From positions 1 through 64,000 of the forward strand of contig CAMBDW010000007.1 of NCBI GenBank assembly GCA_945865535.1: a DNA stretch of 64,000 bases. Reading direction: 5' to 3'. Each line of letters starts with the position of its first letter. Position 1 is the first letter of the stretch. The translations under genes and the position numbers were made by a program. The notes beneath the pieces are model-generated. The model had not been told where the DNA came from. It saw nothing but the letters and a program-made list of their open reading frames with translations, and ran no database searches. This DNA comes from Chryseobacterium gleum (lineage in GTDB: Bacteria > Bacteroidota > Bacteroidia > Flavobacteriales > BACL11). This document shows positions 1 through 64,000 of this stretch, piece after piece.

Positions 1-41
1 AAAATAAGATTGTAAAGATGTATGAGGTTTCAAAATATTTC

Positions 42-49
42 TATTTTTG
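42..49 (+). promoter_or_regulatory. -7 promoter box of tRNA-Ser
   Basis: TATTTTTG matches the Bacteroidota primary-sigma -7 consensus TAnnTTTG exactly. It ends 13 nt before the tRNA, leaving a short 5' leader for RNase P. No clear -33 TTG element is visible at the usual spacing. Confidence 0.65.
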
Positions 50-62
50 CAGTCCGAAATTT

Positions 63-147
63 GGAGAGATGGCAGAGTGGTCGAATGCGGCGGTCTTGAA
101 AACCGTTGTACAGCAATGTACCGGGGGTTCGAATCCCTCTCTCTCCG
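63..147 (+). tRNA. tRNA-Ser (anticodon UGA)
   Basis: The 7-bp acceptor stem GGAGAGA (63-69) pairs with TCTCTCC (140-146). The anticodon loop CTTGAAA presents TGA, which reads UCA and related serine codons. The long variable arm between the anticodon and T arms is typical of a class II serine tRNA, and the T arm carries GGTTCGAATCC. The discriminator base is G147 and the CCA end is not encoded, so a CCA-adding enzyme must complete it. A short open frame running through this gene is not a real protein. Confidence 0.95.
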
Positions 148-154
148 CAAAAAT

Positions 155-194
155 AAAACCCTAACAATTTGTTATCAATTAGTTAGGGTTTTTT
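155..194 (+). terminator. Rho-independent terminator after tRNA-Ser
   Basis: A perfect 11-bp stem, AAAACCCTAAC (155-165) against GTTAGGGTTTT (182-192), encloses a 16-nt loop and runs into a T tract. It sits 8 nt behind the tRNA 3' end and should end its transcript. Confidence 0.8.
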
Positions 195-502
195 ATTTTA
201 ATTTAAGTACATATTTAGTCCACAATATTTTAAATTTATATAAAATTTTTGTATTGGAAATTTAAGGATTAATCAAAGATAGTAATATTTAAATACATTG
301 AAATTCTTCAATAAATTTGGGATTAATTAATAATTCGTAAGTTTGAGAACTTTAAAACCATAATTGGAGAAATTGAAAATATTTAAAATGGAACATAAAT
401 TATACCCTATTCAAAACCATGAATAAACCTATTAAAGAGTTCTAACACGCCTTAAATACATTGGTAATTTTAGAATAATACTTACAAATAAAGGATTAAA
501 TA
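195..502. other. AT-rich intergenic stretch
   Basis: Very AT-rich sequence between the tRNA terminator and the DinB-like gene. I find no credible open frame, RNA fold or TAnnTTTG box in it. It may be eroded accessory DNA, like the gene remnants further right. Confidence 0.5.
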
Positions 503-1021
503 ATGAAAAACAAAATATATAAAGACGCACCAAATTATTGTCATTATTTTTTTGACTTGATTGAAACGGACAATCTATTTAATGAACTTGAAAAAAGTAA
601 TCAACTAACAAAAGATTTATGTTCTTTAATCACACCTGAAAATGAAAATTTTTCATACGAACCAAATAAATGGTCAATAAAAGAAGTTTTAAGACATATA
701 ATTGATTGTGAAAGAGTTTATACATACAGAGCATTGCGTTTTTCAAGGCTTGACAATACAGAACTTTTAGCTTTTGACGAAAACAAATATGTTGACAATT
801 TTAAAGGTACTAAGCAAAGATTGGAAGACTTGAAAAATGAATTTGAAAACGTTAGAAGATCAACTATTTCATTATTTGAAACTATGACAGATGAAATGTT
901 TGACTTTAAAGGAACTGCAAATAAAGTTACCTTTACTGCAAGAACGCTTGGTTTTATGACAGTTGGTCACAATATACATCATTGTAACTTTATAAAAACA
1001 AAATATTTAAATAAACATTAG
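503..1021 (+). CDS. DinB superfamily protein (putative metal-dependent enzyme)
   Basis: A 172-residue cytoplasmic protein of the DinB/YfiT-like four-helix bundle superfamily. The signature is the tract PNKWSIKEVLRHI near residues 54-66 and a late GHNIHH motif around 155-160. His65, His156 and His160 are in the positions that form the usual metal-binding triad. Members include thiol-dependent transferases and damage-inducible proteins of unknown role, so the reaction cannot be named. The next gene starts 5 nt after its stop, so the two are probably co-transcribed. It lies in the accessory-looking left end, beside broken genes, and could have arrived by transfer. No recognisable promoter box was found upstream. 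Confidence 0.75.
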   Translation: MKNKIYKDAPNYCHYFFDLIETDNLFNELEKSNQLTKDLCSLITPENENFSYEPNKWSIKEVLRHIIDCERVYTYRALRFSRLDNTELLAFDENKYVDNFKGTKQRLEDLKNEFENVRRSTISLFETMTDEMFDFKGTANKVTFTARTLGFMTVGHNIHHCNFIKTKYLNKH

Positions 1022-1026
1022 AAAAG

Positions 1027-1467
1027 ATGGACTCAGATTTTGCTGCTAATACTATTTTTGTAGCTTTTGCTATAATTGTAGGAACTTTATTAATACAATA
1101 TATCATAAAGATTATTAATTTTATTTATTTTCATCTTACAAAAGATAATATAAATAATGAAAAGTTAATAGTCAAGAATCTTGAAAAAAGATATAATGAG
1201 GAATACCCCTTAAATAAGTCTATTGAGGTGTGTCGACCAAGAAAAGTATACGAATATTGGACAGTGTTTATTGAGAATCCTTCAACTACTGAAAGAGATG
1301 AGTCAGGAAACTTGTATATAAAAAAACATATTTTTTTCTTTGATGGTTTTTTCGATAAAATCAAAAGAGAAGATAATTTTTTTTTCTCATCTAAGAAAGA
1401 TAAAGAGCAATATCGTTTTATTTCCAGAAAATATTGGGATAGAGATGGAAATGAAGTAGATGATTAG
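1027..1467 (+). CDS. Hypothetical small membrane-anchored protein
   Basis: A 146-residue protein I do not recognise. Residues about 7-35 form one long hydrophobic segment (ANTIFVAFAIIVGTLL and onward), followed by a charged domain rich in Lys, Glu and aromatic residues, with a single Cys near residue 69. This suggests an inner-membrane anchor with a soluble C-terminal domain in the cytoplasm; topology is inferred from the charges only. It starts 5 nt after the DinB-like gene. An antisense frame of 77 codons inside it looks like a shadow. Function unknown. Confidence 0.6.
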   Translation: MDSDFAANTIFVAFAIIVGTLLIQYIIKIINFIYFHLTKDNINNEKLIVKNLEKRYNEEYPLNKSIEVCRPRKVYEYWTVFIENPSTTERDESGNLYIKKHIFFFDGFFDKIKREDNFFFSSKKDKEQYRFISRKYWDRDGNEVDD

Positions 1468-1484
1468 ATATAGTTAAAACACTT

Positions 1485-1625
1485 ATGGCAGAATACTGTT
1501 CACAATGCAGTCCGTTTGAAAATGAATTTGATATTGACCTTTTCAGAATTGCTATAAAGGTTAAGAAAACAAAAACGGGAGACTATCTTTCGATACAATT
1601 ACTCTATAAATCCAGATTTTCTTAG
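1485..1625 (+). pseudogene. Short broken ORF (gene remnant, origin unclear)
   Basis: The frame encodes 46 residues beginning MAEYCSQCSPFE and stops at a TAG. The start has a CxxC pair and then a regular mix of charged and hydrophobic residues (FDIDLFRIAIKV), which looks like genuine coding sequence, but it ends abruptly without a domain-sized protein. It begins 17 nt after the preceding gene. I read it as the 5' end of a small decayed gene; it could also be a real 46-residue peptide. Confidence 0.4.
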
Positions 1626-1665
1626 AGATAAAAGGACTAATACATTACTACAGTAAAGGAATTAA

Positions 1666-1896
1666 ACTAAAATTCAATTCAAATCTTATGTATGGGATGA
1701 GAGCAAGTTAAATAGCGGGGCAGGAGCTGATTTGCATAAAGTAGAACTTGAGGATGAGAAAGTGGTTCAACAAGTACAAAAAGGAGTTATTTCTCGTTTT
1801 TATGAATATGGTAGATTTTCTCCAAGTATGGAAAAAGGAGTGCATCATTTTCATACATTGTTAAGCCGCTTTTTGGATGTTCAAAATAAAAAATAA
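1666..1896 (+). pseudogene. C-terminal relic of a Rieske ring-hydroxylating oxygenase alpha subunit
   Basis: The open frame between the TAA at 1663 and the TAA at 1894 reads YVWDESKL, then GAGADLHKVELEDEKVV, then SRFYEYGRFSPSMEKG and HHFHTLL. This closely resembles the last 70 or so residues of Rieske-type aromatic ring-hydroxylating dioxygenase alpha subunits. The Rieske [2Fe-2S] domain and most of the catalytic domain are missing and stops interrupt the frame upstream, so nothing functional can be made. It is a deletion scar of a once complete gene, and its stop merges into the terminator hairpin that follows. Confidence 0.65.
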
Positions 1897-1923
1897 AACC
1901 CACTCAATTGAAGTGTGTTTTTT
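1895..1923 (+). terminator. Terminator behind the Rieske relic
   Basis: AAAACCCACT (1895-1904) pairs with AGTG-T-GTTTT (1912-1921) with one C-T mismatch, followed by a T-rich run. It probably terminated the original oxygenase gene and now insulates the large secreted gene that follows. Confidence 0.55.
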
Positions 1924-1941
1924 GTTTTTATTATACCTTTG
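1907..1941 (+). promoter_or_regulatory. Promoter of the giant T9SS propeller gene
   Basis: The -7 box TACCTTTG (1934-1941) fits TAnnTTTG exactly. ATTG at 1907-1910 lies 23 nt upstream and may serve as the -33 element. Only four bases separate the -7 box from the ATG at 1946, so transcription should begin at or next to the start codon. Confidence 0.6.
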
Positions 1942-1945
1942 TAAA

Positions 1946-4900
1946 ATGAGAAAATTTTTATTTTTACTATTGTTCCCCACACTTACTTACTCTCAAAGTT
2001 GGGTTGATAAAATGCAAGATCCAAATAACAATTTCTACGATACCCAAAAAGAATTTGAAGAGTTTTGGGAAAATAAAACTATTGAAAAAGGAAAGGGCTG
2101 GAAACAGTATAAAAGGTGGGAAAACTTTATCAGCCCAAGGGTATATCCTGATGGTGTGCAGCATCCTGAGATATTACTAGAGGAATATAACAATTTACAA
2201 GAAGCAAATAATCAATTTTTAATGCTCCCTCCAAATGTTTGGGAACAAGTGGGTCCTGATAATGTGCCTTTGGAATCAAGCGGAAGAAAAAGAGGAATTG
2301 GTAGAGTTAATTCAATTGCTTTTCATCCAACCAATCCAAATATTATTTATGTAGGTGCGCCAGCTGGTGGTTTTTGGAAATCATTAAATAATGGTCAGAC
2401 TTGGAGTACAACAACTGACTTTTTAACTAATCTTGGTGTATCTGACATTGCCATTAACCCTTCTAATCCTGATGAAATTTATATAATTACTGGCGATAGA
2501 GATGCAGGTGACACTTATTCTTATGGTTTGATGAAATCAACTGATGGTGGTAGTACATTTAATTTAACTGGATTGTCTTTTAATATTACAAATTACTATA
2601 AAGGCAATAGGGTTCTGATTGATCCATCAAATACAAATACCATTATTGTTGCTACAAGTAATGGTATTTATCGCTCAGTTGATGCTGGAGCTTCATTTGT
2701 GCTTACTTACTCTGGCATTAATATGACAGATATTGAATTTCATACAACAAATACAAATATAATTTATGGCGCATCCAAAGGAAATACATCAGTTTATAAA
2801 TCATCTGATAATGGTATAAATTGGAGTCAGTCAGGTAGCGGTTTACCTTCTACAAATAGTGTAGTAAGAGGATGTGTTGCAGTAACACTAGATAACCCAC
2901 AGGTTGTTTATGCCATGTTTGGTGATAATAGCAATGGTTTTTATGGTGTGTATAAATCAACTAATGAAGGAGCAACTTGGACTCAACAGTCAAATTCACC
3001 CAATTTATTAGGATGGGAATTTGATGGTTCTGATAATGACGGACAGGCTTGGTATGATTTAGCTTTTGCTGTTTCACCAACTGATGAGAATACTCTTTTT
3101 GTTGGTGGTGTAAATTGCTGGAAATCTACTAATGGAGGGGTGAATTGGAATATTAATACCCATTGGTATGGAGCTAGCGGATCTACTTATATGCATGCTG
3201 ATGAGCATATGTTAAAATACAATCCATTAAATAATTACATATATTCAGGAAATGATGGCGGATTGTATTATTCTGATGATAATGGTAATGATTGGACAGA
3301 TATTTCTGATGGCCTGCACATCACTCAATTTTATAGTTTAGGAGTTTCACAAACAGTACAAGATAGAGTGATAACTGGAGCTCAAGACAATGGAACCTTT
3401 TTAAAAACTAATTTAAATTGGGATGCTGTAATAGGAGGTGATGGTATGGAATGTATTATTGATTATACTAATTCAAATACCATGTATGGAGCGCTTTACT
3501 ATGGAGATGTTAGAAAATCTACAAATGGGGGAAATAGTTTCTCTAGTATAGGTCCCTCTAACAATGGGGCATGGGAAACCCCTTATGCCTTAGATAAAAA
3601 CAATCCTAATATTATTTACATTGGCTATGATGAACTCCAAAAAAGTGTTAATGGAGGTAGTAATTGGACTCAAATTACCAATGGACAGACAAATGGAGGT
3701 AAAATTGATGAAATAGGTCTTTCTAAATCAAACTCAAATGTAATATTTATTACTGATGGTGCTGATATTTTTAGGACTACAAATGGAGGAGCAAACTGGA
3801 CTCAGGTAAATAATAATTTGCCAAATAAAACTATAACTTATGTAATTGTTCATCCAACAGATGCAAACAAAGTATGGGTTACTCTTTCTGGATATACAGT
3901 AGGGGAGAAGGTGTATAAAAGTACTAATGGAGGTAATAATTGGGTAAACATTTCAGGAACATTACCGAATATCCCTGTAAACTGTATTGAGTTAGATAAA
4001 ACTAACAACTTAGAAACAGTATATATTGGTACAGATTTAGGAGTATTTACTTCAGATTCAACACTTAATGATTGGAACCTATTTAATAACAATAGTTTAC
4101 CGAATGTAATAGTAAATGAATTAGAAATTCAATATCAATCGAATAAATTATTTGCTGCAACTTATGGAAGAGGGCTTTGGAATATTGATTTACAAATCAC
4201 TTCACCTCCAACGGCTAATTTTTCATATAATGATTCTATATTCTGCAATGTTCCTTCAGATGTGACTTTCTTTAATAATTCTTATTATTCAAACTCTTAT
4301 TATTGGGACTTTGGTGATGGAAGTACATCAACATCAACAAACCCAACACATACTTATACTTCTTATGGATTGTTTACTGTAAAGTTAATTGCAACTGGAC
4401 CACTTGGAGTGGATAGTATTATAAAACAACAAATTATTTCTATTGATCAAAATAACTTTTGCATTACAACATTACCAATTTCTGGTGCAGGAAACACCTT
4501 AACACAGTGTAGTGGTACTCTTTATGATGTTGGAGGACCCTCTGGTAATTATTATGATGACACAGATAGTTGGTTAACAATTGCTCCACCTGGAAGTAAT
4601 CAGATTACATTGACTTTTAACTCTTTTGATGCTGAAGCTCCAAGTTCATCTACCTTTTGTAATTGGGATTATTTAGAAATTTTTGATGGACCTGACTTAA
4701 CTTATCCTTCATTAGGTCAATTCTGTAATGCTTTAACAGGAAGCCCTGGCGTAATTGCTTCAAGTGGAGGAGCATTAACAGTGCTACTTCATTCCGATCA
4801 ATCTGTAACTGGTTCAGGTTTTGAGGCAGATTGGATTTGTTCTTTTCCTACATCACCACCTGTTAGTTCATTTAATTTTAGTGATAGCATTAGTTGTGAC

Positions 4901-6667
4901 CCAACTATTTATTTTACAGACTTATCTTTGAATGGTCCTTCATCTTGGTATTGGGAATTTGGGGATGGCAATACTTCCACTAATCAAAACCCAGTTCATA
5001 CTTATCTAACAAGTGGTATCTACTCAGTTAAATTAACTACAATAAATTCTTTTGGATCGGACAGTATCATTATTAATAATGCTATTACTATTATAGATGT
5101 TGATTTACAAACTATAGGAGACACTTCTTGCGGATCTGCTTCATTAAATTTAGTGGGCAACTCTGCATCTGGTATAATTAATTGGTATACCGATAGTGGT
5201 TTACAGAATCTTGTGGGTACAGGCGCTTCATTTACGACTCCAATATTAAGTAGTACAACTGCTTATTATGCTCAATCAGTATATGAGTTTAATACTGTTA
5301 ATGGCGGTCCTTTAAATAATACTATCGGAGGCGGTGGATTTTATAATCAGGACAGGCATTTGTTTCTTGATTGTTATGAACCTTCAAAATTAGTTTCAGT
5401 AGATGTTTATGCTGGAACTGCACAAGCCATAACATTTGAGTTAAGAGATAATACTAGTCAAGTGCTAGAGGATACTACTATTAATGTTCAACTTGGATTA
5501 AATACACTAGTTCTAAATTTTAATTTACCAATTATGAATAATATGGAACTAGGATTAAGTAGTGGTAATTCGAATTTATACAGAAATAGCTCAGGAGCTT
5601 CTTATCCATATCATATTGGTAGTTTAGCAAGTATAACTGGACATAATTCACCAAATAGTGCTAATTACCATTACTTTTTTTATAATTTCATATTAGCAAA
5701 ACAAGCTTGTAAATCAAGTGTTGAGCAGGTGATGGCTATAATTGACAATAATACCTCAAATACTACAGCTATAACTGCTTGTGATGCTTACACTTGGTCA
5801 GTAAATGGACAGACTTATACTTCAAGCGGAACTTATACTTACTTAACTTCAAATGCTAATGGATGTGATTCTACAGCAATTTTGAACTTAAATATAGTTA
5901 ATAATACATTAACTATTTTTCAAAACTTTTCTTTTTGTTATGGGGATAGTATAATGATTGGTACAAATACATATTATAACCCAGGATTTTTTACAGATTT
6001 ATTTCAAACTGTAAATGGATGCGATAGTATTGTAAATACATTGCTTACAGTAATTCCTGCAAATAATAATACTCAAAACATAGTGCTTTGTGATGGTGAT
6101 TCAGTTGTTGTTGGACCTAATATCTATTCGCAAAATGGCACATTTGTTGATACACTCTATAGTCTTAATGGTTGTGATAGTATTATTTCTACTACTATAG
6201 ATGTTTCTTATGTAGATGTTATTATTAACTGGAATAGTAATGAGCTTGTAGCTGATGTGATTACTGGTTCTGCTACTAGCTATTTATGGAATACTGGAGA
6301 AACTACTCAATTTATTACCCCAATATCATCTGGAACCTTCTGGGTAGTTGTTACTGATATTAATAACTGTATTTCAGATACTACCTATTATAATTATACT
6401 TCTACATCATTAATTGATGTACTAAAAAGTTCAATTAATATTTATCCGAACCCAACTATAGGAATGGTAAATGTGGAGTTTTTTAATACTTCAACTACAT
6501 CAATTATTTTACAAAACGTATTAGGAGAAAGGCTTGCTGAGGTTACTTATAGTGATAAAGGGACTATAAATACTCAATTTGATTTATCTAATTTTGCAAA
6601 AGGAATTTACTTTATTCATTTTAAAACAAATAATAGTGTTTTAACTCATAAAGTAAGTAAAAATTAA
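1946..6667 (+). CDS. Giant T9SS-exported multidomain beta-propeller protein
   Basis: A 1573-residue secreted protein. The ATG at 1946 gives a clean signal peptide (MRKFLFLLLFPTLTYS); the longer frame from 1877 runs back through the promoter and terminator. Domains in order: sortilin/VPS10-like propeller blades with repeated KSTNGG..W motifs (about 70-750), a PKD domain with WDFGDG (about 754-827), a CUB-like domain (about 839-967), a second PKD with WEFGDG (about 970-1044), an Ig-like stretch (about 1052-1115), an unassigned region (about 1115-1268), three GCDS cysteine repeats (about 1273-1420), and a T9SS type A sorting domain starting IYPNP (about 1491-1573). It should be exported and anchored or released at the cell surface as an adhesin or glycan/protein-binding factor; the ligand is unknown. 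The gene for a second such protein follows after 11 nt. Confidence 0.85.
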   Translation: MRKFLFLLLFPTLTYSQSWVDKMQDPNNNFYDTQKEFEEFWENKTIEKGKGWKQYKRWENFISPRVYPDGVQHPEILLEEYNNLQEANNQFLMLPPNVWEQVGPDNVPLESSGRKRGIGRVNSIAFHPTNPNIIYVGAPAGGFWKSLNNGQTWSTTTDFLTNLGVSDIAINPSNPDEIYIITGDRDAGDTYSYGLMKSTDGGSTFNLTGLSFNITNYYKGNRVLIDPSNTNTIIVATSNGIYRSVDAGASFVLTYSGINMTDIEFHTTNTNIIYGASKGNTSVYKSSDNGINWSQSGSGLPSTNSVVRGCVAVTLDNPQVVYAMFGDNSNGFYGVYKSTNEGATWTQQSNSPNLLGWEFDGSDNDGQAWYDLAFAVSPTDENTLFVGGVNCWKSTNGGVNWNINTHWYGASGSTYMHADEHMLKYNPLNNYIYSGNDGGLYYSDDNGNDWTDISDGLHITQFYSLGVSQTVQDRVITGAQDNGTFLKTNLNWDAVIGGDGMECIIDYTNSNTMYGALYYGDVRKSTNGGNSFSSIGPSNNGAWETPYALDKNNPNIIYIGYDELQKSVNGGSNWTQITNGQTNGGKIDEIGLSKSNSNVIFITDGADIFRTTNGGANWTQVNNNLPNKTITYVIVHPTDANKVWVTLSGYTVGEKVYKSTNGGNNWVNISGTLPNIPVNCIELDKTNNLETVYIGTDLGVFTSDSTLNDWNLFNNNSLPNVIVNELEIQYQSNKLFAATYGRGLWNIDLQITSPPTANFSYNDSIFCNVPSDVTFFNNSYYSNSYYWDFGDGSTSTSTNPTHTYTSYGLFTVKLIATGPLGVDSIIKQQIISIDQNNFCITTLPISGAGNTLTQCSGTLYDVGGPSGNYYDDTDSWLTIAPPGSNQITLTFNSFDAEAPSSSTFCNWDYLEIFDGPDLTYPSLGQFCNALTGSPGVIASSGGALTVLLHSDQSVTGSGFEADWICSFPTSPPVSSFNFSDSISCDPTIYFTDLSLNGPSSWYWEFGDGNTSTNQNPVHTYLTSGIYSVKLTTINSFGSDSIIINNAITIIDVDLQTIGDTSCGSASLNLVGNSASGIINWYTDSGLQNLVGTGASFTTPILSSTTAYYAQSVYEFNTVNGGPLNNTIGGGGFYNQDRHLFLDCYEPSKLVSVDVYAGTAQAITFELRDNTSQVLEDTTINVQLGLNTLVLNFNLPIMNNMELGLSSGNSNLYRNSSGASYPYHIGSLASITGHNSPNSANYHYFFYNFILAKQACKSSVEQVMAIIDNNTSNTTAITACDAYTWSVNGQTYTSSGTYTYLTSNANGCDSTAILNLNIVNNTLTIFQNFSFCYGDSIMIGTNTYYNPGFFTDLFQTVNGCDSIVNTLLTVIPANNNTQNIVLCDGDSVVVGPNIYSQNGTFVDTLYSLNGCDSIISTTIDVSYVDVIINWNSNELVADVITGSATSYLWNTGETTQFITPISSGTFWVVVTDINNCISDTTYYNYTSTSLIDVLKSSINIYPNPTIGMVNVEFFNTSTTSIILQNVLGERLAEVTYSDKGTINTQFDLSNFAKGIYFIHFKTNNSVLTHKVSKN
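5762..6208 (+). repeat. Three tandem cysteine-pair (GCDS) repeats in the 1573-residue protein
   Basis: Three consecutive units of about 49 residues share the pattern C-x2-D/GDS, IG or VNG, Y, SG/NG-T/F, DT/DL, GCDSxxxT. Each has one early Cys and one Cys in GCDS, presumably forming a disulfide within the unit. The same module occurs three times in the neighbouring protein. Confidence 0.7.
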
Positions 6668-6678
6668 AACTAATACGC

Positions 6679-8958
6679 ATGAAAAAAATACTTTTAGTTT
6701 TATTCTTTCCATTCTTTGTTTTTTCACAAAGCAGCTGGAATATGAACCTTTTAGGAACTTATGACTATCCAACAACTCAAGGAAATGACATTTGGGGCTG
6801 GGTAGATGCAAATTGGAATGAATTTGCTCTTGTTGGCCTACGTTCTGGAGTTTCCTGTGTAGATGTTACAAATCCTACAAATCCTGTTGAAATGTTTTTT
6901 ATTGCTGATCTTAATTCAACATGGAGAGATATTAAAACTTGGGGAAATTATGCCTATGTTACAACAGAGGCTAATGCTGGGCTATTAATTATTGATTTAA
7001 ATGATATGACGGGTAACACTTATTGGCACCGAACTAATTTTACAAATCCAACAACAGGAACAAGTCTATCTTTTACAAGCGCTCATAATATTTATATTGA
7101 TGAAAACGGGATTGCGTATATATTTGGTGCTGGTGGTGCCGGACCACAATCAAATGGAGCCATCTTTTTAGATGTAGCTACTAATCCTATTAATCCAGTA
7201 TATCTAGGAGAATGGAGTGAGCAATATATTCATGATGCTATGGTTAGGGGAGATACTATGTGGGCTGGATGTATCAATAGTGGTAAACTTTATGCTGTTG
7301 ATGTAAGTAATAAATCTAATCCTCTAACGCTTGGATCTGCTACTACTCCTAATGCTTTTACTCATAACGCTTGGGTAAGTGATGATGGAAATTATGTTTT
7401 TACTACTGATGAACAATCAGGAGCTTATTTAACTGCCTATGATGTTAGTGATGTAAATAATATTCAAGAAGTTGATAGGATTCGATCTAATTCTGGCTCT
7501 GGAACAATTCCTCACAATGTTCATGTTGATGGAAATTTTCTAATTACTTCTTATTATAGAGATGGAACGACTGTACATGATATTACGCATCCTAATTACA
7601 TGATAAAAGTAGCCCATTACGATTCTTATGCTGGTAGTGGAAATGGTTTTGATGGTTGTTGGGGGACTTATCCTTTTCTGCCATCAGGAAATATTATTTC
7701 TTCTGATATTAATAGTGGAGTGGGTGGCAAAGGTAAATTACTAATATATGGAAGAAATTTTCAGCAAGCATGTTATTTACAAGGAGAAATTACAGATTGT
7801 ATTAGTGGCTTGCCAATAAGCAATGTAAATGTTGAAATTATTAATACAACAGTAAGTGAGAGTACTAATTTGCTTGGTAAATATCAAACTGCTATTGTGG
7901 ATTCTGGGAGTTATCAGGTGGTGTATTCAGCAGTGGGTTATGAAAATGACACTGTTCTAATTAATTTGGATAATGGCATAATGATAACTCAAGATGTAGT
8001 GATGTGCCCTCCTTGCAGTACTTTTAATATTGTTTCAAATAATAATGCACAGATTTGTAGTGGCATGTCATATGTTATAGGAAATTCTTCTTACAATACT
8101 ACTGGAATATATGCTGATACTTTAGTGAATTATTTTGGATGCGATAGTATTGTACATACGAATTTAACCGTACTTAACGCTTTTTCTTTTTCAAATCCAC
8201 AATATATTTGCCAAGGAGAGTATTATCAAATAGGTTCAAATGTATATTCATCTCCAGGAAATTATACAGATACTTTTGTTGCTGTAACTGGCTGTGATAG
8301 TACTGTAAACACCAATTTAATTGTATATCCAATATATAACACTAGTCAATATATTGATATATGTAATGGTGATGTTTATGTAATAGGACAGCATGTTTAT
8401 AATGTTTCAGGTACTTATTATGATACACTAAGTAGTTCAACAATGTGTGATAGCATTGTTATCACACAATTAAATGTCTCAAATCTTGTAGGTATTTTAA
8501 GTGCAACTCCTCCTTTTCTAAATATGGCGGTTAACGGTGGAGGAACTCCTTATTCATATTTATGGAATACCTCAGAAACTACTCCACAAATTACGCCAAC
8601 AACTAACGGATGGTATTGGTGTATAGTGACTGATGTTAATGGGTGTATTGGAGATACTGCTTTTTATGAAGTAACTGGAATACTAACAGGAGTATTAGAT
8701 TATAGTATTAGTGACATAAAAATATACCCTAACCCAAGTAAAGATGTATTTAACATAAGCTTTACAAGTGAAGCTGTACAGAACTTAAAAGTTAGAGTAA
8801 TCAATTTAGTAGTAGAGGAGATTGTATTAGAAGACCTGGAACAATTTATTGGAGAGTACACTAAACAGATTAACTTAAAAGATAATACCAAAGGAATCTA
8901 CTTTTTAGAAATAGAAACTGATGCTGGAATTATCAATAAGAAATTAATTTTTCAATAA
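6679..8958 (+). CDS. T9SS-exported LVIVD-type propeller (choice-of-anchor B family) protein
   Basis: A 759-residue secreted protein with a signal peptide (MKKILLVLFFPFFVFS). Residues about 20-365 form a propeller of LVIVD-like repeats (VDVTNPTNP, LIIDLND, VDVSNKSNP), typical of the choice-of-anchor B family. A carboxypeptidase-regulatory-like beta-sandwich follows (about 365-440), then three GCDS cysteine repeats (about 447-603), a short WNTSETT module, and a C-terminal T9SS sorting domain beginning IYPNPS and ending KKLIF. It starts 11 nt behind the 1573-residue gene, shares its repeat module and probably the same transcript, and a strong terminator follows. Role: surface-attached or released binding protein; no catalytic residues are recognisable. 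Confidence 0.85.
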   Translation: MKKILLVLFFPFFVFSQSSWNMNLLGTYDYPTTQGNDIWGWVDANWNEFALVGLRSGVSCVDVTNPTNPVEMFFIADLNSTWRDIKTWGNYAYVTTEANAGLLIIDLNDMTGNTYWHRTNFTNPTTGTSLSFTSAHNIYIDENGIAYIFGAGGAGPQSNGAIFLDVATNPINPVYLGEWSEQYIHDAMVRGDTMWAGCINSGKLYAVDVSNKSNPLTLGSATTPNAFTHNAWVSDDGNYVFTTDEQSGAYLTAYDVSDVNNIQEVDRIRSNSGSGTIPHNVHVDGNFLITSYYRDGTTVHDITHPNYMIKVAHYDSYAGSGNGFDGCWGTYPFLPSGNIISSDINSGVGGKGKLLIYGRNFQQACYLQGEITDCISGLPISNVNVEIINTTVSESTNLLGKYQTAIVDSGSYQVVYSAVGYENDTVLINLDNGIMITQDVVMCPPCSTFNIVSNNNAQICSGMSYVIGNSSYNTTGIYADTLVNYFGCDSIVHTNLTVLNAFSFSNPQYICQGEYYQIGSNVYSSPGNYTDTFVAVTGCDSTVNTNLIVYPIYNTSQYIDICNGDVYVIGQHVYNVSGTYYDTLSSSTMCDSIVITQLNVSNLVGILSATPPFLNMAVNGGGTPYSYLWNTSETTPQITPTTNGWYWCIVTDVNGCIGDTAFYEVTGILTGVLDYSISDIKIYPNPSKDVFNISFTSEAVQNLKVRVINLVVEEIVLEDLEQFIGEYTKQINLKDNTKGIYFLEIETDAGIINKKLIFQ
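8017..8487 (+). repeat. Three tandem cysteine-pair (GCDS) repeats in the 759-residue protein
   Basis: Three units of about 52 residues with an early Cys (ICSGMSY, ICQGEYY, ICNGDVY), a YxIGxxxY core, then DT and C-DS. They match the repeats of the preceding gene in length and pattern. The third unit has MCDS in place of GCDS. Confidence 0.7.
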
Positions 8959-8984
8959 GAAGGACTTAGTTTTAATAATAAGAG

Positions 8985-9012
8985 AAGCCCGGGCAGGTGC
9001 TCGGGCTTTTTT
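8985..9012 (+). terminator. Strong terminator of the T9SS gene pair
   Basis: AAGCCCGGGC (8985-8994) pairs with GCTCGGGCTT (8999-9008) around an AGGT tetraloop with one mismatch, and a T run follows. It separates the plus-strand secreted genes from the convergent tRNA-Arg. Confidence 0.85.
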
Positions 9013-9019
9013 ATTAAAG

Positions 9020-9093
9020 TGATCGAGACAGGATTCGAACCTGTGACCGTCTGCTTAGAAGGCAGATGCTCTATCCAGCTGAGCTACTCGACC
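9020..9093 (-). tRNA. tRNA-Arg (anticodon UCU)
   Basis: Read on the minus strand, GGTCGAG at the 5' end pairs with CTCGATC at the 3' end (one G-U pair). The D arm contains AGCTCAGCTGGATAGAGC, the anticodon loop CTTCTAA presents TCT, and the T arm contains GGTTCGAATCC. The discriminator is A and no CCA is encoded. It decodes AGA, the main arginine codon in this AT-rich genome. Confidence 0.95.
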
Positions 9094-9109
9094 ATTATAA
9101 ATCGGGCTG

Positions 9110-9117
9110 CAAACTTA
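9110..9117 (-). promoter_or_regulatory. -7 promoter box of tRNA-Arg
   Basis: TAAGTTTG on the minus strand is an exact TAnnTTTG match, 16 nt upstream of the tRNA. A TTTTG at 9140-9144, 22 nt further upstream, is a plausible -33 element. Confidence 0.65.
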
Positions 9118-9158
9118 AACTTTTTTGTCTTTTAATAAACAAAACCAAAATAAAATAT

Positions 9159-9638
9159 CTAGCTATTTAAAACAGCCATTTTAATAGCTGTAATTGCCGC
9201 CTCAGTGCCTTTATTACCAAGTTTGCCCCCTGATCGATTAATTGCTTGATCCATAGTATCATCAGTAAGGACTCCGAAAATAACAGGAATATCTAACTGA
9301 ATGTTTAAGTCTTTAATTCCCATTGCAACCGCATTACATATAAAATCAAAATGCTTAGTTTCTCCCTGAATAATACTGCCTAAACAAATAATTGCATTTG
9401 GCTTAGTTTTAGCAGCAACTTTAGCGCCAAATACTAATTCATAGCTTCCAGGAACAGAGTATTTGCGAATATCACCCACTTGCACTCCACACTCAATTAA
9501 TGTGTCATAAGCACCTTTAAATAGGTTATTTGTAATATTAGCATTCCACTCAGAAACAACAATACCAAAGGTCAATCCTTTGGCATTGGGTACTTCTTCC
9601 TTATTAAAGAGGTAGAGGTTTGTATTTTTAGTAGCCAT
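9159..9638 (-). CDS. ribH: 6,7-dimethyl-8-ribityllumazine synthase
   Basis: A 159-residue enzyme that condenses 5-amino-6-ribitylaminouracil with 3,4-dihydroxy-2-butanone 4-phosphate, the penultimate step of riboflavin synthesis. Family motifs in order are FGIVVSEWN near the N-terminus, VPGSYELVFGAK, ICLGSIIQGETKHFDFIC and the late PVIFGVLTDD. The ATG at 9638 gives the usual length; the longer frame from 9707 would overlap the upstream gene and has no family match. It starts 1 nt after the TPR gene stop, so it is the second gene of that operon. No FMN riboswitch is visible. Another riboflavin gene, ribD, lies about 31 kb away. Confidence 0.93.
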   Translation of the reverse strand: MATKNTNLYLFNKEEVPNAKGLTFGIVVSEWNANITNNLFKGAYDTLIECGVQVGDIRKYSVPGSYELVFGAKVAAKTKPNAIICLGSIIQGETKHFDFICNAVAMGIKDLNIQLDIPVIFGVLTDDTMDQAINRSGGKLGNKGTEAAITAIKMAVLNS

Positions 9639-9639
9639 C

Positions 9640-10317
9640 TTATCTATTTTCTGCTCTGGAAATATATTTTTCAATACCAGATGCTTCAAGTGAAGTTTTA
9701 AAATCAACTTTGATAGATTTATAAATCTCTAATGCCTCTGAATACTCTTTTTTTAATTCGTGAATCATAGCTAATTTCATCATGTATCTCGGTGTAGTAA
9801 ACTCATTGTTAGAATTTTCAACGGCATCTTTATAAGAGGACTTTGCTTTATCTGTATCACCAAGCTCCATATAAGCATCACCAATACATCCTAGAGCTAG
9901 AGATGACAATATAATATCATCAGATGAAAAATTTTCTAAATATGTAATTGCATTGTTGTAATCGCCATTGTGCAAATAGCAAAGTCCGGCATAGTAATTT
10001 ACTAAATTCCCAATTTTAGTTGAGCTATATTCTTCAGCTACATCTAAAAAACCAGAATATTGTCCATCACCATTAAGGGCAAGATTAAAGGAATCTTTTT
10101 GAAAATACAATTCAGCCATATATACTTCTATTTGAGCTTCTTCTTCTAAAGGTTCAATGTAGAATTTTTGATAAGCTTTAAAAAGCAAGATTAGACCTAT
10201 AATTGCTCCTAAAATTATCATCAAACTTTTCTGATTGTTTACAAGGTACTGCTCCGTTTTACTTAATGCTTGTTCAACTTGTATAAATTGATCTTCTGTT
10301 TTGTTTTTCTTTGCCAT
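9640..10317 (-). CDS. Membrane-anchored TPR protein (YfgM-like)
   Basis: A 225-residue protein with one transmembrane helix (about 37-54, SLMIILGAIIGLILLF) after a charged cytoplasmic start MAKKNKTEDQF, then TPR-like helical pairs through the rest of the chain (YYAGLCYLHNGDYNNAI, IGDAYMELGDTDKA). Its architecture resembles the YfgM family of periplasmic TPR chaperone-linked proteins. The ATG at 10317 was preferred over the one at 10341 because the predicted transcription start from the -7 box at 10339-10346 lies between them. It is first in a two-gene operon with ribH. The functional partner is unknown. Confidence 0.75.
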   Translation of the reverse strand: MAKKNKTEDQFIQVEQALSKTEQYLVNNQKSLMIILGAIIGLILLFKAYQKFYIEPLEEEAQIEVYMAELYFQKDSFNLALNGDGQYSGFLDVAEEYSSTKIGNLVNYYAGLCYLHNGDYNNAITYLENFSSDDIILSSLALGCIGDAYMELGDTDKAKSSYKDAVENSNNEFTTPRYMMKLAMIHELKKEYSEALEIYKSIKVDFKTSLEASGIEKYISRAENR

Positions 10318-10338
10318 TATAATCTTATTTTTGGGGCG

Positions 10339-10346
10339 CAAATATA
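10339..10346 (-). promoter_or_regulatory. -7 promoter box of the TPR-ribH operon
   Basis: TATATTTG on the minus strand fits TAnnTTTG exactly and ends 21 nt before the ATG at 10317. It is followed by a GC-rich start (GCGCCCC) as seen at several other promoters in this window. Confidence 0.65.
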
Positions 10347-10423
10347 AGTTTTTTTTTAAACAACAATTCGTTTTTATTAGTAGGATTGTTTTAAATAGAG
10401 ATAAATAACTAAAAAGTAAGATT

Positions 10424-11533
10424 TTGTTTTTAAAAAACCTGCAATTACATCAGTTTAAAAACCATAGTGAAAGTAAATTTACTTTCACTAAGCCCGTAAA
10501 TTGCTTTGTCGGTAGTAATGGTGCTGGAAAAACAAATATACTTGATGCCATACATTACTTATCTCAAACCAAAAGCTACTTTAACCATATTGACAGCCAA
10601 AACATACAATTTAAGCAAGCTTATTTTATGTTAAAAGGCACTTTTGATAAAGATGGTAGTACTTCTGAAATACAGTGTAATTTAAAAGAAGGGGAAGCAA
10701 AAAGTGTCCAAAAGAATAATAAAAAATACATTCGATTTTCAGAACACATTGGACAATTTCCTATCATAATAATATCTCCAACGGACACCAATTTAATACT
10801 AGAAGAAAGTGAAGTAAGAAGAAAGTATTTAGATAGCAGTATAGCGCAATACAAACAAAGCTATTTGCAAGTATTAATACAGTATAATAAAGCTCTAAAA
10901 CAAAGAAATGCCCTTTTAAAACAGTTTAATGATAAAGGATATTATGATGCTATAACTCTTGAAATATATGACAAGCAACTGATAGAACATGGAAATATCA
11001 TCCACAGAGAAAGAAAAGAATTTTTAAAACAGCTTACTCCTGTATTTAACAAATATTATTCTGAGATATCAGCAGGTAATGAAGTAGTTGATTTAGAATA
11101 TAAATCGCAATTGAATGATGATGACTTCGGTGCATTACTTCTTGCAAGTAACTCAAAAGATAGAATAAGTAAAACAACACAAGTAGGAACACATAAAGAT
11201 GATATTTTCTTTAAAATGAATGCTCACTCTATAAAAAAAATAGGATCCCAAGGTCAACAAAAGTCTTTTTTGATTGCGCTAAAATTAGCTCAATTTGACT
11301 TTATAAAAAAACAACTAGGATTCAAACCTATTTTACTACTAGATGATATATTTGATAAATTAGATGATCATAGAATATTAAAACTCATCAGTTTTGTAAA
11401 TAAAAATGTATTTGGACAGGTGTTTATTACCGATACTCATGCAAAAAGAAGCGCAGCAATACTTACAAAAGCAGGAATTACTTATAGCATTTACACTATA
11501 GAAAATGGCAAGCTAACTGATGAGGGGAAATAA
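10424..11533 (+). CDS. recF: DNA replication and repair protein RecF
   Basis: A 369-residue SMC-like ATPase that helps load RecA at single-strand gaps through RecFOR. Walker A GSNGAGKT is at residues 30-37, the ABC signature-like region is GSQGQQKSF, and Walker B is ILLLDDIFDKLD near residue 300. The best start is a TTG at 10424, giving MFLKNLQLHQFKNH, the normal N-terminus of the family; no ATG is nearby. The 3' end overlaps the next gene by 14 nt, suggesting translational coupling. A TAGGATTG at 10381 is a one-mismatch -7 candidate. recR for the same pathway lies near 57 kb. Confidence 0.93.
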   Translation: MFLKNLQLHQFKNHSESKFTFTKPVNCFVGSNGAGKTNILDAIHYLSQTKSYFNHIDSQNIQFKQAYFMLKGTFDKDGSTSEIQCNLKEGEAKSVQKNNKKYIRFSEHIGQFPIIIISPTDTNLILEESEVRRKYLDSSIAQYKQSYLQVLIQYNKALKQRNALLKQFNDKGYYDAITLEIYDKQLIEHGNIIHRERKEFLKQLTPVFNKYYSEISAGNEVVDLEYKSQLNDDDFGALLLASNSKDRISKTTQVGTHKDDIFFKMNAHSIKKIGSQGQQKSFLIALKLAQFDFIKKQLGFKPILLLDDIFDKLDDHRILKLISFVNKNVFGQVFITDTHAKRSAAILTKAGITYSIYTIENGKLTDEGK

Positions 11534-11810
11534 CAATCGAAAAGTAGGGGACATCATTAGAAAATTGATGAAAAATCCAAAGCTAGCAGAAAAATTAGAT
11601 AAGTTAAATGCCCTAGATGCTTGGGAAGAAATTATTGGTGCGCCAATATCCAAATACATTACTGATCAAAAGATATACAAAGGTATTTTATATGTAAAAC
11701 TTAAATCGGCAGTAGTGAGAAATGAGTTAAGTTACAAAAAGTCAGATTTTATCAGCCAAATAAACCAAAAAGTAGGCAAGAAGTTAATTACTGATATAGT
11801 TTTGAAGTAA
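11520..11810 (+). CDS. DUF721 / DciA-like protein
   Basis: A 96-residue protein of the DUF721 family, whose domain is shared with DciA, the bacterial helicase-loading factor of replication. The typical core is seen as LNALDAWEEIIGAPISKYI followed by LYVKLKSAVVRNELSY and a C-terminal KLITDIVL strand. It overlaps recF by 14 nt; a recF-DUF721 pairing is common in Bacteroidota and fits a role at DNA. It ends just before a bidirectional terminator. Whether it loads DnaB here is inference. Confidence 0.8.
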   Translation: MRGNNNRKVGDIIRKLMKNPKLAEKLDKLNALDAWEEIIGAPISKYITDQKIYKGILYVKLKSAVVRNELSYKKSDFISQINQKVGKKLITDIVLK

Positions 11811-11815
11811 AACAA

Positions 11816-11841
11816 AAAAGTCTCCTAAAAAGGAGGCTTTT
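11816..11841. terminator. Bidirectional terminator between the DUF721 gene and ndk
   Basis: AAAAGTCTCCT pairs with AGGAGGCTTTT around an AAAA loop, with one mismatch. T-rich tracts follow in both directions, so it can stop both convergent genes. Confidence 0.75.
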
Positions 11842-11865
11842 ATTGGGTATTACCAGCTTAAAAGA

Positions 11866-12282
11866 TTAGTATCTTTCCTCAGTAGAAAAATGAAAATCAG
11901 CTTCAATTTTAGCATTTTCATCAGAATCAGACCCATGTACAGCATTTTCAGCTAGTGAAGTAGCGTACTTCTTTCTAATGGTCCCTTCAGCAGCTTCTAA
12001 AGGGTTAGTGGCACCTATTAAAGTCCTGAAATCAGCTACTGCATTATGTTTTTCCAAGATAGCCGCAATAATGGGCCCACCACTCATATAATCAACCAAT
12101 TCCCCATAAAAAGGTCTTGCTTTATGTACAGCATAAAACGCTCCAGCTCTTTCTTTGGATAATAACACTTTTTTCATTGCGACAATTCTAAAACCTCCTT
12201 CTTCAATCATTTTCAAAATTCCTCCACTATTATTAGCGGCAACAGCTTCAGGCTTAATCATTGTAAATGTAATGTTTCCCAT
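11866..12282 (-). CDS. ndk: Nucleoside diphosphate kinase
   Basis: A 138-residue housekeeping kinase that moves the gamma phosphate from ATP to nucleoside diphosphates through a phosphohistidine. The active-site motif NAVHGSDS places the catalytic residue at His116; the N-terminal [10 protein letters not shown] and [15 protein letters not shown] tracts are typical. The ATG at 12282 gives the standard start [11 protein letters not shown]; an upstream ATG at 12330 lies before the predicted transcription start. It is monocistronic: its own -7 box is at 12310-12317 and a terminator lies behind it. It is divergent from the DHH phosphoesterase gene. Confidence 0.95.
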
Positions 12283-12309
12283 CTTATTTGTATTTTTTAT
12301 TAAGGGCTG

Positions 12310-12317
12310 CAAAATTA
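12310..12317 (-). promoter_or_regulatory. -7 promoter box of ndk
   Basis: TAATTTTG on the minus strand matches TAnnTTTG and is followed by GCAGCCC, a start sequence shared with the tRNA-Arg promoter. It lies 27 nt before the ATG. Confidence 0.65.
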
Positions 12318-12352
12318 TAATTTTAATCAAAACTCACTCTTATTTCTTTTAT

Positions 12353-12360
12353 TATTTTTG
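12353..12360 (+). promoter_or_regulatory. -7 promoter box of the DHH phosphoesterase gene
   Basis: TATTTTTG fits TAnnTTTG. It ends 7 nt before the ATG at 12368, so the mRNA leader would be only a few nucleotides long. Confidence 0.6.
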
Positions 12361-12367
12361 CAACCAT

Positions 12368-13381
12368 ATGCTAGAAAATGTTTCGATACTAAAAAACCTG
12401 CTTACTCCACCTAAGCAAATTGTAATAACAACACACAGAGGTCCTGATGGTGATGCGATGGGATCCTCTCTGGCATTGTTTCATTTTTTAAAGCAATTCA
12501 GGCATACTATTAGTGTAATCACCCCTAATGAATATGCAAATTTTTTACATTGGATGCCTGGCAATAATGAAGTTTTAGTTTATGAAGGAAATGAAGAAGA
12601 AGCACAAAAAATAACCAAAAATGCTGATTTAATTTTTTTGATGGATTTTAGCCATATAAGTAGAATTTCTGATTTTGGAGAAACTGTTACCAAGGCTAAG
12701 GCTACCAAAATACTTATTGATCATCATCAAGACCCAGACATGAATATTGCCGATATTATTTTTAGTGATACTCAAGCGTGCTCTACAGCACAATTAGTAT
12801 ATGAAATAATTGATGCCATGGAACTTAGTAACCATATCAATAAAGCCATTGCGGAATGTTTATATGTTGGCATAATGACCGATACAGGTAGTTTTAAATA
12901 TTCTAATGTAACTGCAAAAACACATCATATAATTGCAAAACTAATTGCAGCAGGAGCTGAGAATGCTAAAATTCATGATTTGATTTACGACAATTCATCA
13001 GCTAATAGAATGAGATTATTAGGCTATTGCCTTAATGAAAAATTATTACTTTATCCAGAGAATAATAGTGCTGTAATTTCGTTAGCTGCTGAGGAATTAG
13101 AGCGATTTGAGTTCCAAAAAGGAGATACTGAAGGTTTTGTAAATTATGCCTTAGCCATTAAAGGCATAAAATTTGCTGCTTTTATTGCCGAGAAAGATGG
13201 ATTTGTAAAACTTTCTTTGCGCTCGAAAGGTAATTTCAATGTAAATGAAATAGCAAATAAATACTTTAATGGAGGAGGGCATATAAATGCTTCAGGTGGG
13301 ATTTCACAAGTATCAGTAAATGAAACAATTAAACTAATTGAGAAAATAATAAATACTTATAAAAAAGAACTAACCAATTAA
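12368..13381 (+). CDS. DHH-family phosphoesterase (NrnA-like nanoRNase/pAp phosphatase)
   Basis: A 337-residue enzyme expected to degrade 2-5 nt oligoribonucleotides and possibly dephosphorylate pAp. The DHH domain shows THRGPDGDAMGSS (His23, Asp27, Asp29), a later MDFSH, and LIDHH; the C-terminal DHHA1 domain has the substrate-binding GGGHINASGG. These are the metal and RNA-binding motifs of NrnA. The ATG at 12368 is chosen because the longer frame back to 12155 runs antisense through ndk and through the promoter. The PPIase gene follows after 9 nt. NrnA versus a related c-di-nucleotide phosphodiesterase cannot be settled by eye. Confidence 0.88.
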   Translation: MLENVSILKNLLTPPKQIVITTHRGPDGDAMGSSLALFHFLKQFRHTISVITPNEYANFLHWMPGNNEVLVYEGNEEEAQKITKNADLIFLMDFSHISRISDFGETVTKAKATKILIDHHQDPDMNIADIIFSDTQACSTAQLVYEIIDAMELSNHINKAIAECLYVGIMTDTGSFKYSNVTAKTHHIIAKLIAAGAENAKIHDLIYDNSSANRMRLLGYCLNEKLLLYPENNSAVISLAAEELERFEFQKGDTEGFVNYALAIKGIKFAAFIAEKDGFVKLSLRSKGNFNVNEIANKYFNGGGHINASGGISQVSVNETIKLIEKIINTYKKELTN

Positions 13382-13390
13382 AATTAAACT

Positions 13391-14503
13391 ATGAAAAAAA
13401 TCACAATTCTATCTATGTTATGCGCTGTAACGTTCGGTGCATTTTCGCAAAATGTTTTCAAGAAAGAAACAACTACAACTAATAATAATAAAAAATCAAA
13501 TTTAGAAAACGGTATGTACGCAAAAATAAATACAACAAAAGGAGATATCTTAATTCAGTTAGAATATGAGAAAACACCACTTACAGTAGCCAATTTTGTA
13601 GCTCTAGCAGAAGGAACTATGGAAAACAACAAAAAAAATCAAGGAGTTCCTTATTATAATGGTTTAAAATTCCATAGAGTAATTGCTGACTTTATGATAC
13701 AAGGTGGTTGTCCAGAAGGTACTGGTGGTGGTGGACCAGGTTACAACTTTTATGATGAAACAAGAAAAGATTTGACCCATAATGGTCCTGGAATATTATC
13801 CATGGCAAATTCTGATCCTCAAGGCTCAAAACAAGCTTATGGTAATACAGGCATGACAAATGGAAGTCAATTTTTTATTACACATAAAGAAACACCTTGG
13901 TTAGATGGGTTTCATACCGTATTTGGACATGTAATAGAGGGTATGGATGTTGTAAATGCAATTACTCAAGATGATGTAATGAATACAGTTACTATTATAA
14001 GACAAGGTGCAACTGCAAAAGCATTTAACGCTCCAAAAGTATTTAAAGCTGCGCAAGTAGATTTGGAGAAAGTAAATGCTGAGAAAGCAAAAAAAGCTAT
14101 TGAAGAAATGAACAATCTTACTCAAGGGGCTACAATAACAGCTAGTGGATTAGCTTATAAAGTGATTGCAAAAGGCACTGGTGAAGTGCATCCAGCTGCT
14201 ACAAGCACCGTGAAGGTGCATTATACAGGCAAACTTGTAGATGGTACAATATTTGATTCTTCAGTACAAAGAGGTGAGCCGGTTGAATTTCCTTTAAATC
14301 GTGTGATTCCAGGTTGGACAGAAGGAGTTCAACTGATGGTTGTTGGAGATAAATGGACTTTTATTATTCCAGGAAATCTTGCATATGGAGAAAGAGGTAT
14401 TCCTCAAGCAGGAATTGGTCCAAATGCTACTCTTATTTTTGAAGTAGAATTATTAGATATTCTAGAATCAGGAGATGATCCTCATAAAGGACACAATCAC
14501 TAA
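13391..14503 (+). CDS. Secreted cyclophilin-FKBP fusion peptidylprolyl isomerase
   Basis: A 370-residue protein carrying two unrelated prolyl isomerase folds. After a signal peptide ([19 protein letters not shown]) comes a cyclophilin domain (about 42-215) with [13 protein letters not shown] and GSQFFITH, then a Lys/Ala-rich helical linker, then an FKBP domain (about 250-360) with [29 protein letters not shown] and AYGERG. The tail DPHKGHNH is His-rich. It is probably a periplasmic foldase for outer-membrane or T9SS cargo. Such fusions are known in Bacteroidota. It follows the DHH gene by 9 nt and ends at a strong terminator. Confidence 0.92.
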
Positions 14504-14526
14504 ATTGTAAATAAAACATAACTTTG

Positions 14527-14559
14527 AAAAGGCTGACATTTGTCAGTCTTTTCTTTTTT
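14527..14559 (+). terminator. Terminator of the PPIase gene
   Basis: AAAAGGCTGACA (14527-14538) pairs with TGTCAGTCTTTT (14541-14552) with one mismatch and a tight loop. A T-rich run follows, just ahead of the typA promoter. Confidence 0.85.
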
Positions 14560-14575
14560 AAGCCAAAAATAAGAT

Positions 14576-14583
14576 TATTTTTG
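14576..14583 (+). promoter_or_regulatory. -7 promoter box of typA
   Basis: TATTTTTG fits TAnnTTTG and is followed by GCCCGCC. It lies 19 nt before the typA ATG and should drive the typA, ABC-F and helicase genes. Confidence 0.65.
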
Positions 14584-14602
14584 CCCGCCTTAAAATCAGA
14601 CT

Positions 14603-16372
14603 ATGAAATCCATTAGAAATATTGCAATTATTGCCCATGTCGATCATGGAAAAACTACTTTGGTTGACAGAATTATTGATCAATGTAAAGTTCTGGATGA
14701 GCACAAAGAAAGAACCGAATTATTACTTGATAATAATGATTTAGAGCGCGAAAGAGGTATTACCATTCTTGCAAAGAATGTTTCTGTTACTTATAAAGAT
14801 GTAAAAATTAATGTGATTGACACTCCAGGACATGCTGATTTTGGAGGAGAGGTAGAGCGGGTACTTAAAATGGCTGATGGGGTATTGTTATTAGTTGATG
14901 CTTTTGAAGGAGCTATGCCACAAACCAGATTCGTGCTGGGAAAAGCAATTGAATTAGGACTAAAACCTATTGTAGTTGTAAATAAAGTAGATAAAGAGAA
15001 TTGTACCCCTGATTTAGTTCAAGAGGCAATCTTTGAGTTAATGTTTAATCTTGATGCTACTGAAGAACAGTTAGATTTTGTTACCCTTTTCGGATCCTCT
15101 AAACAAGGCTGGATGAGCCATAATTGGAAAAATAAGACAGAAAACATCTCACTACTATTAGATGCTGTGATTGATGAGATTCCTGAGGCTCCTTACAATG
15201 AAGGAACTCCTCAGATGCAAATTACATCTTTAGATTATTCAAAATTTGTTGGGCGTATTGCAATTGGTCGAATTTTTAGAGGTGATTTAGAACAAGGAAA
15301 AGACTATACACTATGCAAATCTAATGGTGAAAGAAAGAAAGTTCGAATAAAGGAATTACATGTTTTTGAAGGGATGGGAAAGGAACAAGTAAAAACTGCT
15401 CGCTCAGGAGATATTTGTTCTATAGTAGGATTAGATGATTTTGAGATTGGGGACACCTTAGCTGATTTAGAAAATCCAGAAGAATTACCAAGAATTGAAA
15501 TTGATGAACCAACAATGAGTATGTTGTTTACTATAAATAACTCTCCATTTTTTGGAAAAGAGGGAAAGTTCTGCACTTCTCGTCATTTAAGAGATAGATT
15601 GTATAAAGAATTAGAAAAAAACTTAGCATTAAAAGTGGAAGATGGAGCTTCTGAAGATAAATTTAATGTGTTTGGAAGAGGGATTCTACATTTATCCGTT
15701 TTAATAGAAACAATGCGTAGAGAAGGATTTGAATTTCAAGTAGGAAAACCTCAGGTAATTATCAAGGAAATTGATGGCAATAAATGCGAGCCAATGGAGA
15801 CTTTAGTTATTGATGTCCCTGCAGAGTTTGCTGGTAAAGCTATTGAATTAGTAACACAAAGAAAGGGCGATCTTCTTATAATGGAACCCAAAGGTGATTT
15901 ACAACATTTAGAATTTGATATTCCATCAAGAGGATTGATTGGATTAAGAAATAATATCCTTACTGCTACTGCTGGTAATGCGGTTATGACTCACAGATTT
16001 AGAGAATACGCCCCTTTTAAAGGCCAAATTACTGAACGGATGAAGGGCTCTCTAATTTCAATGGAATCAGGTAGCTCAACTGCATTTTCAATTTGGAAAC
16101 TCCAAGAGAGAGGAAGATTTTTTATTTCACCAGGTATTGAAATTTACAAAGGACAAGTAATTGGGGAAAATAGCCGAGATAATGATTTAGACATTAATGT
16201 GATAAAAGGAAAACAATTAACCAATATGCGTAAGACGGGATCAGATGCCGCAATTATTGTAACTCCAAAGGTTGATTTTTCTCTAGAAGAGAGTATGGAG
16301 TACATTCAAGCTGATGAGTATTTAGAAGTCACTCCAAAATCATTAAGAATGCGTAAGATTAGTTATCGCTAG
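14603..16372 (+). CDS. typA: Ribosome-associated GTPase TypA/BipA
   Basis: A 589-residue translational GTPase that binds 70S ribosomes and supports 50S assembly and stress or cold growth. GTPase motifs are clear: [10 protein letters not shown] (P-loop), [11 protein letters not shown] (switch I), [12 protein letters not shown], and NKVDKENC. Elongation-factor-like domains follow, and the C-terminus has the TypA-specific [18 protein letters not shown]. Length is near the family norm of about 600. It begins a three-gene group; the ABC-F gene starts 11 nt after its stop. All three products act on RNA or ribosomes, which suggests shared control. Confidence 0.95.
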
Positions 16373-16383
16373 TTTGAATTTGT

Positions 16384-18258
16384 ATGAACTTATTAGCAGT
16401 TGAAAATTTAGCCAAGAATTTTGGGGAAAGAATCCTCTTTGAGGGGCTTAGCTTTGGTCTATCGCAAGGCGATAAAGTTGGCTTAATTGCTTCTAATGGA
16501 GCTGGAAAATCCACACTATTAAAGATTATTGCAGGAATAGATTCTCTTGATGATGGAGAGGTTGTTTTTAGAAGTGAATGTAGGGTTTCTTACTTACAAC
16601 AAGATGCTCTATTTGATGATAATATGACCATAACTGAGCTTATAGATAGTACTCATAACAAAATCAGTTTATTAGTAAGGGAATATGAAAATGCAGTTCA
16701 AGCACACAGTAAAAATAACTCCACTCAAACACAAAAAGATCTGGAGCTAGTAAGTGCAAAAATGGAGCTAGAAAATGCTTGGGATTATGAGAGAAGAAGC
16801 AAACAAATACTCTCTAAGTTTAATATCTCCGATTTTGAGCAAAAAGTAGGAAAACTATCAGGTGGGCAAAAAAAAAGATTAGCTCTTGCATTACTGCTTT
16901 TAGAAAATGCTGATATCCTACTTTTAGATGAACCAACCAATCACTTAGATATTGGAATGATTGAATGGTTGGAAAAATATTTGCAACAGCAAAAAATCAC
17001 TCTTTTAATGGTTACTCACGATAGGTACTTCTTGGAGAGAGTGTGTAATAACATTATTGAATTGGAAGGAGGAAATCTGTACCATCACCATGGTAATTAC
17101 GAGTATTTTCTAGAGAAAAGAGCAGAAAGAGAAAGTAATTTTGATGTAGAAGTGTCAAAAGCTCAAAAACTCATGAAAAAAGAGTTGGAATGGATTAGGA
17201 GACAGCCCAAAGCTAGAACTACAAAATCTAAAGCTAGAGTAGATAATTTTGAAGAAATTAAGAAAAAGGCAACATCAAAAAGACTAAAGCAAGAGCTTAA
17301 TATTGATGTGAAAATGGATAGGATAGGAGGAAAGATTCTAGAACTTAAGAACATTAAAAAAAGCTATGGTGATTTAACCATTCTAGATGGATTCAATTAT
17401 ATATTTAAAAAAGGGGAGAGGATAGGGATACTAGGAAAAAATGGAGTAGGTAAATCAACGTTTTTGAATATTATAACTGGCAAAGAAGATGCTGATAGTG
17501 GAAAAATTAACATAGGGGAGACCATTAATTTTGGCTACTTTACTCAAGCTAGTTTTGGAGTTGATGAAAGCAGAAGAGTAATTACTGTTCTTAAGGATAT
17601 TGCAGAATTTATTGTAATGTCCGATAAAAAGAAAGTAAGTGCCTCTCAGCTGTTGGAACATTTTATGTTTACTCCAGAGATGCAATTTACTGAAGTAAAA
17701 CGCCTAAGTGGAGGAGAAAAAAGAAGATTGCATTTACTTACAGTACTCATGAAAAATCCTAATTTTTTAATTTTAGATGAGCCAACTAACGACCTTGATT
17801 TACTGACACTTACAAAATTAGAAGAATTCCTTTTACAATATAAAGGGTGCTTGGTATTGGTATCTCATGATAGATTTTTTATTGATAAATTAACAGAACA
17901 TTTATTTGTTTTTAAGGGAGATGGAATAATTGAGGATCATTACTGTACTTATAGTCAATATAGAGAAAAGCAAATTGAAGAAGACAAGGAGTTTAAGAAA
18001 ATACAACATTTAGAAAAAGAAAACTCAAAAGCAAAAGCTACAAGTAAAAAACTAACTTTTAACGAAAAGTTTGAATATGACAATCTAGCAAAAGACTTAG
18101 CCCAACTAGAAAAAGAGAAAAAAGAATTAGAGATTATTATTCAAAATCCAAATATTGAACTGGATAAAATGCTAGCTGCTAGTGAAAGAATTGGAAAAAT
18201 AATCATCCTAATTGATGAAAAGGAACTCAGATGGCTTGAGCTAGATGAAAAACAGTAA
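16384..18258 (+). CDS. ABC-F family ATPase (Uup-like)
   Basis: A 624-residue soluble tandem ABC ATPase without membrane segments, acting on ribosomes or on DNA branch structures. First cassette: ASNGAGKST, LSGGQKKRLALA, LLLDEPTNHLD. Second cassette: GKNGVGKST, LSGGEKRRLHLL, LILDEPTNDLD. Between them is the linker with RRQPKARTTKSKA, and the C-terminus is a Lys/Glu-rich coiled coil of about 90 residues as in Uup. It sits 11 nt behind typA and 21 nt before the helicase gene, consistent with a translation-related role. Uup versus another ABC-F subgroup cannot be decided without alignment. Confidence 0.9.
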   Translation: MNLLAVENLAKNFGERILFEGLSFGLSQGDKVGLIASNGAGKSTLLKIIAGIDSLDDGEVVFRSECRVSYLQQDALFDDNMTITELIDSTHNKISLLVREYENAVQAHSKNNSTQTQKDLELVSAKMELENAWDYERRSKQILSKFNISDFEQKVGKLSGGQKKRLALALLLLENADILLLDEPTNHLDIGMIEWLEKYLQQQKITLLMVTHDRYFLERVCNNIIELEGGNLYHHHGNYEYFLEKRAERESNFDVEVSKAQKLMKKELEWIRRQPKARTTKSKARVDNFEEIKKKATSKRLKQELNIDVKMDRIGGKILELKNIKKSYGDLTILDGFNYIFKKGERIGILGKNGVGKSTFLNIITGKEDADSGKINIGETINFGYFTQASFGVDESRRVITVLKDIAEFIVMSDKKKVSASQLLEHFMFTPEMQFTEVKRLSGGEKRRLHLLTVLMKNPNFLILDEPTNDLDLLTLTKLEEFLLQYKGCLVLVSHDRFFIDKLTEHLFVFKGDGIIEDHYCTYSQYREKQIEEDKEFKKIQHLEKENSKAKATSKKLTFNEKFEYDNLAKDLAQLEKEKKELEIIIQNPNIELDKMLAASERIGKIIILIDEKELRWLELDEKQ

Positions 18259-18279
18259 TTTTGTAATAAATCATAAAAA

Positions 18280-19626
18280 ATGGGTGCTTTTAGTCAAATA
18301 AATATAACTAAGCAATTACAAAGTGCAATTGAAGATTTAGGATTTGAAAATCAAACCCCAATACAAGAGCAAACATTTTCCAAAATACTTTCAGGTAAAG
18401 ATCTAGTAGGAATTGCTCAAACAGGAACTGGTAAAACCATAGCTTACTGCTTGCCTTTATTACAAGAGTTAAGCTATTCCAATCAAAACAATCCAAGAAT
18501 CTTAATCCTTGTTCCAACTAGAGAACTGGTTGTTCAAGTGGTAGAGACCCTAGAGCAGTTAACCAAATATATTACTTGTCGAATAGTTGGAGTTTATGGG
18601 GGAACGAACATGAATACCCAAAAAGTATGGCTAGAAGATGGTGCTGATATAGTAGTTGCAACTCCAGGAAGGCTTTACGATTTAGCACTTTGCCGTGCTT
18701 TGGAGCTAAAAGGAATAAAAAAAGTAGTTATTGATGAAGTTGATGTAATGCTAGATTTAGGATTCCGTTTTCAATTGACAAATATCTTTGAGTTACTTCC
18801 TGCAAAGAATCAAAATATCATGTTTTCAGCTACCATGACAGAAGATGTTTCTGAATTAATTGATAGCTATTTTAGTAATCCAGAAAAAGTCCAAGTTGCA
18901 TTAAGCGGTACGCCATTGGATAATATCTCCCAAACTAAATATGCAGTAGCTAATTATTACACAAAAGCGAATCTTTTAGCCCATTTGCTTAGAGATAAAG
19001 AAGAAATGAGAAAGGTACTAATCTTTGTTTCAAGCAAAAGAATTGCCGATAGCTTGTATGAAGCCATTTCAAAGTTTTATTTATCAGAATTGGCTGTAAT
19101 TCACTCTAATAAATCACAAAACTACCGCTTCAGATCAATAAATCAATATGATGAAGCAAAAGTAAGAATATTAATAGCTACTGATATTATTGCTAGAGGT
19201 TTGGATCTAGAGAAAATCTCTCATGTAATTAATTTTGACACTCCAACTTTCCCTGAGAATTACATGCACAGAATTGGTAGAACTGGAAGAGCCAAAGAAG
19301 AAGGAAAATCTATCTTATTTTATACAGAAAAAGAAGCATATTATAAAAATAATATTGAAACCTTAATGGGAATGCAAATTCCAGAATTAGCTATTCCTCA
19401 GGACGTAGTTATTACACAGCAGCTTACCACACAAGAGCAAAGAGAAAAAGGAAAGAACATCAACAGGAATGCTAAAACAGAAGAAAGAGAGAATTCCGGT
19501 TTCCATGAAAAACTTGCAAAGAACCTTAAAGTAAATGATAGAGACAGATGGCGAAAGGAAAGAAGAAAAAAATACAGTAAGCCAAAGTCAAGAGGAGATA
19601 AAGGGGTAAACTTAAGACGCAAATAA
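18280..19626 (+). CDS. DEAD-box RNA helicase with a DEVD motif II
   Basis: A 448-residue ATP-dependent RNA helicase. Motifs in order: Q motif (GFENQTPIQEQ), I (AQTGTGKT), Ia (PTREL), Ib (TPGR), II (IDEVDVMLD), III (SAT), V (DIIARGLD) and VI (HRIGRTGRA). Motif II reads DEVD rather than DEAD; both acidic residues that hold magnesium are kept. The last 60 residues are basic (RRKKYSKPKSRGDKG), typical of an RNA-binding tail. It is the third gene after typA and the ABC-F gene, so ribosome assembly or mRNA unwinding in the cold is likely. Confidence 0.93.
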   Translation: MGAFSQINITKQLQSAIEDLGFENQTPIQEQTFSKILSGKDLVGIAQTGTGKTIAYCLPLLQELSYSNQNNPRILILVPTRELVVQVVETLEQLTKYITCRIVGVYGGTNMNTQKVWLEDGADIVVATPGRLYDLALCRALELKGIKKVVIDEVDVMLDLGFRFQLTNIFELLPAKNQNIMFSATMTEDVSELIDSYFSNPEKVQVALSGTPLDNISQTKYAVANYYTKANLLAHLLRDKEEMRKVLIFVSSKRIADSLYEAISKFYLSELAVIHSNKSQNYRFRSINQYDEAKVRILIATDIIARGLDLEKISHVINFDTPTFPENYMHRIGRTGRAKEEGKSILFYTEKEAYYKNNIETLMGMQIPELAIPQDVVITQQLTTQEQREKGKNINRNAKTEERENSGFHEKLAKNLKVNDRDRWRKERRKKYSKPKSRGDKGVNLRRK

Positions 19627-19719
19627 TAACACAGTTATTTAACCTTTAAATCCTTATTCACTAGATATGGAGAAATAACTACTTTTGTCTTATAATTAAT
19701 ATTATGTTAAATAACATTA

Positions 19720-19746
19720 TTAAAATAAAGGGGTGCAATCGCCCCC
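19720..19746 (-). terminator. Terminator of the gyrA-M16-TPR operon
   Basis: On the minus strand GGGG-GC pairs with GC-ACCCC around a GATT loop, followed by TTTATTTTAA. It lies 15 nt beyond the stop of the TPR gene. Confidence 0.6.
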
Positions 19747-19760
19747 ACTTATCTTTTAAT

Positions 19761-20966
19761 TTATTTTAATTCTTCAATCTGTTTCTTCATTTCTTCTGAC
19801 TTCTTATAATCACCATTCAAGTAATACAATTGCTTAAGTGATAATAAAGTATTCTTATCCTCTCCATTTAATTCATAAGCAGCTTCTAAAAATGGTAATG
19901 CTTTTGCAAAAGAAGATTCTGACTCTTTCTTTAGTTTTTCGAATTGCTTATTATTAGAAGTATCGTTTGCCTTGTTGTTTATTGCAACTCCAGCATTAAA
20001 ATACAGTGCACCTAAATTATAATTAGTTCCAAATGCATCAGGATTAATTGCTAATGAAGCTTTATAATCTTTTTCGGCATTCACAAAATCTCCTTCTTGA
20101 TCATAAATTGTTCCTCTATTAAAATACAATAAGTCGTTTTCGCTATCTAAAGCAATGGCTTCTCCTAATTTTGCAATCAATTCTGATGTTCTTCCAAGTT
20201 GAATATATAAATTAATTTCTGTATTTATTAAACTTTGATCCCCTTCAAACATATCTCTGCCTAATTTTAAATATTCTAATGCCTTATCTGTATTTTTATC
20301 CTCTAAATACACATTGCTCATATGAATATAAATAGCTGGCTCATTAAAATTAATATCAATTAATTGCTGTAATAATTTTTTTGACGTTGCATTATCTTTC
20401 ATCTTACTTGAAGCAAAAAAGGAATTATACAAAATAGTTTCTTTTGTTATATTTCCTCTTTTAAGTTGGTCTTCAGCATCTAATGGTATAATATCAAAAA
20501 TAGCATTGTAATATTTTAATGCTCCTGTATAATCTTTAGCATTGTATTTATCAATGGCTACATTAAATAGTTTATACCCACATTGTATTAATCCTGCTAA
20601 TATATCTTCTTCTGTAGTCCATTTTCGGACTATAACTCTTCCTTTTTCGTCTTTCTGTAAAGATTTAATATGAGCCTCAGTTGCTTTTAAAATAGCATCT
20701 TCATCCAAAGAAGGTTCTTTTAATGCAATTTGCAAGTAAATTGGGGCTCTATAATTCCACATTTTAGGATCATTTGATGTACTTTCATTAACAAATGCTT
20801 GATCAATAAAATCTTTAGCTTCTTTAATTTTAAGTGCCTGAATAGATATATCTTTCTCAGAATTATATTGTTGTAATAGTATTGCTGCAGAGGTTATATT
20901 GTGTGATTGAGCAAGAGCTATGCTAGTAATTGCAACTAATAATGCTGTAAAAATTGCTTTTTTCAT
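19761..20966 (-). CDS. Secreted TPR-repeat protein
   Basis: A 401-residue periplasmic protein with a signal peptide (MKKAIFTALLVAITSIALAQS) and TPR helices throughout, clearest at NVYLEDKNTDKALEYLKLG and RGTIYDQEGDFVNAEKDY. It contains no enzymatic motif; TPR domains bind partner proteins. It is the last gene of the gyrA operon, 5 nt behind the M16 protease gene, and a terminator follows. It could present substrates to the protease or be an unrelated envelope factor; the sequence does not decide. Confidence 0.8.
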   Translation of the reverse strand: MKKAIFTALLVAITSIALAQSHNITSAAILLQQYNSEKDISIQALKIKEAKDFIDQAFVNESTSNDPKMWNYRAPIYLQIALKEPSLDEDAILKATEAHIKSLQKDEKGRVIVRKWTTEEDILAGLIQCGYKLFNVAIDKYNAKDYTGALKYYNAIFDIIPLDAEDQLKRGNITKETILYNSFFASSKMKDNATSKKLLQQLIDINFNEPAIYIHMSNVYLEDKNTDKALEYLKLGRDMFEGDQSLINTEINLYIQLGRTSELIAKLGEAIALDSENDLLYFNRGTIYDQEGDFVNAEKDYKASLAINPDAFGTNYNLGALYFNAGVAINNKANDTSNNKQFEKLKKESESSFAKALPFLEAAYELNGEDKNTLLSLKQLYYLNGDYKKSEEMKKQIEELK

Positions 20967-20971
20967 TTTTG

Positions 20972-23818
20972 TTAATATTTAATTTCTGTTATTTTAAAAT
21001 TATATTTCATTCCATCAGTTTTAGATCCTAAATTTTTTATTTTTTCCTTTATTAAATATTTATTTCCAACGATTACAATAGCCATTTTATCAGGCTTGAT
21101 TTTAGCTTTTGCAATAGCATCAATATCTGCTTTGCTGATTGAATTTAAAATATCCGCTTGTTTTTCAATATAACTTTTATCTAAATCATAGGTTAAAATT
21201 TTATTTAAGAATCCTAATTTTTGACCTACTGTCTCATATTTTAATGCTTCACCTCCAAGAAAAGCATCTTTTGTGAATTTTAATTCTTTCTCTGTAATTC
21301 CAGCTGTTCTATATGCATTTAACTCTTTGAATATCTCTACTAAAGCACTATCTGTTACTTCTGTTTTTACACTAGAAAAAATTGCAAAAGCTCCATTCTT
21401 ATCTGATGCTTGAAACATAGAATTAGCCCCATAAGTCCATCCTTTATCTTCTCTAAGATTCAAAAATAATCTGCCACTCATACCACCGCCTAGAGGATAA
21501 TTCATTATTTGTGATTTAAAATAATCTCCATCTACATCATATTTATCTGCTAAATGACCCATAATAATAAATGATTGAGAAGCTCCTTCCTTATCTAATA
21601 AATATATTTGAGTTTCATTACTCTGCGGAAAATCAAAATTTGATGGAATTTCTACTTTTTTAGAACTCCAATTTTTAAGAAAATCAATCTTAGCAAGCAA
21701 TGTATTTTTGTCAATATCTCCTACTACTACTAATGAGCTAACTGAAGGGGAATAATTATTATAGTAGGCTTGAATATCAGAAAGTCCAATCTTTTTAATT
21801 GATTTATCTGTGGTTACTCTGCCAAATGGAGTTTCTCCAGACAATTGATTACTAAAATAAGCGAATGCTAAATATTGGGCATTCTTTTTCATTGCCTCCA
21901 TTCCTTCTAAGGTTTGCTTCTTTACTCTTTTAAAATCATCATTATTAAATGCAGGTCTAAGTAATTTTTCTTCAGCTATCGCTAATGTAGCATCCAAATT
22001 CTTGGTTAATGACTCAATATACATAGTAGTCCCTTCTTCATCAGCAGAAAATGAAATAGAACTTCCTAATTTTTGCAGTTCCACACTAACTTCTTCAGAT
22101 GTATATTTAGTAGTACTTTCATTCATCATATCTGCAGTAAGGGCTGCTAATCCACTAAGTTTTTCATCAACCAACAAGCCTCCTCCCTCAATTCTTAAAC
22201 GCATATAAATTTTAGGAAGTTCAGATGACTGAGTACCTATTAGCTTAAGTCCATTATCAAAAATTTCTTTATAATAATTTGGAACTACTGATGCTTTAGC
22301 GGGTGCTGGTTTAGGTTGAATACTTCTGTTAAAAGAATCTTCAGGTCTATTATACTCTAAGCCTACGTATTGCGGGTCCTCTGCTAATATTAAGCTAATA
22401 TTCGGATTAATCGAAACCATTGAATCCAATTTCTCAACAAATGGACTTTTAGGACGAACTGTATTAATAACTGCTTTTTTATTTTTTATATATTTATTAA
22501 ATACTCGCATTACATCTTCTCTAGTAACACTATTGTATCTTTCTAATTCAGATGATATGTTATGCATACCTTTTCCTAGCCATTCCCATGATGATATGGT
22601 GCTAGCCTTTGATGCAATAGAACTCTTCATATCAATACTCTGTGCTTCCATTTCTGTTTTGACCATAGTTAAATCCTCATCACTAAAACCTTTTTCCTCC
22701 CACTCTGCAATTGTATTTCTAATATCTGCTTCTATATTATTGAAATAAATTCCTATATCTTCTTGAAAATCTGGGAAAGAAACTACGGTAAAATGAAATT
22801 CACCTGCAAGTTCTCTACATGGGTGGCTAACTTCTGCTTGTATGGCTTTTTCAGATTTAACAAAATTATTATAAAAAATAGATTTTTTTCCCTCCCCCAT
22901 TAAAGCAGCAAGAATATCAAGAGGTGCTTCATCTATATGATAGTTAGGTACAGTAGGAAAAACGATATCAGTCAGAGGTAAATACACATTATCTGTATAT
23001 CCAGTATATACATCAGAAGAAAGCCTTGGAACATTAGCTTTTTGCCTTTTTACTTCAGGCCCACGATTAATAGATCCAAAGTATTTTTCAACAAGTGGCA
23101 TTACTTGACTTGAAGTTACATCACCAGAAATCGTTAGAATAGCATTATTTGGACCATACCATCTTAAAAAGAAATTTCTAAGATCATCTAAAGTCGCTCT
23201 ATCTAAATCATCTACATAACCAATAACTGGCCAATTATAAGGATGTGAAGGCGGATATAATGTTTGGCCTAAGATTTCATAACTCATACCGTAAGGTTGA
23301 TTGATTTGATTCTGATATTTCTCATTGGTTACAGCATCTCTTTGATTTTCAAATTTCTCTTGTGTTACAGCATTAAGTAAAAATCCCATTCTATCAGCCT
23401 CTAGCCAGAGCATTGTTTCTAAATGATTGCTAGGAACTGTTTGGTAATAAACCGTTCTATCATAAGTCGTATTTCCATTCAACTCTCCCCCTGCTTCAGC
23501 TATAATTCTAGGGGCTCTTTCATCTTCTACATGCTCTGACCCTTGAAACATCATATGTTCAAAAAAATGGGCAAAACCAGATTTCCCAGCAGTTTCTCGA
23601 TTTGAACCAACATGATAAGTTACATGAACATGAACAATTGGATCTGAATGATCTTCATGGATTAATACTTTTAATCCATTAGGAAGCTCCCATTTCTCAT
23701 AAGGAATATCTAAGGGATTAGTACTTGCCGATTTAACCAAAGTAGTTTGAGTGATATCCTGAGCTACTAAAATTGTTGAAAACAGGAAAAATCCTGTAAA
23801 AAAATTAATCTTCTTCAT
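20972..23818 (-). CDS. M16 family zinc metalloprotease, two-domain, secreted
   Basis: A 948-residue pitrilysin-type protease with a signal peptide (MKKINFFTGFFLFSTILVAQ). The inverted zinc motif HFFEH is at residues 84-88, and a third ligand, a Glu in RDAVTNEK, lies near residue 167. The second M16 domain (about 510-930) lacks the HxxEH motif and carries the RLFLNLREDKGWTYGA tract that closes over substrate. This single-chain two-domain form cleaves peptides in the periplasm. Its ATG lies inside the end of gyrA (14-nt overlap in another frame), so it is translationally coupled to a DNA topoisomerase gene, an odd partnership. Confidence 0.92.
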   Translation of the reverse strand: MKKINFFTGFFLFSTILVAQDITQTTLVKSASTNPLDIPYEKWELPNGLKVLIHEDHSDPIVHVHVTYHVGSNRETAGKSGFAHFFEHMMFQGSEHVEDERAPRIIAEAGGELNGNTTYDRTVYYQTVPSNHLETMLWLEADRMGFLLNAVTQEKFENQRDAVTNEKYQNQINQPYGMSYEILGQTLYPPSHPYNWPVIGYVDDLDRATLDDLRNFFLRWYGPNNAILTISGDVTSSQVMPLVEKYFGSINRGPEVKRQKANVPRLSSDVYTGYTDNVYLPLTDIVFPTVPNYHIDEAPLDILAALMGEGKKSIFYNNFVKSEKAIQAEVSHPCRELAGEFHFTVVSFPDFQEDIGIYFNNIEADIRNTIAEWEEKGFSDEDLTMVKTEMEAQSIDMKSSIASKASTISSWEWLGKGMHNISSELERYNSVTREDVMRVFNKYIKNKKAVINTVRPKSPFVEKLDSMVSINPNISLILAEDPQYVGLEYNRPEDSFNRSIQPKPAPAKASVVPNYYKEIFDNGLKLIGTQSSELPKIYMRLRIEGGGLLVDEKLSGLAALTADMMNESTTKYTSEEVSVELQKLGSSISFSADEEGTTMYIESLTKNLDATLAIAEEKLLRPAFNNDDFKRVKKQTLEGMEAMKKNAQYLAFAYFSNQLSGETPFGRVTTDKSIKKIGLSDIQAYYNNYSPSVSSLVVVGDIDKNTLLAKIDFLKNWSSKKVEIPSNFDFPQSNETQIYLLDKEGASQSFIIMGHLADKYDVDGDYFKSQIMNYPLGGGMSGRLFLNLREDKGWTYGANSMFQASDKNGAFAIFSSVKTEVTDSALVEIFKELNAYRTAGITEKELKFTKDAFLGGEALKYETVGQKLGFLNKILTYDLDKSYIEKQADILNSISKADIDAIAKAKIKPDKMAIVIVGNKYLIKEKIKNLGSKTDGMKYNFKITEIKY

Positions 23819-26399
23819 TTTCGTCTGTTATTTGAGTATTATTTTGTTCATCATTATTTTCATTAGAATCAGTGGTGTCTTCTGATGAGATTTCATCTTC
23901 TGGCGCTTGAGAAATTTCGATTACATTTCCTTCATCATCTAGTAATACTTCATCTTCTTCAAATTTAGAAACTTTTGCAACTGAAGCTATAGTATCATCC
24001 TCTCTTAATCGAATGATTTTAACCCCTTGAGTTGCTCTACCCATAACTCTTAAAGTGTCTACGCCAATTCGAATAGTAATTCCTGATTTATTAATAACCA
24101 TCAAGTCATCAAGGTCTGTTACATTTTTAAGGGCAATTAAATTTCCTGTTTTTTCAGTAATATTAATTGTTTTAACCCCTTTTCCTCCCCTATTAGTAAT
24201 TCGATAATCCTCTACATCTGAGCGTTTTCCATATCCATGTTCTGATACCACTAATACTGATGATTGCATATCGTCAATACAAATCATCCCTACCACTTCA
24301 TCATTTTTACCAGCCAATCTTACGCCTCTAACTCCTGCAGCTGTTCTACCCATAGCCCTTACTTTTTCTTCTTCAAATCGTATGGATTTTCCTGATTTCA
24401 CAGCCATCATAATTTGAGATTTACCAGTCGTCATTTTTGCTTCTAATAATTGATCTCCTTCAATTATAGTAATGGCATTAATTCCATTCGTTCTTGGACG
24501 AGAATACTGCTCTAAAGAAGTCTTTTTAATCACCCCTTGCTTAGTACACATTACTATATAATGAGAATTGATATATTCATCATCTTTCAAGTCCTTAGTA
24601 TTGATGTAAGCCATAACTTTATCATCCTTTGGCAGATTTATTAAATTCTGAATAGCTCTTCCTTTTGATGTTTTGCTGCCTTCAGGAATTTCATATACTT
24701 TTAACCAGAAACACTTACCTTGCTCAGTAAAAAACAGCATGTAATCATGGTTATTAGCCATTATCATTTCTTCTACAAAATCCTCATCTCTAGTGGCAGC
24801 ACCTTTACTTCCAACACCTCCTCTATTTTGTGATCTATACTCACTTAAAGAAGTTCTTTTTACATAACCTAAATGAGAAATTGTAATTAATACCTCTTCA
24901 TTAGGAATCATATCTTCAATACTCACTTCTGATGATGAATATTCAATAATTGATCTTCTTTCATCTCCATACTTCTCTTTTACTTCTTTTAAGTCATCAG
25001 AAAGCATAGTATACCTTAAATCTTCATCAGATAAAATTAAGTTAAAATGCTTAATTTTTTCCATTATTTCAGCATGCTCTTCTTTTATTTTATCAATTTC
25101 AAGACCAGTAAGTTTTTGTAGTCTTAAATCAAGAATAGCTCTTGATTGAGCCTCAGAAAGACTAAAATTAGTTATTAAGCCATTTCTTGCATCTTCAGGA
25201 GTACGAGAAGAACGAATTAATTGAATTACAGCATCTAAATTGTTTAATGCAATAAGTAAGCCTTCTAAAATATGAGCCCTGGCTTCTGCAGCCGCTAATT
25301 CATATTTGGTTTTTCTTACTAGAACTTCATGTCTGTGCTCCACAAAACAACCGATTAATTGTTTCAAATTTAAAAGCTCAGGACGTCCCTTTACAAGAGC
25401 AATGTTATTTACTGAAAATGAAGACTGTAAAGATGTATACTTAAACAATTTATTCAGCACAATATTAGGAATTGCATCACGTTTTAAATCATAAACAATC
25501 CGCATTCCATTTCTGTCAGATTCATCTCTAATATCAGCTATGCCATCAATTTTTTTAGAATTGATTAATTCTGCAGTTTGAGTAATCATTGTAGATTTGT
25601 TAATCATGTAAGGAATTTCTTCTACAATAATCTGGTCTTTCGTAGCAGTTTCTTCAAATCTTACTTTTCCTCTTATTACAATCCTTCCTCTACCTGTTTC
25701 AAAAGCGGATTTTACACCATCATAACCGTATATAATTCCCCCAGTTGGAAAATCAGGAGCTTTTACGTGATCCATTAAATCACTAATCTCAATTTGACCT
25801 CTTTTATCAATATAGGCCAAAATACCATCTACAATCTCCGAAAGGTTATGCGGGGGCATATTAGTAGCCATACCAACAGCAATACCAGTGGTTCCATTTA
25901 AAAGTAATGCAGGTAGTCTTGCTGGTAAAACAGATGGTTCTTTTAATGAATCGTCAAAATTTAAGTTCCAATCAATGGTTTCTTTATCAATATCAAGCAG
26001 CATGTCTTCTGCTGTTTTACGCATTCTAGCCTCAGTATAACGCATTGCAGCTGGATTATCACCATCTACAGAACCAAAGTTGCCCTGCCCATCAACAAGC
26101 ATATATCTCAAACTCCACTCCTGAGCCATACGAACCATAGCATCATATACTGAGGTATCACCATGAGGATGAAATTTACCAAGCACCTCCCCTACAATCC
26201 TAGCAGATTTTTTATATGCTGTATTTGACCTTACTCCTAATTCATGCATTCCAAACAAAACTCTTCTGTGAACTGGCTTTAACCCATCTCTTACATCTGG
26301 CAATGCTCTTGAGACAATTACAGACATTGAATAATCAATGTACTTTGATTTCATCTCCTCTTCAATATTGATAGGGACAATTCTTTCTCCTAATGTCAT
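23805..26399 (-). CDS. gyrA: DNA gyrase subunit A
   Basis: An 864-residue type II topoisomerase subunit that cuts and rejoins DNA to introduce negative supercoils. The catalytic tyrosine is Tyr121 in AAMRYTEARM. The quinolone-pocket region reads HPHGDTSVYD, with Thr82, Ser83 and Asp86 at the E. coli 83, 84 and 87 positions. The C-terminal DNA-wrapping pinwheel has the GyrA box QNRGGVG and further NRGGKG repeats, and ends in an acidic tail (EDEISSEDTTDSNENND). It is first in an operon with the M16 and TPR genes and divergent from clpC. TAACTTTA about 24 nt upstream is a near-consensus -7 box. Confidence 0.97.
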   Translation of the reverse strand: MTLGERIVPINIEEEMKSKYIDYSMSVIVSRALPDVRDGLKPVHRRVLFGMHELGVRSNTAYKKSARIVGEVLGKFHPHGDTSVYDAMVRMAQEWSLRYMLVDGQGNFGSVDGDNPAAMRYTEARMRKTAEDMLLDIDKETIDWNLNFDDSLKEPSVLPARLPALLLNGTTGIAVGMATNMPPHNLSEIVDGILAYIDKRGQIEISDLMDHVKAPDFPTGGIIYGYDGVKSAFETGRGRIVIRGKVRFEETATKDQIIVEEIPYMINKSTMITQTAELINSKKIDGIADIRDESDRNGMRIVYDLKRDAIPNIVLNKLFKYTSLQSSFSVNNIALVKGRPELLNLKQLIGCFVEHRHEVLVRKTKYELAAAEARAHILEGLLIALNNLDAVIQLIRSSRTPEDARNGLITNFSLSEAQSRAILDLRLQKLTGLEIDKIKEEHAEIMEKIKHFNLILSDEDLRYTMLSDDLKEVKEKYGDERRSIIEYSSSEVSIEDMIPNEEVLITISHLGYVKRTSLSEYRSQNRGGVGSKGAATRDEDFVEEMIMANNHDYMLFFTEQGKCFWLKVYEIPEGSKTSKGRAIQNLINLPKDDKVMAYINTKDLKDDEYINSHYIVMCTKQGVIKKTSLEQYSRPRTNGINAITIIEGDQLLEAKMTTGKSQIMMAVKSGKSIRFEEEKVRAMGRTAAGVRGVRLAGKNDEVVGMICIDDMQSSVLVVSEHGYGKRSDVEDYRITNRGGKGVKTINITEKTGNLIALKNVTDLDDLMVINKSGITIRIGVDTLRVMGRATQGVKIIRLREDDTIASVAKVSKFEEDEVLLDDEGNVIEISQAPEDEISSEDTTDSNENNDEQNNTQITDENEED

Positions 26400-26591
26400 G
26401 TTTTTTATCTTTTTTAAAGTTAAGTAACAAATAAAAGAATTTTTCGTATTTTAAGACAGTAAATTGCTTTGTTTTTAAGTAGTGAGTTATAAACAATTTT
26501 TGTTTAAAAAAAGGAGATCTTTTATTTGGAAATACTGCAATTTTAGTCGGTATCTTGCGAAAAATTTTTAATCATGTTAAACTATTAAATT

Positions 26592-29129
26592 ATGAAAACA
26601 GAATTTTCAAACAGAATGAAAGATGTGTTTACCTATGTAAGGGAAGAAGTTCTTAGATTGGGAGATGAGAGTATTGGTATTGAACATTTGTTTTTAGGAA
26701 TATTAAGAGAGGGTGAGGGCACGGCAATTAGAGTGCTAAAAAAACTTGGCATTGACCCTAAAGATTTAAGAGTAATCATTGAAAACAAAATTACAAAAAG
26801 AGATAGCCGAAAAGATATCGACAAAGACAGTATTGAATTTAAAAAACAAACAGAAAGAATTCTTAAAAAATCCATGATGGAACAAAAGAATTTAAATGAC
26901 ACGGAAATTAAAACAATTCATGTTTTATTGGCTATACTCTTAGACCCTAATAATATTGTTACCAATGCCTTTGAACATATTCATATTAATTATGAAATTA
27001 TTCTTAATGAATACGAAAGACAGTCTGAAAATGACTTTTCAGCAAGTTTAGATGACGATATGGATGAAAGTGAGAATGATGATGATATTTTTGGTTCTAC
27101 CACACCTGAAAAATCAAAGACAACATCAAAAAGTACAACCCCAGTTTTAGATAATTTTGGAAGAGATCTTAGCAAGTACGCTATGGAAGGCAAATTAGAC
27201 CCTATTGTTGGAAGACAAAAAGAAATTGAAAGAGTATCACAAATTCTTAGTAGAAGAAAGAAGAATAATCCTATTTTAGTTGGAGAGCCCGGAGTTGGTA
27301 AATCAGCTATTGCAGAAGGATTAGCTTTAAGGATAGTACAAAAGAAAGTTTCTAGAGTACTCTTTAACAAAAGAGTGGTAATGCTTGATCTTGCAGCATT
27401 AGTTGCAGGAACAAAATATAGAGGACAGTTTGAAGAAAGAATGAAAGGTGTAATTGGTGAATTAGAAAAAAACCCTGACATCATTTTATTTATTGATGAA
27501 ATACATACTCTAGTGGGTGCCGGAGGAGCTTCTGGCTCATTAGATGCCTCAAACATGTTTAAGCCAGCCCTTGCAAAAGGGGAACTCCAATGTATTGGAG
27601 CAACTACACTAGATGAATACAGACAGCATATTGAGAAAGATGGAGCTCTAGAAAGAAGATTCCAAAAAGTTATAGTTGATCCTACAACTATTAACGAAAC
27701 TATTGAAATACTCAACAATATCAAAATCAAATATGAAGAACATCATAATGTAATGTATACTGATGATGCTATAAAAGCATGTGTTATTCTTAGTGATAGA
27801 TACATGAATGATAGATTTTTGCCAGACAAAGCAATTGATGCATTAGATGAAGCGGGATCTCGTGTTCACATAACAAATATTGAGACCCCAGAGCACGTTA
27901 CAAAATTAGAAATGAAACTATCCGTTATAACTGATGAAAAGAAAGAAGCAATAAAAAAACAAAAATTTGAAGCTGCTGCTGAACTAAGAGATGCTGAAAA
28001 GAAACTCCAAGCTCAATTAGCCCATGCACAAGATATTTGGGAAAAAGAGTTAAAACAAAACAAAAAAACAGTTTCGGAGGAAGATGTGGCAGATGTTGTT
28101 TCAATAATGACAGGAATTCCTGTAAATAGAGTAGCTTCCCAAGAAAGGAAAAAGCTTTCCTTAATGAGCGATAATATTAAAAGAAAAATTATTGGACAAA
28201 ATGAAGCCGTAGAAAAGGTTGTAAGAGCCATTAGAAGAAACCGTGTTGGACTTAAAGACCCAAGCAAGCCCATTGGCTCATTTATCTTTTTAGGCCCTAC
28301 TGGAGTGGGCAAAACCCAACTTACAAAAGCATTATCTGAGGAGATATTTGACTCTCAAGAAGCTCTTATTAGAATTGATATGAGTGAATATATGGAAAAA
28401 TTTGCAGTAAGCAGATTGGTTGGAGCTCCCCCTGGATATGTTGGCTATGAAGAAGGAGGACAACTTACTGAACAGGTAAGAAGAAAGCCTTATTCTGTAA
28501 TATTACTTGATGAAATTGAAAAAGCACATCCTGATGTTTTCAATCTATTATTACAAGCGCTAGATGATGGTCAAATGACTGATAGTTTAGGTAGAAAAAT
28601 AAGTTTTAAAAACACCATAATTATTATGACTTCTAATATTGGCGCAAGAGAATTAAAGGATTTTGGCCAAGGAATAGGATTCAACACTTTAGCTAAACAA
28701 ACAAATAGTGTCGATAATAACAATGGAGTAATAGAGAAGGCTCTAAAAAGAGCTTTTTCGCCTGAGTTTCTAAATAGAATTGATGATGTTATTATTTTCA
28801 ACAGTTTAAATAAAGAAGATATCAATCAAATTATTGATATTGAGATGAATAATTTACTAAAACGGATTGAAACTTTAGGATATACCGTGAAAATATCTGA
28901 AGCAGCTAAAGATTTTATTGCCGAAAAAGGATTTGATGCAAAATTTGGAGCAAGACCACTAAAGCGAGCTATTCAAAAATACTTTGAAGACCCTTTATCT
29001 GAAGAAATTATTAACGCCCAAATAAAAGAAGGAGATATGATTCAAGTGAGTTTGAGTAAAGAAAAGACTACTTTGGAAATGAAAATATCAAAACCTAAAG
29101 CTAAGGGAAAAAAGAAATTAGAAGGGTAA
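26592..29129 (+). CDS. clpC: ATP-dependent Clp protease ATP-binding subunit ClpC
   Basis: An 845-residue Hsp100 unfoldase that feeds substrates to ClpP. Order of domains: double Clp N-repeat (1-150), an acidic Ser/Thr linker, AAA-1 with Walker A GEPGVGKS near residue 231, a UVR-type middle domain (KQKFEAAAELRDAEKKL), AAA-2 with GPTGVGKT near residue 565, and a C-terminal small domain with GFDAKFGARPLKRAI. The UVR segment marks ClpC rather than ClpB or ClpA. A 192-bp divergent region separates it from gyrA; TATCTTGC upstream is a poor promoter match. A large antisense frame inside it is a shadow. Confidence 0.95.
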   Translation: MKTEFSNRMKDVFTYVREEVLRLGDESIGIEHLFLGILREGEGTAIRVLKKLGIDPKDLRVIIENKITKRDSRKDIDKDSIEFKKQTERILKKSMMEQKNLNDTEIKTIHVLLAILLDPNNIVTNAFEHIHINYEIILNEYERQSENDFSASLDDDMDESENDDDIFGSTTPEKSKTTSKSTTPVLDNFGRDLSKYAMEGKLDPIVGRQKEIERVSQILSRRKKNNPILVGEPGVGKSAIAEGLALRIVQKKVSRVLFNKRVVMLDLAALVAGTKYRGQFEERMKGVIGELEKNPDIILFIDEIHTLVGAGGASGSLDASNMFKPALAKGELQCIGATTLDEYRQHIEKDGALERRFQKVIVDPTTINETIEILNNIKIKYEEHHNVMYTDDAIKACVILSDRYMNDRFLPDKAIDALDEAGSRVHITNIETPEHVTKLEMKLSVITDEKKEAIKKQKFEAAAELRDAEKKLQAQLAHAQDIWEKELKQNKKTVSEEDVADVVSIMTGIPVNRVASQERKKLSLMSDNIKRKIIGQNEAVEKVVRAIRRNRVGLKDPSKPIGSFIFLGPTGVGKTQLTKALSEEIFDSQEALIRIDMSEYMEKFAVSRLVGAPPGYVGYEEGGQLTEQVRRKPYSVILLDEIEKAHPDVFNLLLQALDDGQMTDSLGRKISFKNTIIIMTSNIGARELKDFGQGIGFNTLAKQTNSVDNNNGVIEKALKRAFSPEFLNRIDDVIIFNSLNKEDINQIIDIEMNNLLKRIETLGYTVKISEAAKDFIAEKGFDAKFGARPLKRAIQKYFEDPLSEEIINAQIKEGDMIQVSLSKEKTTLEMKISKPKAKGKKKLEG

Positions 29130-29142
29130 TTTTCCCCCTTCT
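29120..29142. terminator. Hairpin between convergent clpC and fabI
   Basis: AGAAGGG pairs with CCCTTCT across a 9-nt loop that includes the clpC stop. The minus-strand side is followed by a T-rich run, so it may mainly terminate fabI. Confidence 0.45.
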
Positions 29143-29155
29143 ACTTCTGTTAATT

Positions 29156-29995
29156 TTATAAACCTTTTTTTTCATCTTCCATTACTTTAAGATACATGTT
29201 CATTGCTGTTTCGCTCATACCGGTAAATGAAAACCCTCCATCATGGAATAAGTTTTGCATAGTTACTTTTCTTGTATAATCAGAGAACAATGAAATACAA
29301 TAATCAGCACACTCATCAGCTGATGCATTTCCTAAAGGAGATAAATCATTAGCAAACCTATAAAAACCATCAAATCCAGCCACTCCACTACCAGCAGTAG
29401 TATCTGTTGGAGATTGAGAAATAGTATTTACCCTAACCTTTCTTCTTAATCCATAATGATACCCAAAACTTCTAGCAATCGACTCCAAAACAGCCTTATT
29501 ATCTGCCATATCATTATAAGTATGAAACACTCTTTGAGCTGCAATATAGGAAAGTCCTATTACTGAGCCCCACTCATTTAAAGCATCTAATTCCCAGGCA
29601 GCCTGCATGGTCTTATGAAATGACATTGCCGATACATCATAACCCTTCATAGTCCAATCATAATTTTGCTCGTAATAAGGCTTGCCTTTTCTAACATTTA
29701 CTGACATACCAATAGAATGGAGTACAAAATCAATCTTACCACCAAGTTCTTCCATTGCACCTTCATAAAGGGCTTTTAAATCCTCCATTGAAGTGGCATC
29801 AGCTGGTATAACTTTTGAACCTGTTTTTTCAGCTAGTTCATGAATTGTTCCCATACGCAAAGCAATTGGTGCATTTGTTAAAACAAATTTCGCCCCTTCA
29901 TTATGAGCATGTTCAGCAACCTTCCAAGCTATAGATTTACTGTCTAATGCTCCAAATATGATGCCTCTCTTACCGTTTAAAATATTATTTGCCAT
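29156..29995 (-). CDS. fabI: Enoyl-[acyl-carrier-protein] reductase (NADH), FabI type
   Basis: A 279-residue SDR-fold enzyme that reduces trans-2-enoyl-ACP in each fatty acid elongation cycle; target of triclosan-type inhibitors. The FabI-type active site is visible as YNDMADNK (Tyr-x6-Lys), with the nucleotide-binding start GKRGIIFGALDSKSIAW and the HSIGM segment. It is preceded by its own -7 box at 30014-30021, although recN ends only 29 bp upstream, so it can be read alone or by read-through from the bamD-recN operon. Confidence 0.95.
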   Translation of the reverse strand: MANNILNGKRGIIFGALDSKSIAWKVAEHAHNEGAKFVLTNAPIALRMGTIHELAEKTGSKVIPADATSMEDLKALYEGAMEELGGKIDFVLHSIGMSVNVRKGKPYYEQNYDWTMKGYDVSAMSFHKTMQAAWELDALNEWGSVIGLSYIAAQRVFHTYNDMADNKAVLESIARSFGYHYGLRRKVRVNTISQSPTDTTAGSGVAGFDGFYRFANDLSPLGNASADECADYCISLFSDYTRKVTMQNLFHDGGFSFTGMSETAMNMYLKVMEDEKKGL

Positions 29996-30013
29996 TTTCT
30001 GTAATTTATTTTA

Positions 30014-30021
30014 CAAATATA
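30014..30021 (-). promoter_or_regulatory. -7 promoter box of fabI
   Basis: TATATTTG on the minus strand is an exact TAnnTTTG match 18 nt before the fabI ATG, in the short gap behind recN. Confidence 0.6.
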
Positions 30022-30024
30022 AAA

Positions 30025-31662
30025 TTATTGATTTAATAATACTCTTGCATTTTCAAAAGCTGCTGAAGTAACTTCTTTGCCACTTAATAATTTTGCAATT
30101 TCCTCTACCCTTTGCTCTTTATTTAAACTTATTACATCTGATATAGTTTCATTACCAACAACTGATTTTACTACCTTAAGATGTTCGTCCGCCTTTGATG
30201 CAATCTGAGGCAAATGAGAAATTGCTATAAGCTGAGTAGATTTGCTTATTTCTTGCATCATATTACCCATCAATGCAGCTATTTCTCCACTTACTCCTAT
30301 GTCAATTTCATCAAAAACCAAAGCATCTACTTCTGATGATTTTGCAGAAATATATTTTATAGCTAACATAAGTCTTGATAATTCACCCCCAGAAGCAACT
30401 TTTGATATTTCTAATAAAGAACTGCCCTTATTTGCTGAAAAAAGAAAAGAAATTGAAGTATTGCCAAATTTATGATAACTATCACTTTCACTAAACACGG
30501 CCATAAACTGTGCGTAAGGCATTCCTAAATTCTTTAAATGATTTTCTATATCTTTTTTGAGACCAGGTAAAATCTTATTGCGTGTATCATTTAAAATGGA
30601 TGCGGATTTTTTCAAAATCAAAAATTGATTTTCTATCTGATTTTTCTTTTTTTCAAGCGCTACTTCAAATGATCCTGAAAGTTTGATTTTTTCTTTAATT
30701 TCTTGCTGATAAATAAGTAAATCTTCTACAGCATTTTTTCTGTGTTTTTGTAATAGCTTATTAATAACATCTAACCTGTTATTAAAACTAAGCAACTGCT
30801 CTGGGTTTGATTTTAGTTTATTATTTAAAGAAGAAAGATCGGAACTCACATCATTTAATTCAATAATCACACTTTCAACTCGTGCATATAGCTCCGCAAA
30901 AGTATCGAATTCTAATAGTTTTTTTTTTATATTTGTGAGTTGAGACAAGATCCCCTGCTCATTATTTAGATATTCCTCACTCTCAGAAATTGCACTTGCA
31001 ATCCCTTCAACATTTTCCAAAAGTGAAATCTGCTCTTCAATATTTTCCTTCTCTCCTACTTTTAAATTACAGCTTTCTAATTCTTCCAATTGATATTGCA
31101 GAAAATCCAATTCAGAATCTGATAAACTACCTGATTTTTTAATTAGAGTCAACTGTGTATGAAGTTGATTGTAAGTTTGTAATTCTTTTTGGTAAGCCAA
31201 AAGCACTTTTTCTGATTTAGCCAACTCATCAATCAAAGCAAACTGAGCAATCTCATCTTTTAGCAAGATCGATTGATGTTGGGCATGAATTTCAATGATT
31301 TGATTTCCAAATTCTGTAAGTACATTAAGTAAAACAGGGGTATCATTTATAAAAGCACGGCTTTTTCCATCAGAGGTCAGCTCTCTCCTAACCACTGTTA
31401 GCTCTTGAAAATCAAGATTATTTCTCTCAAAAAAGGCAAGTTTTGATTTTTCAATACTAAAGCTAGCTTCAATTATCGCTTTAGAAGAAGTCTTATCTAC
31501 TGAAAATCGTTCCACTCTTTTTCCTAATAGCAAAGCAAGCGCATCAAGCATAATAGATTTTCCTGCCCCTGTTTCACCAGAAACAACAGTAAAACCTTTT
31601 TTAAAATCTATACTCACATCTTTTAATAAAGTATAATTTTTAATTTTAAGGTTTTTTATCAT
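30025..31662 (-). CDS. recN: DNA repair protein RecN
   Basis: A 545-residue SMC-like protein that holds DNA ends during double-strand break repair. Walker A GETGAGKS is at 29-36, a long coiled coil fills the middle (about 150-370), the ABC signature region is KVASGGELSRLMLA, and Walker B is ALVFDEIDIGVSG. It is the last member of the bamD-rpoZ-coaBC-DUF4835-recN block and overlaps the DUF4835 gene by 4 nt (ATGA), a sign of coupled translation. Confidence 0.95.
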   Translation of the reverse strand: MIKNLKIKNYTLLKDVSIDFKKGFTVVSGETGAGKSIMLDALALLLGKRVERFSVDKTSSKAIIEASFSIEKSKLAFFERNNLDFQELTVVRRELTSDGKSRAFINDTPVLLNVLTEFGNQIIEIHAQHQSILLKDEIAQFALIDELAKSEKVLLAYQKELQTYNQLHTQLTLIKKSGSLSDSELDFLQYQLEELESCNLKVGEKENIEEQISLLENVEGIASAISESEEYLNNEQGILSQLTNIKKKLLEFDTFAELYARVESVIIELNDVSSDLSSLNNKLKSNPEQLLSFNNRLDVINKLLQKHRKNAVEDLLIYQQEIKEKIKLSGSFEVALEKKKNQIENQFLILKKSASILNDTRNKILPGLKKDIENHLKNLGMPYAQFMAVFSESDSYHKFGNTSISFLFSANKGSSLLEISKVASGGELSRLMLAIKYISAKSSEVDALVFDEIDIGVSGEIAALMGNMMQEISKSTQLIAISHLPQIASKADEHLKVVKSVVGNETISDVISLNKEQRVEEIAKLLSGKEVTSAAFENARVLLNQ

Positions 31663-32573
31663 CTCTCTGATTCTGATTCTTGCTGAGAAATCGATTCGTA
31701 CTTGGTAGAATGTAAAGGGTCAATTTCAACTAAAGTTTTAATAATTCTAGCTTGTTCATTAGCAAAAGCTCCAGAGTAAATATTAACTATCTCATCTGTC
31801 TTTGCATCAAAGAATAGTTTTAAAACAAAAGCAGAGGAATTTTGCCTATAAATACTCTTTAAGCTCTCTAGGGCTTCTGTAATTTCAAATCTAGCATCTT
31901 CAGGTTCTTCACCTAATTTGTCTAATCCCTCTCTATGATAACGATACATGACCGTATGAAAATCTGAATATCTTGAGTCCAATAAATCATGAGCTAACCA
32001 ATAACGATTTTTATCACTCTCAAATGCTTTCCAACCTGGATCTGGTGCATTTTGAGCATTAGTTACGATCCTTTGAGCGATATTAAAATACTCGTTTCCC
32101 CCTTCTTCTGAGAAAGTAGCAAAGTCCAAGCCTAAAATGATGTTTATGTAAAATGCTAATACTGATGTTAAGTTAGACATATGAGTGGCATCAGAAAATT
32201 CTAAAGATTGATACTCTAAATATTTAAACTTGAAATTATTATCTAAATAATTAAAAAGCGTAGATTTATAGGAAGTGCCAAAAATAGGCCTAGTACTCTG
32301 AATCTGAATAGAACCTTCATATTCATCATTGGAAATCTGCTTGGTAATATTAATCATTATGGTGCATTCAATGCGCTCTTCATTCTCTATTTTAGTAGAT
32401 GTCCATAGTCTATTATTTATAAATTCATAGATTTCTGTTTGCATTGTTTGAAAAACTTTCCTATCACTAGTTTGAACTTGTGAGGCATTAACGTTTACAT
32501 TACATAGGAGCTCTTGAGCATTAACCATAAATGAAAATGCTAAAACTAACAATAAGAGAAGTGTTTTTTTCAT
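31659..32573 (-). CDS. DUF4835 family secreted protein
   Basis: A 304-residue exported protein with signal peptide MKKTLLLLLVLAFSFMVNAQ, matching the DUF4835 family: an early LLCNVNVN strand, a GTSYKSTLFNYLDNNF tract and a FNIAQRIV segment. The family is confined to Bacteroidota and has no known function. It shares one base with the end of coaBC (TAATG) and four with the start of recN, so it is embedded in the operon. Co-transcription with bamD hints at an envelope or gliding/secretion role, but this is only an inference from position. Confidence 0.85.
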   Translation of the reverse strand: MKKTLLLLLVLAFSFMVNAQELLCNVNVNASQVQTSDRKVFQTMQTEIYEFINNRLWTSTKIENEERIECTIMINITKQISNDEYEGSIQIQSTRPIFGTSYKSTLFNYLDNNFKFKYLEYQSLEFSDATHMSNLTSVLAFYINIILGLDFATFSEEGGNEYFNIAQRIVTNAQNAPDPGWKAFESDKNRYWLAHDLLDSRYSDFHTVMYRYHREGLDKLGEEPEDARFEITEALESLKSIYRQNSSAFVLKLFFDAKTDEIVNIYSGAFANEQARIIKTLVEIDPLHSTKYESISQQESESER

Positions 32574-33769
32574 TAGCTTAGTTCAATAATTTTTGCAATA
32601 ATATCTTTTGCGACTTCTGACTTATCTTTTAACTCAAAATCAAAAATATTATTTTGCTTATCAATAATAGTGATTTTATTTGTGTTGTGCTCAAAACCAG
32701 CTCCTTTATTATTTAAGGAGTTAAGCACAATCATATCAAGATTTTTACTTTTAAGTTTCTCTTTTGCATTTTCTAATTCATTCTCGGTTTCTAAAGCAAA
32801 ACCAACTACAAATTGTAAAGCCGTTTTCTTCAATGCCATTTCTGATAAAATATCAGTATTTTTTAAAAGTGATATTGTAAGTTTTTCATCTGATTTTTTT
32901 ATCTTATTTTTTGCAACAATACTAGGCGTGTAATCAGCAACAGCAGCAGCAAATATTGCGATATCTGAACTTTTAAAATAACTATTTACTATTTTAAGCA
33001 TTTCACTAGCGGATTCCACCTTACTAACACTAATATTAGAGTGTTTTACGGCAATATGCGAAGGGCCTAAAACAAGATTAACTTTTGCTCCATTTTTAGC
33101 ACATTCTAAAGCCAATGCAATACCCATTTTACCAGATGAGCGATTGCCTATAAAACGAACAGGATCAATTGCTTCATAAGTAGGCCCAGCTGTAATTAAT
33201 ACTTCTTTATTTGATAAGGGCAAGTCCTTTGATAAATCTGCAATTATGTGTTCGATAATTTCTGAAGGTTCAGCCATTCTGCCCTCACCAACTAAACCGC
33301 TAGCCAGCTCTCCAAATCCTGATGGAATCAAAATATTACCAAAAGACTGCAATTTTTCAATATTATATAAGGTAGAGGGATGCTTATACATATCCAAATC
33401 CATAGCAGGAGCAAAATAAACAGGATATTTAGCTGATAAATAAGTTGCTAAAAGCAAATTATCACACTCTCCTGTTGTCATTTTAGCCATAGTATTTGCA
33501 GTAAGAGGAGCCACAACCATAAAATCAGCCCATAAACCCAAATCAACATGGTTGTTCCACTCTCCACTATCAGCATCAACCATTTTTGACAGAACTGGGT
33601 TTTCAGATAAAGTAGCAAGTGTTAAAGGAGTCACAAAATGCAAAGAAGCCTCAGTTTGAATTACTTTAACTGAAGCTCCTGCTTTTTTGAATAACCGAAC
33701 AAGTTCTGCTGTTTTATAAGCTGCAATACTTGCTGTTACACCTAATAATACTTTTTTTCCTTTAAGCAT
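32573..33769 (-). CDS. coaBC: Bifunctional phosphopantothenoylcysteine decarboxylase/synthetase
   Basis: A 398-residue coenzyme A biosynthesis enzyme that joins cysteine to 4'-phosphopantothenate and then decarboxylates the product. The N-terminal flavin-binding CoaC part (1-180) shows GVTASIAAYK, ANTMAKMTTGECDNLL and YFAPAMDLDMY; the C-terminal CoaB part shows ITAGPTYEAIDPVRFIGNRSSGKMG. Length is normal. It begins immediately after rpoZ and overlaps the DUF4835 gene by one base, so it is an internal member of the bamD operon. Confidence 0.95.
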   Translation of the reverse strand: MLKGKKVLLGVTASIAAYKTAELVRLFKKAGASVKVIQTEASLHFVTPLTLATLSENPVLSKMVDADSGEWNNHVDLGLWADFMVVAPLTANTMAKMTTGECDNLLLATYLSAKYPVYFAPAMDLDMYKHPSTLYNIEKLQSFGNILIPSGFGELASGLVGEGRMAEPSEIIEHIIADLSKDLPLSNKEVLITAGPTYEAIDPVRFIGNRSSGKMGIALALECAKNGAKVNLVLGPSHIAVKHSNISVSKVESASEMLKIVNSYFKSSDIAIFAAAVADYTPSIVAKNKIKKSDEKLTISLLKNTDILSEMALKKTALQFVVGFALETENELENAKEKLKSKNLDMIVLNSLNNKGAGFEHNTNKITIIDKQNNIFDFELKDKSEVAKDIIAKIIELS

Positions 33770-34108
33770 TTAGAGTTCATTCTTATCTTCTGATGTGTTT
33801 TGATCTCTAATATAAAGCTCATCATTTAAAAACTCTTGCATTGCAATAGCCCACGGTTTTGGTAAACTTTCGTAAAACTTTGAAACTGCAATCTGTTCTT
33901 TATTTTCAAAAACTTCATCAAGTTGATCTTGTGAAAGTTCAAATTCTTTTAATTTTTCCATCAACTCATCTTTCATTTTCTCATTTACTTGTGAAGACCT
34001 TTTCGCCATTATAGATACCGCCTTAAAAATATTGTCAGTTTTATCCATAAAATCGTTTACATCTCTAGTTATTGTAGTTTTAGCAGCTCCTGTGTTTTTA
34101 AATTTCAT
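33770..34108 (-). CDS. rpoZ: RNA polymerase omega/Rpb6-like subunit
   Basis: A 112-residue protein matching the Bacteroidota omega-like (RpoZ/Rpb6 family) subunit that aids RNA polymerase assembly. The core is TDNIFKAVSIMAKRSSQVN, equivalent to the NRF..V..AAKRA motif of omega, followed by an acidic helical region and the conserved KPWAIAMQEFLNDE. It is divergent from proteobacterial omega and easily missed by homology. It overlaps the end of bamD by 11 nt and abuts coaBC. Confidence 0.85.
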   Translation of the reverse strand: MKFKNTGAAKTTITRDVNDFMDKTDNIFKAVSIMAKRSSQVNEKMKDELMEKLKEFELSQDQLDEVFENKEQIAVSKFYESLPKPWAIAMQEFLNDELYIRDQNTSEDKNEL

Positions 34109-34910
34109 CTTTATTTTGTTTTAGTTCAGTTAAAGTTGTTTGTGTTTTGTTATAAGTTGTCTCTAATTCTTTTAAATAAGTGCTCTCTGGGTAATTATCT
34201 TTAAAATGCGTATATGCTTCCAAAGTTGCTTGAAGTCTTTCTTCTACTTTAGTGCTAATACTATTAATAGCAAGTAAATAAGTAGCTTTTACAATCAAGA
34301 AATGCACTTCTTCTCTATTATTGAATGAAGGAAAATCAATCAGTACATTATCCAAAGCAATAATTGCTGATTTATAATTTGAAGTGGTGTAATACTGCTT
34401 AGCATTTTCAAAAGCTTTTAAAGATAGTTTAGCTCTTAATTCATCAATTAATTCATTGCATTTTTCTACTCTATTACTTGTTGGATATCTATCAATAAAT
34501 GATTGAAGCTCTTTAATGGCTCTATGGGTATTTGTAGCATCTAAAGAATAAGCAGGAGCCTCATTATAATAACAATACGCCCCCATATAAGCACATTCCT
34601 CAGTGTGCTTACTATTAGGAAAGTTTATTGTATAATTTCTAAAAAGATATGCTGCCATCAAATTATCTCCTGTGGAATAATTACAATACGCATAATAGAA
34701 GCTGACTTCTTGTATTTTAGAGGTTCCTTTCATAACCGTAGAGAGCTCATTAAACAAAGGCATAGCTCTATTGTAATCTTCATTTTCATAATATATAACA
34801 GCTTGTTCATACTTATAATTGTAATCCTCACTTTTAAGTACTTTCTGATATTTTCCACATGAACTTATAAGAAAAGTTGCTGCTAATATTTTTAAAAAAA
34901 TTCTTATCAT
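34098..34910 (-). CDS. bamD: Outer membrane protein assembly factor BamD
   Basis: A 270-residue lipoprotein of the BAM complex, which inserts beta-barrel proteins in the outer membrane. The lipobox is FLISSC with the acylated Cys at residue 18; the residues after it (GKYQK) are not acidic, so it should stay on the periplasmic face. TPR helices fill the rest (YEQAVIYYENEDYNRAMPLF, YPTSNRVEKCNELID). The ATG at 34910 is chosen because the -7 box at 34926-34933 would start transcription downstream of the longer start at 34928. It leads the bamD-rpoZ-coaBC-DUF4835-recN operon. Confidence 0.92.
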   Translation of the reverse strand: MIRIFLKILAATFLISSCGKYQKVLKSEDYNYKYEQAVIYYENEDYNRAMPLFNELSTVMKGTSKIQEVSFYYAYCNYSTGDNLMAAYLFRNYTINFPNSKHTEECAYMGAYCYYNEAPAYSLDATNTHRAIKELQSFIDRYPTSNRVEKCNELIDELRAKLSLKAFENAKQYYTTSNYKSAIIALDNVLIDFPSFNNREEVHFLIVKATYLLAINSISTKVEERLQATLEAYTHFKDNYPESTYLKELETTYNKTQTTLTELKQNKDEI

Positions 34911-34925
34911 AATTTTAATGGCCTG

Positions 34926-34933
34926 CAAAGATA
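34926..34933 (-). promoter_or_regulatory. -7 promoter box of the bamD operon
   Basis: TATCTTTG on the minus strand fits TAnnTTTG and is followed by GCAGGCC. It lies 15 nt before the chosen bamD ATG. Confidence 0.65.
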
Positions 34934-34994
34934 AAGGGTATACTTGGATATTCCTAAATTATTTTTGTATCTAGTAAACTATACTAATTTAAAT

Positions 34995-35528
34995 TTATTG
35001 TTTTAATATGGAAGTGATTTTTGGACTCATTGGATTTGTAGTAGAGTAAAAGTAGTCAACTAGCTCTCCTTTTGGGCTTACAATATATTTTTGAAAATTC
35101 CATTTTACTGAAGAACTAGATTTTCCGTTTAATTTTTCAGTTGTTAACCATCGGTAAAGCTTATGTTGACCCTCTGATTTGACTTTAATTTTTTCAGTAA
35201 GTAAAAAACTAACACCATAGTTTTTAGCACAAAATTGCTGAATCTCTTTTGCTGATCCAGGCTCCTGACCTCCAAACTGATTGCAAGGCAGACCAATAAC
35301 AACTAATTTGTCTTTGTACTTTTGATGCAACTGCTCCATCTCTTCATATTGTGAGGTAAAACCACACTCTGAAGCCACATTTACAAAAAGAATATGCTTT
35401 CCTTTAAACTTATTTAAATCAACAGGATTTCCCTGAATATCATTGATGGTTATATCATAAATGGATTCTTGGGTATAACTATTAGAAAAAGAAAATAAAC
35501 CCATTATGCCTAAAATTAAGTTTTTCAT
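34995..35528 (-). CDS. Glutathione-peroxidase family thiol peroxidase, secreted
   Basis: A 177-residue peroxidase with a likely signal peptide (MKNLILGIMGLFSFSNSYTQ). The catalytic tetrad is visible: Cys55 in NVASECGFT, Gln in LPCNQFGGQEPG, and Trp plus Asn in VKWNFQKY. The active residue is cysteine, encoded by TGT/TGC and not a TGA, so it is not a selenoprotein. Enzymes of this type usually use thioredoxin in bacteria. Its start overlaps the last base of dapA, so it is the final gene of the NTF2-ligA-DUF6913-dapA operon and would act on periplasmic peroxides. Confidence 0.9.
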   Translation of the reverse strand: MKNLILGIMGLFSFSNSYTQESIYDITINDIQGNPVDLNKFKGKHILFVNVASECGFTSQYEEMEQLHQKYKDKLVVIGLPCNQFGGQEPGSAKEIQQFCAKNYGVSFLLTEKIKVKSEGQHKLYRWLTTEKLNGKSSSSVKWNFQKYIVSPKGELVDYFYSTTNPMSPKITSILKQ

Positions 35529-36397
35529 TAATGTAATAATTTTGTCAGTTCATTTTTTATTGTATTACTTGCCTCAACAAGCGGAAGGCGAACAACTGCT
35601 TTACAAATTCCTAGCATTTCCAAGCATGCTTTTACCCCTACAGGATTTCCCTCTGCATAAAGAGGCCCATAAAAATCATACAATTTATAGTGAATTTGAT
35701 TTGCAAGTTTCTTATGTCCTGATAAACCAAAGGAAACCATATCAGAAAAATCTTTAGGATGCGACTGACCAATTACTGATATTACCCCCTCAGCACCCAT
35801 GTATATCATAGGCAATGTTAATCCATCATCTCCAGAGAGCACCACAAAATCAGCAGGTTTATTTTTTAATATTTTCATAATTTGATCCATATCTCCAGAA
35901 GCCTCTTTTACTCCAACTATATTTTTAAAATCACTAGCCAATCGCACTGTAGTTGCAGCAGATATATTACTTGAAGTTCTTCCAGGAACATTATATACAA
36001 TGATTGGTAGTGGACTAGATTCTGAAATCATTTTATAATGCTGATAAATACCCTCTTGTGAAGGTTTATTATATGCAGGGGAAACCGAAAGAATCGCATC
36101 AACATTCTCTAAATTTGCAGCTTTAATATCAGCAACTACTTGCATAGTGTTATTGCCTCCAATTCCTAAGACAATAGGTAATCTTCCATTATTTATTTTC
36201 TTGCAAAAATCAACCACTTCAATTCTTTCAGATTTTGATAAAGTAGTACTTTCACCAGTAGTGCCCATTAAAACCAAATAATCAACCCCACCATTAATCA
36301 CATGATTTAACAAATTTTCTAATCCTTTATAATCTACCGATTTATCGTTATTAAAAGGGGTAACTAAAGCAACGCCTGTACCTTTAACCTTATCCAT
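35528..36397 (-). CDS. dapA: 4-hydroxy-tetrahydrodipicolinate synthase
   Basis: A 289-residue TIM-barrel aldolase that condenses pyruvate with aspartate semialdehyde in lysine and diaminopimelate synthesis. Motifs: GTGVALVTPF at the start, GTTGESTTLS, YNVPGRTSSN with the reactive Tyr, and the Schiff-base Lys in GVKEASGD. Length is standard. It overlaps the DUF6913 gene by 8 nt and shares a base with the peroxidase gene. Confidence 0.95.
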   Translation of the reverse strand: MDKVKGTGVALVTPFNNDKSVDYKGLENLLNHVINGGVDYLVLMGTTGESTTLSKSERIEVVDFCKKINNGRLPIVLGIGGNNTMQVVADIKAANLENVDAILSVSPAYNKPSQEGIYQHYKMISESSPLPIIVYNVPGRTSSNISAATTVRLASDFKNIVGVKEASGDMDQIMKILKNKPADFVVLSGDDGLTLPMIYMGAEGVISVIGQSHPKDFSDMVSFGLSGHKKLANQIHYKLYDFYGPLYAEGNPVGVKACLEMLGICKAVVRLPLVEASNTIKNELTKLLH

Positions 36398-36940
36398 CTT
36401 TCTTATTAATTAAATTAATATAATGTTTTATTTCATGCATCAATTTTTCCATGCTTTTATCATCTTTTAAAGATAACATCAAATCATAAATTTCATAATT
36501 GTCTTCATAAATTCCTATCTTAAAATGTGCAATTGAACTAGCTACTAAATATTTTATAGGAATAACACTGCTATCACATAAATTGATGAGAATATCATAC
36601 TCCTTTTTAATAAAATTATCAATAATGTAATTTTGTGGTTTATAGTACCAATTCAAATCCTTTTTATAAAAGAAATCATACTGCAACTTAGGGACATGGC
36701 AATAAGATAATTGCTTTGAATTTACAAAGCCCAATGCCTTTACGTCTTTCTTTAAATCAAAAAAATAGGAAACAAAAGGTTTAATTACTTTAATCTGCTC
36801 TTCTGATGTGGCATCATATAAAATACCGATAGATTTTGCATCTTTAAGATTGCAAGCCTCCTTAGTTCGCATATTTGTTTTAAGGTCTCTTTGAAAAACC
36901 CACTTTCCAACTTTTTGTTTTAAATTTTCTATAAATTGCA

Positions 36941-36941
<1 letters not shown>
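36390..36941 (-). CDS. DUF6913 family protein
   Basis: A 183-residue cytoplasmic protein that matches the DUF6913 family by its start (KQKVGKWVFQRDLK), the strand SIGILYDATSEEQIKVIKPF and the DILINLCD tract. The family is Bacteroidota-specific and has no established function. It is wedged between ligA (one shared base) and dapA (8-nt overlap), a linkage I recall as common in flavobacteria. Nothing in the sequence indicates an active site or membrane segment. Confidence 0.75.
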
Positions 36942-39422
<2,481 letters not shown>

Positions 39423-39440
39423 ATCATAATTTTATGTTTT

Positions 39441-39448
39441 CAAAAATA
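39441..39448 (-). promoter_or_regulatory. -7 promoter box of the NTF2-ligA-dapA-gpx operon
   Basis: TATTTTTG on the minus strand matches TAnnTTTG exactly and ends 18 nt before the ATG at 39422. It sits just upstream of the prmC stop side, in a 27-bp gap. Confidence 0.6.
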
Positions 39449-39449
39449 A

Positions 39450-40283
39450 TTATTTCCAAATGGCTTTTATCATTCTATCTCTATCGTTTATATCTTTTTT
39501 CAACTCAATATCAACAAAACCACTCTTAGTCAAAATTACAATTAATTCATTACCAAACTGCTCGTTAATTTCAAAAAACAATTTTCCTCCACTAGTAAGT
39601 GATTTAGTAGCTAAATTAGCAATTTGCTTGTAAAAAATAAGTGGATTTTTATCAGTAACAAAAAGCGCCGAATGAGGTTCGTATGCTAAAACATTCTCCT
39701 GCATTCTTTCTTTTTCAGAATTCAAAACATAAGGCGGATTACTGACAATTAAATTTACTTTAGGAAGTGTTTTTGTTTGCAAAATGTCCTGATGGATAAA
39801 TACTACTTTCACATTATTTAAAACGGCATTCTCTTGAGCTACTTTTAAACCATTTGCTGAAATATCAATTGCAGAAATACTTGCATTAGAATATTTTGCC
39901 AAAGCAATAGCAATACAACCACTACCCGTTCCTATATCTATTGCATACTTAAAATCTTCTTGCAAAATCCAAGCTACTAATTCTTCAGTTTCGGGTCTAG
40001 GGATAAGCGTATATTCATTTACTTTTAATTTAAGCCCATAAAAGGTTGTTTCACCAAGAATGTATTGTAATGGTTTTCTAGTTTTTAAATCCTCAATAAT
40101 TTGTAGGAACTTATCTGATATCTTGACCTCAATTCTTTTATTTGGGTGAATAATACAATCAGAACGATTATAACCTAAAACATGCTCAATACTCAAATAC
40201 GCCCAGCTTATCACTTCTCTTTCTTCAAAAATAGGAGTTAATTCTTTTCTAAAGTAAGGAATGATATTGCTAAGTGTTTCCAT
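39450..40283 (-). CDS. prmC: Release factor glutamine methyltransferase PrmC
   Basis: A 277-residue SAM-dependent methyltransferase that methylates the GGQ glutamine of peptide release factors. The catalytic NPPY motif appears as IVSNPPYV; the SAM-binding loop is AIDIGTGSGCIAIALAK; the N-terminal release-factor-binding helices precede it. It is divergent from ribD with only 34 bp between the two start codons. Its -7 box TACATTTG ends 4 nt before the ATG, so the message is probably leaderless. Confidence 0.93.
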   Translation of the reverse strand: METLSNIIPYFRKELTPIFEEREVISWAYLSIEHVLGYNRSDCIIHPNKRIEVKISDKFLQIIEDLKTRKPLQYILGETTFYGLKLKVNEYTLIPRPETEELVAWILQEDFKYAIDIGTGSGCIAIALAKYSNASISAIDISANGLKVAQENAVLNNVKVVFIHQDILQTKTLPKVNLIVSNPPYVLNSEKERMQENVLAYEPHSALFVTDKNPLIFYKQIANLATKSLTSGGKLFFEINEQFGNELIVILTKSGFVDIELKKDINDRDRMIKAIWK

Positions 40284-40287
40284 ACTA

Positions 40288-40295
40288 CAAATGTA
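40288..40295 (-). promoter_or_regulatory. -7 promoter box of prmC
   Basis: TACATTTG on the minus strand, an exact TAnnTTTG match, with 4 nt between it and the prmC ATG. The only TTTG upstream lies inside ribD (40321-40324), 25 nt away, which is slightly wide for a -33 element. Confidence 0.55.
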
Positions 40296-40305
40296 TTCAA
40301 TTTAG

Positions 40306-40313
40306 TACTTTTG
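40306..40313 (+). promoter_or_regulatory. -7 promoter box of ribD
   Basis: TACTTTTG matches TAnnTTTG with 4 nt before the ribD ATG at 40318. Its -33 region would fall on the first codons of prmC, so the two promoters interleave. Confidence 0.55.
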
Positions 40314-40317
40314 AGCC

Positions 40318-41346
40318 ATGCAAACACAAGAGTTTTTCATCCAAAAATGTTTGGAATTAGCCAGTAAAGGAAAAGGAAATGTATCTCCCAATCCTATGGT
40401 AGGCTGTGTTATTGTTTACAATAATGAAATAATAGGTGAAGGGTATCATGAAAAATATGGATTTTCTCATGCAGAAGTGAATGCAATTGCAAGCGTAAAA
40501 GATAAAAGTTTGCTAAAAAAATCCACGCTTTATGTAAATCTAGAACCTTGTGCTCATTTTGGCAAAACAGCCCCCTGTTCTAATCATATAATTGAATACA
40601 AAATACCAAAAGTAATTATCGGATGTTTAGATACCTATCATAAGGTTTCAGGAAAAGGAATTGAGAAATTGCAAAATGCAGGATTAGAAGTTATTCTTGG
40701 AGTTTTGGAAAAAGAAAGCAGAGAGCTTAATACCAGATTCTTCACTTTTCAGGAAAAGAAAAGGCCCTACATTATATTAAAATGGGCCGAAAGTAAAGAT
40801 GGGTTTATAGCACCTCATAATCAAAGCGAACCTTTTTGGATGACTTCTAGTGAATCTAAGAAAATAGTTCATAAATGGAGAGCAGAAGAAGATGCAATTC
40901 TAGTGGGTAGAATTACCGCTGAAAAAGACAATCCTTCTCTAACAGTTCGTGAAGTAAAAGGAAATCATCCAATACGAATTGTGATTGACAAGGATTTAAA
41001 ACTCTCAAAAGAGTTAAACCTATTCAATAATGAAGCTAGGACTATTGTCTTTAATCACATAAAATCAGATACTCAATCTAATATCAATTACATTAAAATT
41101 AATTTTAATAACTTGATTAAAAATATATTAGAAGAATTATATAAACAAAATATTCAATCTGTTATAATTGAAGGGGGAACAATAACTTTACAATCCTTTA
41201 TTGATATCAGTATGTGGGATGAAGCAAGAATTTTTACTACAAAAGAAAATCTAATTCATGCAGTAAGAGCTCCAAAGATTATAGGAAATACAAGAGAAGA
41301 AGCAGAAATTGGAGTTGATCATCTAAAAATACTTTATAATGATTAA
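40318..41346 (+). CDS. ribD: Bifunctional riboflavin biosynthesis deaminase/reductase RibD
   Basis: A 342-residue enzyme for the second and third steps of riboflavin synthesis. The N-terminal deaminase (1-145) shows the zinc motifs HAEVNAI and PCAHFGKTAPC; the C-terminal NADPH-dependent reductase (about 150-342) shows WAESKDGFIA, EEDAILVGRITAEKDNPSL and IIEGGTITLQSF. The start MQTQEFFIQKCLELA is normal for the family. The 3' end overlaps the DMT transporter gene by 8 nt. Confidence 0.95.
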   Translation: MQTQEFFIQKCLELASKGKGNVSPNPMVGCVIVYNNEIIGEGYHEKYGFSHAEVNAIASVKDKSLLKKSTLYVNLEPCAHFGKTAPCSNHIIEYKIPKVIIGCLDTYHKVSGKGIEKLQNAGLEVILGVLEKESRELNTRFFTFQEKKRPYIILKWAESKDGFIAPHNQSEPFWMTSSESKKIVHKWRAEEDAILVGRITAEKDNPSLTVREVKGNHPIRIVIDKDLKLSKELNLFNNEARTIVFNHIKSDTQSNINYIKINFNNLIKNILEELYKQNIQSVIIEGGTITLQSFIDISMWDEARIFTTKENLIHAVRAPKIIGNTREEAEIGVDHLKILYND

Positions 41347-42199
41347 CATAATTTACACCATACTCCTATTCAATATTTTAATAATTGGATTTAAGATGTT
41401 TCAGAAATATAAAGTTGATAATTTACAAGCATTAATTGCAAACTATCTTACTGGAGCAGTTTGTTCTTATCTTTTTTTAGAAACTAATTTTTCACTTGAT
41501 TACATATTACAAGTTTCTTGGCTATATCATGCAATAATTATCGGTACCCTATTTTTTATTGTATTTAACTTGTATTCATTTGGAATCCAAAAAGTTGGAA
41601 TTTCTATTACTACAGTTGCCAATAAAATGTCATTAATTATTCCTGTTGGTGCAGCACTACTTCTATACCCTAAAAGCAACACTTTTGATCTATTAAAAGG
41701 AATTGCATTTCTCTTAGCTATTATTGGTATTTATTTATCTTCTACAACAGGAGGAAAATTAAATTTTAATAAGAAATATCTTTGGTTAATTGTACTGGTT
41801 TTTATTGGTCAAGGAATTTCTGATGCTATTTTTAATGATTTTGCGCAAAAATTTCCTGAAGAAGGAAGTTATTTGTTTTTTATGGTATTATTCTTTTTTG
41901 CTAGTATTACTGGAATTCTAATTCTGTTAGGGCAATCAATAACATCAAAAAAACCATTACAACTAAAAAATCTTTTTTGGGGAGTTATTTTTGGTGTTCC
42001 TAATTTTTTCTCTCTAGTTTTTTTCTTAAAAGCATTAGAAGATCCTAATATTTCTAGTGCTGAAGTTTTCCCTCTTGTTAGCATGGGGGTTGTGGTTTCT
42101 TCCTCTGTCATTGGTTTACTAATTTTTAAAGAAAAGCTGACTCAAAATAATTGGATTGGTATCTTGCTTTCAATTTGTGCTATTTACTTGTTTTCCTAA
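41339..42199 (+). CDS. DMT/EamA-like multispanning transporter
   Basis: A 286-residue inner-membrane protein with about ten hydrophobic segments in two halves, as in the drug/metabolite transporter superfamily. Repeat signs include KVGISITTVANKMSLIIPVGAALL in the first half and NISSAEVFPLVSMGVVVSSSV in the second, each near the end of its half. The substrate cannot be deduced. It overlaps ribD by 8 nt, which makes export or uptake of a flavin-related or unrelated small metabolite possible but unproven. Confidence 0.75.
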   Translation: MINIIYTILLFNILIIGFKMFQKYKVDNLQALIANYLTGAVCSYLFLETNFSLDYILQVSWLYHAIIIGTLFFIVFNLYSFGIQKVGISITTVANKMSLIIPVGAALLLYPKSNTFDLLKGIAFLLAIIGIYLSSTTGGKLNFNKKYLWLIVLVFIGQGISDAIFNDFAQKFPEEGSYLFFMVLFFFASITGILILLGQSITSKKPLQLKNLFWGVIFGVPNFFSLVFFLKALEDPNISSAEVFPLVSMGVVVSSSVIGLLIFKEKLTQNNWIGILLSICAIYLFS

Positions 42200-42280
42200 T
42201 AATGTTTAATGAACTTATAAAGAAACAGAAAGCGTCTTCAAATAACCTCTAATATTATAAAAATATATCAAAAATAGATA

Positions 42281-43204
42281 ATGAAATTACTAAAACAACT
42301 GTGTGAAATTCACGCTCCTTCAGGAGAAGAGTTTGCTATTACTCAATTCTTATTAAACTACATTGAAAAAAACAAAAAGGATTGGCAAGTAAAACCTATT
42401 TTACACTATGGAGATGGATTTCAGGATAATCTAATTATGGTGTTTGGGGAAAATCCAAAAACTGCAATTTTTGCACATCTAGATTCAATTGGATTTACTG
42501 TAAAATACAATAATGAAATTGTAAAAATTGGAGGCCCTGTAACTACTGAAGGAATTATTTTAGTTGGACAAGATTCAAAAGGTAAAATTCAAGGAAAACT
42601 CATCCATAAAGGCAAAAAAGAAAATCAAAAAATGTTTATTGATTTTCAAAGAGAAATTGATAGAGGAACCTCCCTTACTTTTAAAGTTAATTTTAGAGAA
42701 GATAAGAATTTTATTCAATCTTGTTATATGGATAACCGATTAGGAGTTTGGAACGCATTAGAGGTAGCAAAAACACTTCAAAATGGAATTATTGTTTTCT
42801 CATCTTGGGAAGAGCATGGAGGCGGTTCAGCAGGTTATTTAGGAAAGTTTATTTATGAAACTTACAATGTAAGTCAAGCATTAATTTCTGACATCACTTG
42901 GGTAACTGATGGTGTAAAACACGCAAAAGGTTGCGCTATCTCACTTAGAGATAGTGGAATTCCAAGAAAATCATTTGTAAATAAAATTATAGCTATTGCT
43001 AAGAAATCAACAATACCTTTTCAATTAGAAGTAGAAAATGCCGGAGGATCTGATGGAAATGAATTACAGAAAAGTCATTATCCTTGGGATTGGTGTTTTG
43101 TTGGAGCACCTGAAGAACATGTCCACTCTCCAGATGAAAAAGTACACAAAAAAGATATAACATCTATGATTAATCTTTATAAAGAATTATTGGAAAAACT
43201 TTAA
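42281..43204 (+). CDS. M42-type aminopeptidase
   Basis: A 307-residue cytoplasmic metallopeptidase of the M42/M28 clan. Expected ligands and catalytic residues are visible: His in FAHLDSIGF, Asp in CYMDNRLGVW, the Glu pair in SSWEEHGGGSAG, Asp in ISDITWV, and the late His in EEHVHSPDE. It opens with the clan signature CEIHAPSGEE. It is shorter than classical M42 enzymes of about 350 residues. It lies alone on the plus strand, 81 bp behind the transporter, and converges with the photolyase gene. Confidence 0.85.
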   Translation: MKLLKQLCEIHAPSGEEFAITQFLLNYIEKNKKDWQVKPILHYGDGFQDNLIMVFGENPKTAIFAHLDSIGFTVKYNNEIVKIGGPVTTEGIILVGQDSKGKIQGKLIHKGKKENQKMFIDFQREIDRGTSLTFKVNFREDKNFIQSCYMDNRLGVWNALEVAKTLQNGIIVFSSWEEHGGGSAGYLGKFIYETYNVSQALISDITWVTDGVKHAKGCAISLRDSGIPRKSFVNKIIAIAKKSTIPFQLEVENAGGSDGNELQKSHYPWDWCFVGAPEEHVHSPDEKVHKKDITSMINLYKELLEKL

Positions 43205-43239
43205 CAATAGTAAACTCCAAATTGTTTATTGGTAAATAA

Positions 43240-44520
43240 CTATTCTAAAGCTAATTTATATGCTTGAAGTGCTCTTTTACGAGCAAAATCATGCTCTACA
43301 ATAGATTCAATATAATTTTCTTTATCAAAATCTTTAATCCATCTTTTAATATATATAAAATCTTTATCAAATCTTTTTTGCTGAGTAATTGGATTGAAAA
43401 TTCTAAAATATGGAGCAGAATCACATCCAGTACCTGCTGCCCACTGCCAATTGCCATTATTAGAAGACAACTCATAGTCTAATAGTTTCAAACTAAAATA
43501 TCTTTCGCCCCAACGCCAATCAATCAATAAATGCTTGCATAAAAAACCTGCAACAATCATGCGAGCCCTGTTATGCATATAGCCAGTGATTTTTAATTCT
43601 TGCATTCCAGCATCTACAATTGGATATCCAGTTTTGCCATCACACCAATTTTGAAAATCTTTTTTATCGTTTTTCCATTGTATCTTATCATATTTCTTTT
43701 TAAAATTTGAATTTACCACATATGGGAAGTGAAATAAAATCTGCATAAAAAATTCTCTCCAAATTAATTCTGATAAAAAAGTAGTCTCATTATTTGGTAT
43801 CGAATTAATAACATGCCTTATACTAATAGTTCCAAAGCGAAGATGAACACTTAATGAAGTGCCTGCATTTAAGAAAGGATAATCTCTTTGGCTAGAATAA
43901 TTACGTGTCGATTCCAAGTTAAAATCTACTACTTTAATTTTAGACTTTAGAAAACCAATCTCAGATAATAACGGAAATTGATTCTTAATTTTTAAAAAAT
44001 TAGAAAAATCTAAAAAGATTTCAGTAGAAATAGATGCTTGCTTAAATTTTGAAAGCCATTTATTTTTATAAGCAGTAAAAACAGTATACGGTAAACTATT
44101 TTCTTTTAATATTTCTGTTGGTCCAAATATTACCTGATCTTTATATTGAAAATGGTGCTTCTTCTTTTTTTTCAGCAAATCACTAATTTTTTTATCACGA
44201 TCAATTGCGTAAGGCTCATAATCTAAATTGGAATACAAATTTTCAATCTCATACTCCTTTATTAAATTATTAAATACATTTATAGGCTTACCTTTAATAA
44301 CTAACAATGAAGAATTAACATTATTTAATCTTTTATTTATTTCTTCTAATTTTTGATAAATGAAGCTAATTCTCGCATCATCATTAGGTAAATTTTCTAT
44401 AATATCCTCATCAAAAATAAAGATCCCTAAAACAGGATTTCCTGATGACAAAGCTGAATTAAGTCCAATATTATCATCTAAACGCAAATCCCTTCTAAAC
44501 CAAAAGATATTCGTTTTCAT
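43240..44520 (-). CDS. phr: Deoxyribodipyrimidine photolyase (class I photolyase/cryptochrome family)
   Basis: A 426-residue FAD enzyme that splits UV-induced pyrimidine dimers using light. It opens with the photolyase domain FWFRRDLRLDDN; the FAD-binding half has LSVHLRFGTISIR, ELIWREFFMQ, MRELKITGY-type text (MQELKITGYMHNRARM), and NGNWQWAAGTGCD with electron-transfer tryptophans, then APYFRIFNP. It is 14 nt behind the SDR gene on the same strand, a pairing seen in other bacteria. CPD photolyase versus a DNA-binding cryptochrome cannot be decided by eye. Confidence 0.93.
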   Translation of the reverse strand: MKTNIFWFRRDLRLDDNIGLNSALSSGNPVLGIFIFDEDIIENLPNDDARISFIYQKLEEINKRLNNVNSSLLVIKGKPINVFNNLIKEYEIENLYSNLDYEPYAIDRDKKISDLLKKKKKHHFQYKDQVIFGPTEILKENSLPYTVFTAYKNKWLSKFKQASISTEIFLDFSNFLKIKNQFPLLSEIGFLKSKIKVVDFNLESTRNYSSQRDYPFLNAGTSLSVHLRFGTISIRHVINSIPNNETTFLSELIWREFFMQILFHFPYVVNSNFKKKYDKIQWKNDKKDFQNWCDGKTGYPIVDAGMQELKITGYMHNRARMIVAGFLCKHLLIDWRWGERYFSLKLLDYELSSNNGNWQWAAGTGCDSAPYFRIFNPITQQKRFDKDFIYIKRWIKDFDKENYIESIVEHDFARKRALQAYKLALE

Positions 44521-44534
44521 TTCTAAAGTAAAAA

Positions 44535-45197
44535 TTACAACTTTATTGAGGATATACCACCATCAATATTGAATACCTGACCAGTAACCCAACTCGATTT
44601 TTTAGATAATAAAAATTCTATAGCATATGAAATATCTTTAGCGCTACCAGTAGTTTTTAAAGGATGTCTTTCATTCATCATTTCTTTTTGTTTATCATTT
44701 CTGAAAAACCGTTTAGAAAGCTTAGTATTAATAAGTGATGGAGCAACGCAATTTACTCTAATATTTGGTGACCACTCAGCAGCAAGGCTTCTTGCTAAAG
44801 CCTCTAGAGATGATTTACACATAGCAATTGAAGAATGAAATGGCATTCCTGTGCTTGCCGCTACTGAACTGATAAAAACAATAGATGAGCCAATTGACAA
44901 CTTAGCCTCATAAAATTTTAAAATATTTAAAAGACCCAAAACATTTATATCGTAATCAGATTTAAAATCATTTATTTCTAATTGTCTGAATGGTTTTAAA
45001 ACAATAGTGCCAGGAAAATAAACAATACCATCAAGACTATCTATATCAAGATATGTTAATGGATTCAAAATGTCAAAATTATCTACACAACTAAATAAAG
45101 AATTTGTGCTCAATCTAATAAATTCATATTTATCTGAATAATTATCATATAAATGACAAGCAATATCACTGCTGGCTCCAACTAATAGTATTTTCAT
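44535..45197 (-). CDS. Atypical short-chain dehydrogenase/reductase-like protein
   Basis: A 220-residue Rossmann-fold protein of the SDR family, but atypical. The nucleotide loop is VGASSDIA (6-13) and lacks the usual GIG; the Ser of the triad is at 110-111; and the YxxxK motif reads IAMCK (124-128), so the catalytic Tyr is replaced by Ile while the Lys stays. The C-terminal WVTGQVFNIDGG is standard. It precedes the photolyase gene by 14 nt and probably shares its mRNA. It may be a non-catalytic NAD(P) binder or use another donor such as His121. Confidence 0.8.
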   Translation of the reverse strand: MKILLVGASSDIACHLYDNYSDKYEFIRLSTNSLFSCVDNFDILNPLTYLDIDSLDGIVYFPGTIVLKPFRQLEINDFKSDYDINVLGLLNILKFYEAKLSIGSSIVFISSVAASTGMPFHSSIAMCKSSLEALARSLAAEWSPNIRVNCVAPSLINTKLSKRFFRNDKQKEMMNERHPLKTTGSAKDISYAIEFLLSKKSSWVTGQVFNIDGGISSIKL

Positions 45198-45239
45198 ATT
45201 TTTGACTTATAAAGATAATTTTTAAAATTCTTGTAGCTA

Positions 45240-46310
45240 TTAATAGAATTTAATATCTCTTACAGTGCCATTAACAATAATTGTATCAACAAAAGATGAT
45301 AAATCAAGATTGTATTTATAGATAGAATTTGGAGAATTGACATCATTCATATATAACATTTCATAATACACCGTAGTACTATCGTTTACTTCAAGAGATT
45401 CAATATTTGTATTAATCACGCTAGCATTGACACTCGCTAATGAAGTAACATTTAGAGTGTTTGAATTGAGTTTGTAAACGCCCCCTTCTGCTGTAAAATA
45501 ACATCTACTGTTATCAAAATTACTAATTAAATTTTGGGCGTTATATATTCCTGAAAGAATATCCGTACTATATACTTCATTGCTATATTGATTTATATCA
45601 GATAAAGAAGATGCTGTATTATTATTTGGATTTACTACATCATAAATTCCCTTGCATAATACTATTAATCTTCCAGCCTGTGTAAAAATTGCAGAATTAG
45701 GATTTTCTCCAACTTGAAGACTTCCTTCAAAATTAGCTAATGCTACTAAATTATCTCTAAACTCAATTACTACAACTGTTGAATCTTTTATTTGACTTGA
45801 TAATTCACCTCCATTTAAAACAAATGATTTGTATGAATTGCTTAAAATAAACACTGGACTAGTATTGTCTCCAGTTTCAATATCAGAAGTGATTTCCATA
45901 TTCTTAAGATCAACTACTTTTACTTTTGAATCCCCTTTATCTACTACAAAAAATCTATCATTACTTACAAAATCAAAATCGACAGGATTTACAAATCCAC
46001 TAATCATCCCCTGATGTTCAAATGTTTTTGCATCAACTACAATAATATAATTATCAGCTAAAATATAAGCTTTACCCCCATTGAATTTAATTTTCTTTGG
46101 ATTACTAATTGTGATATTATTAACCGTTTTATAAATCTGATTTATTACTTGTGCTAACGAATCTTTGTAATTATAAAAGCTAACGCCTATATCTGAAACA
46201 ATATACATTCCTTCTCCATAATTTTCATCAAAAATAGGCCCATCAGCCTCATCTTCTTTACATGAAGAAATAAGAAGTGTAGCTATTAGTAAATAATTGA
46301 ATAATTTCAT
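45240..46310 (-). CDS. Surface lipoprotein with a DUF5074/BtuG-like beta-propeller
   Basis: A 356-residue lipoprotein: signal MKLFNYLLIATLLISS then Cys17 followed by KEDEAD, an acidic tract like the Bacteroidota surface-export signal, so it should face outward. The body has propeller strands of the YncE/DUF5074 type (AYILADNYIIVVDAKTFE, DKGDSKVKVVDLKNME, VGENPNSAIFTQAGRLIVLC). This family includes BtuG, the high-affinity B12-capture protein of gut Bacteroides. It lies behind another propeller gene led by a cobalamin riboswitch. The ATG at 46310 is used because the longer frame runs back through a terminator. A weak -7 box lies 15 nt upstream. Confidence 0.75.
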   Translation of the reverse strand: MKLFNYLLIATLLISSCKEDEADGPIFDENYGEGMYIVSDIGVSFYNYKDSLAQVINQIYKTVNNITISNPKKIKFNGGKAYILADNYIIVVDAKTFEHQGMISGFVNPVDFDFVSNDRFFVVDKGDSKVKVVDLKNMEITSDIETGDNTSPVFILSNSYKSFVLNGGELSSQIKDSTVVVIEFRDNLVALANFEGSLQVGENPNSAIFTQAGRLIVLCKGIYDVVNPNNNTASSLSDINQYSNEVYSTDILSGIYNAQNLISNFDNSRCYFTAEGGVYKLNSNTLNVTSLASVNASVINTNIESLEVNDSTTVYYEMLYMNDVNSPNSIYKYNLDLSSFVDTIIVNGTVRDIKFY

Positions 46311-46325
46311 GTTTTTATTTTTTGG

Positions 46326-46333
46326 TAAAGATA
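46326..46333 (-). promoter_or_regulatory. Candidate -7 box of the lipoprotein propeller gene
   Basis: TATCTTTA on the minus strand differs from TAnnTTTG at the last base. It lies between the upstream terminator and the ATG and could give the lipoprotein its own transcript. Confidence 0.35.
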
Positions 46334-46334
46334 A

Positions 46335-46362
46335 AAAAAGCCAAGTAATACTCGGCCTTTTT
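46335..46362 (-). terminator. Terminator between the two propeller genes
   Basis: On the minus strand AAAAAGGCCGAGT pairs with ACTTGGCTTTTT around a 3-nt loop, with one mismatch and one bulge, and runs into a T tract. It should stop most transcripts from the riboswitch-led gene before the lipoprotein gene. Confidence 0.7.
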
Positions 46363-46406
46363 AATTTTAATGATAGAAGATAGTAGATTCTTTGCAAATA
46401 AAAAAT

Positions 46407-47612
46407 TTATTTAACAATAAAAATCTGCTTATTATCTTTTATATACATACCTCTCTTAATAAATCGATCATTGCTAATTAATCTACCAAGCATATCATAG
46501 TATTGATTAGAACTTTGATCAACATTATCTGAAACTACTGAAGAAATACCAGTTGTAGCACTTCTAATATCAAAAACAATGGTTCCTGGTGAAATTCCAC
46601 ATACAAAAGAAGAAAGTAAAAAGTTATTGGCATCATAGATATTAACTGAGCCTGAAGTAGCATAATCAGTTATACTTGCATACAGTAGAGTATTAATAGG
46701 ATCGTAAGATAAATCATAAAAACTTTGACTAATTGGTAATGGTGATCCTGTACTAGGTAATAAAGAGAGATCCCATTCATTTAAAATAGTATCTCCTGAA
46801 ATTTGATAATTGATTTTATTATCTCGCAAACATGATGTACCACAGCCAGTAGGAGCAGCAGCTAAATTGGTAGTAATAACAGAATTGGTTAATAAACTCA
46901 GTTGTGATATAGAAGATCCCGACCAATCTTTATTATTAATAGTGTAAATATGGTCTCCACTTTTAATCATATTATCAGGATTAATCCCATCTATTCCTAA
47001 ATCTATTTCGTTTAAATAAGCAAAAGTATTTAAATCCAATATCCCAACAAGTCCTTTATAATTACCCCATTCATAAGCATTATTTATTGCAACATAAAGC
47101 TTGTCATTATTAACAACTAAATTTTGTGTTGCCCATTTAGGCCCTGTTATAGTATCTATTTCTGTATGTAAACTTAAATCTGAAGTATTAAATACTTGTA
47201 AATACGAATTAAAAAATATTGGTGAAAATGTAGTATTATCATAATCTCCTCTAGTTACAATAATTTTATCATTCCAAACTGATAAATTACGGATACCATC
47301 TACTGCTTGAGTTGTAATTACATCATAGGTATTTTTATCATACTTATACAACATATTGTCTGCTGCAACATAAAAATAATTAGCATCAACAACTAAATCT
47401 GAAGCAAACCTTGCTGTATGCAAAGTGTCAACGCTAGTATAGGCTTGTGTAGTTGGATTATAAGAACCTAAAGTGGGTGGAACAATAGACTGATTTAAGT
47501 TATAATCAAAATAACCTTCATTTAAAACAATAACCTGATGAACATACTCTTGAGCTTTGGCAGCAGTTATTTGTACAGCCAAAACGAGCATACAAAATGC
47601 ACTTTTTTTCAT
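46407..47612 (-). CDS. Secreted BtuG-like beta-propeller with a short T9SS-type tail, under B12 riboswitch control
   Basis: A 401-residue exported protein: signal MKKSAFCMLVLAVQITAAKAQ, then QVIVLNEGYFDYN, the typical first blade of DUF5074/YncE-type surface propellers, and further blades (ASDLVVDANYFYVAADN, LVVNNDKLYVAINN). The C-terminus QYYDMLGRLIS..RGMYIKDNKQIFIVK resembles a shortened T9SS type A sorting motif, without the IYPNP half. A cobalamin riboswitch in its 5' leader implies expression when B12 is low, so it is a good candidate for extracellular corrinoid capture. No BtuB or ABC transporter gene lies nearby. Binding itself is inference. Confidence 0.75.
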   Translation of the reverse strand: MKKSAFCMLVLAVQITAAKAQEYVHQVIVLNEGYFDYNLNQSIVPPTLGSYNPTTQAYTSVDTLHTARFASDLVVDANYFYVAADNMLYKYDKNTYDVITTQAVDGIRNLSVWNDKIIVTRGDYDNTTFSPIFFNSYLQVFNTSDLSLHTEIDTITGPKWATQNLVVNNDKLYVAINNAYEWGNYKGLVGILDLNTFAYLNEIDLGIDGINPDNMIKSGDHIYTINNKDWSGSSISQLSLLTNSVITTNLAAAPTGCGTSCLRDNKINYQISGDTILNEWDLSLLPSTGSPLPISQSFYDLSYDPINTLLYASITDYATSGSVNIYDANNFLLSSFVCGISPGTIVFDIRSATTGISSVVSDNVDQSSNQYYDMLGRLISNDRFIKRGMYIKDNKQIFIVK

Positions 47613-47644
47613 AATAAATATTTTTTTTAATTTTTAAAAATCTT

Positions 47645-47670
47645 AAATACTCTTCTTCCAGAGAATATTT
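47645..47670 (-). promoter_or_regulatory. Hairpin between riboswitch aptamer and start codon (possible expression platform)
   Basis: On the minus strand AAATA-TT-CTC pairs with GAG-TATTT around an 8-nt loop, followed by AAGATTTTT. It lies 16 nt beyond the aptamer and 33 nt before the ATG, where a terminator or start-masking element is expected. Confidence 0.4.
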
Positions 47671-47683
47671 AACATAATGGCAT

Positions 47684-47831
47684 TTAGCAGGTCTTCTGAC
47701 TTGGTCCTCTGAATTGGCCTTCCCGTTGTTTAAACAGTGGCATTGCGGTATTCAAATTATACGAACCTTACAGCTTCTGGAAAAGTTGAGGCATCTCACC
47801 CCATTCCCTTTTACACTATCCTTTAGTGTAC
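47684..47831 (-). promoter_or_regulatory. Cobalamin (vitamin B12) riboswitch
   Basis: The minus strand carries the cobalamin aptamer signatures in order: AAGGGAATGGGGTGAGATGCC (47791-47811, shown here in part), GCCACTG (47735-47741), GGGAAGGCC, and the 3' box GTCAGAAGACCTGC (47687-47700). Spacing of about 150 nt is right for the class. It lies in the 5' leader of the 401-residue propeller gene and should reduce its expression when adenosyl- or methylcobalamin is plentiful. A 7-bp hairpin (47812-47830) precedes the core. Confidence 0.92.
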
Positions 47832-47842
47832 TAAATACAATA

Positions 47843-47850
47843 CGAAAATA
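47843..47850 (-). promoter_or_regulatory. Candidate -7 box of the riboswitch transcript
   Basis: TATTTTCG on the minus strand matches TAnnTTTG at all but one base. Transcription would start near 47837, just ahead of the aptamer, giving a leader of about 225 nt. The 9-bp repeat AGTGTACTA occurs on either side of it (47825-47833 and 47858-47866). Confidence 0.45.
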
Positions 47851-47965
47851 GAAATTAAGTGTACTAAAAAAAAATATTGGGTTTAAAATTCAGTCCGATT
47901 TATTAACAAACATTTAACAATATCATATAAAGTGCCCTCATCAAGATTAAGATTTAATCTGATAA

Positions 47966-48580
47966 TTAGAAGGAATATTCTTTACATCCTTCTATTATTT
48001 TAAAAGGTGCGTGTACTTCATAATTTTGCCATTTCCTTTTGTAAACGCTTGTATTATTTGGGAAGCGAAATACTCTTTGAATATTATTATAACTTATTAT
48101 TTTTCTGAAAAAAGAAGGAACCAATGCTCCTGTCTCCAACAATAAACTTTGAGAATCAAATTCCAACTCAATCCTAACATTAACTTTATATGTTTTGGAT
48201 AACTCTCTCTCATATGCCTCTAAATCTTTCCAAGGCCCCCTATTTAGTTTTTCGTGCTGCAAAGCACAATTCAAATAAGAAAAGGTTGCTTTTAAGCTTT
48301 CATAATCGCAATTAAAAGCGGCAGCAGGAGCCAAATGGCCTTTATCCCATACATTCTTGTGGTAATCATTTTCATCAGAAGTTACTCCTTTAAAAGACTT
48401 GTCTTGTTTAAAATCCAATCCTTTACGATCATAAGCTTTTGTATGACAGGCTACTTCATATTCTAACCATAAGGGTTGTTGTTTTTTTTCAGAATAACAC
48501 ACCTCAAATATACCACTATCAACAAGCTGTTGAGCGGATAAAAACTGAACGGATAAGAAAAGAATAAATAAAATTCTCAT
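47966..48580 (-). CDS. Secreted DNA/RNA non-specific endonuclease
   Basis: A 204-residue exported nuclease of the NucA/EndA beta-beta-alpha-metal family. The signal peptide is MRILFILFLSVQFLSAQ. The active-site motif DKGHLAPAAAF places the general base at His82 (family consensus DRGH), and the metal-binding Asn lies in EKLNRGPWKDLE (Asn113 region) with Glu residues following. The chain is short for the family. It likely degrades extracellular or periplasmic nucleic acid for nutrients. It is on the minus strand upstream of the B12 region and has only a near-consensus -7 candidate (TAAGTTTA). Confidence 0.85.
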   Translation of the reverse strand: MRILFILFLSVQFLSAQQLVDSGIFEVCYSEKKQQPLWLEYEVACHTKAYDRKGLDFKQDKSFKGVTSDENDYHKNVWDKGHLAPAAAFNCDYESLKATFSYLNCALQHEKLNRGPWKDLEAYERELSKTYKVNVRIELEFDSQSLLLETGALVPSFFRKIISYNNIQRVFRFPNNTSVYKRKWQNYEVHAPFKIIEGCKEYSF

Positions 48581-48621
48581 AAAATTTTTAAACTTAAAAA
48601 CATCAATAACAACGCTTGAGA

Positions 48622-49464
48622 TTAACTATTATTGAAAATAGCGTCTGAAATCTCCAAACTTTTATCCAGTTCATCTAAATTAAGCCCTAGATCTTCTTTA
48701 AAATAAGTAATTAGTTTTTCAGTGGGCATATTCCCTACCAATTCATCTTTAGCCATTGGGCAGCCACCATATCCTTTTAGAGCGGCATCAAATCTTCTAC
48801 ATCCATTTTGGTAGGCCGCCTCTACTTTTTCTCTCCATTTATCTTCGGTAGTATGAAAATGGGCCCCAAATTCAATAGTAGGATATTGCCTTATTAAAGT
48901 ACTAAAAAGAGGCGCAATATTTTCAGGATTAGAAACCCCAATAGTATCTGATAGGGCAACTGTTCCTACTTCCATATTAGCTAGTTGTTCTGTTAATTTT
49001 GCTACTATATCAGTATGGTAATTTTCGCCATAAGGATTGCCAAAAGCCATGGATAAATACACTACTAATTGTTTTTTATTCTTTACTGATAAGTTCTGAA
49101 TTTCTTCAACAGTCTTAAGCGCCTGATCAATAGTTTTATTGGTGTTTCTTTTTTGAAACTCCTCAGAAACTGAAAGTGGAAAACCTAAATAATTTATTTC
49201 CTGAAAATTACAAGCATCAGTAGCTCCCCTTGTATTTGCAATAATTGCTAACAATTTACTAGATGTGCCACTTAAATCTAAACCTTTTAAAACTGCAGCA
49301 CTATCTTTTAATTGAGGAATAGCTTTAGGAGAAACAAAACTTCCAAAATCTATGGTGTCAAAACCTACTTTTAGCAGTTGATTGATGTATGCAATTTTTT
49401 TAGAAGTAGGAACAAATTCGCTAATTCCTTGCATGGCATCTCTAGGGCATTCTATTATTTTCAT
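48622..49464 (-). CDS. mvaB: Hydroxymethylglutaryl-CoA lyase
   Basis: A 280-residue TIM-barrel enzyme that splits HMG-CoA into acetyl-CoA and acetoacetate, the last step of leucine breakdown. Typical motifs are [10 protein letters not shown] at the start, [40 protein letters not shown] and the [18 protein letters not shown] loop bearing the catalytic Cys. The ATG overlaps the pyrD stop by 4 nt. The two pathways are unrelated, so the pair probably shares a promoter only. Confidence 0.92.
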
Positions 49465-50489
49465 CTTTGCAGAATGGCTTTATTGATTCTTTTTATCAAT
49501 GCGGGGCCTTCATAAATAAAGCCAGTATATAACTGAACTAAAGTAGCTCCCGCATCCAGTTTTTCTAAAGCATCCTCAGTGGAGTGAATACCACCAACTC
49601 CAATAATTGGAAATGCTTTATTGGATGTATCAGCAAGGTACTTTATCACCTCTGTTGATCGAGACTTTACAGGATTACCGCTCAAACCCCCATCTCCTAT
49701 AGCTTTAAGTTTGTTTTTATCGGTTTTAAGCCCATTTCTATCAATTGTAGTATTAGTTGCTATTACTCCATCAATTTTAGTGTCAGCAACAATTGTTATA
49801 ATATCATCCAATTGCGCATTTGTTAAATCTGGAGCAATCTTTAATAAAATAGGCTTTCTTTTATCATTTGCACTGTTTAATTCCTGCAAACGATTAAGCA
49901 ATGCTGTGAGGGGTGCTTTCTGCTGCAAATCGCGCAAACCAGGAGTATTTGGAGAACTTACATTCACAGCAAAATAATCAACATAAGGAAATAATTTTTC
50001 AAAGCAGATTTCATAATCACTTACCGCATCTTCATTAGGAGTTAACTTATTTTTTCCAATATTACCTCCAATAATGAGCTTAGTTTTCTTTCTTCTTAAT
50101 CTAGAGCTAATCGCCTCTATCCCGCTATTATTAAAGCCCATTCGATTAATCAGTGCCTTGTCTTGTTTTAACCTAAATAATCTAGGCTTAGGGTTTCCTT
50201 CCTGTGGAAGTGGAGTTACTGTTCCGATTTCCACAAAACCAAATCCAAAAGCACCTAATTCATCAAAGAGTTTGGCATCTTTATCAAAACCTGCTGCTAA
50301 TCCAACTGGGTTTTCAAACTTCAAGCCAAAAACCTCTCTTTCTAATCTAGTATCTTGAACCTTAAATAGCAGTATCCAAGTCCAGTTGATACCTGGAATC
50401 ATTGCTGTAAATTTAATTAACTTAAAAAGTATATTGTGAATAAACTCAGGATTGAAAAAAAATAAGATGAACCGAACTATTTTGTACAT
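49461..50489 (-). CDS. pyrD: Dihydroorotate dehydrogenase (quinone), class 2
   Basis: A 342-residue membrane-associated flavoenzyme of pyrimidine synthesis that passes electrons to quinone. It opens with a hydrophobic N-terminal helix pair, as in class 2 enzymes, followed by [32 protein letters not shown], the catalytic Ser region [21 protein letters not shown] and GVGGI. It has its own -7 box at 50504-50511 and is overlapped at its end by mvaB. Confidence 0.95.
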
Positions 50490-50503
50490 GAATAATTTTT
50501 ATG

Positions 50504-50511
50504 CAAAGTTA
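50504..50511 (-). promoter_or_regulatory. -7 promoter box of pyrD-mvaB
   Basis: TAACTTTG on the minus strand fits TAnnTTTG, 14 nt before the pyrD ATG. Confidence 0.6.
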
Positions 50512-50567
50512 GGTTTTTTAGTGAAAAATAATTATACGGGACTTACTATCTGTCTAATTACTTTCTA

Positions 50568-50876
50568 CTAGTGATTATCTTTACTTACTTCCTCAAAGGA
50601 TTGGTCATCATAAAACACTACTACTTTTCCAATTTTTTTTGAAATTCGCACTTCTTGTATTTCTATTTGAGCTGTCATGTAACCAATTCCTGTAATCAGC
50701 CAGTTAGCATTTAAATTAGGATAGGCCTGTAATAATTTTTCAAAAAAGTCAATACTTGGCTTATTTCGACCAGAAAGTATGTGCGAAATAGTAGCACGAT
50801 TAACACCAATAGTATCAGCAAATTCTGAGGCTTTTAATCCTTCTGATTCCATCCAATTTTTAAGTCTTTTATGCAT
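50568..50876 (-). CDS. XRE-family helix-turn-helix regulator
   Basis: A 102-residue regulator. Residues about 8-62 form an HTH_3 domain (SEFADTIGVNRATISHILSGRNKPS), followed by NWLITGIGYM, and a C-terminal strand-rich tail ending KIGKVVVFYDDQSFEEVS that recurs in flavobacterial relatives. It is a single gene facing an AT-rich gap of about 490 bp. A perfect 17-bp palindrome sits on its -7 box, so it very likely represses itself. Its other targets are unknown. Confidence 0.85.
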   Translation of the reverse strand: MHKRLKNWMESEGLKASEFADTIGVNRATISHILSGRNKPSIDFFEKLLQAYPNLNANWLITGIGYMTAQIEIQEVRISKKIGKVVVFYDDQSFEEVSKDNH

Positions 50877-50891
50877 TTTTTAATAAATTAC

Positions 50892-50908
50892 ATTTGTAAA
50901 TTACAAAT
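50892..50908. promoter_or_regulatory. Palindromic operator on the XRE promoter
   Basis: ATTTGTAA-A-TTACAAAT is a perfect inverted repeat with 8-bp arms and a one-base centre. It starts 16 nt upstream of the XRE ATG and overlaps the -7 box, the classical position for autorepression. Confidence 0.65.
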
Positions 50909-50911
50909 TTA
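50904..50911 (-). promoter_or_regulatory. -7 promoter box of the XRE gene
   Basis: TAAATTTG on the minus strand fits TAnnTTTG, 27 nt before the ATG; five of its eight bases are inside the palindrome. A plus-strand TAGTTTTG at 50917-50924 could start a transcript the other way. Confidence 0.55.
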
Positions 50912-50928
50912 TAAAATAGTTTTGTTTT

Positions 50929-51286
50929 TTTGTCTTTTTTTTATTATTTCTTTCAAATAATATTAAACTATTACTATATATAAATAATATAATATGTTGA
51001 TTTAAATATATTTATATTATAATTTTTAAACTTTAAATAAAAGCAGCTATAATAGATGAAGAAATGCCATATTATTTGTTTACATAAGTAAACTATAACG
51101 CAATATAATTGAAAATGAGAAACCTTGCAAAAGTATTTATACTACTATTTTTATATTGACTTTAGTACCAAGATAAATCGCACTTCATTACACAAATTTA
51201 ATACCGTAAGCAACCTCTTTCCATTTTTTAGTTTACTGTATTATTTTTAAATTTGAGTAGATCATTAAATATTGATGTCAATTTAA
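50929..51286. other. AT-rich gap with a vestigial signal-peptide ORF
   Basis: A stretch without a convincing gene. It contains a 14-codon frame (51115-51159) reading MRNLAKVFILLFLY then stop, which looks like the start of a lost secreted protein, and a 6-bp hairpin GTTTAC-ATAA-GTAAAC (51078-51093). No terminator or structured RNA was recognised. Confidence 0.4.
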
Positions 51287-51316
51287 TTGTCGCTTTATAT
51301 TGAATGATTAATTTAG
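51287..51316 (+). promoter_or_regulatory. Candidate promoter of the ZIP transporter gene
   Basis: TTG at 51287-51289 and TAATTTAG at 51309-51316 (one mismatch to TAnnTTTG) are 19 nt apart, the spacing expected of the -33 and -7 elements. The small palindrome ATTGA-TG-TCAAT (51271-51282) lies just upstream. Confidence 0.5.
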
Positions 51317-51361
51317 CGCAAATAAAATTAAGCAGCTAAAAAGCTTATTAAAATACAAAAA

Positions 51362-52228
51362 ATGGAAAATTACCCATTATACCAATGGTTTATAATACAA
51401 ACTCCTGTAATGCAAGCACTTTATGCAGGGCTTTTTACTTGGGCATTAACTGCACTAGGTGCAGCCCTAGTATTTTTATTTAACTCATCAAATCGAAAAG
51501 TTCTAGATACTGCACTTGGATTTACTGGAGGGGTAATGATTGCTGCAAGTTTCTGGTCTCTACTTTCTCCTTCAATTTCTTATGTTGAATTGCAAAATGA
51601 AATGGGATTAAGCACCATGCCAATATGGCTACCACCAGCAATTGGTTTTTTCTTAGGCGCTTTGTTTCTATACACACTAGATAAAATTATTCCCCACTTA
51701 CACCTATTTGCAAAACAAGAAGAAGCTGAAGGTATAGAAACCAACTGGAAAAAAACGATATTATTAGTATTAGCAATTGCTTTACATAATATACCTGAAG
51801 GCTTAGCTGTTGGAGTTGCATTTGGAGCTCTTGCAAATCCCGAACTATTAGGAATGGATGGTCATTCAGTATTTACCATAGGTGGTGCAATAGCACTAGC
51901 AATAGGAATTGGAATACAAAATTTTCCTGAAGGATTTGCAGTTTCAATGCCTTTAAGAAGAATGGGTGTAAGTAAATGGAAATCATGGAAATGGGGTCAA
52001 CTCTCAGCAATTGTAGAGCCTATATTTGCAGTAATTGGCGCAGCTATTGTAATGCAAGTATTACCTATCCTGCCCTATGCACTTGCCTTTGCAGCAGGCG
52101 CTATGATTTTTATTGTAGTAGAAGAAGTTATACCTGAAAGCCAAAGAGGAGGCAATACTGATCTTGCTACAATGGGATTAATAGCCGGATTTATTGTAAT
52201 GATGTGTTTAGATGTTGCTTTAGGTTAG
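51362..52228 (+). CDS. ZIP family metal transporter
   Basis: A 288-residue inner-membrane carrier with about eight transmembrane helices. The ZIP core is visible as LHNIPEGLAVGVAFG in helix 4 and NFPEGFAVSMPLRRMG in helix 5, with metal-binding His, Asn and Glu residues, and a histidine near the loop (PHLHLFAKQEEAEG). It takes up zinc or another divalent metal. The relatively long upstream region may hold metal-responsive control. Confidence 0.9.
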   Translation: MENYPLYQWFIIQTPVMQALYAGLFTWALTALGAALVFLFNSSNRKVLDTALGFTGGVMIAASFWSLLSPSISYVELQNEMGLSTMPIWLPPAIGFFLGALFLYTLDKIIPHLHLFAKQEEAEGIETNWKKTILLVLAIALHNIPEGLAVGVAFGALANPELLGMDGHSVFTIGGAIALAIGIGIQNFPEGFAVSMPLRRMGVSKWKSWKWGQLSAIVEPIFAVIGAAIVMQVLPILPYALAFAAGAMIFIVVEEVIPESQRGGNTDLATMGLIAGFIVMMCLDVALG

Positions 52229-52238
52229 AGATAATACT

Positions 52239-52266
52239 AAACAATCGATCAATTTAGCAATTGTTT
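52239..52266 (+). terminator. Weak hairpin after the ZIP gene
   Basis: AAACAAT pairs with ATTGTTT across a 14-nt loop just before the smpB promoter. There is no proper T tract, so it is a weak terminator at best. Confidence 0.3.
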
Positions 52267-52272
52267 AATTAT

Positions 52273-52280
52273 TACATTTG
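52273..52280 (+). promoter_or_regulatory. -7 promoter box of smpB
   Basis: TACATTTG fits TAnnTTTG and ends 4 nt before the ATG at 52285, again predicting a leaderless message. Confidence 0.6.
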
Positions 52281-52284
52281 CCAA

Positions 52285-52740
52285 ATGTCATCCAACATCA
52301 ACATAAAGAATCGAAAAGCAAGCTTTGAATACCAATTCATAGCTACATTTGTTGCAGGAATTTCTCTAGTAGGAACAGAAATTAAGTCAATTCGGAACAA
52401 TCAAGCCAATATTTCGGATGCCTATTGCGTTTTTATGGATGAAGAGCTATATGTAAAGAACTTACATATTGCTGAGTATCCAAATGGAGGCTATGCCAAT
52501 CATGAACCCAAAAGAGACAGAAAACTACTGCTAAATAAACAGGAACTTCATAAGATGTTGGGAAAAGTAAAAGAAAAAGGAAATGCTGTTATTCCTATTA
52601 GATTGTTTATCAATGAATCAGGCAAAGCAAAATTAGAAATCGCCCTAGCAAGAGGAAAAAAGATTTACGATAAAAGAGAAAGTATTAAAGAAAACGACCA
52701 AAAAAGAGATATGGATCGAATAACAAATAGCAGAAAATGA
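52285..52740 (+). CDS. smpB: SsrA-binding protein SmpB
   Basis: A 151-residue tmRNA-binding protein needed for rescue of stalled ribosomes (trans-translation). Motifs: NIKNRKASFEYQF at the start, AGISLVGTEIKSIR, ISDAYCVFM, HEPKRDRKLLLN and the C-terminal basic tail KKIYDKRESIKENDQKRD that enters the decoding centre. The ATG at 52285 is used; a longer frame from 52261 runs through the promoter. Its stop overlaps the next gene start by 4 nt (ATGA). No tmRNA gene is visible in the window. Confidence 0.95.
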   Translation: MSSNINIKNRKASFEYQFIATFVAGISLVGTEIKSIRNNQANISDAYCVFMDEELYVKNLHIAEYPNGGYANHEPKRDRKLLLNKQELHKMLGKVKEKGNAVIPIRLFINESGKAKLEIALARGKKIYDKRESIKENDQKRDMDRITNSRK

Positions 52741-54188
52741 AACAATACTTCCTGCCTGTGCTACTTATAACCATACTTTTTGCTTGCAAGAAAGAAGATT
52801 TTAGCAATAATAATTCTAACGCTATTTTACACTTTTCTAACGACACAATTACTTTTGATACAGTATTTGCCTCTATTGGCTCAATAACCAAAACTCTTAC
52901 AGTTTACAATCACAATGACTTTGATGTAAGAACCAACATTGAATTAAGAGGAAATTCAGCGGCTCATTTTCGTATGAATATTGATGGTATAGCAGGAAAT
53001 AACCAAAGTAATATTGAGATTCCTGCAAAGGATAGTATTTTTATTTTTCTTGAAGTTACTATTGACCCTTCTAGCAATAACACCCCTTATATCTTAAAAG
53101 ACTCGCTAGTATTTACTACCGGAACAACTAAACAAGATGTTGATTTGGTAGCCTATGGACAAGACGCTCATTTTCATACTGCAGATACTTTTGGGTTAAT
53201 TATAAATGGAACAGATACTACGCGTTTCTACTATCACTTGTTAGACTGCTCTATCCCTTGGGAAAACGACAAGCCTCACGTTATTTACGGTTATGCTGTA
53301 GTTAACCCAGGAAATACACTTACAATAAATGAAGGTTGTAACATTTATCTTCATAAAAACTCAGGTATATTAGTTGGAAATCCATTTACTGAAGTCCCAG
53401 GAGGAACAATAATAGTAAATGGCATACTTGATAATGAAGTTACTTTTCAAGGCGATCGATTAGACTCTTGGTACAAAGACATCCCTGGTCAATGGGATAG
53501 AATTTGGCTAATGCCAGGAAGTATCAATAATGAAATAAATTATGCCATTATAAAAAATGGAAATATTGGCATTCATGCCGATACTGTATTCAATAACAAC
53601 CCTACCCTAACAATCAATAATACTATTATTAAAAACATGTCGGGAATTGGTATTTTAGGACAAGGAGCTAACATTAGTGCAAAAAATACTGTAATAAGTA
53701 GATGTGGGCAATATGCAGTGGCTTGTAATATTGGCGGAACTTATAATTTTACCCATTGTACTTTTGCTAACTACTGGAATTATAACAATAGAAATACCCC
53801 CTCTATCCTACTGAATAACTATTATGAAGGAAGTGACGGAATTATTTATCATAGAGACTTAAAAGCAGCTGATTTTATCAATTGTATTATTGAGGGGTCA
53901 TTATCTACTGAAGTGAGTTTTCAAGAACAAGAAGGTCTATTCAACTATACTTTTGACCATTGCCTTATAAAACTAGATCCTTCAATTAACACCGATAATT
54001 CGCATTATCAGAATGTAATCTTAAATCAAGCAGTAAACTTTAAAGATGGGTATGAAGGTGATTTTCATCTAAAGGAAAATTCTCCAGCCATTGATGCCGG
54101 GAACAGTATGGGTAATTTTAATGACATTGAAGGTAATACTAGAAATAATCCAGATATAGGAGCTTATGAGTTTGTGGATGAATTATAG
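52737..54188 (+). CDS. Surface lipoprotein with a right-handed beta-helix
   Basis: A 483-residue lipoprotein. Signal MKQYFLPVLLITILFA then Cys17 with KKEDF after it, an acidic tract compatible with surface export. An Ig/ASPM-like N-terminal beta domain (about 30-145; ITKTLTVYNHNDFDV, PAKDSIFIFLEV) precedes parallel beta-helix coils (about 190-450; NNTIIKNMSGIGILG, NFTHCTFAN) and a C-terminal SPAIDAGNS..DIGAYEF motif of the choice-of-anchor Q type. No lyase residues could be assigned. It overlaps smpB by 4 nt, and its stop overlaps that of the convergent LuxC-like gene. Confidence 0.8.
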   Translation: MKQYFLPVLLITILFACKKEDFSNNNSNAILHFSNDTITFDTVFASIGSITKTLTVYNHNDFDVRTNIELRGNSAAHFRMNIDGIAGNNQSNIEIPAKDSIFIFLEVTIDPSSNNTPYILKDSLVFTTGTTKQDVDLVAYGQDAHFHTADTFGLIINGTDTTRFYYHLLDCSIPWENDKPHVIYGYAVVNPGNTLTINEGCNIYLHKNSGILVGNPFTEVPGGTIIVNGILDNEVTFQGDRLDSWYKDIPGQWDRIWLMPGSINNEINYAIIKNGNIGIHADTVFNNNPTLTINNTIIKNMSGIGILGQGANISAKNTVISRCGQYAVACNIGGTYNFTHCTFANYWNYNNRNTPSILLNNYYEGSDGIIYHRDLKAADFINCIIEGSLSTEVSFQEQEGLFNYTFDHCLIKLDPSINTDNSHYQNVILNQAVNFKDGYEGDFHLKENSPAIDAGNSMGNFNDIEGNTRNNPDIGAYEFVDEL

Positions 54189-55187
54189 CGACCTTAAGAA
54201 CTCTATGGTATCTACCCCATCCGCATAATCCCAAAGGTTGGGTTTTTGGCTAGTACCAAAAGGAACCTCTTGTTTTGAAACTATACACTGTAAACTATGC
54301 CTATTTTCTTCAATAAAGTGATCCACAATGTGCCTATCATCATAATACTGGTAATACAACATTGCAACAGGAGAAAGCAATGACTTATCCTCTTTCATAA
54401 GTAAAAATCCATTTTCAATCAATTTATTACTGCCCATTAAAAAAATTGCTTTGTTATAATCGTAATTATTTCCATACTTTTTATGTTCCACAATATTATG
54501 AAAAGGATAAAATACCTCAAATAGTTTATTTAAGTCATATCCAGTTGGCAAAAAGAGTTTGGAGACATTTCTACAACCCAAACCAAAATAGGAAAATACA
54601 TCATTAGCAAGTCCTTTTAACTCTATATCGGTCTCAGTGCCATCAAGGACAGCAACTGATCTTCTGTTTTTACGAATTATCTTTTGAGCACCTTTAAAAT
54701 AATACTCAAAAAACTGGGCCGAATTATCACTTCCTGTAGCAATTACCCCATCAAAATCTTTATTTTTCACGTCATCAATAAAAGAGATGCTTTGTTTAAA
54801 TTCAGGAGCGATACTTAGTAGTTTTTCAATCATTACTTTTAAGAGCACATTATCGGTACTTGACATTTTAACAACTACTTTATGACCTGAAAGAAGAACA
54901 CTAAGAAAATCATGAAAACCAACTAAAGGAATATTACCCGCCATAATTACAAGAACCTTTTTTGGACTTGCTAATTCCTTTAATTTATAAGGATTTAGCC
55001 AGGCAGTAAGCATATCTTCTTTTAATTGTTCCTGCCAAGCATTTATGGCATTTTCAATGTTTTCTTTGGTAAACCAAGGGTTTAGTACTTCTGCTAAATG
55101 TAACTCTGCTGCTTTCTCTTGGAATATATCATTTTTAAGATAATGACCTAGCTGAGTAAAGGCTTCTATTCTTGCTTGTAACTTCAT
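54183..55187 (-). CDS. LuxC-like acyl-CoA reductase family protein
   Basis: A 334-residue aldehyde-dehydrogenase-superfamily protein related to LuxC acyl reductases. It has the nucleotide-binding stretch VLVIMAGNIPLVGFHDFLSVLLSGH and the nucleophile in FGLGCRNVSKLF (Cys205). LuxC releases fatty aldehyde from acyl-enzyme, but no LuxD/LuxE or luciferase genes are here. In Bacteroidota such single genes occur without known product. The stop overlaps the convergent lipoprotein gene by 6 bp, and the symporter gene lies 6 nt upstream on the same strand. Confidence 0.8.
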   Translation of the reverse strand: MKLQARIEAFTQLGHYLKNDIFQEKAAELHLAEVLNPWFTKENIENAINAWQEQLKEDMLTAWLNPYKLKELASPKKVLVIMAGNIPLVGFHDFLSVLLSGHKVVVKMSSTDNVLLKVMIEKLLSIAPEFKQSISFIDDVKNKDFDGVIATGSDNSAQFFEYYFKGAQKIIRKNRRSVAVLDGTETDIELKGLANDVFSYFGLGCRNVSKLFLPTGYDLNKLFEVFYPFHNIVEHKKYGNNYDYNKAIFLMGSNKLIENGFLLMKEDKSLLSPVAMLYYQYYDDRHIVDHFIEENRHSLQCIVSKQEVPFGTSQKPNLWDYADGVDTIEFLRSL

Positions 55188-55193
55188 TAAAAA

Positions 55194-56615
55194 TTACTTT
55201 ACTCTAAGTAATAATAACCCTATAAAAGTAATAAATCCATTTAGAATAAGTAGTTCAAATCCAAAAGGAATATATAAACTTAAAATATAGCAGATAACGG
55301 GTGAGGAAATTGCAACAAAGGGAACAAACTTGTCTTTAACTTTATGTTTAGTAAAAAGTCCAAATGAAAACATACCAAGAAGCGGACCATAAGTATAGCC
55401 AGCTACCGTAAATAATGATTTTATAACACTTTCATTATTAAGAGCATCAAATAGTAAAATTACAACTAATATTATAAAGGAAAATAATACATGAACTTTT
55501 TTTCTTGTCTTGACTTGCTTTTCAGGTTCTTGCTTATCAATCTCAATAATATCAATACAAAAAGATGTTGTAAGTGATGTAAGAGCTGAATCTGCAGTAG
55601 AATAAGCAGCAGCAATTATGCCAATAATAAAAACTAAACCAACATAAATTGGCAATTCAGACTTAAAAACAATATATGGAAAAAGTAAATCTGTATTGCT
55701 TGGAATATTAAAACCAACTGATTCTGAGTAAATAAAAAGAATCGCTCCAAAAGAAAGAAAAAGTAAATCAACGAAAATGAGGATTATACTAAATACCGTC
55801 ATATTCTTTTGTGCATCTTTTAAATTTCGGCAGCTAAGATTTTTTTGCATCTGATCTTGATCAAGCCCCGTCATTACAATCGCCATAAAAACTCCTGAAA
55901 AAAACTGTTTAAAGAAGTATTTTTTATCAGTCCAATCTTCAAAGAAAAAGACTTTAGAATAATCAGAGTCTTTAATTAAATTATATGCTGAAGAGAAATC
56001 AAAACCCATCCTATCAATTAATATATAGGCTATGATAATAACACTTGCGAGCATAAATGTAGTTTGGAGTGTATCTGTCCAGATAATTGTCTTCATTCCG
56101 CTTCTGTGAGTATATAACCAAATAAGTGCTATGGTAATTATAACCGTAATAAAGAAAGGGATATTCCATGCATCAAAAACCGCAAACTGCAATACTGTAG
56201 CCATGAGATATAATCTGAATGCAGATCCGATAGTTCTTGAAAGCAAAAAGAATGCTGAGCCCGTTTTATAACTACTATAACCCAATCTATCTTTTAAGTA
56301 GGTGTAAATAGATGTTAATCCTAAATTGTAATACAGCGGTAATAAAACTCTAGAAATAACAAAATAACCAACAAAAAAACCAAATACCATTTGTAGGTAT
56401 GAAAACTCACTTGAACCCACCATTCCAGGTACTGACATAAAAGTAACCCCAGAAAGAGTAGCGCCTATCATTCCATAAGCTATAACATACCATGGAGAAT
56501 TTCTATTTCCTAGAAAAAAAGAATCATTACTATCATCTTTTCCTGTCAAATAAGAGATAAAGAAAAGAAGTATAAAATATAATGAAATTACGCTTAATAA
56601 TAAAGTAGATGACAT
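55194..56615 (-). CDS. Sodium:solute symporter (SSS family)
   Basis: A 473-residue inner-membrane carrier with about 13 hydrophobic helices. SSS features include GMIGATLSGVTFMSVPGM in helix 2, TDTLQTTFMLASVII, GLDQDQMQKNLSCRN and the AAAYSTADSALTSL helix 8 region with the Ser/Asp sodium site. Substrate is not deducible (sugar, amino acid or organic acid). It is divergent from recR and followed by the LuxC-like gene, likely on the same transcript. Confidence 0.9.
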   Translation of the reverse strand: MSSTLLLSVISLYFILLFFISYLTGKDDSNDSFFLGNRNSPWYVIAYGMIGATLSGVTFMSVPGMVGSSEFSYLQMVFGFFVGYFVISRVLLPLYYNLGLTSIYTYLKDRLGYSSYKTGSAFFLLSRTIGSAFRLYLMATVLQFAVFDAWNIPFFITVIITIALIWLYTHRSGMKTIIWTDTLQTTFMLASVIIIAYILIDRMGFDFSSAYNLIKDSDYSKVFFFEDWTDKKYFFKQFFSGVFMAIVMTGLDQDQMQKNLSCRNLKDAQKNMTVFSIILIFVDLLFLSFGAILFIYSESVGFNIPSNTDLLFPYIVFKSELPIYVGLVFIIGIIAAAYSTADSALTSLTTSFCIDIIEIDKQEPEKQVKTRKKVHVLFSFIILVVILLFDALNNESVIKSLFTVAGYTYGPLLGMFSFGLFTKHKVKDKFVPFVAISSPVICYILSLYIPFGFELLILNGFITFIGLLLLRVK

Positions 56616-56630
56616 AGAAATTTTTTTTCA

Positions 56631-56638
56631 CAAAGCTA
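56631..56638 (-). promoter_or_regulatory. -7 promoter box of the symporter gene
   Basis: TAGCTTTG on the minus strand fits TAnnTTTG, 15 nt before the symporter ATG. It is 20 bp from the opposing recR -7 box. Confidence 0.6.
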
Positions 56639-56658
56639 AAATTTTTAGCCATTAATAC

Positions 56659-56666
56659 TAACTTTG
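56659..56666 (+). promoter_or_regulatory. -7 promoter box of recR
   Basis: TAACTTTG fits TAnnTTTG with only 5 nt before the recR ATG at 56672. Confidence 0.6.
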
Positions 56667-56671
56667 CAAGC

Positions 56672-57277
56672 ATGAATTTTCCATCTAAACTTGTTGAAAA
56701 TGCTGTTGAGCAATTATCTAGTCTTCCAGGAATTGGGCGTAAATCTGCTTTAAGATTAGTTTTACATATGTTAAAACAAGATAAATTATCCGTAGAGCAA
56801 TTCGGAGATGCATTCATTCAGTTAATCAACAGAATTAATTACTGTACAAGATGTTATAGTATTTCTGATTCTAATTTTTGTGAGGTTTGTGCAAATCCTA
56901 AAAGAGATGCATCAATCATTTGTGTGGTGGAAGATATCCGTGTAATGATGGCAATTGAAAATACCATGCAATACAAAGGGGTTTACCATATACTTGGAGG
57001 CTTAATTTCTCCTATAGATGGTATTGGACCTAGTCAAATTAGAGTAGAAGAACTCATCAGCAGAATAACAAATCAAGCGGTAACAGAAATTATTTTTGCA
57101 TTAAGCACAACTATGGAGGGCGATACCACTAATTATTATCTTTTTAGAAGATTAAAAGACTATAACATCAAAATATCATCAATTGCCAGAGGAATTGCTA
57201 TTGGTGACGAACTAGAATATACTGATGAAATTACTCTAGGTACTGCTATATCTAGCAGAATACCTTATTCTGAGTAA
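56672..57277 (+). CDS. recR: Recombination mediator RecR
   Basis: A 201-residue DNA repair protein that with RecO and RecF loads RecA at gaps. It has the helix-hairpin-helix SLPGIGRKSALRL, the zinc finger CTRCYSISDSNFCEVC, and a Toprim domain (ICVVEDIRVMMAIE, LSTTMEGDTT). It is divergent from the symporter, with about 56 bp between them. The antisense frame at its 5' end is a shadow. Confidence 0.95.
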   Translation: MNFPSKLVENAVEQLSSLPGIGRKSALRLVLHMLKQDKLSVEQFGDAFIQLINRINYCTRCYSISDSNFCEVCANPKRDASIICVVEDIRVMMAIENTMQYKGVYHILGGLISPIDGIGPSQIRVEELISRITNQAVTEIIFALSTTMEGDTTNYYLFRRLKDYNIKISSIARGIAIGDELEYTDEITLGTAISSRIPYSE

Positions 57278-57303
57278 TTTAGATAGTAACATGCTACTGA
57301 TAA

Positions 57304-57341
57304 AAAGTAAACATTAAAAAGAAACTATTTTACTTTCTTTT
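57304..57341 (+). terminator. AT-only hairpin after recR
   Basis: AAAGTAAA pairs with TTTACTTT across a 17-nt loop and is followed by CTTTT. It is AU-only in the stem and lies just ahead of the next promoter, so support is modest. Confidence 0.35.
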
Positions 57342-57343
57342 CT

Positions 57344-57351
57344 TAATTTTG
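57344..57351 (+). promoter_or_regulatory. -7 promoter box of the E2 gene
   Basis: TAATTTTG fits TAnnTTTG, 16 nt before the ATG at 57368, and is followed by GCCC. Confidence 0.6.
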
Positions 57352-57367
57352 CCCAAAATTTAAAACT

Positions 57368-58714
57368 ATGGCAAGAGTTGAACTTATAATGCCCAAAATG
57401 GGAGAAAGTGTTTCAGAAGCAACTATAATCTCATGGAGTAAGAAAATTGGAGATATGGTGGAGCTTGATGAAACAATCATAGAAATTGCTACTGATAAAG
57501 TAGATTCTGAAGTTCCTTCAACTCATCAAGGTAAATTAGTTGAAATGCTTTTTGGAGCTGATGATGTTGTTAAAGTTGGGGAACCGTTTGCCATAATAGA
57601 AACTGAAGCTGGTGGAAATGAAACCCCTACAATAACTAAAGTCACTTATATAGATTGTTTGCCTGTAACAGTCGCAACAAAAGCTGTTGAAGAAACTGTA
57701 ACTAAAGCAGTGGAAACTACTACAAAACCTACTATTAGTAATTCTGGAGACAGATTCTACTCTCCACTAGTAAGAAGTATGGCCTCCCAAGAGAAAATTG
57801 CTATAGCTGAATTAGATACTATCCCTGGAACAGGTAAAGATGATAGAGTTACTAAATCAGATATGCTTGTTTATTTGCAAAATAGAGGATCAGCACCTAA
57901 AATAACTGTTGAAATAGCACCTGAAGTAATAGCTACACAAACTGAACAAAAAGCGGCTCAAATTGCTACGACATCACAGAACAGAGTAAATATTCCAAAT
58001 ACTGGCGACACCGAAATTGTTGAAATGGACAGAATGAGAAAATTGATTTCTGCTCATATGACTATGTCAAAACAAACTTCTGCACACATTACATCATTTG
58101 TAGAGGCCGATATGACAAATGTGGTAAATTGGAGAGACTCTATAAAAGATGATTTCAAAAGAAGAGAAGGTCAAAATATAACCTTTACTCCTATTATTAT
58201 TGAGGCCATGGCAAAAGCTGTTAAAGATTTCCCTATGGTTAATGTTTCTGTAGATGGAACAAACATTCACATTCATAAAAATGTAAATATAGGTATGGCT
58301 GCTGCCTTACCTGACGGAAATTTAATTGTTCCTGTAATTAAAGAATGTCAAAATAAAAATTTAATTGGGATTACTAAATCGGTAAATGATTTAGCAACAA
58401 GAGCTAGAGCAGGTCAATTAAAACCAGATGATATACAAGGAGGAACAATTACCATGACTAATGTGGGTACTTTTGGCAATCTTATGGGCACTCCGATTAT
58501 AAACCAACCTCAAGTAGCAATTTTAGCTTGTGGTGTAATCAAAAAGAAACCAGTTGTGTTAGAAACTGAACATGGTGATGTAATTGCTATTCGTCACATG
58601 ATGTTCTTGTCTTTATCTTACGATCACAGAGTTGTTGATGGAGCACTTGGGGGCCAATTTGTAAGAAGAGTTGCAGACTATCTCGAAAAATTTGATGTAA
58701 ATACTATAGTTTAA
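57368..58714 (+). CDS. Dihydrolipoamide acyltransferase (E2) of a 2-oxoacid dehydrogenase complex
   Basis: A 448-residue E2 component. The lipoyl domain (1-80) has the lipoylated Lys44 in ATDKVDSEV; after a Thr/Val-rich linker comes the E3/E1-binding domain (about 130-170; SPLVRSMASQEKI, GKDDRVTKSDML); the catalytic domain ends with LSYDHRVVDGALGGQF, in which His and Asp do the acyl transfer. It most resembles branched-chain or general 2-oxoacid E2s of Bacteroidota rather than the succinyl type, but the substrate cannot be assigned because no E1 genes are adjacent. Confidence 0.9.
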   Translation: MARVELIMPKMGESVSEATIISWSKKIGDMVELDETIIEIATDKVDSEVPSTHQGKLVEMLFGADDVVKVGEPFAIIETEAGGNETPTITKVTYIDCLPVTVATKAVEETVTKAVETTTKPTISNSGDRFYSPLVRSMASQEKIAIAELDTIPGTGKDDRVTKSDMLVYLQNRGSAPKITVEIAPEVIATQTEQKAAQIATTSQNRVNIPNTGDTEIVEMDRMRKLISAHMTMSKQTSAHITSFVEADMTNVVNWRDSIKDDFKRREGQNITFTPIIIEAMAKAVKDFPMVNVSVDGTNIHIHKNVNIGMAAALPDGNLIVPVIKECQNKNLIGITKSVNDLATRARAGQLKPDDIQGGTITMTNVGTFGNLMGTPIINQPQVAILACGVIKKKPVVLETEHGDVIAIRHMMFLSLSYDHRVVDGALGGQFVRRVADYLEKFDVNTIV

Positions 58715-58718
58715 AGCC

Positions 58719-58742
58719 AAATTTTTAGTTCCACTAAAATTT
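58719..58742 (+). terminator. Hairpin between E2 and the exonuclease gene
   Basis: AAATTTTTAGT pairs with ACTAAAATTT around TCC, with one bulged T. It abuts the next -7 box directly, so it could end the E2 message. Confidence 0.4.
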
Positions 58743-58750
58743 TACTTTCG
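58743..58750 (+). promoter_or_regulatory. -7 promoter box of the exonuclease gene
   Basis: TACTTTCG differs from TAnnTTTG by one base and ends 4 nt before the ATG at 58755. Confidence 0.45.
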
Positions 58751-58754
58751 TATT

Positions 58755-59540
58755 ATGAATTTAAAACTAAAAAAACCCATTGTATTCTTTGATTTGGAAA
58801 CAACAGGAGTGCAAGTTGCAACAGATAGAATTGTTGAAATAGCAATTCTAAAAGTATTTCCAAACGGCAATAAAGAAAGTAAAACTTGGCTAGTAAATCC
58901 TATAATTCCAATTCCCTTAGAAACTACTGCTATTCACGGAATATCAGATGAGAAAGTAGCAAATGAACCTACTTTTAAAGAATTAGCACCCGAAATTTCA
59001 GAGCTAATACACAATTGCGATTTAGCAGGCTATAACTCTAACAAATTTGATATCCCACTACTTGCTGAAGAGTTTTTAAGAGCTGAAATTGACTTTGATA
59101 TGGCAAATAGAAAAGCTGTTGATGTTCAAAATATATTTCACAAATTAGAACAAAGAACCCTGGTAGCGGCTTACCAATTTTATTGCAATAAAGATTTAAC
59201 AAATGCCCACTCTGCTCAGGCTGATACCAATGCAACTTATGAAGTACTATTAGCTCAGTTAGATAAATATGAAGAATTAGAAAATGATGTACATTTTCTT
59301 GCTGAATTTTCAGAGAGAGGAGGAAAATTTGCTGATATGGCGGGTTTCATTCGATTTAATGAAAGCGGAGAAGAGATATTAAGTTTTGGCAAGTATCGTG
59401 ATGTAACTTTAGCTCAAATATGGAATGATAATCCTGGCTATTTTTCTTGGATACAGAATGCAGAATTCCCTTTATACACCAAAAATGTAATGCGTAATTT
59501 TGCCATAAAAATGAAATTAGAAAATAAGTTTAAATCTTAA
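58755..59540 (+). CDS. DnaQ-like 3'-5' exonuclease
   Basis: A 261-residue DEDDh exonuclease of the DnaQ/RNase T clan. Exo I is FFDLETTGVQVATDRIVEI (Asp, Glu), Exo II is GYNSNKFDIPLL, and Exo III is HSAQADTNATYEVL (His and Asp). A C-terminal region of about 80 residues with SFGKYRDVTLAQIW is a DUF3820-like extension. It may proofread DNA or trim RNA. It ends on the start base of the SdpI-like gene. Confidence 0.88.
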   Translation: MNLKLKKPIVFFDLETTGVQVATDRIVEIAILKVFPNGNKESKTWLVNPIIPIPLETTAIHGISDEKVANEPTFKELAPEISELIHNCDLAGYNSNKFDIPLLAEEFLRAEIDFDMANRKAVDVQNIFHKLEQRTLVAAYQFYCNKDLTNAHSAQADTNATYEVLLAQLDKYEELENDVHFLAEFSERGGKFADMAGFIRFNESGEEILSFGKYRDVTLAQIWNDNPGYFSWIQNAEFPLYTKNVMRNFAIKMKLENKFKS

Positions 59541-59896
59541 TGGATGTAAAGATATTAATAGCCCATCTTAGTTGCGGACCATTAATGGTTATACTTACTT
59601 ATATTTTTTATAAATTTCCACCAAAGAAAATAAATCCATTATATGGTTATCGAACAAATAGAAGTATGCAAAACCAAAAAGTATGGGACTTTGCAAATAA
59701 AGTAAGTACAAAATATTTACTTGTTGCGTCCCTAATAACTTCCTTAGTACAAGCCATTATAATACTTATGAAATATCAATCTGAAGATGGATTACTGGCA
59801 TCTACTGCAATTCTCCTTCTATTGCTAGGATTATCAATTTGGAAAACAGAAATAGAGTTGAACAAAAATTTTGATAAAAAGGGTAACAGATTATGA
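59540..59896 (+). CDS. SdpI family membrane protein
   Basis: A 118-residue protein with three likely transmembrane segments and the SdpI family motif GYRTNRSMQNQKVWDFANK between the first two. SdpI in Bacillus gives immunity to a toxic peptide, but single short members like this one are common and their role is unknown. It shares its first base with the exonuclease stop and overlaps the FAH gene by 4 nt. Confidence 0.8.
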   Translation: MDVKILIAHLSCGPLMVILTYIFYKFPPKKINPLYGYRTNRSMQNQKVWDFANKVSTKYLLVASLITSLVQAIIILMKYQSEDGLLASTAILLLLLGLSIWKTEIELNKNFDKKGNRL

Positions 59897-60504
59897 AGAT
59901 ATTATGTATTGGAAGAAACTATGCAAAACATGCCCAGGAATTAGGCAATACTGTCCCTACTGAACCTTTATTCTTTCTAAAACCTGAAACAGCCATTCAG
60001 CCCAAAGGTCATCCATTTTTTATTCCCCATTTTTCTAATGACATTCACTATGAAGTAGAATTAGTTGTGAAAATTAACAAGCCTGGTAAACATATTGAAG
60101 AAAAGTTTGCTCATAAGTACTACTCAGAAATTGGTTTAGGAATTGATTTTACGGCTCGTGATATTCAGCAGGAATGTAAAGCGAAGGGCCTGCCTTGGGA
60201 AAAAGCAAAAGGTTTTGATGGATCTGCACAAATTAGTAGCACTTTTATTGAAAAATCAGATTTAGAGCTTGATAATATTACATTTTCTTTAAATAAAAAT
60301 GGAAAACAAGTTCAACTAGGAAATAGTTCTGAAATGATATTTAAGTTTGATAAAATAATAGCTTATTTATCAAAATTCTATTCTTTAAAAATTGGAGATT
60401 TAATTTTTACCGGAACTCCAGAGGGAGTAGGTAAAGTAGAAAAAGGGGATCTCTTAAATGGTTTTATTGGAGAACAAGAAATGTTTAAAGTTTTGATTAA
60501 GTAA
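59893..60504 (+). CDS. Fumarylacetoacetate hydrolase family protein
   Basis: A 203-residue FAH-fold enzyme with the typical GRNYAKHAQELGN start, LFFLKPETAI, the metal-binding HYEVELVVKI, GIDFTARDIQ and IFTGTPEGVG. Related enzymes are acylpyruvases or oxaloacetate tautomerases/decarboxylases; by length this is the short acylpyruvase-like form. Its stop is one base from the convergent def stop, leaving no terminator. It overlaps the SdpI-like gene by 4 nt. Confidence 0.9.
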   Translation: MKILCIGRNYAKHAQELGNTVPTEPLFFLKPETAIQPKGHPFFIPHFSNDIHYEVELVVKINKPGKHIEEKFAHKYYSEIGLGIDFTARDIQQECKAKGLPWEKAKGFDGSAQISSTFIEKSDLELDNITFSLNKNGKQVQLGNSSEMIFKFDKIIAYLSKFYSLKIGDLIFTGTPEGVGKVEKGDLLNGFIGEQEMFKVLIK

Positions 60505-60505
60505 A

Positions 60506-61066
60506 CTATTTCAAAAATCTCATCTTATAAGTAGCACTCACTTTTCCATTAGTGATATCCATAAGCTTACCTTTTATCATTTTTTTTCTTAATGGAGATA
60601 TTTTATCAGTAAATAAAACACCATTTATATGATCATACTCATGTTGGATAACACGAGCTACTAAACCATCAAAAATAGCAGTGTGCTTGTCAAAATTCTC
60701 GTCAAAATACTCAATAGTAATAGACGATTTTCTAGAAACATCTTCCCTTATTTCTGGAATCGATAAACAGCCCTCATTAAACTCCCACTCCTCCCCTGTT
60801 TCTTCAATGATTCTAGGGTTGATAAATACTTTCTTAACGACTTGTACTGGTAATTCTTTCTCATCATCTACAAATGGAGTTGTATCAATCAAAAATAGTC
60901 TAATAGCTTTATTAATTTGAGGAGCAGCTAGGCCAACACCACTAGCCTCATACATTGTTTCCCACATATTAACTAATAAAGCATCTAACTCTGGGTATTC
61001 ATGTGTAATATTTACACAATTCTTTCTTAAAATTGGGGCTCCAAAAGCTACAATTGGCAATATCAT
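60506..61066 (-). CDS. def: Peptide deformylase
   Basis: A 186-residue metalloenzyme that removes the formyl group from nascent N-terminal methionines. The three motifs are GVGLAAPQI (43-51), EGCLSIP with metal ligand Cys100, and QHEYDHINGVLF with His142, Glu143 and His146. The insertion between motifs 1 and 2 is typical of Bacteroidota enzymes. It shares a base with the moxR stop, so it is probably transcribed with it. Confidence 0.95.
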   Translation of the reverse strand: MILPIVAFGAPILRKNCVNITHEYPELDALLVNMWETMYEASGVGLAAPQINKAIRLFLIDTTPFVDDEKELPVQVVKKVFINPRIIEETGEEWEFNEGCLSIPEIREDVSRKSSITIEYFDENFDKHTAIFDGLVARVIQHEYDHINGVLFTDKISPLRKKMIKGKLMDITNGKVSATYKMRFLK

Positions 61067-62022
61067 TATAAAATTGACTCAATGATTTTTTCAATACTCA
61101 TTCCCTCAGCTTCTGCTTTATAATTTTTTACTAATCTGTGCATTAATATTGGTTTTGCAACCGCTTTTACATCTTCAATATCAGGAGAATACTTACCATT
61201 AATAGCAGCATGACATTTTGCTCCCATTATCATGTATTGTGATGCTCTTGGGCCAGCTCCCCACTCTATATATTCTTTTACCACATCATCTGTTTTATCA
61301 GAGTTTGGCCGAGTTTTTGCTACTAAACCTACTGCATATTGCAAAACATTATCAGTAACTGGTAATTTAGTAATTACCTGCTGAAATCTCAAAATATCAT
61401 CAGCATACATAATGGTATTTAAAGTAATATTTTGCTTAACTGTTGTCTGCTTTACAATTTGTAATTCCTCCTCATATGAAGGGTAATCTAAAACTACATT
61501 AAACATGAATCTGTCAAGTTGGGCTTCAGGTAATGGGTAAGTACCTTCTTGCTCAATAGGATTTTGAGTAGCCAATACAAAAAATGGTTTGTCTAACTCA
61601 TATTTTTTCCCAGCATTCGTAACAGAGCGCTCTTGCATAGCCTCTAGTAAAGCTGATTGGGTTTTAGGAGGTGTTCTATTAATCTCATCTGCTAAAATTA
61701 TATTAGAAAATAAAGGGCCTTTAATAAATTTAAATTCTCTTTTCTCGTCTAATATTTCAGCCCCAACTATGTCTGAAGGCATTAAATCTGGAGTAAATTG
61801 AATACGGTTAAAATTAAGCCCTAAGGAGTCTGCAATTGTTTGAACCAAGAGGGTTTTAGCCAAACCAGGAACTCCTACTAACAAACAATGTCCATTACAA
61901 AAAATAGAAATTAGAACTTGTTGAACAACAGCATCTTGGCCTACAATAACTTTTCCTATCTCATTCTTAAATTCATTGTACTTTACAACAAATTCATCAA
62001 TAGCTTTTACTTCATCACTCAT
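61066..62022 (-). CDS. MoxR-family AAA+ ATPase
   Basis: A 318-residue AAA+ ATPase of the MoxR group, chaperones thought to help assemble or activate metal or VWA-containing proteins. Walker A is GVPGLAKT (50-57), Walker B is IILADEINR, sensor 1 is LATQNPIEQEGTYPLPEAQLDRF, and the C-terminal lid follows. No VWA partner lies in the window. It is flanked by def and the SurA-like gene on the same strand and was found close to surA in other Bacteroidota as I recall. Confidence 0.9.
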   Translation of the reverse strand: MSDEVKAIDEFVVKYNEFKNEIGKVIVGQDAVVQQVLISIFCNGHCLLVGVPGLAKTLLVQTIADSLGLNFNRIQFTPDLMPSDIVGAEILDEKREFKFIKGPLFSNIILADEINRTPPKTQSALLEAMQERSVTNAGKKYELDKPFFVLATQNPIEQEGTYPLPEAQLDRFMFNVVLDYPSYEEELQIVKQTTVKQNITLNTIMYADDILRFQQVITKLPVTDNVLQYAVGLVAKTRPNSDKTDDVVKEYIEWGAGPRASQYMIMGAKCHAAINGKYSPDIEDVKAVAKPILMHRLVKNYKAEAEGMSIEKIIESIL

Positions 62023-62023
62023 A

Positions 62024-63349
62024 TTATTTTACCCATTTATTTTTGAACCCACAGTTTAAAAGATCCTCATTAATCTTAATATAGGTTTTATCAATTGTTT
62101 TTTGAATCCACACCATTAGCTCATCTTGCTTTTTAAGGTTGATAGCAAAATCCTTAATCATTGAAAAATCATCAACTAAGTTAGCCGTATGTGATTCTAT
62201 TTTCTTAGTTAGTTTTAAAATTCGATAAGCCTGAGTTTCATCAGGCATCTGCATAAGCGCAGAAGAAGAAATCTCAGCAACTTTTAGATTTTCAACAGTA
62301 TATTTTAAAGCAGGAGCCATATCATCTATAGTATGCATTGTGGACATAGTATTTGGATTTAATAATAAACCCCCATTATTTTTGCTTTCATCATCACTAT
62401 ACTTAGTAATTGCCTGCTCAAAAGTAATTTTTCCATCCTTAATTTCTTTTTCAATCTCTTCAATTTTAAGTTTGGCATTATTTAGTGCGGTTGAGCTAAC
62501 CTTAGTTTTTAATAAAATATGACGAACATTGATTTGCTCTCCTCTCCTTTGAATTAGTTGAATAATATGGAAACCAAATTGAGATTCTACTACTTCTGAT
62601 ATTTCTCCTTCTTTTAATCTAAAAGCTGCTCTCTCAAACTCAGGAACTAAATCTCCCCTATTTACAAAACCAAGCTCACCACCTTTAGAAGCGGAACCAG
62701 GATCATCAGAATACAAAGTTGCCAACATCTTAAAATCTTCTCCTTTATACACGCGCGCTCTAAAGTCATTTAGCTTAGCTCGTAATTTATCTTTTTGCTC
62801 ATTCGAAATTTCTGGTTTTATAATTATTTGAGTGATTTCTACTTTAGAGGGAACTTGTGGAATATCCAATTTTTCTTGCTTATTAAAAAATTCTTTAACT
62901 TCAGCAGGAGTTACTTTTACATCAGAGGAAATAGAGCTTTGCACTTTTTGAGCCAAAAACTGATTCTTAATTACTTTACCTAGCTCTAGTTCAATCTCAG
63001 CTTTTAATTTTCCAAAATAGGCTTCTACTTTTTCAATAGAACCTAATTGACTTTCGAAATAATTTAATCTTTTGTCAATTTCAGTAGCAATATCTTCATC
63101 AGTTACTACTACACTATCCATTTTAGCTTGATTGATAAGTAGTTTCTGAAATAAAATATCCTCAATTATTTCACACTTTACCTCTTCTGATTGTATATTC
63201 TCTTGTGATAAATATTGCAAATATTGTGATTCAATATCTGATGTAAGTACTATCTCATCTCCAATTATTGCTTCAACCTTATCAATTGATTGTGCACTAA
63301 TACTTAAAACTAAAAAACTAAAAATAATTATATTAAAAATCTTCTTCAT
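62024..63349 (-). CDS. SurA-like periplasmic peptidylprolyl isomerase
   Basis: A 441-residue periplasmic chaperone for outer-membrane proteins. Signal MKKIFNIIIFSFLVLSISAQ, a SurA N-terminal domain (about 20-170), then parvulin repeats: the first (about 170-270) has SDDPGSASKGGELGFVNRGDLVPEF and FGFHIIQL; the second (about 275-380) has VRHILLKTKV and YSDDESKNNGGLL. The C-terminal helix closes the SurA core. It is 1 nt from moxR and shares a base with the downstream chaperone-like gene. Confidence 0.9.
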   Translation of the reverse strand: MKKIFNIIIFSFLVLSISAQSIDKVEAIIGDEIVLTSDIESQYLQYLSQENIQSEEVKCEIIEDILFQKLLINQAKMDSVVVTDEDIATEIDKRLNYFESQLGSIEKVEAYFGKLKAEIELELGKVIKNQFLAQKVQSSISSDVKVTPAEVKEFFNKQEKLDIPQVPSKVEITQIIIKPEISNEQKDKLRAKLNDFRARVYKGEDFKMLATLYSDDPGSASKGGELGFVNRGDLVPEFERAAFRLKEGEISEVVESQFGFHIIQLIQRRGEQINVRHILLKTKVSSTALNNAKLKIEEIEKEIKDGKITFEQAITKYSDDESKNNGGLLLNPNTMSTMHTIDDMAPALKYTVENLKVAEISSSALMQMPDETQAYRILKLTKKIESHTANLVDDFSMIKDFAINLKKQDELMVWIQKTIDKTYIKINEDLLNCGFKNKWVK

Positions 63350-64000
63350 TAGTAAATTTTTATTTTTTTCTTGGCTAAAGCATTCTGATACAATTCATCT
63401 TCCAATTGCTTTAAATAATCTATTTTCTTTTTATTAAGAAGTACATCCTTAATTTTCTCTTTTTCAAAAGCTAACGGGCTAATACTTCCTTTTATTTGAT
63501 AGTCTTTGATAAACACATAATATCTTAAAGTTTCATCTTCAAAAAAAATGCCTTTTGTACTTCTTAAAAAAGATGCTTCCTCTTCTATAAAATTTGGCAA
63601 TTTAGAATTAAAAATTGAAAAGTATTGCCATTTATCATATTCTAGGTAATACTCTTTAGAAAATTGCTGACAATAATCTTCCAAATCCTTAATAGCAGTT
63701 TCTTTTTCTGATTTATACCATTTATCTACAGAATTTAAATTAGGAGCTGATTTATCAATTACAATAAATCGACCTTTAAAAATATTGTTACTTAATTTAA
63801 ATTCATTTTTATAGAGATCATAATAATTTTCAATTTCAGCAAATGCAATTGCAGTATCAAAATTCTGATTTAGGAGCTCCTGTTGATATGCGTAAATCAA
63901 TAATGATGCTCTATAATCTTTAATTTGCTTTTCATACTCTAATAAATCCGTACTTAAATTCATCTCTGCATAAGATATCATCAGCTCTTTTCTAATCCAA
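63349..64000 (-). CDS. SurA/PrsA N-terminal-like chaperone domain protein (cut by window end)
   Basis: The frame stays open from its stop at 63349 to the window edge and therefore continues beyond 64000; an internal ATG at 63981 is unlikely to be the true start. Visible text has the helical SurA-type tract RKELMISYAEMNL, YRASLLIYAYQQELL and the C-terminal KEKIKDVLLNKKKIDYLKQLEDE, resembling the chaperone arm of periplasmic foldases, without a parvulin domain. It precedes the SurA-like gene and shares one base with it, so both are probably co-translated helpers of outer-membrane assembly. Confidence 0.6.
   Translation of the reverse strand, partial: WIRKELMISYAEMNLSTDLLEYEKQIKDYRASLLIYAYQQELLNQNFDTAIAFAEIENYYDLYKNEFKLSNNIFKGRFIVIDKSAPNLNSVDKWYKSEKETAIKDLEDYCQQFSKEYYLEYDKWQYFSIFNSKLPNFIEEEASFLRSTKGIFFEDETLRYYVFIKDYQIKGSISPLAFEKEKIKDVLLNKKKIDYLKQLEDELYQNALAKKKIKIY

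Follow-up and report, generated by a model that had tools for sequence, protein, structure and literature searches.

Results

Organization of the locus

The window analysed in this study is a stretch of 64,000 nucleotides from the genome G000 (1.51 Mb, 30 contigs, 94% complete). The features considered here are:

47669..47850, minus strand: cobalamin riboswitch aptamer (RF00174), full length
47632..47675, minus strand: A/U-rich hairpin and then GAUUUUUA, between aptamer and gene A (fold of 47600-47720)
46407..47612, minus strand: gene A, 401 aa, with signal peptide (about residues 1-20), BtuG-like seven-bladed propeller and short T9SS-type C-terminal tail (ORF, profile, AlphaFold model)
46410..46559, minus strand: residues 352-401, the C-terminal tail of A, which line up with the family's T9SS type A sorting domain (family alignment)
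46334..46362, minus strand: intrinsic-terminator-like hairpin between A and B (13 pairs and a T-run; -14.1 kcal/mol, z -4.43)
46326..46333, minus strand: promoter motif TATCTTTA, 15 bases before the ATG of B, resembling a Bacteroidota -7 element
45240..46310, minus strand: gene B, 356 aa, candidate BtuG-like surface lipoprotein with lipobox LISSC and acidic KEDEAD after the Cys (phmmer, profile, Foldseek)
44535..45197, minus strand: SDR-family oxidoreductase (Pfam adh_short_C2, 1.8e-36), downstream neighbour, not part of the system
43240..44520, minus strand: photolyase/cryptochrome (Pfam FAD_binding_7, 1.5e-70), downstream neighbour, not part of the system

A single cobalamin riboswitch precedes gene A

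Infernal cmscan detected the aptamer at window positions 47669-47850(-) with 96.6 bits (E 7.7e-23; RF00174 gathering score 31.5 bits), covering the full model (1-189); RF00174 has no second match anywhere in the genome. A sequence-only reading of the window had already recognised a cobalamin aptamer at this place; the covariance model agrees and makes it 13 bases longer. The A/U-rich hairpin and GAUUUUUA between aptamer and gene A form a possible, weak candidate for the expression platform, with a z-score that was not significant. Upstream of the riboswitch a secreted DNA/RNA non-specific endonuclease is encoded (window 47966-48580(-); PF01223, 4.5e-28).

Gene A encodes a distant relative of BtuG

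Searches with gene A alone against Pfam, NCBIfam and PDB sequences returned no match, and a scan of viral_contigs found nothing. The Pfam DUF5074 cut-off was not reached by A, and only 2/51 members of its family reach E<0.01 with this model. A profile of these 51 members, however, matched BtuG along the whole propeller (hhalign probability 99.1, E 1.5e-18, 316 columns) and BtuG in the PDB with E 3.4e-7. The AlphaFold (AF2) model of A has a pLDDT of 90 and a pTM of 0.82. With this model, the 13 best PDB matches in Foldseek were all BtuG (best E 1.5e-16; TM about 0.8 by target, 15% identity), and the next protein followed at 1e-10. Thus, the secreted BtuG-superfamily propeller that had been proposed behind the riboswitch is borne out by its signal peptide and by profile and fold matches. 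The search for DUF5074 failed for A and B individually, whereas a relation of both to BtuG was recovered at the level of profiles and folds.

The cobalamin pocket of BtuG2 contains the aromatic residues W194, Y239, W272, Y316 and Y335 (PMC10404256). By alignment, W194, Y239, Y316 and Y335 correspond to W182, W230, Y299 and Y317 of A, and these columns are aromatic in at least 98% of family members. As 26/328 columns of the A alignment are at least 80% aromatic, a four-of-five match would arise by chance with a probability of about 1.5e-4. W272, which contacts the upper ligand in BtuG2 (PMC10404256), aligns with Gly258 of A, which is not aromatic; the adjoining Cys257 is invariant in 51/51 members. 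One may speculate that Cys257 holds the cobalt by a thiolate contact.

Among described systems, A is closest to BtuG of Bacteroides (DUF5074/PF16819; BtuG2 BT1954, BtuG3 BT2095), with which it has in common the fold, full-length profile homology, the NEG... start and SPG... end motifs, by alignment four of the five named pocket aromatics, and control by a cobalamin riboswitch. It differs from BtuG in having a signal peptide and a T9SS tail in place of a lipobox, in its identity of about 15%, in falling below the DUF5074 cut-off, in the Gly beside an invariant Cys at the W272 position, and in residing in a genome without BtuB anywhere. BtuK1 (PDB 9s6c), BtuH and BtuJ (IPR027828/DUF4465) are, like the role proposed for A, B12-binding surface proteins for accessory capture in B12-regulated operons. 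BtuK1 is also propeller-like, but A matches BtuG far better; moreover, these proteins accompany BtuB systems in B. thetaiotaomicron, whereas A replaces BtuB. Our search of open-licence papers in PMC found no description of A.

The product of gene A is predicted to be T9SS cargo

The N-terminus of A (MKKSAFCMLVLAVQITAAKAQEYVHQ) ends in AKAQ, a signal-peptidase-I-like site, and has no lipobox. A type IX-like tail had been noted at its C-terminus from the sequence. The T9SS models TIGR04183 and PF18962 gave no significant match on the protein itself, but they recognise a type A sorting domain in 37/51 aligned members of the family, and the tail glycines G376 and G388 are invariant in 51/51. The A protein of the window is one of a set whose tail is shortened (YDMLGR...RGMYIKDNKQIFIVK) and escapes the HMMs; three further secreted proteins of G000 terminate in this short tail as well. 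The genome also encodes SprA of the T9SS (2698 bits). The tail of A is read as T9SS-type because it can be recognised through its family and through these other secreted proteins, so that the earlier assignment stands by relationship and not by a direct model match. Secreted proteins with such a shortened T9SS-like tail are found at L206 and L207 (G000 contigs C1 and C9; e.g. RIFDVLGREWKSNFADLPKGVYIINGKKVFKTN), and the tail is possibly a lineage-specific sorting tag. In one A homolog (L055:2236-3834, G005), the short tail is replaced by an extension with an apparently fibronectin-like and a plastocyanin-like domain. In general, cargo of the T9SS is either attached to lipopolysaccharide at the surface or released.

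Gene B encodes a BtuG-like lipoprotein, probably in a separate unit

For gene B the ATG at 46310 (MKLFNYLLIATLLISSCKEDEADG) was taken as the start; a TTG at 46397 was considered and rejected. Gene B matches BtuG structures in phmmer (E 4e-7), its profile matches the BtuG of the family (hhalign E 5.6e-39), and its top Foldseek matches are BtuG; a DUF5074 search with B alone gave no match. Cys17 is invariant in 15/15 B proteins. Together with LISSC and KEDEAD, these matches uphold the proposal that B is a BtuG-like lipoprotein paralog with an acidic surface-export signal. B is probably not part of the riboswitch unit, because a strong terminator and a Bacteroidota-type promoter motif lie between A and B, which speaks against the riboswitch-controlled operon of both genes that the sequence-only reading had envisaged. 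The motif TATCTTTA resembles the Bacteroidota -7 element, which has the consensus TAnnTTTG. Upstream of B it is kept as TATCTTTA(C) or TATCTTTG in L048, L056, L064, L065, L067, L050 and L054, and G+C-rich hairpins with T-runs occupy the same place in the BtuB-type relatives L065, L050 and L054. Readthrough from A into B is possible.

The same reading had combined A and B into a two-component, riboswitch-controlled B12 capture pair. B does follow A on the same strand and both show BtuG homology. However, of the five named pocket aromatics of BtuG2, B retains a single one (Y223 at the Y239 position, by profile alignment). Within the family, B accompanies either A or BtuB-BtuG, and outside the family most A loci have no B beside A. 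We therefore doubt that B has a corrinoid role, and with the terminator and promoter motif between the genes we consider such a pair quite improbable. Behind B, the SDR oxidoreductase and the photolyase follow on the same strand (window 43240-45197(-)), an order that is kept in the related genome G017.

Relatives of A follow a cobalamin riboswitch

A scan of GTDB species identified relatives of A at the loci of at least 99 species. Most belong to the Flavobacteriales (Crocinitomicaceae, Cryomorphaceae) and some to the Chitinophagales and Saprospiraceae; almost all are uncultured. Since a plain pattern for the riboswitch core recovered only 20/29 known sites, we used a covariance model of 22 local riboswitches instead. 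With this model, a riboswitch was detected immediately before A, in the same orientation, in 68 of the 80 A loci that were kept; of the 12 others, four begin at or inside A and contain no upstream DNA. An early-branching sister clade (L168, L169, L171, L175 and L176) has no riboswitch upstream. When the neighbours of A were scanned for a receptor partner, none recurred, and the commonest downstream genes (clusters c2-c4) are apparently unrelated.

Because most genomes are MAGs, one might suspect that A-type loci result from assembly or binning errors. One riboswitch contig with a TonB-dependent transporter (TBDT; L066, contig C25 of G016) does look like contamination from another phylum; the family BtuB profile had no match on it and it was set aside. 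The A locus, however, was confirmed in 99 relatives whose sequences come from many independent assemblies, on long contigs and with conserved flanks, which makes an artefact extremely unlikely.

A takes the place of BtuB-BtuG at a conserved locus

The riboswitch is present in 46/60 relatives and nearly always single within the family. In the commoner layout it is followed by a TonB receptor (about 620 aa), a lipoprotein (about 350 aa) and usually B; in a minority layout it is followed by A and, in most cases, B. The receptor profile matches PDB 8bmx_C (E 1.6e-120), the lipoprotein profile matches PDB 8p97_B (E 4.8e-89), and DUF5074 is matched in 16/16 of the lipoproteins; by these profile criteria, the two are true BtuB and BtuG. 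BtuB-BtuG complexes of the kind known from PDB 8bmx, 8p97 and 8blw are thus encoded in sister genomes at the riboswitch locus that A holds here, whereas A-type loci lack both proteins and encode no barrel partner with A.

A tree of gene B from both layouts requires five changes of the layout label, at least four of them forced by strongly supported branches, a count that depends on gene B, which could itself have recombined. B of the window pairs with B of the BtuB-type genome G017 at 100/99. Between G000 and G017, the riboswitch is homologous (78%), the alignment finds no similarity over the coding region of its unit, and homology resumes at about window position 46375, before the terminator and promoter of B, and continues through B, the SDR gene and the photolyase (71%). 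As judged from this alignment, the swapped segment begins shortly behind the riboswitch and ends shortly ahead of the terminator and promoter of B. Within the family, the A genes mostly cluster with one another, whereas the B genes beside them do not, a pattern suggestive of cassette exchange through recombination. Judged by locus comparison, A is a substitute for BtuB and BtuG together at a conserved riboswitch locus.

On the opposite strand, a conserved cluster of a lipoprotein, a TonB receptor (736-740 aa) and a secreted protein (about 413 aa) adjoins the riboswitch gene in L057 and L102 (G026) and in L063 and L070. It lies beside A in G026 and beside BtuB-BtuG in L063 and L070, and is cut off in L070.

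A and BtuB are not found in the same genome

No BtuB was found in the window or in the rest of G000. Among 52 genomes of the family, A occurs in 8, BtuB in 32 and both in none, an outcome with a chance of about 1.7e-4 (hypergeometric, kinship ignored). Within the order, nine of 296 genomes of at least 90% completeness carry A, and all nine are without BtuB, which is common among the others. The loci led to 41 more A genomes (two of them duplicates), in which the best BtuB score was 143 bits and most scores were far lower, where true BtuB carriers score about 300 bits or more. With overlaps removed, so that the order contributes six further genomes, BtuB was found in 0/53 A-bearing genomes, most of which are MAGs, so that single absences may be gaps. 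The absence of BtuB beside A, pointed out earlier for the window, therefore extends to the whole of G000 and to every A-bearing genome checked.

B12 demand and candidate transporters

G000 encodes MetH, methylmalonyl-CoA mutase (MCM) and IcmF and, on the basis of these genes, is an organism that needs B12. Its proteins contain 14 TBDT plug matches, none of them clearly BtuB. The TBDT at L084:5790-7838 (contig C2 of G000; 682 aa; the entry is also given as 5775-7838) has TonB-B12 as its best NCBIfam match, with 134 bits against a cut-off of 600, and scores 129 bits for TonB-hemin. An FMN_bind gene precedes it and no B12 gene lies beside it.

These transporters bear on the view that A and an unlinked TBDT make up an ordinary pair of the BtuBG kind, the receptor having diverged and moved and A being BtuG with another anchor. 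G000 has candidates for such a receptor, the L084 protein foremost. Yet the latter scores almost equally for hemin and stands in the FMN_bind context, BtuB-type genomes also contain TBDT matches comparable in size and aligned length, and the best BtuB scores of A genomes (at most 143 bits) belong to proteins whose kinds vary from genome to genome. We regard this view as conceivable but rather unlikely.

At the inner membrane, BtuC/FecCD is absent from G000 and from every tested genome of its family (f1), whether of A or BtuB type, and of f9. Both f1 and f9 are small-genome Flavobacteriales, and in G000 this absence goes with three encoded B12-dependent enzymes. BtuC is present in most tested Crocinitomicaceae-type A genomes, themselves without BtuB, in one case within a set of periplasmic binding protein, permease and ATPase. 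Loss of BtuC as a companion of A was considered and rejected, since BtuC is missing in BtuB-type family members and present in many A genomes. As its distribution does not follow A versus BtuB, the predicted change at the outer membrane is independent of that at the inner membrane.

The atypical inner-membrane importer might also be taken to mean that A, while secreted and repressed by B12, serves another function, for example as a surface receptor for another ligand or as a scavenger of B12 attached to other molecules, and that B12 enters A-type cells by a route unrelated to A. Propellers are versatile, and corrinoid binding by A is a prediction. However, the exact replacement of BtuB and BtuG under the same riboswitch, the conservation of the pocket and the BtuG-specific fold match argue against another function, which we consider improbable.

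Discussion

The outer-membrane entry for B12 that is described as standard in Gram-negative bacteria is BtuB. We consider it likely that A is a T9SS-exported corrinoid-capture protein of the BtuG fold that takes over the locus from BtuB-BtuG, with corrinoid binding and a partner transporter as its predicted parts. The class of the riboswitch suggests an OFF switch, which B12 shortage would free, and A would consequently be made when B12 is scarce. A would then be exported by the T9SS to the cell surface, where, unlike BtuG, it would not be lipid-anchored. Its fold, pocket and locus suggest that it binds corrinoids in a pocket homologous to that of BtuG. A has no transmembrane barrel and thus could not by itself replace the transport step of BtuB. 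Potentially, it hands B12 to another TonB-dependent outer-membrane carrier that is not linked to a riboswitch. In a more far-reaching version, the A family would be the core of a BtuB-independent corrinoid route, perhaps with Cys257 on the cobalt, a dedicated and so far unrecognised outer-membrane carrier and, in the small-genome families, an unrecognised inner-membrane importer, as BtuC is absent there. This version we regard as doubtful.

In summary, a riboswitch-controlled propeller that replaces BtuB-BtuG and never occurs with BtuB in the examined genomes points to an undescribed way of B12 capture. BtuB is missing from a large group of aquatic Bacteroidota that are represented almost entirely by MAGs, and those members that were checked encode B12-dependent enzymes. 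In G000 the only gene under a B12 riboswitch encodes a secreted propeller, which is a concrete candidate for another means of B12 capture. If B12 uptake were predicted from BtuB and BtuG alone, organisms of the A type would be misjudged.
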